Positions 1 to 48,075 of a stretch of 48,075 bases of DNA are shown here, in pieces. Position 1 is the stretch's first letter, and each line of letters opens with the position of its first letter. The DNA comes from Spirulina subsalsa CS-330 (GTDB taxonomy: Bacteria; Cyanobacteriota; Cyanobacteriia; Cyanobacteriales; Spirulinaceae): NCBI RefSeq assembly GCF_028330765.1, contig NZ_JAQMTY010000031.1:1-48075 (forward strand), written 5' to 3'. Below the pieces are notes generated by a model, which was not told the origin of the DNA, did no database searches, and saw nothing but the letters and a program-made list of their open reading frames with translations. The translations under genes were made by a program, and so were the position numbers.

Positions 1-31
1 AAACTGCTCTTAACGATGTTCACCTTCTCTC

Positions 32-105
32 GATCCCCCCTAGCCCCCCTTAAAAAGGGGGGAACGAAAAAAAGTCCCCCTTTTTAAGGGGGATTTAGGG
101 GGATC
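32..105. repeat. Composite palindromic dispersed repeat (C5/G5 family)
   Basis: Two inverted copies of an element of about 30 bp begin and end with GATCCCCC and carry an inner CCCCCTTTTTAAGGGGG-type palindrome. They are separated by a short A-rich stretch. Related copies lie at 30801-30940 and 46285-46314, so this is a dispersed repeat and not a gene-specific terminator. It sits about 140 bp beyond the 3' end of the tamB-like gene. The rest of 1-244 shows no convincing coding region. Confidence 0.75.
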
Positions 106-244
106 AAACGCAGACGAGGCCAACATTTGAACGTTATGTACAAGCAGTAGCCCACGGGGCGAGGGGCTTCTAATCTGTACGTGATGATTAACGAGCCGCT
201 TAACGGCTGATGTACCCTTGATTGAGTCACCGGGGACATGTCGG

Positions 245-3200
245 TTAAAAGCGTGTTTCAAACTCAATCGAGCCGCGACTATCGCCTTGGAAATCCGTAG
301 AGCCGCGAATCGTCAAGTTGTCATTGATGCGATAGCGGATGTTGTACCGGGTGTCTTGGCCGGGTGGGGTAATAAACTGCAACACGGAAAGAGAAAAATC
401 ATTAGCGATCGTTTTGCCCACTTCCACGGCGATTCCTAAGGTTCCCGTCGTGCTGTCTTCATTCAACACTTGAGCCGGAAAGACCCGAAATTCACTTAAG
501 CTCAACGCATTACTAATCGTCTGCTGCAAGTCTCCAAACAAGGTTGTTCCGGCAATATTGGCCAACCCTCCCACGAGGGCCGTGTTATCACCACCGGCGA
601 CAGAATTGATAAAACTGCCGCCGAGGAGGGCGAGAATTTCTGTATCGCTGCGGGCGGGGCTGCTGCTGAGGTCGATCAGTTGTTGGCGGGGGCGAGTGCC
701 GCTTTGAGCGGTGGCGCGGAGGGTTTCGGCGAGTTCAAAGGCGGTGGCGTTGATATCCGCTCGTACCGTTAGATTTTGAATTCCTCCGACACCGACCGGA
801 CTATCACTGACCTCAGCCGAGAGGGATTCCACCGCAAAGGTGCGCCGACTTGTTTCAATCACAGACCCGACAAGGCGCAAATCGAGGAAGGGATCAAGGC
901 CGTTGAGGGGGTTGAGCACGGCTACGTTGTTGTAGTTGTTGTCAAGGCGGAAGGTGGTGGTAAATAAATTGACATAGCCGGAATTGAGATCAATGACACC
1001 ATCGGGCTGTAGGTCACTAAAGCTGCCGTTTAAGACAAGATCTCCTTGGGCGACGAGATCGAGGATGGGGTAGAGCCGAATCCGGAAATCATCGGCGAGG
1101 ATGAGGCGCAGATCACGAAATTCAAAAAAACCATTGCTGGGTTCTGCGGTGGGGCTGTCATCGGCTGCACCGCTGAGGGAGGCTGCGCCGAGGAGTTGAA
1201 CATTGCCGTTGGTGACGTTGACGTTGCCGGTGATTTCGGGGGCGAGGGCGGTGCCGAGGATTTGGACTGAGCCGCCGACGATGCCGGAAAAAACGCCCTG
1301 AAGAGCGATCGCCAGTTGATCCAACGTCACGGTTAAGGGATTCTCTAGGGCTTGGCGTTGGAAGGTGGGAAGACTGCCCGCCACGGTGAGGGAGCCGCCC
1401 CCAAAGTCCCCTGTGATCGACTCAATATCAATCTGGTCAAAGTTGAGGGAAATCACCCCATCTAGGTCTGTAATCGTTTCGGGGAGGAGTTTTGACCCTA
1501 GTACCCCGTCTGTGATGGTGATGCTGCCGTCGGCGACGAGGGATTCGAGGGCGAAGCGATCGGGGTTAACCTGGCCGCGAATATCCACGTTGACATCACC
1601 GCTGCCGCCTTGCCAGATCAGGTTTTGGCGGCTGATGATGTTGAGAATGGCCAAACCGTCGTCTTGGACTCTGGCGGTGAGGGTGGCTTGGTTATCGCTG
1701 GGGGGGAGAGTGCCGGGGATGGGCAGTTGATAGGGGAATTGGCCGGCGGCGGTGAGGGGGGTTCCGTCTGCCATGAGGGTGCTGGTGGCGCTGAAGCGGA
1801 GTTTGGCGTTGTTGTAGCTAAAGTTGGCGGTGGCGGTGTCGATGGGGGTTTCGTTGACGCTGGCCCCTAGGATGTTGACGCGGCCGAGCAGGCGGGGGTT
1901 GGCGCGATCGCCCCCTAGGGTGGCCGTTAAATTAATCGTGCCGCCAAAACCAATGGCAGGCGGGAGGGGGAGCAGGTCTTGGAGGGTGATGATCGGGAAG
2001 TCGTTGATTTGCAACTGACCGGTAATTTCATCGTTGCCGAAGACTCCGGCCAGGGCTAGCACGCCTTCGGCGGTTTGGAGTTCCAAGGGGCGAATGGTCA
2101 CGATCCCCTCGGCTAGACTGCCGATCAGGGTGACGGTATCGGCTTGGTATGCGCCCCATTGCCAATCGCTGCCGTTGAGTTCCACTTGGGCATTGAGGCC
2201 GCCAATGCCCTCGCTTAATGCACCGGACAGGGTAACGGCTCCGCTAAAGGAACCGGCGATCGCATCTAAACCCGGAAACGGCAACGCATCGATACTGTCT
2301 TGGCGGCGTAGTTCGTTGAGAGCGCGAATTTCTGACAATCGACTGAGGCGATCGCCGAGGGAATCATCGGGACGACCCACCCCCAAGGTATTGAGATCCG
2401 CCGCCTGACCCGGTGCAGGCTGGCCGAAGGTGTTGCTAATCCGCAGCAGGTCGGAAAATTTCACCAGGTCTAAGGCAGCAAAAATATCCTCCACGCGGCC
2501 ATTTTCGATCGCCACAGTGCCGTCTACCCGTGGCTCTGGCCCGGTGGGGATCAGGCTGCCGTTGATCTCGTAGAGGGTGCTGCCGGTTTGCAAGCGAGCC
2601 TCCCGCAGCGCGATCGCATTGCCCACATATTGCAGATCCCCCGTGAAGCGATCGCCCCGCAGTTGCCCCACCACGGGCTTTTCAATGGTGACAGACCCCG
2701 CCACGCCCCAATTGCGCCAATCAACGGTAAATTGCCCGGTGAGATCCCCCGCGAGGGGTTGGGCGGCGATCAGGGGTGGCAGGAGGCCGTTGGGTAAAAA
2801 GGGTTTGGCTTGGGCGAGGGGAAATTGAGTCAGGGACGCGGTGAGAATGTTGTTTTCCGTGCGCCCGGTGGCGATCAGTTGATCCAGGCGGAGATCAAAA
2901 GTGGTGGGGAGGTAGTTGGCGTTGAGGGTGACGAGGATGCGATCGCCTTCTGCCTGCTCAGACCGCAGGGCGATTTCACTGCCCCCCGGTTGCAGCGACA
3001 CCGGCCCCGTCAAGATCGGGTCAAGCTGAAACTGATTCACCGCCACATTCACCAAGCTGAGATCTCCCTCAATTTGGGGCGCGGTTAATGTCCCCGCAAT
3101 TCGGCCTTCAAAACTGGTCAAGCCCCGCAAATCTGCCCAGGCCGCCGCCGTCGGGAGAGTGACAAATTGGGCCGCCACCTCCGGCAAGGCGGCCAAGTCC

Positions 3201-6007
3201 AAATTCTGAGCGATGACCCCCAAATCCACCCGCTGCACCACCGCCGCATCGAGTTGCCCCCGCAACAGGCGCGGCAAATCAAACTGAAGATAGCCCTGGG
3301 CTGTCAACTGTTCGCCCCCCTGCAATCGATTCAGGGTGAGCCGCCCGTCTCGCCAACCAAACTCCGCATCAATCGGATCGCGCACGGCGATTAACCCCTC
3401 ACTGAACCGCACCGCGCCTTGGGCTTGGAATTGGGCGAGATCAAACAGGGGGAACCGGACATCCAATTGTCCGGTGAGTTGTCCCCGTAACAGGTTGGAA
3501 TAGGGGGCAAGGGCGATATTGTCCGGCAAGAGGCGAGCGGTGAGGGTGCGATCGCGCAGGCTAAATTGTGGGATGGCGAGGCGATCGCGCCCCATCTGGG
3601 CTGTGCCCTGGCCTTGGAGTTGCAGGGTTTCCACCGTGAAGCGACGGGGAATCACGCCGGCCATGGTGACGCGGCTCTGCAAGGATTGCCCAAAGGCGGC
3701 CGGGAGTTGCGGTAACAGTTGCCGCGAGTTGATCCCCTCACCCTGCACCTGGGCCGTCCAATTGCGATCGCTGAGGGTAAACGCCACATTGCCCGTCCCT
3801 CCTCCCAACCCAGAGGCGATCGCCATTCCGTTCACCTGCAAGCCATCCCAGATCCCCAAGAATCCCCCCCGCAACAGAGCATTAAAGGGCGTTGCCACCT
3901 GTACCGTTGCCCCAAGCCGTCCCAGGGCTGCCCGATTGATCGGCAGTTGCCCGAAGAGTTGCGCCAGTTGCGCCATGTTCAAATTCTGAGCGTCCAGGCT
4001 GGCGGTGAGGCGATCGCCTTGCAGTCTTAACCCCAACAGTTGCGCCGTCCCCCCCGCGATCCCCACCCCCATCGCCCCCCGACTCACTAAGCGCGTCGGC
4101 CGGAACCCCGCCAAGGCTCCCGCAACGGTGAGTTGACCGTTAAGATTGCCAAGGGGTAACGTTTGCAATTGCGCCGGGAGTTGGGCGGCAAAGGGTTGCA
4201 CTGCGATATTTTGGGCTTGGAGTTGGGCGACGAATTGCCCCCCGGCCAGTTGCAATTGTGGGATGACCAGCCGTCCTGCGCCGATCCTGGTTTGGGTTTG
4301 GCCGGTGATGGCGATCGCGTCTAAATTCAGCGCCTCCCAACGCCCCGCCACCCGCAGGCGGGCATCGGTTGCCCCCAAGGGCAAATCCAGCGGCAGGCGC
4401 AACTGTTGGGCAAAAACAGTGGCTTGCCAGGTGTTTTCCGTCAAGCCCACATTGCCCACTTGGACTCGACCGCCGAGGAGATCCGTACTGAGCAACACCT
4501 GAGCGGCTTGCCAATTGTTGAGGGGAAGGCTCACCGTGGCGTTGCCGGACGTGGTACCGAGGGCGACGGGGGTGGCGACTTGAAATGTTTGGAGAGCGCG
4601 ATTAATCGGGATCTGATTCCATTGGGTTTCGAGGAGGGCGATGGGGTTTTTGGGGTCTTTGCGGGTGGCGATCGCTTTCCCGGTGAGGCGGCCGCCAAAT
4701 TCCGGAATCAACGTCCAGGATTCAACACTGAGGGTTTGTTGTGCCACCGAGGCAATGAAGTCGGCGTTGAGCGATCGCACCCCCACCCGATCCACCCGCA
4801 ACGGCAGACAGGGCGAGGCCGTTAAACAGGCCGCCCGCACCTGTCCCCCAATTCCCAAATCCTCCAACGGCCCCAGCACTTGGGCCGTCATCGCGATCGC
4901 CCCTTGGAGAGCGATCGGTAGCTCCAACTTCTCAACCACAGCAGCCAGCAGCCGCGTCACCGCCACCGGTTCAAGGCGCACCTGTAGATCATTCTGACCA
5001 CTTAAGGACACCGCCCCATCCAGTTCCACCGGAACCGTACCCAAACGTGCCGTTGCTCCATCGATCAACACCTGATCCCCTCGGAACCGCAGTTTGGCAT
5101 TGGCCAACCGTGCCGCCGACTTCACCCCCTCCACCTGCACCGTCACGCCTTGAACCCGACCCACGCCCGTTAAGGTGGGTAAGGTTTCCAGGGTAAAGGG
5201 ATTGCCCTGCAAGGTGAGGGTCACATTCGCCCCCACGGTTCCCGTTGGGATGGTCGTGTCGAGGGGTAACGGTGGAATCAGCCGCATCACCTGGGGAATC
5301 TCCACCCCTTGCAGATTGGCGGCTAAGGTTCCCGTCAAGGTATCCAAAGACCCCGACGTTAACCCCAATTTCCCCTGCACCCGAAACCGTCCCCCTTCGG
5401 CCAACGTGCCCTGTAATTGCGTCACTTGCAGATCGTCTAAGCCGCCATTAATGAACAGATTGCCGCTGCTCACTTGGGCGACAAGGGGCGATCGCTGACT
5501 CTGATCGGGATTGCGGCGCACCACTGATGCGATCGCCTCATCCACCCGCACCGCCACCACCCGGATTTTGATCGGCAAGTTTCCCTCTTCAATCGTCGGG
5601 AGATTAATCCATTGACCATCCCGGTCTTGCTCCACATAAACCGTGGCATCCGCAAAGGTGATATCCAGTTCAAGCCGCCGCTCAAAAATGACCTTGAGGG
5701 GATTAAACCGAACCGCGACGGCTTCCGTGGTGGCATAATCCGCATCGTCGGCGGTGGTGGGGAGACGAGTCTTGTTGAAGTGGATGGCGGTGGGAGATAG
5801 GCGAGTGACCGCACCTAACTCCACTGGCCGTTCGAGGGTGTTGGTGAGTTGCTTGGCGATCAAGGGTTGCAAGAGTTGCTGCACGAGAACCCACAGCACG
5901 ATCCACGCCGACCCAGAACCCGCCACCCCAAAAATGAGCCACCAGATCCAACGGCGGCGACGGGGTTTAGGGGGATTCGGTTGAGTCTCAGGAGTTTGGT
6001 CTGTCAT
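245..6007 (-). CDS. tamB: TamB/Tic236-like translocation and assembly module protein (DUF490)
   Basis: This is a 1920-residue protein. A basic proline-rich cytoplasmic tail is followed by one transmembrane helix at about residues 20-42. The remainder is a very long stretch of short alternating beta segments with repeated LxGxLxxxG-type patterns, typical of the AsmA/TamB beta-taco fold that bridges inner and outer membranes. The C-terminal 350 or so residues resemble the TamB (DUF490) domain and end in an aromatic residue. In proteobacteria TamB works with the Omp85 protein TamA in envelope biogenesis. Cyanobacterial homologues are related to chloroplast Tic236 and probably act with cyanobacterial Omp85. 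No Omp85 gene lies in the window. The length is normal for cyanobacteria. The family call is firm; the lipid-transport or assembly role is inferred from the family. Confidence 0.9.
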   Translation of the reverse strand: MTDQTPETQPNPPKPRRRRWIWWLIFGVAGSGSAWIVLWVLVQQLLQPLIAKQLTNTLERPVELGAVTRLSPTAIHFNKTRLPTTADDADYATTEAVAVRFNPLKVIFERRLELDITFADATVYVEQDRDGQWINLPTIEEGNLPIKIRVVAVRVDEAIASVVRRNPDQSQRSPLVAQVSSGNLFINGGLDDLQVTQLQGTLAEGGRFRVQGKLGLTSGSLDTLTGTLAANLQGVEIPQVMRLIPPLPLDTTIPTGTVGANVTLTLQGNPFTLETLPTLTGVGRVQGVTVQVEGVKSAARLANAKLRFRGDQVLIDGATARLGTVPVELDGAVSLSGQNDLQVRLEPVAVTRLLAAVVEKLELPIALQGAIAMTAQVLGPLEDLGIGGQVRAACLTASPCLPLRVDRVGVRSLNADFIASVAQQTLSVESWTLIPEFGGRLTGKAIATRKDPKNPIALLETQWNQIPINRALQTFQVATPVALGTTSGNATVSLPLNNWQAAQVLLSTDLLGGRVQVGNVGLTENTWQATVFAQQLRLPLDLPLGATDARLRVAGRWEALNLDAIAITGQTQTRIGAGRLVIPQLQLAGGQFVAQLQAQNIAVQPFAAQLPAQLQTLPLGNLNGQLTVAGALAGFRPTRLVSRGAMGVGIAGGTAQLLGLRLQGDRLTASLDAQNLNMAQLAQLFGQLPINRAALGRLGATVQVATPFNALLRGGFLGIWDGLQVNGMAIASGLGGGTGNVAFTLSDRNWTAQVQGEGINSRQLLPQLPAAFGQSLQSRVTMAGVIPRRFTVETLQLQGQGTAQMGRDRLAIPQFSLRDRTLTARLLPDNIALAPYSNLLRGQLTGQLDVRFPLFDLAQFQAQGAVRFSEGLIAVRDPIDAEFGWRDGRLTLNRLQGGEQLTAQGYLQFDLPRLLRGQLDAAVVQRVDLGVIAQNLDLAALPEVAAQFVTLPTAAAWADLRGLTSFEGRIAGTLTAPQIEGDLSLVNVAVNQFQLDPILTGPVSLQPGGSEIALRSEQAEGDRILVTLNANYLPTTFDLRLDQLIATGRTENNILTASLTQFPLAQAKPFLPNGLLPPLIAAQPLAGDLTGQFTVDWRNWGVAGSVTIEKPVVGQLRGDRFTGDLQYVGNAIALREARLQTGSTLYEINGSLIPTGPEPRVDGTVAIENGRVEDIFAALDLVKFSDLLRISNTFGQPAPGQAADLNTLGVGRPDDSLGDRLSRLSEIRALNELRRQDSIDALPFPGLDAIAGSFSGAVTLSGALSEGIGGLNAQVELNGSDWQWGAYQADTVTLIGSLAEGIVTIRPLELQTAEGVLALAGVFGNDEITGQLQINDFPIITLQDLLPLPPAIGFGGTINLTATLGGDRANPRLLGRVNILGASVNETPIDTATANFSYNNAKLRFSATSTLMADGTPLTAAGQFPYQLPIPGTLPPSDNQATLTARVQDDGLAILNIISRQNLIWQGGSGDVNVDIRGQVNPDRFALESLVADGSITITDGVLGSKLLPETITDLDGVISLNFDQIDIESITGDFGGGSLTVAGSLPTFQRQALENPLTVTLDQLAIALQGVFSGIVGGSVQILGTALAPEITGNVNVTNGNVQLLGAASLSGAADDSPTAEPSNGFFEFRDLRLILADDFRIRLYPILDLVAQGDLVLNGSFSDLQPDGVIDLNSGYVNLFTTTFRLDNNYNNVAVLNPLNGLDPFLDLRLVGSVIETSRRTFAVESLSAEVSDSPVGVGGIQNLTVRADINATAFELAETLRATAQSGTRPRQQLIDLSSSPARSDTEILALLGGSFINSVAGGDNTALVGGLANIAGTTLFGDLQQTISNALSLSEFRVFPAQVLNEDSTTGTLGIAVEVGKTIANDFSLSVLQFITPPGQDTRYNIRYRINDNLTIRGSTDFQGDSRGSIEFETRF

Positions 6008-6180
6008 CGGTCAAGCACCACATTCCAGACGGTTTAACACAAAACGGGCCCAAAACGGGTAAAACCGCTGCCGTTGAGCGCAATGCCACAACCTTAGTGG
6101 TGAATTCACGACGAGAGTTACACCCATTGGCCTGGGTTGACCGAAGCTTCCCCGCTGACAGGATTCCCCGTTGCCTCCCG

Positions 6181-7743
6181 TTATCGGTTTGGGCTGAGGA
6201 GGGCAGGATTAGGGGTGGATTTAATCGCTTGACCCGATTGGGGATCAAGACGGTAGAGGGGTTGAGCGGCGGGTTGAATGGTGATGGGAGATGTTGTGTC
6301 TCCGGCTTCGGTGGCGAAACCGACATCATCTAGGGCTTTTTGGGGCTGGAGTTCGTCGGCTTTGGGGAGCATTAACGTACCACTGCCGAGGGCAATTTTA
6401 CCCAGTTCGGCTTTGGCGCGTTCTTCGGGGGTGAGGCCGCTGGTCATCACCTGCTGCATTTCAGCCATGGCCCATTTCAGGTGCGGCCCCGCATCGACGG
6501 GAACCCAATCGCCGCCGATCAGGTGTCGCCATTCAAAGTGGAGGTGGGGCCCGGTGGAGTTGCCGGTGCTGCCGACGAGGCCGATCACGTCGCCCTGTTC
6601 GACCCATTCACCCGCTTGGACGAACATTTCCGAGAGGTGGGCGTAGCGGGATTCTTGGGTTCCGTCTTCGTGGCGGAGGATGACCAGTTGACCGTAGCCG
6701 CCGGTGTATTCTGCGATCGCCACTTGCCCGTGATAACTGGCGAGCACGGGCGTACCTTGGGGCGCACCGATGTCTGTGCCGGTGTGCATCCGCCATTCCC
6801 CAAAGATGGGGTGCATCCGCCAGCCAAAGGTAGAACTAATGGAACTGGGAATGGCGAGGGGGAAGAGCAAGCCGCGATTGTTGTTGTTGGGATAGGCCGC
6901 CGGACGGCTCAGGGCTTTCTGACCCCGGTTGAGATAGGCCAGAGGCGTTTGGGGGACTTCGTGGATCGAATAGCTGCGGCCGGGTTTATTGTGGCGCTGG
7001 AGGGGGGCGGGGGGCTGCTGTTGAGCGAGGCGGGGGGCTTGTTGGAGCCGACCCGGTACGGCCATGGTGGGCGGCGGCGCGGGACGACGCACGGTGCGCT
7101 CTGGGGTCACGCCGCAACTGGCTTGACTGAGGCGACCGTTGCTAACTTGGGTTTGGCAGCCGTTGTTGCGATCGCTCACCACCACTTGGGGCCGAAGCTG
7201 CGGTCGGTTGGAGGGTTGGGCGGCGGTGGCGGGGGATTCAGCCCCGTAGGTGGTCACATCTACATAGGTTTGGGTGGCGCGTCCCGGTTGGTTGGCCACG
7301 GGGGGGCGATCGCGTAACGCCGCCGGGATCGAAGCGGGCTTGCGATCCGGCACAGATACCGTTGGCGCGGGTAATGGTTGAGGGGTTGCCGTGCGGGTGG
7401 GTTGGGGCGCAGGGGCGGGGGCGGCCACGGGCTGGGGTTTAGGCGCAGGCGCGGCCACCGGTTGGGGTCTGGGCGCGGGGGCAGCCACGGGTTGGGGCGC
7501 GGGCGCAGGGGTCTCCACTTTGGCCGGCTTCACCAATTCCGTTTGCACCGGTTGCAGCGCAGGGGGCGGGGTTTGGGCCACGGGAACCGGCGCAGCGACA
7601 CCACCGAGATTATCCACAAAGGTATCGGTTTGGGACCAAGCCAACCCACCGCTGAGGAGGCTCAACCCTCCGATCCAGCTCACGCTACGCATCAGCAGGG
7701 CATTGCGAAGAAGTCCGTACAGTGGACGTGGGGTTTGGCGCAT
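6181..7743 (-). CDS. M23 family metallopeptidase (LytM-type, secreted)
   Basis: This 520-residue protein carries a C-terminal peptidase M23/LytM domain. Visible zinc ligands are H320 and D324 in the HxxxD motif (MHTGTD) and H400/H402 in the HxH motif (GPHLHFEW). Such enzymes cut peptidoglycan cross-links or, when inactive, activate amidases. The N terminus has a basic stretch followed by a hydrophobic segment ending near AWSQ, a plausible signal peptide. A long Pro/Ala linker with 10-residue repeats follows. The frame stays open to 7911, but that would overlap the biotin ligase gene. The ATG at 7743 is preceded by GGAGAG and immediately precedes the signal peptide, so I prefer it. A 142-nt gap separates it from birA upstream. 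Confidence 0.88.
   Translation of the reverse strand: MRQTPRPLYGLLRNALLMRSVSWIGGLSLLSGGLAWSQTDTFVDNLGGVAAPVPVAQTPPPALQPVQTELVKPAKVETPAPAPQPVAAPAPRPQPVAAPAPKPQPVAAPAPAPQPTRTATPQPLPAPTVSVPDRKPASIPAALRDRPPVANQPGRATQTYVDVTTYGAESPATAAQPSNRPQLRPQVVVSDRNNGCQTQVSNGRLSQASCGVTPERTVRRPAPPPTMAVPGRLQQAPRLAQQQPPAPLQRHNKPGRSYSIHEVPQTPLAYLNRGQKALSRPAAYPNNNNRGLLFPLAIPSSISSTFGWRMHPIFGEWRMHTGTDIGAPQGTPVLASYHGQVAIAEYTGGYGQLVILRHEDGTQESRYAHLSEMFVQAGEWVEQGDVIGLVGSTGNSTGPHLHFEWRHLIGGDWVPVDAGPHLKWAMAEMQQVMTSGLTPEERAKAELGKIALGSGTLMLPKADELQPQKALDDVGFATEAGDTTSPITIQPAAQPLYRLDPQSGQAIKSTPNPALLSPNR
7431..7520 (-). repeat. Three 30-bp in-frame tandem repeats in the M23 peptidase linker
   Basis: Three consecutive 30-bp units, plus a degenerate flanking one, encode a 10-residue Pro/Ala-rich unit (QPVAAPAPxP). 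This is a flexible periplasmic or wall-spanning spacer between the signal peptide and the catalytic domain. The units differ at several bases, so they are not perfectly homogenised. Confidence 0.8.
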
Positions 7744-7885
7744 GATCTCTCCTTGTCGAGGGTGTCGTGAATGGATGGACTGACGTGTTGGGATACGATT
7801 TCGCATTTTACGCCATAGATTACGAATTATGACGGGCACGGTCGTCAGTTTAGAAGGATGCGGCTGAATTGTCGGGGCAGGGGGA

Positions 7886-8653
7886 TCAGGCGAGCGGGTC
7901 AGGATAACCAATTTGCACGGCTCCCGGTGGACAATTTAACTCGGTGTGGGCTTGCCCTCCCTGTAAGCGTACCCGTAATTCTCCCGTGGGTGTAATGCCG
8001 ATCACTTGACCGGGTGCTCCGGCTACGAATACAGATCGATGTTTGGTTTCTAAAAGTTCCCAATAGGCGGCGAGCACGTCCGGCATCGGTTGTGACTGAC
8101 CCCAGTGGTTACCCTGTTGAATGCCGGCGATCGCGATCGCTGCTAACTCTTCCAAACTCGCTACCCTAGCATCCGGATCGGTGGCGAGGGCGATCCCCGT
8201 TGCCGGGACAGGGTTACACCAATTGAGACCGACCCCCACGACGGCGATCGCCCCCCTCGGATTCACCTCCGTTTTAATCCCCCCCAGCTTACGCCCGTGC
8301 AGCAGAAGATCATTGGGCCATTTCAACCACACCGGCACAGCGCGATCGCGCAACTGCCGCGCAATCCCCCCAGCACTCAAGAGCGTCACCAAGAGCGGCG
8401 GCAGGTCGTGAATTGCGATCGCCCAGGACAAATACAAGCCCCCCACCGGCGACTGCCACACCCGCCCCCATTGCCCCCGGCCAGCGGTTTGGGATTGAGC
8501 GATCGCGCCCCCAGGAACCCCCGCCGCCGCCAACTCCCACGCGATCCGATTCGTTGAATCCACCTGTTCCACCACCCGCAACCGAGGCAGTTCAGCCCCG
8601 CCCGCCAGCGTTAACCAAGCCGCCTCAAATTGGGCGCGATCGAACCAATCCAC
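7886..8653 (-). CDS. birA: Biotin--[acetyl-CoA-carboxylase] ligase
   Basis: This 255-residue protein would activate biotin with ATP and transfer it to the biotin carboxyl carrier protein of acetyl-CoA carboxylase, in the cytoplasm. Family motifs are clear: a GRGQWGRVW biotin/ATP loop and a KWPNDLLL motif followed by KLGGI. It lacks the N-terminal helix-turn-helix of E. coli BirA, so it is a monofunctional ligase. The start is GTG at 8653, and its first base is the last base of the upstream gene's TAG (TAGTG overlap), which suggests translational coupling. The upstream partner is an unrelated FG-GAP/DUF4114 protein, a curious pairing that may only reflect compaction. Confidence 0.93.
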   Translation of the reverse strand: MDWFDRAQFEAAWLTLAGGAELPRLRVVEQVDSTNRIAWELAAAGVPGGAIAQSQTAGRGQWGRVWQSPVGGLYLSWAIAIHDLPPLLVTLLSAGGIARQLRDRAVPVWLKWPNDLLLHGRKLGGIKTEVNPRGAIAVVGVGLNWCNPVPATGIALATDPDARVASLEELAAIAIAGIQQGNHWGQSQPMPDVLAAYWELLETKHRSVFVAGAPGQVIGITPTGELRVRLQGGQAHTELNCPPGAVQIGYPDPLA

Positions 8654-10665
8654 TAGGCAAAATCAATCTGAATCACCATATCGTTATAGTCAAAATCACC
8701 CCCACCCGAGAGATCCTCAAACCCAAAGATATTATTCCCCAGCATAATCAGGTGATCTTGACCATCAGGATTCGCCGCATTATAGACAAAGTAGGCTTGA
8801 TTTTTGCGATCGATTTCATTATTCGGATTATCCGCCAGGAACTCATCAATCGTCGCCCCCGCCAGAATAAACGGCGCATAATACGCCCCCCCAAACCCTG
8901 TAGCACTACCGCCACTGGTGGAATTATTATTCACCGTTAAATCCAGACCCCCCACCCGATTTTCAATCGCAGCGCGGGCATAGCCAGCACTCCCCGGCGT
9001 TAACCCATTAATCGCCCCCGTCAGCGGGTTATCTACCCGATACAGACCAAACACATTGTTAAAAACTGCTTCCCGAAAGAGCGAAAATGTCGCCGTTAAC
9101 CCGGATGCCCCCGTTAAATCAATCACCTCAACCCCCCCGTTGACACCGGGATCATTCCACAGCCACACCACACCGTTTTCAGAATCTGGATCAGCGTTAC
9201 TGGTTTGACTAAGGGTAATGGTCAGGCCGCTGAGTTCAGACCTGCTTGATTTCAGTTGCCACTCTCCCGTCGTACCTGTGGAGGTCACTTGATCAAATAA
9301 CGTTAAGCTGCTTGACCCTGATAACTCAACCCCAAACTTAAAGTTAACCTCCGTAACACTTTTTCCTAAAATTTCTAGAGCGTCTTCGACATCATCAATA
9401 ATGCCTGAAGTTGCAGAAAAACTGTTCGGCAAGAATCCTGCGGGCAACAAAGAAAAGATATCAAGTTCTCCGTCAAAGCTGCTATTAGCAAGGGTTGTTC
9501 CATTTTTATCCGTCAAGACAAGCTTAAGGTCAACAATTTGTGAAGCAGGTGTTCCTTCAATTGTGATGGATAAATTTTCTCCACCTTTACCGCCAAAGAT
9601 AAACCGCTGAGAAATGTCATCATAAAACAGGAAATCTGTGGGGTTTGTTCCCGTTTCTGTGAAGTTCTCGAAGGCAAAAATCGGGTTCAAGCTGGGTCTT
9701 GTGCCAACATAGGCTTCGAGTGCTCCGTCCCCATCCACATCACCTAACGCTGGGGCTGCTCTCGTAAACTTAGCTTCCGTGTTGATTTCATCAAAAGGAT
9801 TACTGACTCCGAATTGCTCTGTAAAAATTGGCGTTAAATTGCTGCCTTCATTCCGGAAGTAACGGATAGTGCCATCTTCTGACCCAACGAAGGCATCAAA
9901 TACTTCATCGCCATCAAAATCTGCAAAATAAGGAACGACCCGGTTATGATCTGTGCCTAGAATCGTGAAATTAATACCCTCGAATGGATCATGGGGATCT
10001 TCGGCAGTATCAATGTTTTTGCGAACAAAATTGGGGGCTTCTGGAGTGCCTTCGTTGACGTAGTAATCGATCGCATTGTAGTGACCGATGAAGAGATGTT
10101 CTGGAATTTTATCCCCGTCAATGTCTACAAATCGGGGCACAGCATAAGCTGAAACACCTACAACCTTTCCAAAGATTTCATTGGTTTTGTCTATACCATT
10201 ACCATCAGCACCGACAACTCGTGTCGTTTTGCTAATGCTAAATTCAGATTCAAATGAGGGCGATGACTTCGTACCCTTATTTTCATAGAAGTAGAGGTTT
10301 CCGTAGGGTCCCCCCACTAATAGGTCTAGATCTCCATCACCATCTGCGTCGAAAAAGTCAACACTGGCTCCATAAATAATCTGAAACCCCGCACTCTCTT
10401 GACCTTTATCGGTAATCTCAAGCGCATTAAACGGGTTATCAGTACCAGTGCGTTCTGTAAAGGCCCCAGATCCGTCATTTTGAAAATAGAAAAGTGGCGG
10501 GTATACGTCTGAATTGTTGGGGTCGGATGCGCTGCCATGGCCAACGACAATATCCAAGTCCTTATCACCGTCTAAGTCAACAAAAGTGGGTACTCTGAGG
10601 ACACCTTTGTCACTGACTGGGCTAAGGTTAGGTCTGGTTGAGATACTTCTGAATTGTTGAACCAT
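8653..10665 (-). CDS. FG-GAP/VCBS repeat protein with C-terminal DUF4114 domain
   Basis: This is a 670-residue protein. The N-terminal half holds at least five calcium-loop repeats of the D-x-D-G-D form (DLDGDKDLD, DADGDGDLD, DIDGDKIPE, DFDGDEVFD, DVDGDGALE), each followed by a short hydrophobic FG-GAP/VCBS strand. This is the kind of beta-propeller found in surface adhesins. A central beta-rich region follows. The C terminus matches DUF4114 (FGFEDLSGGGDFDYNDMV near the end), common in secreted cyanobacterial proteins. There is no N-terminal signal peptide. Export by a C-terminal-signal route such as type I secretion is possible, but no transporter lies nearby. Its stop overlaps the birA start by one base. 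The local base composition is more AT-rich than the neighbouring genes, which may indicate transfer. Confidence 0.82.
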   Translation of the reverse strand: MVQQFRSISTRPNLSPVSDKGVLRVPTFVDLDGDKDLDIVVGHGSASDPNNSDVYPPLFYFQNDGSGAFTERTGTDNPFNALEITDKGQESAGFQIIYGASVDFFDADGDGDLDLLVGGPYGNLYFYENKGTKSSPSFESEFSISKTTRVVGADGNGIDKTNEIFGKVVGVSAYAVPRFVDIDGDKIPEHLFIGHYNAIDYYVNEGTPEAPNFVRKNIDTAEDPHDPFEGINFTILGTDHNRVVPYFADFDGDEVFDAFVGSEDGTIRYFRNEGSNLTPIFTEQFGVSNPFDEINTEAKFTRAAPALGDVDGDGALEAYVGTRPSLNPIFAFENFTETGTNPTDFLFYDDISQRFIFGGKGGENLSITIEGTPASQIVDLKLVLTDKNGTTLANSSFDGELDIFSLLPAGFLPNSFSATSGIIDDVEDALEILGKSVTEVNFKFGVELSGSSSLTLFDQVTSTGTTGEWQLKSSRSELSGLTITLSQTSNADPDSENGVVWLWNDPGVNGGVEVIDLTGASGLTATFSLFREAVFNNVFGLYRVDNPLTGAINGLTPGSAGYARAAIENRVGGLDLTVNNNSTSGGSATGFGGAYYAPFILAGATIDEFLADNPNNEIDRKNQAYFVYNAANPDGQDHLIMLGNNIFGFEDLSGGGDFDYNDMVIQIDFA

Positions 10666-10809
10666 GGCTTTTGGGGAGGTAGGGGGTTGGCAAGGGATGG
10701 GGGCAGGGGTTGAGCGAGCGGGTAGAAAAATTTATCTCGTTAGAGAATAACGAAGCAAGCTTAGTGCTAACTGAGCAAAGTATAACCTTGTGGGTGATGA
10801 GTGCAAGGG

Positions 10810-11907
10810 TTAGGGAGACGGACGATCGCCCGCTGTGAAAAGTTGCGATCGCTTCTTCTCCGTGGGGGGTGTGCCCATGGTGATAAGCGTACAAATTTCG
10901 TCAGTTTTGAAACCAAGGGCCATCGGCCGGATGACACCGGGCAGCACTTGAACATCATAAAGCTCTGTGATCACTCCTTCGAGTTGTATCCAATGATCTA
11001 TATTGCCCGTTTTGAGGTTAATGATCATCAGGCCGCAGACGGCTTCTGCATTTTTTGCTGTGAGTTGGTCATCCAGGGCGAGGCCGGAAAAGGTGCGATC
11101 GCCCCGTGGTTTCGATGTTCCCACGATCGCCCAGTCCTTGTGAAAGGCCAAACCGCGCAAATATCCCGGACAAAACGCGATCGCTTCAAACCGCTGCCAA
11201 ATCGGGTCAATATAACCAAACTCCCCCGTCCCAGAATTGAGCACCCAAAGGCGATCGTGATACAGGCGCGGTGAATGGGGCATCGAGAGCGTATCGAGCA
11301 GCACTTCATTGCGGCGAATATCAATCACACAGCCGTCTTGATGGCGTTTCTGTCGCCACCCCGCCGCCACATCCGACCGACTCACCGCCGTTGCATAGGC
11401 CGGTTGGCCCTTTTCAAAGGCCAAGCCGTTCAAATGACAGCGATCTTCTGGGGCCAACTTGGTGATAAACGGGGGCTGCCAGAGGGGGATGAAGCTGTAA
11501 TGGTTGCTGATCGTCGCCAGGCAACTGTAGAGCGTATTCACAAATAAAACCCGCTGCGTCCGGGTCAAGCCAATGTCATGAATATCCACATCCCCCGTGG
11601 TATGAGCGACACGCGGCACATAGACCTTGTCGTAGCCGTTATGGGTTTCGCCGGCTTGGAGGCAATTGTCCAGTTGCCACACCTGAAACCGACAGCCGAG
11701 ATAAATCCGCTCTGGGGTGGCATAGAGTCCCATCGGTCGATCAAACATCCGCTCGAAAATCGAGGGGGTCTGATCGGGTTTCATGCCCAGGAAAAAAATC
11801 CGGTTGGTTTGGTAGGTGGTGAAAGTGAGGCTGATCCGTTGTTCCGCCAGCCAATTGAGGGCATGGCGGGAACAACTGACCGCGAGGGGGGGATTCGGTT
11901 CGCTCAT
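10810..11907 (-). CDS. TIGR03032-like conserved protein (DUF4915-type)
   Basis: This is a 365-residue protein with an N-terminal WLAEQ-ISL-FTTYQ segment and a series of WxL/GLAF and strand-turn patterns, suggesting a beta-propeller-like fold. The pattern matches the uncharacterised TIGR03032 family as I remember it. Members occur in cyanobacteria and proteobacteria, often near TPR or sulfotransferase genes, with no established activity. There is no signal peptide or membrane helix. It begins 11 nt downstream of the flavodiiron gene on the same strand, so the two are probably co-transcribed. I assign no function. Confidence 0.72.
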   Translation of the reverse strand: MSEPNPPLAVSCSRHALNWLAEQRISLTFTTYQTNRIFFLGMKPDQTPSIFERMFDRPMGLYATPERIYLGCRFQVWQLDNCLQAGETHNGYDKVYVPRVAHTTGDVDIHDIGLTRTQRVLFVNTLYSCLATISNHYSFIPLWQPPFITKLAPEDRCHLNGLAFEKGQPAYATAVSRSDVAAGWRQKRHQDGCVIDIRRNEVLLDTLSMPHSPRLYHDRLWVLNSGTGEFGYIDPIWQRFEAIAFCPGYLRGLAFHKDWAIVGTSKPRGDRTFSGLALDDQLTAKNAEAVCGLMIINLKTGNIDHWIQLEGVITELYDVQVLPGVIRPMALGFKTDEICTLITMGTPPTEKKRSQLFTAGDRPSP

Positions 11908-11918
11908 GAAGAGGGGGG

Positions 11919-13640
11919 TTAGTAGTAGCTGCCGGTTTTGCGATGGTGAACGGCGGTGATGCCGCTTTCGTTCAAGACTTTGCCGGTTTCAGCTACAGCA
12001 TAGATCAACCAGTGATCGCTGCACTCCATGCGATTTTCGACGCGGCATTCTAAATAGGCCAACGCATCGGTGAGGATCGGGCAGCCATTGTCGGCGGGTT
12101 CGGTGCTGATCCCCTCGAAGCGGTCTTCGCCGGGGGCGTAGTTTTTCATGAAGTGTTTGCGCAGTTGTTTCCCCTCGGCCAGGATGTTGAGGACGAAGCG
12201 ATCGCCCCCATAGGTAAAGTCTTCAATGGCGCGGTCTTTGGCCACAGAGATCGTTAAACCGGGAGGGCTAAAAGAAGCCTGGGACACCCAAGAGGCCAGC
12301 ATCGCACTTTGCAATTCTTCCCGCTGCACCGTCACCACACAGAGCGAGCCAATAATCCGCCCCACGGCCTGCTCCAGGCGGGCGGACTGGGAGTCGGTAA
12401 CGGAGCCTTTGGGTTGGCGTTGTTTCTGTTGACGTTTCAGGGCTTGGGCGAAATCTGTGCCCGCCTCTTCGCAGTATTTAATGATTTTGTCCGTGGGGGT
12501 GAACTTAACGCGGATCGGGTCAAACCCAAAGCGATAGCCGGCATCCCGGAATTTTTGTTCGAGCATATCGATCGCTTCCCCGCTCCAGCCGTAGGAACCA
12601 AAGACGGCCGCTAACTTACTTTGATCCGCCGTGGCGAGGACGATACCGAGGGCGGTTTGGACTTGGGTGGGGGCATGGCCGCCGAGGGTGGGCGACCCCA
12701 TAATGAACCCAGCGGAGGTTTCAACGGCGGTTTTAATCGCTTCGGGGGTGGTGAATTCGCAGTTAATCGCTTCGACCGCAACCCCGGCTTTGGTGATGCC
12801 GCGAGCGATCGCCTGGGCCACGATCGCCGTATTGCCATAGGCCGACGCATAGATCAGCGCGACCCGGTTGGCCTTGGCTTTCTGGTCAGCGAGCCAGGTG
12901 TGATAGGACTGCTTCAACTCGCTGAGGCCGTAGCGAATCAGGGGGCCATGGCCGGGGGCGTAGAGGGGCGCGGGGTAGTCGGTTAATTTTTCGAGGGCGG
13001 CTTCTACTTGGGTGGCGTGGGGAGCCATCAAACAGTCGAAATAATAGCGCCGATCGTCGCTGTAGACTTGCCAGCCTTCATCAAGGATTTGATCACCGCA
13101 GACATGGGCCCCAAAAAGTTTATCGGTGTAGAGAATTTCGGTGGCGGGATCGTAGGTGCAGAGGTGGTCAGACCAGCGGGGGCTAGGGGTGGGGATGAAT
13201 TGAAGGTGATGGCCTTGGCCGAGGTCAAAGGTTTCGTCGTTTTTGATCACGAGGCAGTTGATCGCGATTTCCGGCAGGATTTTCTGGAGGGAAATGGCGG
13301 CGGGGTTGGAGCAAATGACGGTAACGGCGGGGTTGATCGTGAGGATCTTTTCGAGGGTTTTGCCGCGATTGGGGTTGATGTGGCCGAGGACGATCGCATC
13401 TAAGGTTTTCAGATTGAGGCGGTCTTGGAGGGCGGCAAGAAAAATGTCGGTGAAGGATTCGCCGGGGGGGTCAATCAGGACGGTGCGATCGGCTTCGATC
13501 AGGTAACTATTCGCCGTTGTCCCTTTGCGCAGGGCGTATTCAATTTCAAATTTGAGGCGATCCCAGGTGCGCGATCGCAGCACACGGGTTTGGGCAGCAA
13601 TGGGCAGGACTTGGACATCACGGGGTTTTACATCAACCAT
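11919..13640 (-). CDS. Flavodiiron protein, Flv1/Flv2 type (diflavin flavoprotein)
   Basis: This 573-residue protein has the cyanobacterial three-module layout: a metallo-beta-lactamase-like domain (about 1-255), a flavodoxin domain (about 258-405, with IYASAYGNT), and a flavin reductase domain (about 420-573). Flv proteins pass electrons from the photosystem I side to O2, usually as heterodimers such as Flv1/Flv3 or Flv2/Flv4. The canonical di-iron ligand set H-x-E-x-D-H...H...D...H is degenerate here. I read H87, N89, N91, R92, R155, K174 and H231. Such neutral or basic replacements mark the Flv1/Flv2 class, while Flv3/Flv4 keep the ligands. N-terminal similarity suggests Flv1, but I cannot separate Flv1 from Flv2. 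No partner flv gene is in the window. Confidence 0.9.
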   Translation of the reverse strand: MVDVKPRDVQVLPIAAQTRVLRSRTWDRLKFEIEYALRKGTTANSYLIEADRTVLIDPPGESFTDIFLAALQDRLNLKTLDAIVLGHINPNRGKTLEKILTINPAVTVICSNPAAISLQKILPEIAINCLVIKNDETFDLGQGHHLQFIPTPSPRWSDHLCTYDPATEILYTDKLFGAHVCGDQILDEGWQVYSDDRRYYFDCLMAPHATQVEAALEKLTDYPAPLYAPGHGPLIRYGLSELKQSYHTWLADQKAKANRVALIYASAYGNTAIVAQAIARGITKAGVAVEAINCEFTTPEAIKTAVETSAGFIMGSPTLGGHAPTQVQTALGIVLATADQSKLAAVFGSYGWSGEAIDMLEQKFRDAGYRFGFDPIRVKFTPTDKIIKYCEEAGTDFAQALKRQQKQRQPKGSVTDSQSARLEQAVGRIIGSLCVVTVQREELQSAMLASWVSQASFSPPGLTISVAKDRAIEDFTYGGDRFVLNILAEGKQLRKHFMKNYAPGEDRFEGISTEPADNGCPILTDALAYLECRVENRMECSDHWLIYAVAETGKVLNESGITAVHHRKTGSYY

Positions 13641-14032
13641 AACAAGTGGGGAGAGGGGGTGGAGGTCTAAACGAATGCGGTGATTTTAAATTTTTCTGTA
13701 ATGGTTTCTAGTGTAGAGGACAGGCTGATCGACCTTGGGCGATCGCGGCGAGTTTTTTGATTGATTCTGCTGATGGGAGCAAGTTGCTGCGGCTATACTG
13801 GGCACAATCCTATTTCCCCACAGGGAGAGAAAATTTAAGCAGGCTATCATGAATGGGAGCAAACGCCAGGCTAAAATTGTCCCTTCCGTTGCGTAGATTG
13901 AGGCATAGTGATGTAGCCTGCTGTGAACTGGGGTGCAGAAACTAGAGATTATCCCGACACAGGGGCCATCAGGGTGTATCCACAACATAAGGAGTCATTG
14001 CAGACTCCAACCCGTCCTGCAATCTAATCATC
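13641..14032. other. Divergent intergenic region between flv and the cyclase gene
   Basis: This 392-bp region separates two divergently transcribed genes and must hold both promoters. I see no coding region supported by family similarity. A hairpin, GGAGTC-ATTGCA-GACTCC (13991-14008), lies about 25 nt upstream of the cyclase start, in its probable leader. A TATACT hexamer near 13794 could be a -10 box for the plus strand, but I find no convincing -35 partner. Confidence 0.45.
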
Positions 14033-17000
14033 ATGTCAGGCTTTGAATATCCGAGTGTGGCAGAACAGGCACGCTATTCTGAGCACAATGCACTACCGTT
14101 CCCTTCCGTTCATGACGCTGCTTCCATCCATCCTGATCCGGTTGACCCAGAGGATATGATCCTGTCAAACTCCATGGAGATCCCACCGTCCACCTCACCC
14201 CTGATCACTGTGGGCATTCTCGCCCATCAGGCGGATCGGGTCTTGAGCACCGCTGATCCTCTGATCTCAGCCACCTGTTTGGCGATTGAAACGATTAATC
14301 GTCACGGCGGGGTCTTGGGGCGATCGCTCCAATATGACGTGCAACCTGTGGCCCTCGACACCGCCGCAGGGGCCCAGGATTTACAGGCTTGGGGGCAGCG
14401 CACCCCGACGATCGCCACGTTCTTTGGCACCGGCAGCCCGACGACAACCCCCAAAATTGAAGCCGCTCACCTCACGGCCCTTACCACCCTCAATCGCCTC
14501 CTGTGGCAACCCTTTTCCACCACCAGCCTGCGGCCGCATCCCCAGGTGTTTTACACCGGCAGTTGCCCCAATCAAACCGTGGCGATCGCCCTAGGGGGGT
14601 TGCAGGCTGAGGGGACGGTGCAACGGTGCTATCTGCTGGGGTCGGATTCGGTGCGATCGCGCCAACTCCGTACCCTGTGGAATGCCCAAAGTGACGAGTA
14701 CGGCTTAAACATTGTGGGTGAACAGGAATTCGGCCCCGATCACCGTTGGGGGGATCTGCTCGAACAGATCCACACCAGCACCGCCCAGATTATTATTGAC
14801 ACCCGGACTCAGGATCACAGCCAACTGTTTCACGCCCTCGCGGCGGCGGGGTTGACCCCGGAGGACTTGCCGGTGCTGTCGTTAACCTTGCCCGTGGGCG
14901 ATCGCCCCACAGCGGCCGGCCATCGCGTCGTCACTCACTACGATGCCACCGCCCCCACCCCCGAAAATCAAGCCCTCCTCGCCCAATGGGATGATCCCCA
15001 CCTGATTAGCGATGCGGCGATCGCAGCCTATACCCAAGTCTTCCTCTGGAAACAGGCCGTTGAAACCGCGCAATCCTTCGACACCGCTGCGGTACGTCAA
15101 GCCGCCTATGGTCAGAGCTACATCGGCCCCCAGGGTTTAGTGCAACTCCACCCCAACCATCACCTCAGTTGGGGCGGTGCGATCGCCCGTTGTCACGCCA
15201 ACGGCCATCTGCACCCCGGTTGGCAGTCACCCCACCCGATCCCCCCCCTGCCCTGGCAGTCACCCCCGTCCCCCACCAACGCCGCCATCCTCACCGATCA
15301 ACTCAGCCAAAGCCGTCGCCGCCATCGTCAACTGCGCAACACGATCCGGGACTACGGCCTCGAACTGCGCACCCTCTTCAATGTCATGGAAGAAACCGTG
15401 ATCACCACCGACCTAGACGGGTGTGTCTTGCGGATCTTGCCCACCCATGGCCCCCTACAGGTCAGCCCGGAGCAGATCGGGCAAGCGATCGCCCCCCTCT
15501 TTCCCGACACCCTCATCCCTGAGATCACCGCTGTCCTCCACAGCATCCAAACCGGAACCCTCAGCCCATCCCTCAACCCCCTCACCTACCACGAAGCCAA
15601 CGGCCTGCGGTGGTTTTCCATTCAGTTCGCCCCCATCCCCGAACATCAACAGGTGATTTGGGTCATCCGCGACATCACCGAACAGAAACTCATGGAGCTT
15701 GAACGTCAAGCCTCCCTCGATGACCTGCGCCAACAGTTTGCCGATCGCACCAGAGCCTTAATCGCTGCCAACGATCAACTCGTGGATGAAATCGTCGAAC
15801 GGCAACAGGCCGAAACCGCCCTCCAAGCTGTCCTCGATGCCGTACCGGGGATTGTGTCCTGGATCAGTGCAGATTTACGCTACCTGGGGGTGAATCGTCA
15901 CCTGGCCGGAATGTTCGGGTTAGAACCCCGCGAATTCATCGGCCAAGACATCGGCTTCCTCAACGCCAGCGATGGTTTTATTGATGTGGTGCGCGGCTTT
16001 TTCGCCAGTGACTTCATGGAGGATTTTCAAGAAATTGAAGCCCTCGTGGAGGGCCGCCGTCGCACCTATTTGATCGTGATGCAGAAGTACGATCACGGTC
16101 GGGCCGCCTTTAGTGTAGGGATTGACATCACCGAACGGATCGAAGCGATCGACGATCTGGCCCGCTCTAAAGAACAACTCCAAGCCGTCCTCGAAGCCGT
16201 ACCGGGGATCGTGTCCTGGATTAGCTCCGATCTCCATTACATGGGGGTGAATCGTCACTTGGCCAGCACCTTCAACCTCACCCCGGCGGATTTTGTCGGT
16301 CAACCGATTGGCTTTCTCCAGGCCAGCGATGATTTTAACGATTTTGTGCAGGAATTTTTCGGCAGTGAGTCCAATGATGATTTCCGGGAAGTGGAAGCGA
16401 TCGTCGATGGGGAACCCCATAACTATCTGATTGCCGCCCAAAAATATGACAACGGCAAAGCGGCGTTCACCGTCGGGATCGACATCACCGATCGCCAACG
16501 GGCCCTGGATGACTTGGCTCGCTCGAAAGATCAACTCCAAGCTGTCCTCGAAGCCGTGCCGGGGATTGTGTCCTGGATTAGCTCGGATCTCCATTACATG
16601 GGGGTGAATCGCCAACTGGCCAGCACCTTTAACCTTGAACCCGATGCCTTTGTGGGTCAGGATATTGGCTTTTTGCAGGCCAGTGGGGATTTTAATCAGT
16701 TTGTGCGGGAGTTTTTTGCGAGTCCGGCCCAGGATGATTTTCGGGAAGTGGAAGCGATCGTCAAGGGGGAGACTCGGAATTACTTGATTGCGTCCCAAAA
16801 ATATGATGATGGCAAAGCGGCGTTTGCGGTGGGAATTGATGTCACCGAGCGTCAACAGGCTCTCAATGCGCTGCAACAGGCGGAAGAAAAGTACCGCATG
16901 ATCTTTGAGAATGCGGTGGAGGGGATTTTCCAAACCACTGCCGATGGTCGGTATCTCAGTGCTAACCCTGCTCTGGCGAGGATTTACGGCTTTGAGAGTC

Positions 17001-18760
17001 CGGATGAGTTGGTGCATCAACTGACGGATGTGGCGGCGCAGTTGTATGTTGCTCCGTCCCAACGTCAAGCCTTTATCGATGCGTTGGTGACAGAGGGGCA
17101 TATTGTCGGTTTTGAAGCGCAAATTCGGCGGCAGGATGGGGCGATTCGCTGGATTTCTGAAAATGCGCGATCGGTCTATGACGATCAGGGCACGATTCTT
17201 TACTACGAGGGCACGGTAGAGGATATTACTGATCGCAAGCAGGCAGAGATGACGCTGCTGGAAATTAATGAAGAACTGGAAAGCCGGGTGCAACAACGTA
17301 CGGCTGAACTGCAAAAGCTGAATATGCAGTTGATCATGGAGATTGGGCAGCGGGAAAGTATCGAGTCGGCGCTACGCACGTCGGAGGCGGAGTTGCGGGC
17401 GTTGTTTGCGGCGATGACGGATATTATTACGGTGTTTGATCAGCGGGGGCGGTATGTGAAGATTGTCAGCACCAATTCTGAGCCGCTCTATTCCCCGGCT
17501 GATGTGTTGACGGGGCGATCGATTGAGGATGTGTTGCCCCCGTCCCAGGCGGCTCTGTTTTTGGCGCATATTCAAGAGGCGTTAACCCAAAACGAGATTA
17601 TCAATGTGGAATACAGCCTCACGATTAACCATGAGGAGGTATGGTTTGCGGCGACGATTTCACCACTGCCGGAACAGCGGGTGATGTGGGTGGCGCGGAA
17701 TATTACGGAGCGGCGTAAGGTGTTGGATGCGCTCTCGAAGGCGGAGGCGAAGTATCGCAGTATTTTTGAGAATGCGGCGGAGGGGATTTTTCAGACGACG
17801 ACGGATGGGCGCTATATCAGTGCGAATCCGGCGCTGGTGAAGATGTATGGCTATGAGTCGTTCCAGGAGATGGCGGCGCGGGTCTGGAATATTGATACGC
17901 AGGTGTATGTGGATGCGGGATTGCGATCGCAGTTCCGCGAAATTTTAGAGCGCGATGGGGTAATCACGGGGTTTAAGGCCCAGGTGAAGCGTAAGGATGG
18001 GACATTAATTTGGACTTCGGAAAATGCGCGGTTGGTCTGTGATCATCAAGGGGAGCCGCTGTATTACGAGGGGACGGTGGCGGATATTACCCAGCAGAAG
18101 GCCGCCGAAGATGCGCTTCAGTTGGAACAACAACGGTCGGAGAATTTGCTGTTGCGGATTTTGCCGAAGCCGATCGCTGAACGTCTGAAGCGCAATGAGG
18201 GGGCGATCGCCGATCGCTACGATCATGTTTCGATTCTGTTTGCGGATATTGTCGATTTTTCATCCCTTTCGGCCCAGATTTCCCCGACGGAAGTGGTGGA
18301 TCTGCTCAACACCGTCTTTTCCCAATTTGACCAACTCGCCGCCTGGTACAAGCTCGAAAAGATCAAAACGATCGGGGATGCCTATATGGTGGCGGGGGGC
18401 ATCACCGACACGACGGCGGATCATGCCGTAGCGATGGCGGATATGGCCCTGGATATGCAACTCGCGGTCACCCAATTCCGCTGGGCGAACGGTAAACCCT
18501 TCCGCCTCCGGATGGGAATTCACACCGGGCCGGTGGTGGCAGGGGTAATCGGGATTAATAAGTTTATCTATGACCTCTGGGGCGACACGGTAAATATTGC
18601 CTCCCGCATGGAAAGCCAAGGCATTGCCGACATGATCCAAGTCACGGAAGCGACCCATGGGTTAATTCAAGATCAATTCTTCCTCGAAAATCGCGGTGAA
18701 GTGCTGATTAAAGGTCGGGGCTTGATGAATACCTACTGGCTACGAGGACGGCGGGCCTAG
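14033..18760 (+). CDS. Multi-PAS class III adenylate cyclase with N-terminal UrtA/periplasmic-binding-like domain
   Basis: This 1575-residue signalling protein would make cAMP. Residues about 55-395 resemble a type I periplasmic binding protein of the urea/amide-binding (UrtA/FmdD) class. There is no signal peptide or transmembrane helix, so that domain should sit in the cytoplasm. Then follow a coiled coil, a PAS domain (about 440-550), three near-identical PAS units of 119 residues each (about 597-953), and three more PAS units (about 960-1370). The C-terminal class III cyclase has metal-binding Asp residues in FADIVDFSS and KTIGDAY, and the Lys (EKIKTIGD, 1443-1445) and Asp (YDLWGDTVN) expected for adenine selection, so I favour adenylate over guanylate cyclase. 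The ATG at 14033 has no clear Shine-Dalgarno. A CheY/CheA system lies 300 bp downstream on the same strand. Confidence 0.88.
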   Translation: MSGFEYPSVAEQARYSEHNALPFPSVHDAASIHPDPVDPEDMILSNSMEIPPSTSPLITVGILAHQADRVLSTADPLISATCLAIETINRHGGVLGRSLQYDVQPVALDTAAGAQDLQAWGQRTPTIATFFGTGSPTTTPKIEAAHLTALTTLNRLLWQPFSTTSLRPHPQVFYTGSCPNQTVAIALGGLQAEGTVQRCYLLGSDSVRSRQLRTLWNAQSDEYGLNIVGEQEFGPDHRWGDLLEQIHTSTAQIIIDTRTQDHSQLFHALAAAGLTPEDLPVLSLTLPVGDRPTAAGHRVVTHYDATAPTPENQALLAQWDDPHLISDAAIAAYTQVFLWKQAVETAQSFDTAAVRQAAYGQSYIGPQGLVQLHPNHHLSWGGAIARCHANGHLHPGWQSPHPIPPLPWQSPPSPTNAAILTDQLSQSRRRHRQLRNTIRDYGLELRTLFNVMEETVITTDLDGCVLRILPTHGPLQVSPEQIGQAIAPLFPDTLIPEITAVLHSIQTGTLSPSLNPLTYHEANGLRWFSIQFAPIPEHQQVIWVIRDITEQKLMELERQASLDDLRQQFADRTRALIAANDQLVDEIVERQQAETALQAVLDAVPGIVSWISADLRYLGVNRHLAGMFGLEPREFIGQDIGFLNASDGFIDVVRGFFASDFMEDFQEIEALVEGRRRTYLIVMQKYDHGRAAFSVGIDITERIEAIDDLARSKEQLQAVLEAVPGIVSWISSDLHYMGVNRHLASTFNLTPADFVGQPIGFLQASDDFNDFVQEFFGSESNDDFREVEAIVDGEPHNYLIAAQKYDNGKAAFTVGIDITDRQRALDDLARSKDQLQAVLEAVPGIVSWISSDLHYMGVNRQLASTFNLEPDAFVGQDIGFLQASGDFNQFVREFFASPAQDDFREVEAIVKGETRNYLIASQKYDDGKAAFAVGIDVTERQQALNALQQAEEKYRMIFENAVEGIFQTTADGRYLSANPALARIYGFESPDELVHQLTDVAAQLYVAPSQRQAFIDALVTEGHIVGFEAQIRRQDGAIRWISENARSVYDDQGTILYYEGTVEDITDRKQAEMTLLEINEELESRVQQRTAELQKLNMQLIMEIGQRESIESALRTSEAELRALFAAMTDIITVFDQRGRYVKIVSTNSEPLYSPADVLTGRSIEDVLPPSQAALFLAHIQEALTQNEIINVEYSLTINHEEVWFAATISPLPEQRVMWVARNITERRKVLDALSKAEAKYRSIFENAAEGIFQTTTDGRYISANPALVKMYGYESFQEMAARVWNIDTQVYVDAGLRSQFREILERDGVITGFKAQVKRKDGTLIWTSENARLVCDHQGEPLYYEGTVADITQQKAAEDALQLEQQRSENLLLRILPKPIAERLKRNEGAIADRYDHVSILFADIVDFSSLSAQISPTEVVDLLNTVFSQFDQLAAWYKLEKIKTIGDAYMVAGGITDTTADHAVAMADMALDMQLAVTQFRWANGKPFRLRMGIHTGPVVAGVIGINKFIYDLWGDTVNIASRMESQGIADMIQVTEATHGLIQDQFFLENRGEVLIKGRGLMNTYWLRGRRA
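15821..16891 (+). repeat. Three 357-bp tandem repeats encoding PAS domains
   Basis: The same phrase, CTCCAAGC-GTCCTCGA-GCCGT, recurs at 15821, 16178 and 16535, exactly 357 bp (119 codons) apart. It opens three highly similar PAS units. Units two and three resemble each other most closely at the DNA level. This indicates recent tandem duplication or gene conversion within the cyclase gene. Confidence 0.85.
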
Positions 18761-18818
18761 GACGGTGTCAAGATGTAACTTCATAATCGGATCGTAATGT
18801 CTAACGCTTCATGGGACG

Positions 18819-18843
18819 GTGCGTTACGCTTCGCTAACAGCAC
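18819..18843. repeat. Inverted repeat GTGCGTTA...TAACAGCAC in the cyclase-cheY spacer
   Basis: The sequence has the form GTGCGTTA-CGCTTCGC-TAACaGCAC. It resembles short palindromic repeats scattered in cyanobacterial spacers (GTGCGTTA...TAACGCAC). It lies about 60 bp after the cyclase stop and could cap its mRNA 3' end. The rest of the 297-bp spacer (18761-19057) holds no gene I can support. A cheY-operon promoter must lie there; TAGGAT just before the start is a possible but weak -10. Confidence 0.55.
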
Positions 18844-19057
18844 TCTACTGTCATGGCATAGTTCTAACGGCTTGTGCTACTGCGATCAAAGCGTGTAAAG
18901 ACTCTTAACGGGTCAATCGTCGGTAACCTCGTACAATTTTAGATAGAGTTGCAAGTTTCCGTAATGTCTGGTGTTCAACCCTCAGTTTTAAATCCCATCA
19001 GTTTCAACGAACAAACATCGTATTGATTCAATATATTGACCCATTACTAGGATAGTG

Positions 19058-19429
19058 ATGCAACAGATTCTAGTGGTAGATGATTCGGCAACAATGCGCA
19101 AGATGGTGATGGCGGCGTTGCGTCAAATTCCCAATCTTAATTTTGGCGAGGCGAGTAATGGCCTAGAAGCGATTGAACAGTTAGCGATCGCACCGTTCGA
19201 TTTGATGGTTTTAGATCTGAATATGCCGGATATGCATGGCTTAGAAGTGCTGAATTTTGTGTTGAATCATTTTGGCCATCATCAGCCGCCTGTGGTCATT
19301 CTCACCACCAAAGGTGATGAACAATCGAAACGGGATGCGATCGCCGCCGGAGCCGCGAGCTACATCACAAAGCCCTTTGAACCCCGCCAATTTGCCCAAC
19401 AGATTCAACACATCCTTGCGTCCGCTTAA
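19058..19429 (+). CDS. cheY: CheY-like single-domain response regulator
   Basis: This 123-residue stand-alone receiver domain has the acidic pair DD near the N terminus (VVDDSATMR), phosphoacceptor D53 in LDLNMP, the conserved Thr in ILTTKG, and the Lys in ITKPF. It should be phosphorylated by the CheA encoded 12 nt downstream. It is the first gene of the che operon. GTG at 19055 and ATG at 19058 are adjacent; I prefer the ATG because homologues start MxxILVVDDS. No output domain is present, so signalling is by protein contact, as for flagellar or type IV pilus motility regulators. Confidence 0.92.
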   Translation: MQQILVVDDSATMRKMVMAALRQIPNLNFGEASNGLEAIEQLAIAPFDLMVLDLNMPDMHGLEVLNFVLNHFGHHQPPVVILTTKGDEQSKRDAIAAGAASYITKPFEPRQFAQQIQHILASA

Positions 19430-19441
19430 CCTTAGATTTTT

Positions 19442-21448
19442 GTGCCCCAACCCGATCGCCATTTTTTTGATGATTTCTTTGAGGACTATCTTGCCGAATG
19501 TGATGAACATTTAGGTACGATTCGAGCGCAACTGTTGAGCTTAGAACCACAGATCGAGCAATCGAGCTTCACCGCTGCGAGTTTGCAACCCCTGTTCCGG
19601 GCGCTGCATTCCCTCAAAGGTTTATCGGGAATGGTGGGGGTGCAAGGGGCGGAAACCCTCGCCCATGCCCTCGAAAGTTATCTGCGTCATTTGCGCGATC
19701 CGGAGGTGACCTTGACGGCGGCGGGGTTTGAAGCGTTGATCCATGGGGTGACGGTGTTGGATACGGTGTTGCGGGCCTGTCAACGGCAAACGGAGATGCC
19801 CGATCTAGCGCCGGTGTTGGCGGAGATTGGGGCGGTGACGGCTCCGCTGCGATCGCCCCTGTCGCCCCTCTTGCCAACGGTGATCAGTGAGGCGGAGGAG
19901 CAGCAGATCCAAGCGGCCCAAGATCGGGGCGATCGCCTTTGGATCGTGATCTTTACCCCCAGTTCGGCCCTCGTTGAGGCGGGAATTACGGTGAATCGGG
20001 TGCGCGATCGCCTCAGTGACCCAGGCACCATTTTAGCCGTCACCCCCCAATCCAGCCCCACCCAAGGGGTCACCTTTCGGTTTATCGTTGCCCACCCCCA
20101 GGCAGACCCCCCGCCCCACTGGCAATTAGCGGGCGTGGAAGTACATCCCTACACCGCACCGGAGCCGCCGGATCGAGCCGCTGCGGTGCAGGAGATGACC
20201 GCAGCGCCGATCGAGACTGCATCCTCGGCGGCGATCGCCCCGACTCTGGTGCGGGTGGATCTGCACAAGTTAGATGAGGTGATGGAACAGGTGGCGGAGT
20301 TGGTGATGAGTCGCGTCCAGTTGTCGAGTCAGATTCAACAGTTGCGGGGTCAAGTTCCCACCGCCACCTGGCGACATCTAAATGGGATCAGCCGCACCCT
20401 TGAACAGCAATTGCGGGAGTTGCGGACGGGGGTGTTGCGGGTGCGCCTCGTGCCGTTGACGGATACCTTTAAGCGGTTGGAGTTTGCGGCGCGGGAGTTG
20501 GCGCGAACGATGGGGAAGGCGGTGCAGGTGGTGGTTGAGGGGGATGGCACGGAGTTGGATAAGGTGTTGGTGGATCGGATGATTGACCCGCTGATCCATC
20601 TAGTGCGCAATGCGGTGAGTCATGGGATTGAGCCGGTGGCGGTGCGGCGCGATCGCGCCAAGCCCGATCGCGCCACCCTGACCCTGAGGGCCTCCACCGC
20701 CGGGGAACGGATTAGCCTTGAAATTGAAGAGGATGGCGGCGGCATTGATCCGGCGGTGATTGGGGCGCGATCGCAAGCCCTCCACCTCGCCCCGCCCTCA
20801 CCCCTGACCACAGACAGCCTCGACCCGGATCTGCTCCTGTCGGTGCTCTGTACCCCCGGTTTTTCCACCCAAGATCAGCCGGATCTCACCAGTGGGCGCG
20901 GGGTGGGGATGGCGATCGTCCGCACGACGGTGCAGGAGTTGGGGGGGCATCTCAGTCTGCGCAGCACCCCAGGGCAGGGAACCTGTTTTCGGATTGACCT
21001 GCCCCTGACCTTGGCGATTACCGATGCGTTGATTGTGACGGTGGGCGATCGCTCCTTTGCCATTCCCCAAGCCACCCTCCGCGAACTGTTCCCCCTCGCC
21101 CCCCAAGACCGTCCCGCCCCCACCGCCCCCGCCCTCCTGCCCTACCGCGATGGCCTGTTACCCCTCGTCACGCTGCATCATCGCTTTCACCTGCCGCCGC
21201 CGCCCCCGGATCGCACCCTGGTGGTGATTGTCGTGGCGGTGGGGGCGCTCACCCTAGGGCTGTTGGTGGATCGGGTGGTGTCGCAATCTGAAATTGTGGT
21301 GCGCCCCCTTCAAGATCCCCTGGTGCAAGGGTCGGGAATTAGCGGGGCAACGGCCCTAGGCGACGGGACAATCATTTTGATTTTAGATGTCGCGTCGTTG
21401 ATTCACCAAACCCTCCTCACCCCTTCAGATCGTGCGCCTGCACCGTGA
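19442..21448 (+). CDS. cheA: CheA-family chemosensory histidine kinase
   Basis: This is a 668-residue kinase. An N-terminal Hpt (P1) domain has phospho-His H56 in LHSLKG. A P2-like segment (about 163-238) is followed by the dimerisation helices P3 (from about 270), a HATPase domain with N box LVRNAVSHGIEP, G1 DGGGID and G2 GRGVGMAIV, and a C-terminal CheW-like P5 domain. It should form a ternary complex with the CheW and MCP encoded next, and phosphorylate CheY and CheB. The start is GTG at 19442, 12 nt after cheY. Its stop overlaps the cheW start by 4 nt (GTGA), a sign of translational coupling. There is no fused C-terminal receiver, unlike many cyanobacterial hybrid CheA proteins. Confidence 0.93.
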   Translation: MPQPDRHFFDDFFEDYLAECDEHLGTIRAQLLSLEPQIEQSSFTAASLQPLFRALHSLKGLSGMVGVQGAETLAHALESYLRHLRDPEVTLTAAGFEALIHGVTVLDTVLRACQRQTEMPDLAPVLAEIGAVTAPLRSPLSPLLPTVISEAEEQQIQAAQDRGDRLWIVIFTPSSALVEAGITVNRVRDRLSDPGTILAVTPQSSPTQGVTFRFIVAHPQADPPPHWQLAGVEVHPYTAPEPPDRAAAVQEMTAAPIETASSAAIAPTLVRVDLHKLDEVMEQVAELVMSRVQLSSQIQQLRGQVPTATWRHLNGISRTLEQQLRELRTGVLRVRLVPLTDTFKRLEFAARELARTMGKAVQVVVEGDGTELDKVLVDRMIDPLIHLVRNAVSHGIEPVAVRRDRAKPDRATLTLRASTAGERISLEIEEDGGGIDPAVIGARSQALHLAPPSPLTTDSLDPDLLLSVLCTPGFSTQDQPDLTSGRGVGMAIVRTTVQELGGHLSLRSTPGQGTCFRIDLPLTLAITDALIVTVGDRSFAIPQATLRELFPLAPQDRPAPTAPALLPYRDGLLPLVTLHHRFHLPPPPPDRTLVVIVVAVGALTLGLLVDRVVSQSEIVVRPLQDPLVQGSGISGATALGDGTIILILDVASLIHQTLLTPSDRAPAP

Positions 21449-21906
21449 TCATCGTGTCCTCTGCCTACATTCTCTTTGAACTTGCCGAGACCACCTATGG
21501 GATTGCTGCCGCTGATGTGCAGCAAATGGAAATGATCGACCACATTACCCCCGTGCCCAATACGGCCCCGGATGTGGAGGGGGTGGTGATGTGGCGGGGT
21601 CAGGTGATTCCGGTGTTAAATCTGCGTCGCCGGTTTGGGCTAGAGTCCATGGCTGTGACCCTGCGGAGTCGCCTGGTGATTGTGATCCACGGAGCGCGTC
21701 GGGTGGGGGTGCTGGTGGATAGCTGCCGCGAATTCATCACCCTTGATCCGGAAAGCATTCATCCTCCGCCAGCGGCGATCGGCGATCGCATTCTGCCCTA
21801 TCTCGATGGGGTTGCCCACCTCGATCAACGGCTTGTTTTTTTGCTCAATCCTGAAACCATCATCACCCACCACCATGGCTCGTCATCCGAAACAACCGAA
21901 ATCTAA
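21445..21906 (+). CDS. cheW: CheW-like chemotaxis coupling protein
   Basis: This 153-residue protein is a single CheW domain with the typical strand pattern and core signature ([22 protein letters not shown]). It would link the MCP tip to CheA P5. The GTG start at 21445 lies inside the cheA stop (GTGA overlap). The 3' end overlaps the proposed MCP start by 32 nt. The tail after the domain is His/Ser/Thr-rich and probably unstructured. Confidence 0.92.
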
Positions 21907-23911
21907 CCCCCGCACCGGCCTCAAACCGAAACAACTCATGGCGGCGATCGCCCCACTGCTGACAACGTTGCACCGCCATGCCGCCGAACTTCAACAGAGC
22001 ATCGAACCCCAGCAGCAGGCCGTCGCCGCCGGGGCGATCGCCCTCGACCAGATGGACAAAACACTCCAGACCACCACGGCAACCGTGGAATCGGTGGCGG
22101 TCTTCACCGAAGAGCTCGTGTCGGCGGGGAATGAGATGTCCGCCTCCCTCGAAGAAGTGTCCGACAGTAGCGATCGCCTCGCCACCGAAGTCCAGCAAAC
22201 CGCCACCTCGATCCAAAACACCACCGCCTCGATCCACCAAGTGGCCAGCACCGCCACCGAAATGGCCACCACGGCCACCCAAACCACCACCTCCGTCACC
22301 CAAATCGCCGCCTCGGTGCAAAGCATCAGCCAGGACACCGAAACCCTCGCCACCTCCATTGATCAAATCGCCGCCTCCACCGAAGAGATGAGCCATTCGA
22401 TCCAGAGCGTCACCACCACCGCCGATAATCTCAGCGAAGCCGCCGCCATCACCACCACCTCGATCAACGAAATGGCCGCCTCCATTGAAGAAGTATCCGC
22501 CACCTCCGAGCATTTAACCGGCAGTGTCGAAGGGGTGGTCAGTGCCATGAATGAGATGGATGCGTCGGTGCAGGGGGTGGCCGCCAATACCCAACACATC
22601 ACGATCGCGGCTCAGGATGCCGCCATCAGTGCCGAAGAACTCGACCGCTCCCTGCGATCGGTGGCCGCCCTCACCGAGCAAGCCAGTACGACGACGCGCC
22701 GGGTCGCCCAAGAGGCCGAATTAGGGGGGCAGACGGTGGAGCAGACTATCCACGGCTTGGGACGGGTGCGGCGATCCATGGTGGAAACGGCAACGGTCAT
22801 TGAGGATGTGGGGCAGCGGATGACGGAAATTGGCTCCATTGTCGATACGATTAACCTAATTGCGGAACGGACGAATCTGCTCTCGCTCAATGCTTCGATT
22901 GAGGCGGCCCGGGCGGGGGAGGCGGGGCGCGGCTTTGCGGTGGTGGCGACGGAAATTCGCAGTTTATCGGATCGGGCGGCCGAGGCGACGGCGGATATTA
23001 GCACGATTATTCAGGGGTTGCAGCGGGTGGTGACGGAAGCGGTGAGCACCTCCAAAGAGGGGGTACAGGTGGCTACCGAGAGTAGCCGCTTGGGGGAAAA
23101 TGGTTTGATGGCGTTGCAAAAAATTCTGGGCGGCGTGGAGGAAACGACGGGCTTAGTCAAACAGATTACCCAAGCGACGGCGGAACAGTTGGTAGCGGGG
23201 CAACGGACGTTGGATGGCATTAATACGACGGCGGTGCAGGCGAATACGGTGTCTGAGGCGATGACGAACCAGGCAAGGACAACCCAACAAACCCTGCGAG
23301 ATGCGGTGCAGATGCGGCAGTTGGCTCAGGAGGTGAATCGGGCGATGGAAGAACAGTCCCAAACGGCGCGGGGGGTGATGAAGTCGGCGCGGGGCACAGC
23401 GGAGTTGGCGAATCAGGTGCGGCAGGCGATGGCGGAGCAGCGGCAGGGGGCGATGCAGATTCAACAGGCGATCGCCACGGTGCGCACGGTGGCGATCGCG
23501 ACGATGCGGGCTGTGACGGAACAGTCCACCGCCAGTCAGCAGGTGAGCCAGTCCGCCACCCGCCTCACCCATTTAATTCAACAGGTGACCCAAGCCATGG
23601 CCAACCAAAGCAGCGCCGCTGAGCAGATTACCCAAGCGGTGGAGACGATTCGCCTGCAATCGAACCAAGGGGCGAAGGCGATCGCCGAACAAACGCGCAC
23701 GGTGCAGGAAATGAGTGCGGCGATCGTCAAGATCGCCCAGCAAATTCAACAGATTTCCCGTCACAACCAGGAGCAGGCCCAGGCCGGGCGATCGCTGCGC
23801 ACCGCCCTCGACACGATCCAAACGGGCATGATCCAGAGACACCGCATCATCCAGGCCACCCACCAGACCACGGCAGACCTGCAAGGGCAACTCAATTCCT
23901 GCCAGGGTTGA
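21875..23911 (+). CDS. Soluble methyl-accepting chemotaxis protein without a sensor domain
   Basis: This 678-residue protein is almost entirely heptad-patterned helix. The conserved MCP hairpin tip lies in the middle, around residues 328-380 ([20 protein letters not shown], then [18 protein letters not shown]), with arms of about 300 residues on each side. There is no transmembrane helix, signal peptide or recognisable PAS, GAF or 4HB sensor domain, so it is cytoplasmic. Many Glu/Gln pairs in the arms could be CheR/CheB sites. The ATG at 21875 overlaps cheW by 32 nt. A second in-frame ATG at 21938, just after the cheW stop, is possible. Input may come from another protein; the HEAT-repeat product encoded next is the obvious candidate. 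Confidence 0.88.
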
Positions 23912-23959
23912 GGCGGCCCGGCGGCCCCGATCGTTTGAGATAGCAATTCAGGACAAGAC

Positions 23960-26900
23960 ATGATTACGGTTTTAACCACAGACACAGCGCTCACGATTCA
24001 GGCCTGGGAGACCACGCTCCCCCATTGGACTGTTGGCCAGGGCTGCCCCCTGCCGGAGTTGATCCCCGATTGGGAGGTGCGTCACCTGGCCACGGACTTT
24101 CAACGGGTGCTGACGCTGGGCATAACCCTGGTGCTTAACCCTGTCGAGCATCCGTATTTGATTCCCTGTTTTGCTGCGTCTCCCGCCTCCCATCGGCTCC
24201 CCATGCCCCAACGGGTGACGATCGCGCCCCTCTACCACTGCCGCCAGATTGTCGGGACAATCATCACCCTGGTCACCGTTCCCACCCCGATGGAAATCCG
24301 AGGGGCGATCGCGCTACACCTCCCCGCTGCCTCGCCCCCCTGTTTACCCACCACCCTCGCCGCACATCTCCCCCAGATTGACTGGCAACAGCGTTCCGAT
24401 GCCATCGCCCCACTGATCCACAGCGATCAAGCCGACCTCACCACGCAACTGGTGGACTTGATGCGCCGCGAACACCACAATCCGAATCTCCTCAATACCA
24501 TTCTCCAGACGTTGGTGGCCAGTGAGGTAGACCCCTTACCGGCGCTGCTGGCGGGTTTGGAGGATACCGATCCAGCGGTGCGAATGTACAGTGTGCTGGC
24601 CCTGGGGGAACGGGGGGATGGGCGGGCGATCGCCCCTGTGATCGCCCGTTTAAAGGACGACGATGTCAATGTGTGCTACCACGCCATCGAAGCCCTCGGC
24701 CACCTTCAGGCCGTGGAGGCGATGCCGGCGCTGATGGCTCTGGCCACCGCCGATAACTTTTTCCTGGCCTTTCCGGCCCTCCAAACCCTGATCACCCTCT
24801 GTAAGTTAGCCGGTCACACCCCCTTCTCCCGCTCCAACTCGGTGGCAACCTCCCTGCACCAGCCCTTACTGTCCCTCTTGCATAAAACCCTCAATTGGCA
24901 AATCCGCCAAGAAGCCGTCGATCAGGTGGCCCTCCATCAAGACCCAGACCTACTGCCGGAATTGATTCACCTCCTCCGCCGTCACCACAACAACCCCAAT
25001 CTTCTCAATAGCATCCTGCAAATTTTGACCCTGGGTCAGCTTGATCCGGTGCCGTTGCTGATTCCCTGTTTAAGCGATCGCGACCCCAATGTGCGCATCT
25101 ACACGGCCTTGGCCCTGGGGGAACGGGGCGATCAACGGGCGGTTGATCCGCTCCTGGGCTGCTTGGATGATCCCGATCTCAATGTCCGCTACCACACCAT
25201 TGAAGCCCTCGGCCAACTCGCCGATCCCCTCGCCGTGGATGCCCTCACTGACATTGCCGTCACCGAGGACTTTTTTCTCGCATTCCCCGCCCTCGAAGCC
25301 TTAAACCGCATTGGTGACCCCAGCGTTGCCCCCTATCTAACGCCCCTCCTCCAACTGCCGCTGCTGTTGGGGCCGGTGGTCAATGCCCTAGGGAATTTTG
25401 GCGATAGTTTGGTGATGCGGCCCTTGGTGCGCTGTCTAAATCGGGACGAAAGTTCCGCCGTGGAGGAGGTGGCGCTGGCCATTGAGAAAATCTATCACCG
25501 CTATCAAGCCCATTACAACGAGGGGGACTACATTATTGAATTGACCGTAACCACCCTGAATAATGTGGGGCGTGCCAATTTAATCGCGGCGGCCCAACGG
25601 GTGCAGGGGGAAACGTTAATGGCGGTGACGCGCCTCTTGGGGTGGTTGCCGGGGGAAGAGATTGACCGACTGTTGGTGACGCTGTTGCCCCGATCCCAGA
25701 CTCGCACCCTGGTGGTGGAGGCAATTCGGCAGCGGGGTAAGGGTTTAGGGCCCTTGTTGGTGGAGCATCTCGAGACCTGGACTCTGGAAACTCGCTGTGT
25801 CGCGGTGACCCTGTTGGGGCAAATGGGCTATCAGCCCGCTGTGCCGGTGTTGTTGCCCTTGCTGATGGGGGAGACGGATTTGGTGATGGCGGTGACGATG
25901 ACCCTGGCCCAGATTGGCGATCGCATCGCCTTCCATGCCCTCCTCGATCTCCTCGGCCATGAACATGGGGCGTTGCGCCTGGGGGCAATCACGGCGTTGA
26001 ATTCCTTAGGCCATCCCAACCTAGCCACGGCCCTGTTACCCCGCTTTGCCGACCCGAATCCGGTGGTGCGCGAAGCGGTGGTCAAGATTGCTGGCTACTT
26101 TGCCTTTCCGGACTGTCAGCATGCTCTTTTAGGGGCCACCCAAGACCCGGATCTAACGGTTCGTCGTGCGGCGATCCTGCATCTGCCCTATTGTGAGGCG
26201 ATTGCGGTGTTGCCGGCGTTGACCGCTGCGCTCCAGGATCACGCTCCCTCGATCCGGGCGGCGGCGGTCTGTGCCCTGGGGGAATTGGATGATCCCGCTA
26301 TCCTGCCGCTGTTGATGACCGGACTTTGCGACTCTGACCCCCAGACGCGGTATCACGCGACCCAAGCGATCGGTAAACTCGCCCCCCTGTTGACGATGGC
26401 GGCGATCTCGACTCTGTGGGATCGGGTGCTGGCGGTGGTGCGCACGGATGCGCATTCCCAGGTTCAAGGGGGGGCAGTGGGGCTGCTGGGTATCTTTAAC
26501 CCGGCTGAGGCGATTCCGGTGTTAACGGATTTGACGCTGCATCCGATGGACGATCTGGCCCGAGGGGCGATCGCTACCTTGGGACAATTGGCCGATCCGG
26601 GCGCGATCGCTCCGTTGCTGAGGGTGATCCACCGGGGCCCCCCTAGTCGCTGTTTGGCGGCGATCCATGCCCTACGCAGTCGGGGCGGCCCCGAAGCCAC
26701 GGGGGTTTTGGATTGGTTGGTGACCACTACGTCGGATGCGGCCCTGATGCAGGCGGCGATGCAGTCTTTGGTCCAGATTGGCACACCCACGGCGATCGCC
26801 ACTCTCCTAGACCTCACCGCCCAGCCCCGCCATCGAGAAGCCTGCTGCTCTGCCCTCACCCATGCCCACCCTGGCCGCGATCGCGCCGAATTTCAAGACT

Positions 26901-27166
26901 ACATTGATGCGATCGCCCTCGGTCTGCACCATGCCCAAGCCAGCGTCCGTTTTACCACCATCGACATCTTGACCCGCCTCAAACATCCCCACGCCTCCCA
27001 ACACCTGATCAACAGCCTCAAAAATCCGGACGAAGCATTGCGTCTTGCAGCGGTTCGAGCCTTAATCACCCTAGGACAGTTCCCGCTCCCGTCCGCCGGT
27101 TGTCACCTGTCTCAAGACCCTTCTCTGCCGATTCGTCAGACCGTGCAAACCCATCTCCGCCATTAA
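23960..27166 (+). CDS. HEAT-repeat protein of the chemosensory operon (PBS-lyase HEAT-like)
   Basis: This 1068-residue protein is built mostly of HEAT/PBS-lyase-like helical pairs (D-P-x-V-R-x-x-A-x-x-A-L-G-x-x-x-D units) from about residue 150 to the end. The first 150 residues are not HEAT and I do not recognise them. An internal duplication is clear: the segment starting HHNPNLL near residue 170 recurs after 171 residues. There is no signal peptide or membrane helix. The gene lies between mcp and cheR in the same direction, so it belongs to the pathway. From memory, Myxococcus xanthus Che7 includes Cpc7, a PBS-lyase HEAT-like protein, so the association has a precedent. It could be a scaffold or the input for the sensorless MCP; that is inference. 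Confidence 0.83.
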   Translation: MITVLTTDTALTIQAWETTLPHWTVGQGCPLPELIPDWEVRHLATDFQRVLTLGITLVLNPVEHPYLIPCFAASPASHRLPMPQRVTIAPLYHCRQIVGTIITLVTVPTPMEIRGAIALHLPAASPPCLPTTLAAHLPQIDWQQRSDAIAPLIHSDQADLTTQLVDLMRREHHNPNLLNTILQTLVASEVDPLPALLAGLEDTDPAVRMYSVLALGERGDGRAIAPVIARLKDDDVNVCYHAIEALGHLQAVEAMPALMALATADNFFLAFPALQTLITLCKLAGHTPFSRSNSVATSLHQPLLSLLHKTLNWQIRQEAVDQVALHQDPDLLPELIHLLRRHHNNPNLLNSILQILTLGQLDPVPLLIPCLSDRDPNVRIYTALALGERGDQRAVDPLLGCLDDPDLNVRYHTIEALGQLADPLAVDALTDIAVTEDFFLAFPALEALNRIGDPSVAPYLTPLLQLPLLLGPVVNALGNFGDSLVMRPLVRCLNRDESSAVEEVALAIEKIYHRYQAHYNEGDYIIELTVTTLNNVGRANLIAAAQRVQGETLMAVTRLLGWLPGEEIDRLLVTLLPRSQTRTLVVEAIRQRGKGLGPLLVEHLETWTLETRCVAVTLLGQMGYQPAVPVLLPLLMGETDLVMAVTMTLAQIGDRIAFHALLDLLGHEHGALRLGAITALNSLGHPNLATALLPRFADPNPVVREAVVKIAGYFAFPDCQHALLGATQDPDLTVRRAAILHLPYCEAIAVLPALTAALQDHAPSIRAAAVCALGELDDPAILPLLMTGLCDSDPQTRYHATQAIGKLAPLLTMAAISTLWDRVLAVVRTDAHSQVQGGAVGLLGIFNPAEAIPVLTDLTLHPMDDLARGAIATLGQLADPGAIAPLLRVIHRGPPSRCLAAIHALRSRGGPEATGVLDWLVTTTSDAALMQAAMQSLVQIGTPTAIATLLDLTAQPRHREACCSALTHAHPGRDRAEFQDYIDAIALGLHHAQASVRFTTIDILTRLKHPHASQHLINSLKNPDEALRLAAVRALITLGQFPLPSAGCHLSQDPSLPIRQTVQTHLRH

Positions 27167-27171
27167 CCCGA

Positions 27172-28026
27172 TTGGCTCCATCCTTGTTTGACTCTCCCCC
27201 TCGTTTAACGGATACAACGTTCGTTATTTTGCGCGATCTGATTCGTCGTCAGATGGGAATCTATTTTGACCACAGCAAGCGGGACATTTTGGCCGATAAA
27301 TTATTACCCCGCCTCGAACACTGTCGGGTGTGGTCTTTTCTCGACTATTACTATCACCTCAAATATGATGCCCATGCCCAGGCAGAATGGCAGATGCTCG
27401 CGGATGTGCTTTCGGTGCCGGAGACCTTTTTTTGGCGAGAGGCTGATGCTCTGCGGCTGCTGACGGATGTGATTGTGCCGCACCATTACCACTCTCATCC
27501 CGGCCGTTGCCTGTCACCCTTGCGGATTTGGAGTGCGGCCTGTGCCACGGGGGAGGAGCCGCTGAGTATTGCGATCGCCCTCGCCGAGGCCGGTTGGTTC
27601 GACAAACTCCCGATTCAGATCTACGGCACGGATATTTCAGCCCGGGCCATTCAGCAAGCCAAAGCCGGAATTTACCGCGATCGCGCCTTTCGTCAACTCC
27701 CCCTCACCCTCAAACACAAATATTTTCAGCCCGTCGCCCCTGGCTGGCGCATTGACGAGACCCTGCACCAGCGCATCCACTGGGACAAAGCCAACCTTTT
27801 AGATCAAGCCGCCATTCAGCCCTATGTCTGTGCCTCGGTGATTTTCTGTCGGAACCTGTTTATCTACTTTTCCTTGCCCACGATTCAAGCCGTGATCGAT
27901 CAGTTCTACTGCGTCATGCCGTCCCCCGGTTATCTCTTCGTCAGTAGTTCAGAATCGTTGTTAAAAGTCAAGACCCCGTTTCGGCTCACCTCGATTCAGG
28001 ATACGTTTGTCTATGTCAAACCCTAA
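27172..28026 (+). CDS. cheR: CheR-type chemoreceptor glutamate methyltransferase
   Basis: This protein of about 284 residues would transfer methyl from S-adenosylmethionine to MCP glutamates. Motifs seen are the SAM-binding RIWSAACATGEEPLSIA, the acidic IYGTDIS, and FCRNLFIYF. An N-terminal helical domain precedes them. No ATG lies upstream of the conserved domain. TTG codons at 27100, 27172 and 27184 are candidates. I list 27172, just after the HEAT gene stop, but 27184 is equally plausible. 27100 would overlap the HEAT gene by 67 nt. The 3' end overlaps cheB by 14 nt. Confidence 0.88.
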   Translation: MAPSLFDSPPRLTDTTFVILRDLIRRQMGIYFDHSKRDILADKLLPRLEHCRVWSFLDYYYHLKYDAHAQAEWQMLADVLSVPETFFWREADALRLLTDVIVPHHYHSHPGRCLSPLRIWSAACATGEEPLSIAIALAEAGWFDKLPIQIYGTDISARAIQQAKAGIYRDRAFRQLPLTLKHKYFQPVAPGWRIDETLHQRIHWDKANLLDQAAIQPYVCASVIFCRNLFIYFSLPTIQAVIDQFYCVMPSPGYLFVSSSESLLKVKTPFRLTSIQDTFVYVKP

Positions 28027-29062
28027 GACCCCCTTGATCCGAGTTCTGATCGTCGATGATTCAGCCTACATCCGAAAATCATTGCGAAAAATGCTGTTGC
28101 GCAGTCCCTTCATTGACGTGGTGGGGATTGCCCACGATGGCACTGAAGCCCTAGAACTCGTGGAGCGGCTCCGGCCGGATGTGGTGACGTTGGATCTGAA
28201 TATGCCCCTGATGGGGGGGTTGGAATTCTTGGCGGTGCAGATGGCCCGGCGGCCGCTGCCGGTGGTGGTGGTCAGCATCGCCAACACCGATAGTCAACAG
28301 GTGCTGGCGGCCCTGGAAGCGGGGGCGGTGGATTTTGTCCATAAGCCCACCGCCTTAGCCAATGCCACGATTTTGGAGATCGGCCAGGACATGATTGCGA
28401 AGGTGAAGGCAGCGGCCCAGGTGGTGTTTCCGAGGGCGATCGCTCCCCTTGCCCCTCTCCGTGTCCTCGAACCCCATCCCCGGCAGCCCCACAGCCCAGA
28501 TATCATCGTCCTGGGCATTTCCACGGGCGGCCCCCAAGCTCTTAATGCTCTGATCCCCCAACTCCCCGCCAATTTTCCCGTTCCCATTGCGATCGTGCTG
28601 CATATGCCCGTGGGCTATACCTCCCTCTATGCCGCTCGCCTCAATCAACAGGCCGCCCTCACCGTCGTCGAAGCCACCGCCGGGATGCCCCTCACCCCCG
28701 GCACAGTCTACCTAGCCCCCGCCGGTAAACATCTCCGCTTCCAACGTCAAACCGATGGCACCGTGACCACCCAACTGACCTTACATCCCTTTGACCAACT
28801 CCATCGCCCGGCGGTGGATGTGCTGTTTCAGTCGGCGGCGGCGGTGTTTGGCGATCGCACGGTCGGCATTGTCATGACCGGCATGGGCAGCGACGGCAAA
28901 CAGGGAGCCGCCTGGATTAAAGCCCAAGGGGGACGCATTTTCACCGAAGCCCCCGAAAGCTGCGTGATCTACGGTATGCCCCGCTCCGTGGTCGAAGCCG
29001 GCCTCAGTGACGGAGCCATCCCCCTCCCTGCCCTCGCCGCCCACCTCTGCCGCCTGGTTTGA
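28013..29062 (+). CDS. cheB: CheB-type chemoreceptor methylesterase/glutamine deamidase
   Basis: This 349-residue protein has an N-terminal receiver domain with phosphoacceptor D61 (TLDLNMP) and a C-terminal methylesterase domain with catalytic S170 (GISTGGP), H197 (VLHMP) and D294 (GMGSDG). Phosphorylation by CheA would release esterase activity that removes methyl groups added by CheR. The start is the ATG at 28013, inside the end of cheR. It is the last gene of the operon and is followed by a strong hairpin. All catalytic residues are intact. Confidence 0.94.
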   Translation: MSNPKTPLIRVLIVDDSAYIRKSLRKMLLRSPFIDVVGIAHDGTEALELVERLRPDVVTLDLNMPLMGGLEFLAVQMARRPLPVVVVSIANTDSQQVLAALEAGAVDFVHKPTALANATILEIGQDMIAKVKAAAQVVFPRAIAPLAPLRVLEPHPRQPHSPDIIVLGISTGGPQALNALIPQLPANFPVPIAIVLHMPVGYTSLYAARLNQQAALTVVEATAGMPLTPGTVYLAPAGKHLRFQRQTDGTVTTQLTLHPFDQLHRPAVDVLFQSAAAVFGDRTVGIVMTGMGSDGKQGAAWIKAQGGRIFTEAPESCVIYGMPRSVVEAGLSDGAIPLPALAAHLCRLV

Positions 29063-29132
29063 TCGTCAACCCCAAAGCCCAAGGATGCAGCGATCGCCAT
29101 GATCTCACAAGGAAACCCGCCCATGGTGAAAT

Positions 29133-29158
29133 GCCCCGCTCCCCAAGGGGAGCGGGGC
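29133..29158. terminator. Perfect 12-bp hairpin between convergent cheB and rsr
   Basis: A perfect inverted repeat (GCCCCGCTCCCC / GGGGAGCGGGGC) with a two-base spacer lies between the 3' ends of two convergent genes. There is no clear T-tract on either side, so it may be a bidirectional or factor-assisted terminator, or a 3' stabiliser. Confidence 0.65.
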
Positions 29159-29165
29159 AAGAGGG

Positions 29166-30761
29166 CTACACATCCCCGGTGGCCAGGAGTTGAATCAGGC
29201 GCGGTGTGCCCGGATCGAACCCGGCTACGTCCCAGGATTGGGGGTCGAGGGGATCGACCAGGGAGATCCGGTAGGGCGCGAGGGTGATGTAGACCGCTTT
29301 CGCGTCGGGGTTGACCGCTTGACGGTAGCGGGCGAGGGCTTGGCTGGGGTGTTGACGACCCGCCCAGCTTTCGCTGTCTGTCCAGAAACAGAAGACATCG
29401 GCGTGATAGCGGGTTTCGATCGCCCAGTCGTAGGCTACCGAGGCATCAGTGCCGCCGAAGTTTTGGCGACTGGCTTTCGCCATGGCATCGCTGAAGCTAT
29501 CCCGCGCTGTGATCCCCAAATCGCGGAAGGTGGTGGCAAAGCCGCGAATCATGTAATGTTGTTCCGCTTTGGCCGTAGCCAGAGCCATCACGGTCGCAAT
29601 TTCGCAGCAGGTTAAACCAATGGAGCCGACGGTATGGCAGGACATCGAGCCGGACACATCCACCGCATGGAGGAAGGTTTTCCCCGTGGGTTCGAGCACC
29701 TGGAACGACAGGGCCAAGGCGCGATCGAGGCTGTCGAGAACTTGGGGGATCGGTTCCCAGGTTTTTTGACTTTTGCCGAGTTTGCCGCCGGATTGGTAGG
29801 TTTTCAGGGCTTTGAGGATGTCGATGGGGTGGATGCGTCCCTGGCGGAGGTGGCGGCGATCGCACAATACTTTGCTAACCCGTTTCAGGTTGCCGTGTTT
29901 GCGATCGCCTCGCAGCACCCCCAACGCGGTCAATGATCCCAAGTTCCGCAACAATGCCCCAATCGGCATCTCCTCAAAGAGCAATTGCCACGCTTGCCGA
30001 TCCATCTGGCCCACAGGGGCGGCCATTTCATGGGTGAGGCGACCTTGTTTAATCGCTTCAGGGGTGCGATCGGGGTGGCGTTTGAGCCATTCGTACCACC
30101 AGATTTGCGTGAGGGCTTTGGACGGCGGTTGACCGGGGAGATTTTCCCAGCCGTTCGTGACCCAAGCAAAGAGGCGATCGTGTTCTGGGGTGGGCGGTTT
30201 GACGTGGAACAGCCGCAGGGCATCCCGATGGGAAAACCCATGACGCTGTTGATATTTCAACAGTTGATAGGCCAAGGCGCTCACGTCGGGCCGCGATAAC
30301 CACGCCGTCCCCATCTGCCGCACAATTTTCCCAAACCCCCGCAGAGATTTCGTATAGCTCAACCATTCATAAAAATGGCTGCCGGTACGCACCACCTGGG
30401 GAAAAATGCGCCCAAAGGCCTGTTTGGCGGCGGGGCTTTTCCCCATCGACAACAACACGAGGGCGAAGATCGGCGCACTGTTGTTGAGGGCGCGACCGTC
30501 GGAGGCGTAGAGAATTTCTTGGGCGGTGCGATCGGGATCGGTGGCGATCGCCCCTTGCAACACTCCCATAAAATCCCCCGTTAACTCATGCTTATCGGCG
30601 TAGTAGGTACTCTTCGCCGTGCCGATTAATAAACAACGGCGCAACACTTGCCAATCATCGGCCTGGAACATCCAGCCGCCGGAACGCCCTTGGATCATGG
30701 CACGACCGGGAATCGGTTGGGTTTGGGGTGTTTGACCTTGGGTAAAAAATTGATATGTCAT
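29166..30761 (-). CDS. rsr: Ro60/Rsr-like TROVE domain RNA-binding protein
   Basis: This is a 531-residue orthologue of the Ro60 autoantigen. Residues about 1-350 form the TROVE module, a HEAT-like ring that binds single-stranded 3' ends in its cavity and Y RNA on its surface. Residues about 360-531 form a von Willebrand A domain with an intact MIDAS (DVSGSMS near 367-373, and a later GGTDASVA). In Deinococcus, Rsr with Y RNA guides exonucleases in rRNA and stress-induced RNA turnover. The ATG at 30761 has a strong GGAGG Shine-Dalgarno 7 nt upstream. Two Y-RNA-like genes lie directly upstream on the same strand, strongly supporting the assignment. No PNPase, RNase R, RtcB or RtcA gene is in the window. 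Confidence 0.93.
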   Translation of the reverse strand: MTYQFFTQGQTPQTQPIPGRAMIQGRSGGWMFQADDWQVLRRCLLIGTAKSTYYADKHELTGDFMGVLQGAIATDPDRTAQEILYASDGRALNNSAPIFALVLLSMGKSPAAKQAFGRIFPQVVRTGSHFYEWLSYTKSLRGFGKIVRQMGTAWLSRPDVSALAYQLLKYQQRHGFSHRDALRLFHVKPPTPEHDRLFAWVTNGWENLPGQPPSKALTQIWWYEWLKRHPDRTPEAIKQGRLTHEMAAPVGQMDRQAWQLLFEEMPIGALLRNLGSLTALGVLRGDRKHGNLKRVSKVLCDRRHLRQGRIHPIDILKALKTYQSGGKLGKSQKTWEPIPQVLDSLDRALALSFQVLEPTGKTFLHAVDVSGSMSCHTVGSIGLTCCEIATVMALATAKAEQHYMIRGFATTFRDLGITARDSFSDAMAKASRQNFGGTDASVAYDWAIETRYHADVFCFWTDSESWAGRQHPSQALARYRQAVNPDAKAVYITLAPYRISLVDPLDPQSWDVAGFDPGTPRLIQLLATGDV

Positions 30762-30768
30762 CGGTGAA

Positions 30769-30773
30769 CCTCC
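30769..30773 (-). promoter_or_regulatory. Strong Shine-Dalgarno (GGAGG) of rsr
   Basis: GGAGG on the minus strand lies 7 nt before the rsr ATG. Most genes in this window lack a good Shine-Dalgarno, so this one stands out and fixes the start. Confidence 0.75.
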
Positions 30774-30800
30774 AGCCCGTGAGGGCGAATGAAAGAATAT

Positions 30801-30940
30801 CCCCCCGGCTTGCGCCGACCCCCTTAAAAAGGGGGTTCAGGGCTTTGACTTGCGATCAGAAGAATCCCCCCGGCTTGCGCCGACCCCCTTAAAAAGGGGG
30901 TTTTGAACATTCCCCCCTTTTTAAGGGGGCAGGGGGGATC
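30801..30940. repeat. Repeat cluster between the Y RNA genes and rsr
   Basis: Two 37-bp direct repeats (30801-30837 and 30866-30902) each contain CGGC-TTGC-GCCG and CCCCCTTAAAAAGGGGG hairpins. A third, inverted unit (30911-30940) ends in GATC and belongs to the same family as 32-105 and 46285-46314. In the direction of the Y RNAs and rsr, these hairpins follow the second Y RNA and precede the rsr start. They could separate the RNA transcript from rsr mRNA or protect 3' ends. Confidence 0.75.
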
Positions 30941-30942
30941 AA

Positions 30943-31065
30943 CTGGCAGGGCTGGACTTGCACCAGCATCTTCCGCTTAACAGGCGATAACCCTCATTCG
31001 ACGGCCCAACAGGCGAAAAAATGAACAAGGATGGGAGATGTTTTGACTACTTAAACTACCTGCCA
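30943..31065 (-). ncRNA. Y-RNA-like, tRNA-mimicking RNA (distal copy)
   Basis: This RNA of about 123 nt is closed by a perfect 7-bp acceptor-like stem (TGGCAGG with CCTGCCA). It has a D-arm-like stem GTTT/AAAC (after TA) and a T-arm GCTGG-TGCAAGT-CCAGC directly abutting the 3' acceptor strand, all in tRNA order. CATCT/AGATG pairs where an anticodon stem would begin. Between them lies a longer hairpin region with GGCCGTCGAATGAGGGTT, then ATCGC. It shares TGAGGGTTATCGC with the other copy and resembles the Ro-binding part of Y RNAs. No CCA is encoded after the discriminator position. It starts one base after the proximal copy and lies upstream of rsr. The lower part of its central hairpin pairs less well than in copy one. 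Confidence 0.78.
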
Positions 31066-31066
31066 T

Positions 31067-31195
31067 TGGTGTAGCGACGCGGGAGTTGCACCCGCATCTC
31101 CGGCGATTAAGGGGGGTTCGTTCCAAAGCGATAACCCTCAATCTTCGGCCCCGGAGGGCAAAGGATGGTGCTCTACTGATTGAGCTAGCCGCCAC
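31067..31195 (-). ncRNA. Y-RNA-like, tRNA-mimicking RNA with encoded CCA (proximal copy)
   Basis: This 129-nt RNA has an 8-bp acceptor-like stem (GTGGCGGC with GTCGCTAC, two G-U pairs), a discriminator A and an encoded CCA. Its D-arm is TA-GCTC-AATCAGTA-GAGC. The T-arm GCGGG-TGCAACT-CCCGC abuts the acceptor strand exactly as in tRNA. In place of the anticodon arm is a long hairpin: GGC, unpaired CGAA, GATTGAGGG, loop, CCCTTAATC, GCC, extended below by TCCGG/CCGGA and CATC/GATG. The GGC-CGAA-G layout with a following GAG(G)GTTATC matches the Ro-binding stem of vertebrate and bacterial Y RNAs as I remember them. It cannot be an ordinary tRNA because it has no anticodon loop. Its position upstream of rsr supports a YrlA-type assignment. 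Confidence 0.82.
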
Positions 31196-31203
31196 AGGTG
31201 AGT

Positions 31204-31209
31204 GATATT
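31204..31209 (-). promoter_or_regulatory. Possible -10 box for the Y RNA transcript
   Basis: CAATAT on the minus strand ends 8 nt before the first base of the proximal tRNA-like RNA. That spacing would place transcription start at, or just before, the RNA 5' end. No good -35 element is visible 17 nt further upstream (GGGATG), so this is tentative. Confidence 0.3.
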
Positions 31210-31223
31210 GAACCAATTTGTTG

Positions 31224-31301
31224 CCCTCATCCCCAGCCCTGCTCCCGCAAGGAGAAGGGAGTCGGAAGCCCTCGCCCTCTGGGAGAGGGTTTGGGTGAGG
31301 G
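31224..31301. repeat. Imperfect palindrome (CCCTCAnCC... / ...GGGTGAGGG), MITE/REP-like
   Basis: The left arm CCCTCATCCCCAGCCCTG and the right arm, read on the other strand as CCCTCACCCAAACCCTCTCC, form an imperfect inverted repeat of about 78 bp. It sits between the divergent Y RNA and NACHT genes, and any promoter of either must lie beside or within it. It resembles non-autonomous palindromic repeats common in bacterial spacers. The remainder of 31302-31466 shows no supported gene. Confidence 0.6.
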
Positions 31302-31466
31302 GCTTTCGGTGCGGTGGTGCTCCGTCTTGGCTCTGTATTTAAAGTAGGCGGGGGAACTGCCCCAAGGCGAATCGGGTTGGAATCGGGTGAATCCTTGGGG
31401 TAGGCTGGATTACAGACCTTGGGGATCGTTTCAACCCTGGGGATTCCCCACACTTTCACCGCACCC

Positions 31467-34352
31467 ATGGCCCGACCCAACTATGGCCCCACGGCTCAGG
31501 CGCGATCGCTCCACCTCTTCACGCTGTTGCTGGACTATGGCAACGATGAGTTGGATCTTGAACTGGACAAGCTCGAACGGCTGCGGCCTCAGATTCAATT
31601 CCATTGGCAAACGGAGCAGCGGTATGTGGTGCGGACGAAACTGCGCCATTTGGAAACCCTGAGCCGCGCCAGTGCCACCCCCTTAAGCCGTGCCCAGATT
31701 CGAGAAGCCTTGAACCGCTGGGGGGATTTTTTAGAAATTTTGAGCGATCATCGGCCCCAGGTGAGCGGGTCGGAACTGTGGCATTTTTCGGTGAATTTGT
31801 GGCATGGACGGCGCGATCGCGCCGCTAACCTCCGGCGTTTTGTGCAGGAATGGGAAGACCGTCGGCCCGTGAAATCGAAACAGGTCGCCGGCAAACGCAG
31901 CGAGCCGCGAGCCGATGCCGATCACGCTGCCGATCTCGATCCAATGCGGGATCATGATCGGGAGGTGTGGCGATCGCGCTGCCGCACCAGCCTCGAAGCC
32001 CAAAACTATCACCGCCTCACCACCAACCCTCTCACCGCCCCGGATGGGATGCGGTTTGACCATCAGGATCTTTATGTGCCGTTGGCATTAGTGCCGCGAC
32101 CGGTGCGCGATCGCCTTCAGGATGATGCCGAAGAAGACAGCGAAGACGAGGGAGCGATCGTCACCCTTGAGGAACTGCTCAACACCACAACGGGCCGCCA
32201 ACGGTGGGCGATCGTCGGGGAAGCCGGAGCCGGCAAAACTACCACCCTCCAAAGCCTCGCCACCCAACTCCTCGACCGGGGCGCATATCCCATCTGGGTC
32301 ACGTTAGCGGATCTTCAGGGTCAATCCCTCCCGGATTATCTGCTGCAAAACTGGCTCCAACAGGCCACCCAATCCCTACACATCCCCGCCCTGCTCCAGG
32401 CTGAATTATCCCAACTGCTGACCACGGGCAACGCTTGGCTGCTGCTGGATGGCGTGGATGAAATGGCGGGGGACAGTAGCCGAATGTTGGCGCAATTGGG
32501 GCGACAGTTGCGGGGGGTGTTGGGGGGTGTGTCGGTGGTGCTCACCTGTCGGCTCCATGGATGGGAGGGGGCGAAAAATGCCCTCGATGGGTTTACGGCC
32601 TATCGCTGTCGGCGGTTCAGTCTGGCCAGGGACGGAGAGCCGGATCAAGGGGGGCAATTTATCGATCGCTGGTTTGCCGCCCAACCCGAACGCGGGCAAC
32701 AATTACAGACCCGCCTCCACGATCCCCAACACCACACCATCCGGGACGCGGTGGGCAATCCGTTGCGATTAGCGCTACTCTGTCGGGCGTGGTCGCTCAA
32801 TGAGGGGCAATTTCCCCGCAGCCAAGCCCAACTTTACGCCCAATTTGTCACCGCCCTCTACAGTTGGCAACAAGACCGTTTCCCCACCACCCCCGCCCAA
32901 CGTCATCGCCTCAATGGGGTCTTGGCAACCCTTGCGTTTAACGCTTTTGCTGATTCGTCCTTGGGCTATCATCTCCCCGATCCTGTGGTACAGCGGGCGT
33001 TTCGTGAGTCTCCCGACCTTTTGACCCTGGCGTTACAAGTGGGCTGGCTCTATCCGGTGGGGATTCGTGCGGCCACGGCTGATCCGGTGTATCGGTTTTA
33101 TCATCCGTTATTTCAGGCGTATTTTGCGGCGCAGGTGATTCCGGGGGCGGCGTTTTGGCTCGATCCGGCGGCAGATTATCCGGCGTTGAATCCGCGCTGG
33201 TGGGAGGTGTTGCGGTTGTGGATGGGGCGGGAGGATGGGGCGAAGGTGGAGAAGGAGGGCGCGATCGCTGCCCTGCGATCGTTCGACGATGGCGGCGTGG
33301 GACTGTATCGCGATCGCGCCCAAGGACTCGCGGCGTTGCTGTTGGCGGAATTTCCCGACTCGGAACAGGCGGCGGATCTAATGGGGGTGATCCTAGACTG
33401 GCGGTTTGGCCCGACGTTTTCGGCGACAATGCCCCAGGGTCATTCTGTGCCGCGCTTAAACCTGGCCCGGCGAGTGGTGGTACAAACCGATCGCACCCTT
33501 GCGATCGCTCACCTGGTGGAATTCCTTGACACCCAAACCCACCCCTTTCCCCGCTGGCAAGCCGCTTACACCCTGGGCAAAAGTCTCGCGCCGGGCCATC
33601 CCGTCGCGGTGGCGACGTTGTGCGATCTGCTCCAAACGGCCCCCGATGCCTATCGCCGCTGGCAATTCAGCGACAGCCTCTGCCGAGTGCAGCCGGGGCA
33701 TCCCGACGCGATCGCCACCCTCACCGACTTGCTTCAACCCGAACACCCGCCGAAAATTCGCTGCAAAGCCGCCTACAGTTTGGGTAAATTTATCCCCGGC
33801 CATCCCGACGTGATAGTGGCTGACGTGATAGTGGCTGACGCGATAGTGGCTAACGCGATAGTGGCTAACGCGATCGCCACCCTCGAAACCCTCCGCGATA
33901 CCGTCCAAACCCCCGGCCTGCTCACCCAAATCCGCGACAACCTTCACCGCCTCCAGCACGGCGCACCCCCACCGATGCCGACAAAATCCCGCCCAAGCAA
34001 ACCCGTCTCTGAACGTGCGATCGCCAGCATCACCGCCCGTCTCCACGCCGCCCCCAACCCCACCGAACAACGCCGCCACGCCATCCGCCTCGCCCGCTTC
34101 CAACCCGATCACCCGGACGCGATCGCCACCCTTCTCCACCTCCTGATCACCCCCGGCCATCCCGCCGCCCTCTACAAACGCCTCGCCAAGGACATTAAAA
34201 CCGTCGCTCAAACCGAACACAATCCCCAAATCGTGGGGTCATTAAAGACTGCGATCGCCCAGCTTCCCCCCTCGGTGCAGCGTCACGAGTGCGATCGTAT
34301 CCTTTGGTATTGCACCGATGCCCTGGCCTATCACGAATTTTTGCTGTTGTAG
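31467..34352 (+). CDS. NACHT-domain NTPase with C-terminal HEAT-like repeats
   Basis: This 961-residue protein is of the STAND/NLR-like type. Residues 1-145 or so form a helical N-terminal domain that I recall from cyanobacterial NACHT proteins but cannot name. A linker follows, then a NACHT NTPase with P-loop GEAGAGKTTTL (about 250-260) and Walker B LLLDGVDEMAG (about 325). A helical region and HEAT-like repeats (HPDAIATLTDLL units) come after about residue 690. Bacterial NACHT proteins often act in antiphage defence, sensing with the C-terminal repeats and acting through the N terminus. No toxic effector domain is recognisable here. I prefer the ATG at 31467 (MARPNYGP), which matches homologues; the frame is open to 31419. 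A 15-bp microsatellite lies in the repeat region. Confidence 0.86.
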   Translation: MARPNYGPTAQARSLHLFTLLLDYGNDELDLELDKLERLRPQIQFHWQTEQRYVVRTKLRHLETLSRASATPLSRAQIREALNRWGDFLEILSDHRPQVSGSELWHFSVNLWHGRRDRAANLRRFVQEWEDRRPVKSKQVAGKRSEPRADADHAADLDPMRDHDREVWRSRCRTSLEAQNYHRLTTNPLTAPDGMRFDHQDLYVPLALVPRPVRDRLQDDAEEDSEDEGAIVTLEELLNTTTGRQRWAIVGEAGAGKTTTLQSLATQLLDRGAYPIWVTLADLQGQSLPDYLLQNWLQQATQSLHIPALLQAELSQLLTTGNAWLLLDGVDEMAGDSSRMLAQLGRQLRGVLGGVSVVLTCRLHGWEGAKNALDGFTAYRCRRFSLARDGEPDQGGQFIDRWFAAQPERGQQLQTRLHDPQHHTIRDAVGNPLRLALLCRAWSLNEGQFPRSQAQLYAQFVTALYSWQQDRFPTTPAQRHRLNGVLATLAFNAFADSSLGYHLPDPVVQRAFRESPDLLTLALQVGWLYPVGIRAATADPVYRFYHPLFQAYFAAQVIPGAAFWLDPAADYPALNPRWWEVLRLWMGREDGAKVEKEGAIAALRSFDDGGVGLYRDRAQGLAALLLAEFPDSEQAADLMGVILDWRFGPTFSATMPQGHSVPRLNLARRVVVQTDRTLAIAHLVEFLDTQTHPFPRWQAAYTLGKSLAPGHPVAVATLCDLLQTAPDAYRRWQFSDSLCRVQPGHPDAIATLTDLLQPEHPPKIRCKAAYSLGKFIPGHPDVIVADVIVADAIVANAIVANAIATLETLRDTVQTPGLLTQIRDNLHRLQHGAPPPMPTKSRPSKPVSERAIASITARLHAAPNPTEQRRHAIRLARFQPDHPDAIATLLHLLITPGHPAALYKRLAKDIKTVAQTEHNPQIVGSLKTAIAQLPPSVQRHECDRILWYCTDALAYHEFLLL
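33807..33866 (+). repeat. In-frame 15-bp tandem repeat in the NACHT gene
   Basis: Four 15-bp units (GACGTGATAGTGGCT and variants with C or A changes) are followed by a partial unit that merges into GCGATCGCC. They encode a pentapeptide VIVAD/AIVAN array inside a HEAT-like repeat. The period is a multiple of three, so copy-number change would lengthen or shorten the protein without a frameshift. Confidence 0.88.
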
Positions 34353-34371
34353 CGATCGCAATCCTGACACC

Positions 34372-34400
34372 AAAAAACGGGACAGGATAACCCTGCCCCG
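34372..34400 (-). terminator. Intrinsic terminator of htpG
   Basis: On the minus strand the hairpin CGGG-G-CAGG...CCTG-T-CCCG (one mismatch, 5-nt loop; 34378-34400) is followed immediately by six T residues (34377-34372). It lies about 45 nt after the htpG stop codon and has the form of a rho-independent terminator. Confidence 0.75.
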
Positions 34401-34443
34401 CTGCCCCATCAATCGTGGGATGGTTTAACCCGTTGGCACTGGA

Positions 34444-36390
34444 TTACAGCCGTTCAGACACCTTCGTCAGCAGGGCATTAGACCGTTCCACAAACGCCTT
34501 CATGTTGTCCGCATCAAAAGGCTTTTGGGAAATCAACGCCAAGTCATAAATATGCTGGCACATTTGATTGACCAACGTTCCCGTTTGAGATTCACCCGAC
34601 CCATCCACAATGCTACCTTGGGACAAATTGAGTAGATTTTGCACCATCGGATGTGCCGTATTAACGAGCAACGTGTGCATATCCGGGAATTCCATATCCT
34701 TCTGTTGCATCAAGGCTGTCATCTCTTGAATGCGGCGCAATTCTTCCGGCATGATCACCATCGCGGGGGGCGTGCCTTGGGGATTTTCGGACTTAATCGA
34801 TTCAGCCCGAATCGTGATTTTGCTATTCTCCAACGCTTTTTCAAATAACTCCTTGATCACCTCACTTTTGGTTTTATTGGTGGTGGGGTCAACGATTTCC
34901 GACTCGTCTTTATTGAGCAGGCTTTGATCCAGTTCCGCATCCACCCGCGCAAATTTCACCTCGGAATATTCCCGCTCCAAGAAGGGAATAAAGTAATTTG
35001 TATCAATGAAGGAGTCCATATAGAGAACTTCCATGCCTTGATTTTTGTAGAGTTCCACATAGGGCGCTTGGGAACCGGCATCGGTGCAATAGAACACACG
35101 GTTTTCGTGCTTTTCTTTGTTGCGTTCGAGGTAGTCTTTGATCGTGGTGTAGCCGTCATTGGTGGGCGTATCTTGCCATTCGTCTTCCCCTTCGGTTTGG
35201 ACTTCCACTTGGGGTGCGTCCTCTTGCTGGGTACTCTTGTAGATGATGATGTCGGCGACTTGCTCTTTGAATTTGTCGTCTTTAAGGGAGCCAAATTTAA
35301 TGAATGTGCCCACATCTTGCCAGCATTTGACAAACTTAGCGCGGTCTTCGCGGAAGATTTGTTTGAGGCGATCGGCGATTTTCTTGGAGATGTAGTCGGC
35401 GATGCGGCGGACGGTGCGATCGCTCGTTAACGCACTCCGAGACACATTCAGCGGAATATCCGTGCTATCAATTACCCCGCGCAAGGGCCGCAAAAAGTCC
35501 GGGATAATGTCGTCGCAATTATCGCTGACAAACACCTGATTACAAAACAGCTTAATCTGCCCTTTATTCACATCCACATCGGGACGGATTTGGGGGAAAT
35601 AGAGAATGCCATCGAGGACAAAGGGATAGTCTGTTTTGAGGTGAACCCAGAGTAAGGGATCGTCTTGGAAGGGGTGAAGATAACGATAGAATTCGAGATA
35701 GTCTTCGTCGTTTAAATCTTGGGGAGAAACCTTCCAGAGGGCTTTTTCTTGATTGAGCCGTTCTTCGCCCATCATGATCGGCACGGGCATGAAGTCGCAG
35801 TAGGTTTTAATTAACTGTTTAATGCGAGCTTCTTCGGCGTATTCGGTTTCCTCATCCATCAGGGTGAGGGTGACGGTGGTGCCGGGGGTGGTGCGGGTTC
35901 CTTCGGTGAGTTCAAAGGCGGGGGAACCGTCACAAGACCAGTGAATCGCTTGGGAATTGGGACGGTGGGAGAGGGTTTCAATCTCCACTTGTTTGGCGAC
36001 CATGAAGCTGGAATAAAACCCTAAGCCAAAGTGGCCGATAATTTGCTGGTCGGGGTCTTTTTGATATTTTTGAATAAATTCTTCGGCGCTGGAAAAGGCG
36101 ACTTGGTTAATATATTTTTTGATTTCATCGGGGGTCATGCCGATGCCGTTATCGGAGACGGAAAGGGTTTTCTTTTCGGTGTCGACGGTGATATCGATTT
36201 GCGGTGCGGGGAGTTCGCCATCGACTTCACCGGCATAGGATACCATCTTTAATTTGGCGATCGCATCCACACTGTTGGAAATTAACTCCCGCAAGAAAAT
36301 TTCATGATCCGTGTAGAGGGATTTCTTGATGATGGGAAAAATATTCTCGGTATGGATCGTAATATTGCCTTGTTCGAGTACGGTTGCCAT
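34444..36390 (-). CDS. htpG: Molecular chaperone HtpG (Hsp90)
   Basis: This 648-residue cytoplasmic Hsp90 homodimer component assists folding of client proteins under heat and light stress. The N-terminal GHKL ATPase has FLRELISNSVDAI, DNGIGM and GHFGLGFYS. The middle domain carries the conserved catalytic-loop Arg region, and the C-terminal dimerisation domain is complete. The length is normal for bacterial HtpG. It is transcribed divergently from the sulfotransferase gene across a 189-bp spacer. Unlike the heat-shock genes of some bacteria, no CIRCE-type inverted repeat is visible upstream. Confidence 0.96.
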   Translation of the reverse strand: MATVLEQGNITIHTENIFPIIKKSLYTDHEIFLRELISNSVDAIAKLKMVSYAGEVDGELPAPQIDITVDTEKKTLSVSDNGIGMTPDEIKKYINQVAFSSAEEFIQKYQKDPDQQIIGHFGLGFYSSFMVAKQVEIETLSHRPNSQAIHWSCDGSPAFELTEGTRTTPGTTVTLTLMDEETEYAEEARIKQLIKTYCDFMPVPIMMGEERLNQEKALWKVSPQDLNDEDYLEFYRYLHPFQDDPLLWVHLKTDYPFVLDGILYFPQIRPDVDVNKGQIKLFCNQVFVSDNCDDIIPDFLRPLRGVIDSTDIPLNVSRSALTSDRTVRRIADYISKKIADRLKQIFREDRAKFVKCWQDVGTFIKFGSLKDDKFKEQVADIIIYKSTQQEDAPQVEVQTEGEDEWQDTPTNDGYTTIKDYLERNKEKHENRVFYCTDAGSQAPYVELYKNQGMEVLYMDSFIDTNYFIPFLEREYSEVKFARVDAELDQSLLNKDESEIVDPTTNKTKSEVIKELFEKALENSKITIRAESIKSENPQGTPPAMVIMPEELRRIQEMTALMQQKDMEFPDMHTLLVNTAHPMVQNLLNLSQGSIVDGSGESQTGTLVNQMCQHIYDLALISQKPFDADNMKAFVERSNALLTKVSERL

Positions 36391-36579
36391 AGTTTCGTTC
36401 TGTCGCTAACGGGTTCTAGACTTGTATTGTGGATCGTCGCTGATCATTATCACGCAAGGATTTCCCCCCAATGGGGATGCGGATTACCCTACCTGACCGG
36501 GTGAAAGTCCTGCTGTGACGCAAAATCTAGAACACCCGATCGCACTTCAATACCCTCACGTTCTCGCTCCCTTTTCACC

Positions 36580-37497
36580 ATGACTCAACCGAATTTTCTG
36601 CTCCTGGGTGCGCCCAAAGCCGGAACCACTGCCCTCTATGCCTATTTACAGCAGCATCCCCAGGTGTTCATGAGCGCGGTGAAAGAGCCGCATTTTTTCG
36701 CCTTCGAGGGCCATAGTTTGCAATTTAACGGGCCGCGGGATGAGCGCGGCTCCCTCACCACGGCATCGGTGCATGAGTGGGGAGAATATCAAGCACTGTT
36801 TGAGGGGGCGGGGGAGGCGATCGCACGGGGCGAGGCTTCGACGATGTATCTCTATTGGCCGGGCGTGCCGGAACGCATTCACCGCTACACCCCCGACGCG
36901 AAACTGGTGGCGATTTTGCGTAATCCTATCGATCGCGCCTTTTCCCATTTTCTCCATTTGCGGCGGGATGGGCGGGAGTGGTTGAGTGATTTCAACGCGG
37001 CGTTAGAGGCGGAGAGCGATCGCATCACCCAAAACTTTTCCCCCGCTTGGCATTATCACGCCGTCGGGCAATATGCCGAGCAACTTCAACGCTATTGGTC
37101 AATCTTTCCCCGTGAACAATTAAAAATCTATCTTTACGACGATTGGCGACAACATCCCCGGCAATTTCTTGCCAGTCTATTTGAATTTTTAGAGATTGAT
37201 TCCAACTTTCAACCGAATATGTCGAAGCGCCACAACACCACCCAGCAGGTACAAAAAAATGTCAGTATTCATGACTTTTTAACCCAGGATAATCTGATTA
37301 AAAAAATGCTGCGCCCCCTGATTCCGGCCCGCATCCGTCAACCCCTCGCCGCCAAAGCCTACCGCGCCAACATCGAAGCCCCCCCCAAACTCACCCCCCA
37401 CCTGCGCCGCCAACTGTTGCCCCGATTCCAAGCGGATATTCTCGCCACCCAAGACCTGATTCAGCGGGATCTATCCCACTGGTTAACCGTGGATTAA
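36580..37497 (+). CDS. Sulfotransferase (PAPS-dependent)
   Basis: This 305-residue protein is of the sulfotransferase family and moves sulfate from PAPS to a hydroxyl or amino acceptor. The 5'-phosphosulfate loop is LGAPKAGTTALYAYL near the N terminus. The 3'-phosphate loop is AILRNPIDRAFSHF at about residue 110. The C-terminal half resembles heparan-type sulfotransferases (DDW, then FEFLEID). There is no signal peptide, so the acceptor is probably a cytoplasmic or lipid-linked sugar. The acceptor cannot be predicted from sequence. No glycosyltransferase cluster is adjacent. Confidence 0.9.
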   Translation: MTQPNFLLLGAPKAGTTALYAYLQQHPQVFMSAVKEPHFFAFEGHSLQFNGPRDERGSLTTASVHEWGEYQALFEGAGEAIARGEASTMYLYWPGVPERIHRYTPDAKLVAILRNPIDRAFSHFLHLRRDGREWLSDFNAALEAESDRITQNFSPAWHYHAVGQYAEQLQRYWSIFPREQLKIYLYDDWRQHPRQFLASLFEFLEIDSNFQPNMSKRHNTTQQVQKNVSIHDFLTQDNLIKKMLRPLIPARIRQPLAAKAYRANIEAPPKLTPHLRRQLLPRFQADILATQDLIQRDLSHWLTVD

Positions 37498-37574
37498 CCC
37501 GGCATGGCTGCGCTGATTAGCTGCGATAGGATAGTTGCCCTAGCCTGCGTTTCATCCCCCTCTCAGTCAGGACA

Positions 37575-37591
37575 GCGAGCTAGAAGCTCGC
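37575..37591. repeat. Hairpin GCGAGCT-AGA-AGCTCGC after the sulfotransferase gene
   Basis: A perfect 7-bp stem with a 3-nt loop lies about 78 nt after the sulfotransferase stop. It has no T-tract. It looks like a short dispersed cyanobacterial palindrome or an mRNA 3'-end stabiliser. Confidence 0.5.
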
Positions 37592-37686
37592 ACTACAGTG
37601 TGAACCTCTGGCTCACGTATTACCAGATCCAGACTCGCAACTTGGGTTATGTATAAGTAGTAGGCGATCGCAGTGAGGATATATCG

Positions 37687-38193
37687 ATGTCGAATCAACC
37701 CAAAATGAATAAACAAGACTGGATTCAAAAATTAGGATTAATCGAACATATTGAAGGGGGATATTTTGCGGAAAGTCATCGATCCACCGACGAAATTCCG
37801 ACCCCACGCGAAGGGACAAATCGAGCGATGCTGACCTCGATTTATTACCTGTTAACCGACGATCGCCCCTTGGATCATCTCCATCAAAATCAATCCGACA
37901 TCATGCATTATTTCCATGCCGGTGATCCGATTCGCTATATTTTGGTGGATTTGGCGGGCAACCTTGAGCGGGTGACGTTGGGGTTAGATCTGGCGCGGGG
38001 GGAAGTGCCGCAGTTATTAGTGCCGGGGGGATATTGGAAGGCGGCGGTGTTGACGGCGGGGGACTATGGACTGCTGGGGGAAGCGGTGGCTCCGGGGTTT
38101 GATTATCGGGATATGCGGGTGGCGACGGCGGCGGAGATTCGGGCGCAGTTTCCGGAACTGTGGACGGAGTTGGCTCCGTATATCAAGGCGTGA
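37687..38193 (+). CDS. Cupin domain protein, DUF985 family
   Basis: This 168-residue protein has the DUF985 (Cupin_5) layout: an N-terminal LGLIEHIEGGYFAES motif, then a double-stranded beta-helix with SIYYLL, HLHQNQSDIMHYFHAGDP and a late VAPGFDYRDMR. His and Glu/Gln residues in the barrel could bind a metal or sugar nucleotide. The family has no firmly established biochemical role. TGAGG lies about 10 nt upstream of the ATG at 37687. A second Met at 37705 is possible. The downstream trehalose genes are on the same strand, about 120 bp away, but no functional link is evident. Confidence 0.88.
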   Translation: MSNQPKMNKQDWIQKLGLIEHIEGGYFAESHRSTDEIPTPREGTNRAMLTSIYYLLTDDRPLDHLHQNQSDIMHYFHAGDPIRYILVDLAGNLERVTLGLDLARGEVPQLLVPGGYWKAAVLTAGDYGLLGEAVAPGFDYRDMRVATAAEIRAQFPELWTELAPYIKA

Positions 38194-38316
38194 GCGGTGT
38201 CCGATGAGCAGGGGAGGGGAATCCGATCGCGCCCCTGCATCGGTCAATGGACAGATTGAGTACAATCGACTCAATCAAGCATTGATCGATATTGTGAATC
38301 ATTAGGTGTGTTGAGT

Positions 38317-40131
38317 ATGCGCGTGGGTAGTTGGTACATCGGAGAGAATCGCTGCGAGTTTCGGGTGTGGGCTCCTGGCCGTGAGGCGGTGGCGGTGCAT
38401 CTAGTGGCTCCGGACGATCGCATCATTCCCCTCGCGCCGGAATCGGGAGGCTATTGGAGTGCGATCGCAACCGATACCCCGCCCGGCAGCCGCTATCTCT
38501 ATCAACTCGATGGCGACCTCGAACGCCCCGACCCCGCCTCCCATGCCCAACCGGAGGGCGTTCACGGCCCGTCAATGGTGGTGGATCACGGTGCGATCGC
38601 TTGGTCGGATCACGACTGGCGCAATCATGCCTTAGATCACTACATCATCTATGAACTCCATGTGGGCACATTCACCCCAGCAGGCACGTTTGACGCGATT
38701 ATCCCGCGCCTTGAAGATCTCAAAGACTTGGGGGTGAATGCGATCGAACTGATGCCCGTTGCCCCCTTTCCGGGGACGCGCAATTGGGGCTATGACGGGG
38801 TTTATCTCTATGGCGTGCAGGACTCCTACGGCGGCCCAGAGGGATTAAAACGCCTTGTCAACGCCTGCCACACAGCGGGCATTGCCGTCATCCTCGATGT
38901 GGTCTATAACCACTTTGGCCCCGAAGGGAATTACCTCTGGCCCTACGGCCCCTATTTCACCAACCAATACCGCACCCCCTGGGGCGACGCGATCAACTAC
39001 GACCAAGCCGACAGCAATGAAGTCCGCAACTTCTTCATTGAAAATACGCGCTACTGGCTCGACACCTACCACATCGACGCGCTACGCCTTGATGCCGTCC
39101 ATGCGATTTATGACTTTAGTGCCCGCCCCTTTTTGCAGGAATTGGGGGCGGCGGTGGCTGACCTGAGCGCGGCGAGTTATCCCCGCTATTTGATCGCCGA
39201 AAGTGATCTCAATGATGTGCGGGTGCTGCAAGACCGCGACACCGGCGGGTTTGGTCACGATAGTCAATGGTGCGATGATTTTCACCACGCCGTCCATACC
39301 CTGATCACGGGGGAACAGTCGGGCTATTACTGCGACTTTGGCACGGTGGAGCAATTGGCCACCAGCTACCGCCAAGGCTACATCTACACAGGCCAATATG
39401 CGCCCCACCGTCGCCGCAACCACGGCAATGATCCCCAGGGCTGTCAGGGCAAAAACTTTGTGGTTTGTGTGCAAAATCATGACCAGATTGGCAATCGGTT
39501 ACTGGGCGATCGCCTTTCCCAACTGACGGACTTTGAAGGGTTGAAACTGGCGGCGGGCCTGCTCTTCCTCTCGCCCTTTGTGCCGATGCTCTTCATGGGC
39601 GAAGAATACGGCGAAACCCGCCCCTTTCAATATTTCGTCAACCACAGCGATCCAGGGTTGATCGACGGAGTGCGACAGGGACGCGCCGAAGAATTTAAAG
39701 CCTTTGGCTGGCCCGAAGACAAAATCCCCGACCCCCAAGGGGAAACCGTGTTTCACGAATCCGTCCTCAGTTGGGATTGGGCCGGTCAGGGTGGCGTGTT
39801 GCGTCAGTTTTATCAAACCCTAATTCAACTCCGTCGCCAACTGAAGCCCCTCCATCACCTGGATTTAACGCAAATTCAAGCCACCCCCAACCCGGAACAT
39901 CCAAGCTTATTGGTGGAGCGACAGGAGCAAGGCGAGCGGGTCTGGTTTGGGTTTAATTTTAGCGATCGCTCCCTGCCCATCACTGCCCCGCCGGGATCGT
40001 GGAGTCTGCAACTCGATTCTGCGATCGCCCAATGGCACGGCCCCGGCAGCGATGCCCCCGATCAATGTGTTGGGGGGGATGCGGTGGCGATCGCACCCCG
40101 CGCCGTTGTGTTATACCACAGTCAATCCTAG
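38317..40131 (+). CDS. treZ: Malto-oligosyltrehalose trehalohydrolase
   Basis: This 604-residue GH13 enzyme hydrolyses the glycosidic bond next to the terminal trehalose unit of maltooligosyl trehalose, releasing trehalose. An N-terminal E-set (CBM48-like) domain starts MRVGSWYIGENRCEFRVWAP. A catalytic barrel follows with nucleophile D259 (ALRLDAVHA), acid/base E295 (LIAESDLND) and the transition-state Asp D389 (QNHDQIGNR). YELHVGTF and DVVYNHFGPEGNYL are typical of the family. I prefer the ATG at 38317 over the GTG at 38308, as homologues start there. It is followed 50 nt later by treY; the pair makes trehalose from glycogen-like chains. Confidence 0.95.
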   Translation: MRVGSWYIGENRCEFRVWAPGREAVAVHLVAPDDRIIPLAPESGGYWSAIATDTPPGSRYLYQLDGDLERPDPASHAQPEGVHGPSMVVDHGAIAWSDHDWRNHALDHYIIYELHVGTFTPAGTFDAIIPRLEDLKDLGVNAIELMPVAPFPGTRNWGYDGVYLYGVQDSYGGPEGLKRLVNACHTAGIAVILDVVYNHFGPEGNYLWPYGPYFTNQYRTPWGDAINYDQADSNEVRNFFIENTRYWLDTYHIDALRLDAVHAIYDFSARPFLQELGAAVADLSAASYPRYLIAESDLNDVRVLQDRDTGGFGHDSQWCDDFHHAVHTLITGEQSGYYCDFGTVEQLATSYRQGYIYTGQYAPHRRRNHGNDPQGCQGKNFVVCVQNHDQIGNRLLGDRLSQLTDFEGLKLAAGLLFLSPFVPMLFMGEEYGETRPFQYFVNHSDPGLIDGVRQGRAEEFKAFGWPEDKIPDPQGETVFHESVLSWDWAGQGGVLRQFYQTLIQLRRQLKPLHHLDLTQIQATPNPEHPSLLVERQEQGERVWFGFNFSDRSLPITAPPGSWSLQLDSAIAQWHGPGSDAPDQCVGGDAVAIAPRAVVLYHSQS

Positions 40132-40181
40132 CTCTCACCCTTAACCCGTATCATTGCCGCTTTAGGACTCGTTTAACTCCC

Positions 40182-43043
40182 ATGATGCACTTGCCCCTCG
40201 CCACGTACCGGCTCCAATTCAACCCCCAATTCACCTTCAAACACGCGAAAGCGATCGTCCCCTACCTCGCGGAACTCGGCGTGTCCTACCTCTACGCCTC
40301 CCCCATTTTCAAAGCCCGCTCCGGCAGCACCCACGGCTACGATGTGGCCGACCCCACCCAGTTAAATCCCGAACTCGGCGGCGCAGATCACTTTGAAGAT
40401 CTCACCGCCAAACTCCAAGAGCATCAGATCAAATGGCTGCAAGATATTGTGCCGAATCACATGGCCTTTGATAGTCAAAATCAAATGCTGATGGATGTCT
40501 TAGAAAACGGCAGCGATTCCCAATACAAAAACTACTTTGATATTCAATGGGATCACCCTTATGAAGGCATTCGCGGCAAGGTCTTAGCCCCCTTTTTAGG
40601 AAAATTTTACGGTGACTGCCTCGAAAGTGGTGAACTCCAACTGCAATACGATGAGCAGGGGTTTAGTGTTAATTACTACGATCTAAAATTTCCGATTCGG
40701 ATTGAATCCTACACCGCTGTTTTAGCCTATAACCTGGGGCAACTGCGCCAAACCCTGGGGCGTAAACACCCGGATTTTGTGAAATTTCTCGGCGTGCTCT
40801 ACGGGTTGAAATATATTCCGTCCGGGGAAGAAGGCAGCGAACGCTACGACCAGATTGCATTCATTAAAAGTATGCTCTGGGAATTGTGGAATGATAACAC
40901 CGATATTCACACGTTTATTGAGACGAATATTCAGCTTTTTAATGGTCAAGTCGGAATTCCAGAAAGTTTTAATCGCCTGGAAGAATTACTCTCAGAGCAG
41001 TTTTTTCGCCTCGCCTTTTGGAAGGTGGGGAATGAAGAATTAAACTATCGCCGCTTTTTTACGGTGAATGATTTAATTTCCCTCCGCATTGAAGATCCGG
41101 ATGTGTTCAAAAGTACCCACCAACTCATTTTCGATCTGATTGAAGCGGGTAAAATTCACGGGCTGCGCATTGATCACATTGATGGTTTATTCGATCCCTC
41201 CACGTATTTATTCCGACTGCGCGATCGCGCTAACCATACCTATCTCACTATCGAAAAAATCCTCGAAACCCACGAAGAACTGCCGTTAAATTGGCCGATC
41301 CAAGGGACAACGGGCTATGATTTCCTCAATTTAGTCAATGGGATATTCTGTCAACAGGAAAATGAGCAGACCCTCACCGACATTTATCACCGCTTCATTG
41401 GTGCATCGATTGACTGCGATCGCCTCATCGATGAGAAAAAACGCCTGATCATTAGTAAGCACTTGGCCGGGGATATTGATAACCTGGCACACTTCCTCAA
41501 ACAGATTTCGATCCGCTACCGCTACGCCAGCGATTTCACCCTCTACGGCTTAAAATCCGCTCTCGTCGAGGTGATGGCCCTGTTTCCCGTGTACCGTACC
41601 TATATTAATAACGACGATATTAGTTCGAGCGATCGCAACCACATCACCCAAGTCATTCAACAAGCAAAAGAAAATATTCCGGTCTTTTTAAATGAACTCA
41701 GCTTCATTGAAAAATTCCTCTTGTTGGATTTTGATGACTACCTCAGTGGTGAGGAACAGCAGCAATGGTTACTGTTTGTGATGCGCCTTCAGCAGTTCAC
41801 GGGGCCGCTGATGGCGAAGGGCATTGAAGATACGGTGCTCTATATTTATAACCGTTTAGTGTCCCTCAATGAGGTGGGATCAAATCCCCTGTATTTTGGT
41901 GTTTCGTTGGATGAATTTCACCAGAAAAATCATCTCAAATGCGCCAACTGGCCCCACACGATGAACGCCACCGCCACCCACGACACAAAACGAGGTGAAG
42001 ATGTGCGATCGCGCATTAATGTCCTGTCGGAAATTCCTGATCAATGGGATGCCCAATTACGCAAATGGCAGGCATTAAACGCAGCGCAAAAACACTGTCT
42101 GCCGGAAACGGGTCTTGATGTGCCCGACACCAATGATGAATATTTTCTCTATCAGACTTTGATCGGCACATTTCCCTTCACCGATACTGACCATGATGAT
42201 TTTGTCGAGCGGATTAAAGAATACACCGTCAAAGCGATTCGAGAAGCGAAAGTCTATACCGCTTGGCTCAAGCCGGATACCGGGTATGAGGATGGCTTTA
42301 CTCAGTTTGCAGAGCGCATTTTAAAACCAAGTCCAAAGAATGAATTTTTAACTGAATTTCGTGTCTTTCAACGCAAGATTCAACATTACGGTGTCTTTAA
42401 TTCACTCTCGCAGGTGTTGCTAAAAATGACGGCTCCGGGTGTGCCGGATATTTATCAGGGGACGGAATTATGGGATCTGAGTTTGGTTGATCCCGATAAT
42501 CGTCGCCCGGTGGATTATAAACTGCGCACGAAGTATCTGCGGGCGATTAAAAAAGCCTGGGATAAAGATCCCCTTGATTTACTGAAAACCTTGCTCGAAA
42601 AACCGGAGGATGGGCGCGTTAAGCTCTTTTTGATTTATCAACTCTTGCAGGCACGTCATCAATTTATGGAGGTGTTTCAGCGGGGTGATTATCAAAAATT
42701 AACGGTGATTGGTAGTCTTCAGGATCATGTGGTGGCGTTTACGCGGACGTGGGGAAGCCATACAGCGATCGCGATCGCGCCGCGTTTTTTCACCTCCATT
42801 GTTAGCGACACAGAATTACCCCTCGGTGAGCAGGTGTGGCACGAAACCCGCCTGTCCCTCCCCCCCGGTTCCCCCTCCCACTGGTGCGACCTGATCAGCG
42901 GTCAAACCCTCAACAGTCAGGATGCGCTGTTTTTGCGGGATACTTTGGCGCATTTTCCCGTTGCTCTGTTGGTGAATTCTGTGGATGATGTGAATTCAGA
43001 AACCGAGGTGGTGAGTAGCCGCCACGGTCAACCGTCTTCATAA
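40182..43043 (+). CDS. treY: Malto-oligosyltrehalose synthase
   Basis: This 953-residue GH13 enzyme rearranges the reducing-end glucose of maltodextrins to a trehalose linkage, giving the TreZ substrate. It begins ATYRLQFNPQFTF, has YLYASPIFKARSGSTHGYD, and probable nucleophile D331 in GLRIDHIDGLFDP. The late motifs ATATHDTKRGEDVRSRI and PGVPDIYQGTE are characteristic of TreY. Two adjacent ATGs (40182, 40185) follow the treZ stop. The open frame extends upstream into treZ, but that part has no family similarity. No debranching enzyme TreX/GlgX is nearby. Trehalose protects against drying and salt. Confidence 0.95.
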   Translation: MMHLPLATYRLQFNPQFTFKHAKAIVPYLAELGVSYLYASPIFKARSGSTHGYDVADPTQLNPELGGADHFEDLTAKLQEHQIKWLQDIVPNHMAFDSQNQMLMDVLENGSDSQYKNYFDIQWDHPYEGIRGKVLAPFLGKFYGDCLESGELQLQYDEQGFSVNYYDLKFPIRIESYTAVLAYNLGQLRQTLGRKHPDFVKFLGVLYGLKYIPSGEEGSERYDQIAFIKSMLWELWNDNTDIHTFIETNIQLFNGQVGIPESFNRLEELLSEQFFRLAFWKVGNEELNYRRFFTVNDLISLRIEDPDVFKSTHQLIFDLIEAGKIHGLRIDHIDGLFDPSTYLFRLRDRANHTYLTIEKILETHEELPLNWPIQGTTGYDFLNLVNGIFCQQENEQTLTDIYHRFIGASIDCDRLIDEKKRLIISKHLAGDIDNLAHFLKQISIRYRYASDFTLYGLKSALVEVMALFPVYRTYINNDDISSSDRNHITQVIQQAKENIPVFLNELSFIEKFLLLDFDDYLSGEEQQQWLLFVMRLQQFTGPLMAKGIEDTVLYIYNRLVSLNEVGSNPLYFGVSLDEFHQKNHLKCANWPHTMNATATHDTKRGEDVRSRINVLSEIPDQWDAQLRKWQALNAAQKHCLPETGLDVPDTNDEYFLYQTLIGTFPFTDTDHDDFVERIKEYTVKAIREAKVYTAWLKPDTGYEDGFTQFAERILKPSPKNEFLTEFRVFQRKIQHYGVFNSLSQVLLKMTAPGVPDIYQGTELWDLSLVDPDNRRPVDYKLRTKYLRAIKKAWDKDPLDLLKTLLEKPEDGRVKLFLIYQLLQARHQFMEVFQRGDYQKLTVIGSLQDHVVAFTRTWGSHTAIAIAPRFFTSIVSDTELPLGEQVWHETRLSLPPGSPSHWCDLISGQTLNSQDALFLRDTLAHFPVALLVNSVDDVNSETEVVSSRHGQPSS

Positions 43044-43105
43044 TTCCAGCACTCTCGCCATCTATAGCGATCCTAAATCAATCGAAGATCTTATCTCCTC
43101 ATCAA

Positions 43106-43125
43106 CAAGGGGCTTAAGCCCCTTG
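43106..43125. terminator. 20-bp perfect palindrome after treY
   Basis: CAAGGGGCTTAAGCCCCTTG is a perfect self-complementary 20-mer about 60 nt after the treY stop. It lies between treY and the convergent Uma2 gene. No T-tract follows. It may act as a bidirectional terminator or mRNA end structure. Confidence 0.55.
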
Positions 43126-43208
43126 CCTGTTCATGAATCAAATAGGATCGCGATAGAGCCGTGATCAGCACAATTAAACTGCTTTTCACGGCTCAATGCA
43201 TGGGTAGA

Positions 43209-43841
43209 TTATGGCTGAATTTGCGCTCTTGTCCAGTTCCGCACGGCCCGCCGTAACGCCCGCCGACCTTGCATCCGGTGAGTTTCGATCAGTTGGGGTA
43301 ATTCACGAATCTTTAATTGCGGAAATGTCGGGCTAGTGTCTACGTCTTGATATTGCCCATTTTGTAATGTATAAATGCGCAATTCTCCCGCTTCATAACA
43401 CCAAATTTCCGGCACATTTAAGCGGGCATAAATTGGAAACCGAGCTAAGGATTTACTGGTGAGGTCAATTTCAAGGGCAAGATCGGGTGGTGGATCTTGG
43501 CTGAGATCAAAATTTAGTTTCCCCCGGATGAGGTGTTCATTTTGAAAATAAAAACAATTATCAGCCTCAACTCCAGCCTGTTTTAATGGTTTACGCCAAG
43601 TTGTTGAGCCGTAACACTCGTAATCTAAATCGAGTTCGTCGGCGATGTCTTTGATCGTGTCCGCGATCGCATCTCGATAATATTCATGTTCTGGTAATGG
43701 GGTCATAATCTCTACGGTCCCGGCATCATAGGCAATCCGACTATTGCGCTGATCGCCAAGACAGGTTAACAAGGTTTCAAACTGTTGCCACGTCAGATGG
43801 TGCAACAGGACGCGATCGGCCCGGTGTTGGGTTAGCAGCAT
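43209..43841 (-). CDS. Uma2 family endonuclease-like protein (DUF820)
   Basis: This 210-residue protein is of the Uma2/DUF820 PD-(D/E)XK type, hugely expanded in cyanobacteria. Visible landmarks are WQQFETLL and RIAYDAGTVEIMTP, then GVEADNCFY, then the catalytic PDLALEIDLTSKS with its D...ExD core. It lacks a membrane helix or signal peptide. The cellular role is unknown; many copies look like stand-alone mobile or selfish genes. The start is the ATG at 43841. It is isolated, convergent with treY and divergent from the kinase gene. Confidence 0.9.
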   Translation of the reverse strand: MLLTQHRADRVLLHHLTWQQFETLLTCLGDQRNSRIAYDAGTVEIMTPLPEHEYYRDAIADTIKDIADELDLDYECYGSTTWRKPLKQAGVEADNCFYFQNEHLIRGKLNFDLSQDPPPDLALEIDLTSKSLARFPIYARLNVPEIWCYEAGELRIYTLQNGQYQDVDTSPTFPQLKIRELPQLIETHRMQGRRALRRAVRNWTRAQIQP

Positions 43842-44107
43842 GGTGATTCATCACTCTATCGCTCAATTTTAACCGATGGCACGGGGGCCGTTTGGGCGCG
43901 ATCGCTGTAACCTTGAGCGATCTAGAGCCTGTGGATTGCCGTCCCTGGCCTGCGCTCAGGCTTGCTCTTGTGGCGATCGCTTAAGATTGGAAGAGGTTGC
44001 CCCCTGAATTGTTGCGATCGCTGTGCCGGGTGTGGTGCGCAAAATCATGCAGACGATGAGGGTTCGGCGTACACTGTTGCTTTGACCGCATTTTTTTGAA
44101 ATCTCCC

Positions 44108-46123
44108 ATGCAATCGCCACTGACACCGGGAATTCTGTTAAACCAGCGTTACTTAATTGTGCAAACCCTTGGCCAAGGCGGCTTTGGGCGAACCTATCTC
44201 GCTGAAGATCGGGGCCGCTTTAATGAGCGTTGCGCGATTAAGGAACTGATGCCGTCCCAGAGTTCGGACTATGTGCTGGCGAAGTCGCGGGAACTGTTCC
44301 AACGGGAAGCGGCGACGCTGTACCAGATTAAGCACCCCCAAATTCCGCAGTTTCAGGCGACCTTTGAGGAGGCGGGGCGGCTGTTTTTGGTGCAGGACTA
44401 TGTTGAGGGGCAGACGTTGCAGGATGTGCTTGATGTGCGACGGCTGAACGGGCAGCAGTGCGGCGAGGCGGAGGTGCGGCAGTGGTTAGAGCCGCTGTTG
44501 CCGGTGTTGGGCTATCTCCATCAGCAGGGGATTATTCATCGGGATGTGTCGCCGGGGAATATTATTTTGCGATCGCCCGATCAAGTGCCGATTTTGATTG
44601 ATTTTGGCGTGGTGAAGGAATTGGCCACCCGAATTCAATCCCCCGATTTACAAGCGGCGACGACGGTGGGCAAGGTGGGCTATGCACCCCGCGAACAGAT
44701 GCAAACGGGCCAGGCCTATCCCAGTAGTGACCTCTATAGTTTGGCGGTGACGGCGATCGTGCTGTTGACAGGGAAAGACCCCCAAGCCTTGTTTGATCAA
44801 GGGAATTTTGTCTGGCAATGGCGCAATTATGCCCAGGTGAGTGCTGGGTTTGCGGCGGTGTTGGATCGGATGTTGAGCGATCGCCCCAATCAACGCTATC
44901 CCTCGGCTCTGGCGGTACAGCAAGCCCTCCAGGGTTTGGGTACGCCTCCCGTTGCGCCCCCTGCACCGATCTCGCCGCCCCAGCCTCAACCTCCCCAAAC
45001 GCCGCCCCCCCAAACACCGCCGCCGCCTCGCTCCCAAGATCTTTCGCAGATGGGCACGATGGTGGTTGGGGGGCGATCGCCTGACCCCACCACGGTCGGC
45101 GCACCGACCTCACCCCCCACAGCCACCGGCCCTCAAGTTCGGACACCGCGCCAAGGGTCAACGATCCCCGCCCCCTTAGCCCTGTTGGGGTTGACGTTGG
45201 TGATTAGTCTGGCTGCGGGTTTGGGGACATGGGGCTTAATCACTCTGCTGCTCAATCGCTCCCCGGATACGGGCGTGATCGACGAACCCCAGGACTTCCC
45301 CACGCCCACCCCGACCCCCACCACAGACATCCCCGATACGCCCCCCAGCCCCACCCCGTCCCCCTCACCGACCCCCACCCCGTCCCCCACGGTGACGGAA
45401 GAAACCCTCGTCCTCCGCCCCGGCCGTAACTTGACCCGACGGGGACAACTCACCACCGATAGCTCGGCAGAATACAGTTTTGATGCTCAGGCGGGCCAGA
45501 GTTTAGAGACGCGCTTGGAGAGTGATGGGGTGGTGCTGACGGTGTTGACGGCCCAGGGGCAGCCGGTGGGTAGTGGGAGCGATCGCGTCCGCAGTTGGCA
45601 AGGAACCCTACCCAGCGATGGCCGCTACACGATCACCCTGAACCCCTTACCCGGATTCGCCGCTGATCAATACAAATACCGCCTTGATGTCATGGTACAA
45701 GGCGCTCCGGAACCCTCTCCCATCCCCACGGCTCCCCCCATTCCGACCCCAACCCCCACACCCACACCCACGCCAACCCCCACGCCCACGCCCAACCCAA
45801 CCCCAACACCCACGCCCACCCCCAACCCTGAGCCGGTAGAGATTAACCCCGAACCCGAAGAAACCTCCTTAGAACTGCGGGGACGCACCACCCCCCAAGC
45901 CTTTAAGCAGTATCGAGTGGCGGTGGAATCGGGGCGCGTGCTGACGGTGGCCGTCACCGATGGCTTGGTGGAATTACGGCTGCGCGATCCCAGTGGTGCG
46001 GTGCTCGAATCGGCGCGGGGAACCTTATCCTGGCAGGGCAAGATCCGCCAAGGAGGGACTTATCAAATTGATGTGCTCACCCGCGAGCCGACCCAATTTG
46101 CCCTGCGCTTGAATGTGGATTGA
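44108..46123 (+). CDS. Membrane Ser/Thr protein kinase with PPC-like extracytoplasmic domains
   Basis: This is a 671-residue protein. The N-terminal Hanks-type kinase has a Gly loop GQGGFG (22-27), catalytic K45 (CAIKE), HRD with D146, N151 and DFG with D165. The usual Lys after HRD is replaced (HRDVSPGN), as in a subset of cyanobacterial kinases. A Pro-rich juxtamembrane linker leads to one membrane helix at about 353-377. Outside the membrane lie two similar beta domains of PPC-like type (LxLRGxxT.../ITLNP...), joined by a long Pro-Thr linker with a PT-dipeptide run. It is likely a receptor kinase sensing an envelope signal. I prefer the ATG at 44108; a TTG lies at 44096. Confidence 0.9.
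45738..45828 (+). repeat. CCCACG/CCCCAA-type hexamer run encoding a Pro-Thr linker
   Basis: A run of near-identical hexanucleotides encodes alternating Pro and Thr (with two Asn) between the two extracytoplasmic PPC-like domains of the kinase. A shorter PT-rich run precedes the first domain. Such runs can change length by slippage, here in steps of whole dipeptides. Confidence 0.7.
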
Positions 46124-46448
46124 TCGATGGAGCGATCGCACGCGGAAGGGACTGCGATCGCTCGCTCCATGGCTAATCGTCACAAATATTGTTGGCCAGA
46201 CCCCATTTTTTGCTGAATACTGGAGCAGTGATCAACGTATTGGGAATCTTGATAGCAAATTGCGAAACGATGAGAACGCCACCGCCCCCTTTTTAAGGGG
46301 GATTGAGGGGGATCTTTGTACCTTGTGTTGAGGGAAACCGCTATAAAATTACCTGGCAGCAAGGATTTCTCGCAGCCTGGGTTGTGCTCAACGGTTGGCA
46401 TTGCGACCGACGATCAATCATTACCGAAACTACTCAGGACTGTTAATT
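46124..46448. other. Intergenic region upstream of the GH57 gene
   Basis: This 325-bp spacer contains the dispersed palindrome at 46285-46314 and several HIP1-like GCGATCGC sites just after the kinase stop. I see no supported gene. The GH57 promoter probably lies between the palindrome and 46448, but no convincing boxes are visible. Confidence 0.4.
46285..46314. repeat. Copy of the C5/G5 palindromic repeat
   Basis: The CCCCCTTTTTAAGGGGG core is followed by ATTGAGGGGGATC. It matches the right half of the element at 32-105 and the inverted unit at 30911-30940, which share the core and the terminal GGGGGATC. It is a single half-element. Confidence 0.75.
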
Positions 46449-47924
46449 ATGGCAACGCTTCAAGATCAGATTGATCTCAGTTTAGAACGGGAAGGCTTGC
46501 CGAATATTTGCGGATCTGAAGCTGCGATCGCTCGCATTACCAACCACGATCAGTCCATCTTTTTAAACCGCACAAATCTCAACCTAGACACCTTCAAATC
46601 CAGTTTTGCCTGTGCCCTCCACATGCACCAACCCACCATCCCAGCGGGACAGAATGGCGGCTTGATTTGTAATCTCCAAAATATGCTTGAAAATCCCCAC
46701 GATGGCGATAATCACAACGCCACAGTCTTCGCCCATTGCTACAGCCGCATGGGGGACTTCATCCCGGATTTAATCGCCCAAGGCTGCAATCCTCGGATCA
46801 TGTTGGACTATTCCGGAAATCTGCTCTGGGGCTTGATTCAAATGGGTCGCCAGGACATTATTGATAATCTCAAAAAAATCACCCTCGATGATCGGTATTG
46901 GCCCCATGTGGAATGGTTGGGAACCCTTTGGAGTCACGGGGTTGTACCGTCTACTCCGATTCCGGATGTGAAGCTGCAAATTCAGGCCTGGCAACAGTAT
47001 TTTGCGGCCATTTTTGGCCCGGAAGCCCTAGCGCGGGTGAAAGGATTTTCACCGCCGGAAATGCATTTACCGAACCATCCTGACACGTTATTTGAATATA
47101 TTAAAGCCCTCAAAGATTGCGGCTATCGTTGGCTCATGGTGCAAGAACATTCTGTCGAACGGCTCGATGGTGCGGGGCTGATTCATGATGATAAATATTT
47201 ACCCAATCGTTTGGTGGCGACGAATTCCCACGGCGAAACGATCAGCATCACGGCACTGATTAAAACCCAAGGATCGGATACAAAATTAGTGGCGCAAATG
47301 CAGCCCTACCATGAAGCGAAAACGCGGGGTCGTCAACCCCTCGGCGGCCAATCCGTCCCCTGTTGCGGGACGCAGATCGCCGATGGGGAGAATGGCGGGG
47401 TGATGATGAATGAGTTTCCGGGGGGATTTTTCCCGGCGTGGCAGGCGATTCAGCAGGATAGCAGCACGGTGGGGATTAACGGGACGGAATATCTAGAACT
47501 CTTGGCGGCGGCGGGGGTGACGGCGGCGGATTATCCGGTGTGTCAGGCGGTGCAACAGCATAAGATTTGGGCACGGGTGGATCGGGACTGCCCAACTCCG
47601 GAGGCGGTGGCGGGGGCGATCGCATCTCTCAACGCAGAAGATCATCAATTCCACATGGAGGGCGCATCTTGGACGAGCGATCTTAGTTGGGTGAAGGGTT
47701 ATGAGAATGTTTTAGAGCCGATGAATCGCCTCAGTGCCCAGTTTCACGCCAAGTTTGACGCAGCGATCGCAGCCGATCCAACCGTAACCCAGAGCCGGGA
47801 CTATACCGAGGCGCTGCTCTATGTGATGTTGGTGGAAACCAGTTGTTTCCGCTATTGGGGACAGGGGACTTGGACGGACTATGCGCGGGAACTCTATCGC
47901 CGGGGAGAAGCGTTGGTGCAGTAG
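46449..47924 (+). CDS. Glycoside hydrolase family 57 protein
   Basis: This 491-residue protein is of the GH57 class, which includes alpha-amylases, amylopullulanases and branching enzymes acting on alpha-glucans. The early HMHQP motif is the family hallmark, and GFSPPEMHLPN is a plausible catalytic-region motif. Polypeptides of this form are conserved in cyanobacteria, but their substrate is unproven. There is no signal peptide, so it should act on cytoplasmic glycogen or a related glucan. That makes a link to treZ/treY (6 kb upstream) possible but unproven. I chose the ATG at 46449 (MATLQDQID); the frame is open to 46395 without family similarity. Confidence 0.87.
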   Translation: MATLQDQIDLSLEREGLPNICGSEAAIARITNHDQSIFLNRTNLNLDTFKSSFACALHMHQPTIPAGQNGGLICNLQNMLENPHDGDNHNATVFAHCYSRMGDFIPDLIAQGCNPRIMLDYSGNLLWGLIQMGRQDIIDNLKKITLDDRYWPHVEWLGTLWSHGVVPSTPIPDVKLQIQAWQQYFAAIFGPEALARVKGFSPPEMHLPNHPDTLFEYIKALKDCGYRWLMVQEHSVERLDGAGLIHDDKYLPNRLVATNSHGETISITALIKTQGSDTKLVAQMQPYHEAKTRGRQPLGGQSVPCCGTQIADGENGGVMMNEFPGGFFPAWQAIQQDSSTVGINGTEYLELLAAAGVTAADYPVCQAVQQHKIWARVDRDCPTPEAVAGAIASLNAEDHQFHMEGASWTSDLSWVKGYENVLEPMNRLSAQFHAKFDAAIAADPTVTQSRDYTEALLYVMLVETSCFRYWGQGTWTDYARELYRRGEALVQ

Positions 47925-47948
47925 TTCGGCGGGTCGTTATCTTAAAAT

Positions 47949-48040
47949 GTGCAAAGAAGACTCCCACTATAAAGCGAGTCCGAGTAGAGTTACCGAAGGT
48001 AACGGCGGACGTGCCTTTTAGTGGCGAGATGAATTTGCAC
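47949..48040. other. Nested multi-hairpin element at the window edge (unidentified)
   Basis: Four nested inverted repeats are centred on one axis. The outermost is GTGCAAA/TTTGCAC (47949-47955 and 48034-48040). Inside it lie CCACTATAAA with TTTTAGTGG, then GTCCG/CGGAC, then GTTACC-GAA-GGTAAC. The whole folds into one long imperfect hairpin of about 92 nt. It lies just after the GH57 stop and no gene is visible to the window end. It could be a structured RNA, a long terminator, or the end of an IS200/IS605-type element continuing beyond the window. I cannot decide. Confidence 0.6.
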
Positions 48041-48075
48041 CAACAAACAAATCGAGCGACAGCGAGTCCTTTAAT

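Follow-up and report, generated by a model that had tools for sequence, protein, structure and literature searches.

Candidate Y RNAs of cyanobacterial Rsr with tRNA arm order and a predicted Ro element inside the anticodon arm

Two tandem RNAs encoded beside the rsr gene of Spirulina subsalsa CS-330 were analysed together with related loci. With a probability of about 0.82, RNAs of this kind are the Y RNAs of cyanobacterial Rsr, each with a full tRNA body in native order and a predicted Ro element in the anticodon arm, and are circular permutants of YrlA. This reading was preferred because of the anatomy of the RNAs, the conservation and compensatory changes of their helices, their association with rsr, and the collinearity obtained with one YrlA RNA. 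The chain order would be what is new; the parts appear as in YrlA, and the function is probably of the same kind. As judged from the genomes compared, cyanobacteria with rsr usually carry adjoining tRNA-like genes with a putative Ro hairpin in the anticodon arm. A preliminary description of the locus had proposed Y-RNA-like RNAs that mimic tRNA and go with rsr, their ends lying in the tRNA part and their Ro element inside, and this predicted arrangement is supported.

The window (the whole stretch of DNA that was analysed, 48,075 nt of contig NZ_JAQMTY010000031.1) was read as containing, in tandem on the minus strand, RNA1 (31195-31067; type 1) and RNA2 (31065-30943; type 2). Downstream in the same orientation lies rsr (29166..30761, minus strand), encoding a Ro60/Rsr-like protein of 531 aa. 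The earlier naming of this neighbour as a Ro60/Rsr gene was borne out by Pfam matches to vWA_Ro60 (3.1e-39) and TROVE (8.1e-16) and by a phmmer match to D. radiodurans Rsr 2nvo (9.4e-73). RNA2 is separated from rsr by 182 nt; over 82 regions the median distance from the last RNA to rsr was 52 nt, and in 46 of them the nearest RNA lay ≤60 nt from the rsr start codon. No sigma-70-like promoter was found near RNA1 or RNA2 by a simple scan. ARAGORN called zero tRNAs in the window and Rfam gave zero matches at gathering thresholds; sub-threshold miRNA-like Rfam matches in the window were judged to be chance. A 37-mer palindromic repeat is present between RNA2 and rsr in two identical copies (30799-30835 and 30864-30900, minus strand). 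With up to 3 mismatches allowed, no further copies were found in the rest of the genome; the 17-nt core of the repeat occurs additionally at 45-61, 76-92, 30913-30929 and 46285-46301 of the window. The divergent neighbour (31419-34352, plus strand) encodes a protein with EAD4, NACHT and HEAT-repeat domains, presumably of the type known from bacterial conflict systems. One scan with close-relative patterns confirmed no close relatives of the S. subsalsa Rsr on viral contigs.

All arms claimed for the two RNAs at the outset, namely a 7-8 bp acceptor, a D arm and a T arm abutting the acceptor strand in tRNA order, are present in the sequence (all features below are on the minus strand; the candidates and the alignments A1, type 2, and A2, type 1, are defined in the following paragraphs). 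RNA1 (31067..31195) is a whole tRNA-like RNA with an internal predicted Ro element. Its 8-bp acceptor stem GTGGCGGC/GTCGCTAC (5' strand 31188..31195, partner 31078-31071) is followed by A and then by an encoded CCA, the 3' strand, A and CCA together occupying 31067..31078. The D arm GCTC-AATCAGTA-GAGC (31170..31185) has TA immediately 5' of it, and RNA1 and RNA2 both have TA at positions 8-9; the D stem was 100% paired in the 18 type-1 rows. The 5' side CC of the outer anticodon stem (31167..31168) pairs with GG at 31101-31100 (84.8% paired in type 1), and zero double changes were found in this stem among the 18 rows of A2. The lower Ro helix is a local, loop-closed hairpin, GCCC-TCCG-GGGC (31148..31159), with 87.5% of cells paired and at least 3 of its 4 pairs kept in 18/18 type-1 RNAs. 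The bulge CGAA (31144..31147) forms the 5' side of the Ro internal loop; a CGA, CGC or CGT pattern fits 190/206 candidates at this place, with CGAA itself in 98. The 9-bp upper Ro helix GATTGAGGG/CCCTTAATC and the loop between its strands extend over 31105..31143 (85.8% paired, 3 pairs with double changes), and the inner TCG/CGA stem of this long loop is poorly kept in type 1 (58.8% and 34.4% paired). The T arm GCGGG-TGCAACT-CCCGC (31079..31095) abuts the acceptor strand.

RNA2 (30943..31065) is likewise a whole tRNA-like RNA, with the predicted Ro element inside the anticodon stem and without an encoded CCA; its score with the covariance model R1 was 98.8 bits, RNA2 itself being among the 36 training rows. 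The 7-bp acceptor stem is TGGCAGG/CCTGCCA (5' strand 31059..31065, partner 30950-30944), and the D arm was placed at 31040..31056 by alignment. The 3' strand of the upper Ro helix, ATCCTTGTTC (31023..31032, partner 30999-30990), comes first; across the 36 A1 rows, for whose selection this helix was a filter, 89.4% of its cells were paired. Next are the lower Ro hairpin GCC-TGTTG-GGC (31004..31014; 93.0% paired, with double changes at all four pairs in A1), the Ro bulge CGTC (31000..31003, read from the sequence), and the 5' strand of the upper helix, GAATGAGGGT (30990..30999), assigned by A1 pair counts and length covariation. A 3-bp stem with a 7-nt loop, CGC-CTGTTAA-GCG (30974..30986), forms an anticodon-like arm whose loop is identical to that of the host tRNA-Asn(GUU), and the T arm GCTGG-TGCAAGT-CCAGC (30951..30967) abuts the acceptor strand.

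Several particulars of the preliminary description were sharpened by this anatomy. The 13-mer it had listed as common to both RNAs, and the 9-bp stem GATTGAGGG/CCCTTAATC of RNA1, are present; the shared segment is in both RNAs, but RNA2 pairs it upstream (with ATCCTTGTTC) and RNA1 downstream. A long hairpin had been thought to replace the anticodon arm, whereas the insert in fact interrupts the anticodon stem on its 5' strand, and the CGC-CTGTTAA-GCG arm persists in RNA2. For the Ro region of RNA1, the CGAA and the 9-bp stem stand, but the GGC/GCC lower helix is complete in only 6/18 aligned type-1 RNAs. Folding distinguished RNA1 from shuffles (z = -3.05) but not RNA2 (z = -0.78, not better than shuffles).

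Relatives of the S. subsalsa Rsr were collected from 56 named loci and from the 41 genomes, among 386 of the phylum, that have an rsr match. A descriptor consisting of 5/5 T-stem pairs and then a 7-nt acceptor strand with at least 6/7 pairs was applied to the final 1000 nt before rsr in 86 regions, 83 of which are distinct. It gave 175 hits in 79/86 regions, whereas the reverse strand yielded 1 hit and each of three dinucleotide shuffles none. Extension to as much as 3.5 kb upstream left 211 distinct candidates, 206 of them with the shared TTATC-type motif; a few of the 206 resemble descriptor noise (e.g., L036 at 3452, L043 at 3049, L051 at 3003, L039 at 658). The CGAA-type bulge and the upper helix are conserved, and would constitute a predicted Ro60-docking element encoded with rsr. 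R1 was built from 36 type-2 RNAs, 25 of them from the 56 named loci and the remaining 11 from the 386-genome set (nine further rsr loci and the window). It gave 196 matches, a few of only tRNA length, at 55/56 named rsr loci, with 194/196 on the rsr-sense strand; the RNA was absent from named locus L057. Eleven matches were obtained on the rsr-sense strand of the Prochloron locus L061, spanning >3 kb. RNA1, which is outside the training set, scored 66.8 bits.

In the 386 phylum genomes, 32 had a best R1 E ≤1e-11, and all 32 were within the 41 with an rsr match, part of these by construction because training rows came from that set. Every phylum genome gives some R1 match because the model detects ordinary tRNAs too. 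In genomes without rsr the best R1 E was 9.6e-10 or worse, and among the matches listed their scores reached 59 bits, almost all over 75-76 nt and one over 168 nt. Nine rsr-matching genomes lack a strong RNA: G078 has a 57.8-bit R1 match adjoining rsr; G021 and G041, with divergent Rsr, have no strong R1 match; and in G030, G127, G360, G018, G032 and G038 the rsr matches are weak or partial. Outside the cyanobacteria, Paenactinomyces (L075) and Lihuaxuella (L080) encode an Rsr 65-68% identical, with several R1 matches upstream, which suggests that the whole rsr-RNA unit was transferred between phyla. Plasmid pAQ7 of the laboratory strain Picosynechococcus sp. PCC 7002 (L095) carries rsr and three R1 matches at 1970-2096, 2118-2227 and 2250-2375 (100.4, 71.0 and 48.9 bits); the PLSDB table lists no gene at these positions, and that table leaves out RNA genes.

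Conservation of the fold was assessed in two alignments. A1 is a MAFFT alignment, not fitted to any structure, of 36 of the 53 type-2 representatives, from 158 filtered by helix score, length and identity; the other 17, many of them class-II-like or with extra hairpins, were omitted by eye. A2 holds 18 of 27 type-1 representatives, after removal of six odd ones and then of the longer-loop L012, L013 and L032. Since irregular rows were excluded, the pair counts of A1 and A2 describe regular members. The proposed fold had 93.9% of A1 cells paired (shuffled, 80.8%; slid, 40-51%), and its double-change cells numbered 173, as against 46 in shuffles. Rows of A1 had been selected for paired acceptor and T stems, whose 100% pairing therefore holds by construction, and filtered on the score of the upper Ro helix. 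The four helices outside the selection (D stem, split outer anticodon stem, lower Ro hairpin and mini anticodon stem) were 91.6% paired vs 78.9%, with 67 double-change cells vs 20.5. None of 500 shuffles was as high on either measure, and for further pair types 7/500 were as high. The outer anticodon stem of A1, the halves of which flank the Ro element, was 95.6% paired with 20 double-change cells. A2 was 88.9% paired vs 81.3%. Compensatory changes of the stems at related loci, which the preliminary description had named as a check, were thus found, together with co-occurrence with rsr.

Run without constraint, RNAalifold found 19 pairs, those of the acceptor, D, lower hairpin and T helices; it missed the upper Ro helix and the anticodon stems, which consequently rest on pair counts and partial length covariation. 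The upper Ro helix varies mainly on one side in A1. Its length covariation was tabulated as 71/1/35/21, the 35 having an extra base on only one strand (147/206 candidates were parsed, 19 of these falling outside the table), and this backs the upper Ro helix only in part. The insert with the Ro motif is among the best conserved parts of the RNAs. Many RNAs have a similar acceptor, the first pair being U-A in 25/36 A1 rows, though the anticodon-like loops differ.

The tRNA nature of the RNAs was examined separately. In 12 of 18 relatives' loci the Rfam tRNA model (RF00005) accepted 23 full-length RNAs (110-142 nt) above gathering at 33.7-54.7 bits, and four additional half-length matches were obtained in the 18 loci; six of the 18, including L033, had no full-length match. 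Two of the three PCC 7002 copies were above tRNA gathering (47.1 and 37.0 bits). RNA2 of the window reached 21.7 bits over its 3' part only, below the gathering threshold of 29, and RNA1 was unreported by this model. Of the 206 candidates, 88 encode CCA at either of the two positions where it would be expected (31 and 57), and the nine next offsets, taken as a control, hold 0-13 each. An extra G:C pair (G-1:C73) is present in 121/206 candidates; a histidine-tRNA reading of this pair was dropped because CCA with G-1:C73 lies mostly one base further, i.e., after an 8-bp acceptor (51 vs 7).

A D-loop GG goes with U55 in the T loop, and loss of GG goes mostly with G55 (157/3/7/35; 202/206 parsed; Fisher p about 1e-28 with relatedness ignored, several exceptions resembling descriptor noise), a correlation such as the elbow contact in a folded tRNA would give. 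The T loops of RNA1 (31090-31084) and RNA2 (30962-30956) have G at position 55 and their D loops are without GG; since position 55 is G, pseudouridine 55 is impossible in either. No uninterrupted anticodon arm is present, the Ro element splitting the arm. A 3-bp stem with a 7-nt loop was found at a fixed distance 3' of the Ro element in 80/206 candidates, with U33 in 76/80 and a purine at position 37 in 73/80; 126/206 candidates have no such arm at the expected place. Among 47 distinct loops, 9 were identical to anticodon loops of the window genome (32 loops), compared with 3.5 when shuffled (2/2000 as high). By motif, D arms fell into a common class I (159/206) and into classes that we take to be Leu-type (8), Ser/Leu-type (7), Gln/His/Cys-type (16) and other (16). 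Assignment of donor tRNAs by nearest host D arm was also tried and gave no coherent donor. ARAGORN with introns allowed, run on both strands at lowered score, made 786 calls and was too permissive to count as evidence.

Comparison with YrlA was made by model search and by arm order. The preliminary description had invoked the YrlA class; the Rfam YrlA model (RF02553, threshold 69 bits) gave no match at the locus; its best score in the genome itself was 15 bits, elsewhere. No YrlA match above gathering was obtained in the 18 relatives' loci, in three phage loci (the three examined from 343 records of phage Ro-like genes) or in two loci on proteobacterial plasmids. Below gathering, YrlA matches close to rsr were found in the Sparky, Cashline, Shinella and Bosea records, that of the Shinella plasmid (L097 3501-3633) scoring 64 bits against the gathering threshold of 69. 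The Shinella order is lower Ro helix, internal loop, upper helix, T arm, acceptor hairpin, D arm, upper helix, lower helix; the type-2 order is acceptor, D arm, upper helix, lower hairpin, internal loop, upper helix, anticodon-like arm, T arm, acceptor. The topology that the preliminary description gave for YrlA, with the Ro stem made by the RNA ends, agrees with the Rfam YrlA alignment and with a passage of PMC8394870, according to which the 5' end pairs with the 3' end to make the Ro-binding stem. The ends of the cyanobacterial RNAs pair as an acceptor stem, not as a Ro stem.

A sequence profile of A1 matched the native Shinella YrlA in two pieces of swapped order (14.4 and 6.0 bits); with the acceptor loop as the opening point, the same RNA was matched as a single collinear piece (24.6 bits). 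The best twelve cut points were all in the Shinella acceptor loop or the adjacent 5' acceptor strand, and 20 letter shuffles gave 0.5 bits once and otherwise nothing. With the Bosea YrlA the best piece scored 17.2 bits opened or not, and a second, insignificant piece (1.7-2.7 bits) went from swapped to collinear order on opening. R1 matched YrlA-like loci in native order only partially, at 22.7-36.1 bits, lower than it matched ordinary tRNAs. From the arm-order comparison and the collinearity of the opened Shinella YrlA, the cyanobacterial RNAs would be the YrlA parts in tRNA order. The 'reverse topology' first suggested is thus right in placing the ends in the tRNA part and the Ro element inside, but is better put, on the one YrlA, as a circular permutation. 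By reading, type 1 opens the Ro element within the internal loop, which would make three chain orders of one element. In the acceptor loop of the Shinella YrlA (L097 3501-3633), the 5' acceptor strand is preceded by C-CCA and a short spacer. Such an arrangement is a feature of permuted tRNA precursors, and this YrlA may be cut into a two-piece RNA. YrlA has already been published as a circularly permuted tRNA, according to passages of PMC11472068, and carries dihydrouridine (DusA) and pseudouridine (TruB) according to a passage of PMC8394870.

Two loci with divergent rsr extend the picture. In G044, from another class of the phylum, a divergent rsr has downstream of it a single array of 20 tRNAs called by ARAGORN (L144 138-3317, G044:C179, minus strand; ARAGORN, Rfam and R1). 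This array contains a sub-gathering YrlA match (38.4 bits, ~370 nt downstream of rsr) with, by reading, the T arm ahead of the D arm, and also two tRNA-order RNAs with R1 scores of 71.2 and 45.9 bits; the 45.9-bit RNA scored 35.1 bits with the tRNA-Sec model (RF01852, gathering 47). An apparent 177-aa ORF lies between tRNAs. Both putative Y RNA forms thus appear to be in one tRNA array, and because all are on one contig their co-occurrence is unaffected by assembly contamination; the contig may belong to a mobile element. Upstream of the divergent rsr of G041, matches to the nematode sRNA family ceN72-3_ceN74-2 were seen at L146 5031-5096 and 5171-5236 (minus strand; G041:C42), at 37.4 and 31.3 bits, below the gathering threshold of 38. 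Nematode sbRNAs are homologous to Y RNAs, as stated in a passage of PMC4726728, which also reports that Y RNA levels drop where Ro60 orthologues are missing.

Other explanations were weighed against the same data. Real tRNA genes with a new intron or a decaying insertion, either spliced or dead, would account for the many relatives accepted by the Rfam tRNA model and by intron-allowing ARAGORN, and for anticodon-like loops identical to host loops. This is very unlikely, as the insert, which bears the Ro motif, is one of the best conserved regions, acceptors are similar despite differing loops (U-A first pair in 25/36), 126/206 candidates have no anticodon-like arm, strong copies occur only in genomes with an rsr match, and the intron-allowing search was very permissive (786 calls). 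It is very unlikely that the RNAs are ordinary, merely divergent YrlA RNAs of known topology: no RF02553 match was obtained at the locus and none above gathering in the 18 relatives' loci, the order of the arms is different and rotation restores collinearity for the one well-aligning YrlA, even if the RNAs do adjoin rsr, have D arm, T arm and Ro parts in common with YrlA and give partial R1 matches with it (22.7-36.1 bits).

A cis-acting 5' leader of the rsr mRNA that controls rsr expression, with no free RNAs, fits the position of the RNAs upstream in the same orientation, the nearest being ≤60 nt from the start codon in 46/82 regions. It fits poorly with 11 copies over >3 kb in one locus, with encoded CCA ends and with the G044 copies downstream of rsr within a tRNA array, and is held to be as unlikely as divergent YrlA; a leader role may, however, exist alongside a free RNA form. 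Chance folding, to which the failure of RNA2 alone to fold better than shuffles might point, has a negligible probability, being refuted by conservation (descriptor controls, A1/A2 pairing, R1 distribution and D/T-loop correlation).

If the RNAs are the Y RNAs of cyanobacterial Rsr, a transcript reading into rsr would contain the co-transcribed RNAs, and tRNA-processing enzymes (RNase P, RNase Z and CCA enzyme) would cut the tRNA-like ends to give stable RNAs of ~125 nt. Rsr would bind the internal Ro element, and the protruding tRNA body could offer PNPase or some tRNA-binding partner a place to dock; a docking role of the tRNA-like module of YrlA is reported in a passage of PMC8394870. The 8+5-bp acceptor/T domain of RNA1 and many relatives may bar entry into translation. 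More tentatively, and with some doubt on our part, tRNA-order Y RNAs could have arisen by repeated capture of tRNAs of several types, including class II Leu/Ser-like ones, with CCA maturation by the tRNA pathway and possibly with charging, and YrlA could be the permutant, perhaps via a precursor opened at the acceptor loop. The permuted-precursor idea was put forward because the Shinella YrlA has C-CCA exactly at its acceptor loop. If true, Y RNA and tRNA would be the two ends of one evolutionary series, with both topologies in one array.

A second chain topology with the same parts would be a natural test of what is recognised by Rsr and its effector, the arrangement in space or the order along the chain. 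Questions beyond those of YrlA follow from the free acceptor ends, namely RNase P processing, CCA, charging and ribosome exclusion by the 8+5 domain. Up to 11 RNAs adjoin a single rsr, which suggests that one Rsr has several partners; the array containing both forms is relevant to the origin of circularly permuted RNAs, and the same parts with a different opening point are a hint at a relationship between Y RNAs and tRNAs. No cyanobacterial Y RNAs were found in titles and abstract openings of open-licence literature among the matches listed. One primary bacterial Y RNA paper reportedly surveyed >250 species, and an earlier mention of the cyanobacterial form is possible because of that breadth.

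Compared with known systems, the locus has a homologous protein (2nvo) in common with the Rsr/Y RNA/PNPase complex of D. radiodurans (RYPER) and, by analogy, would have the same division of labour between a Ro stem and an effector module; it differs in an RNA topology unlike that of the published YrlA. In tRNA-Sec, an 8-bp acceptor is combined with a 5-bp T stem. RNA1 and many relatives resemble tRNA-Sec (RF01852) in having an 8-bp acceptor and a 5-bp T stem, but RNA1-like RNAs hold the putative Ro element in the anticodon arm. With tRNA (RF00005) the RNAs share arm order, TA at 8-9, the T-loop motif, correlated D and T loops and CCA, and differ from it by a ~50-nt insert in the anticodon arm and, in many, by the G-1:C73 pair. 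With YrlA (RF02553) they share the adjoining rsr, a Ro stem with a CGAA-containing internal loop, a D arm, a T arm and an acceptor helix, and with the Shinella YrlA also an anticodon-like mini-hairpin 5' of the T arm (AGG-CTGTTAA-CCT there); the Bosea YrlA has a CTCATAA stretch without a stem at that site. The cyanobacterial chain ends at the acceptor whereas YrlA ends at the Ro stem; its D arm precedes the Ro element and its T arm comes after; and its acceptor is open, often with an encoded CCA, while its Ro stem is loop-closed.
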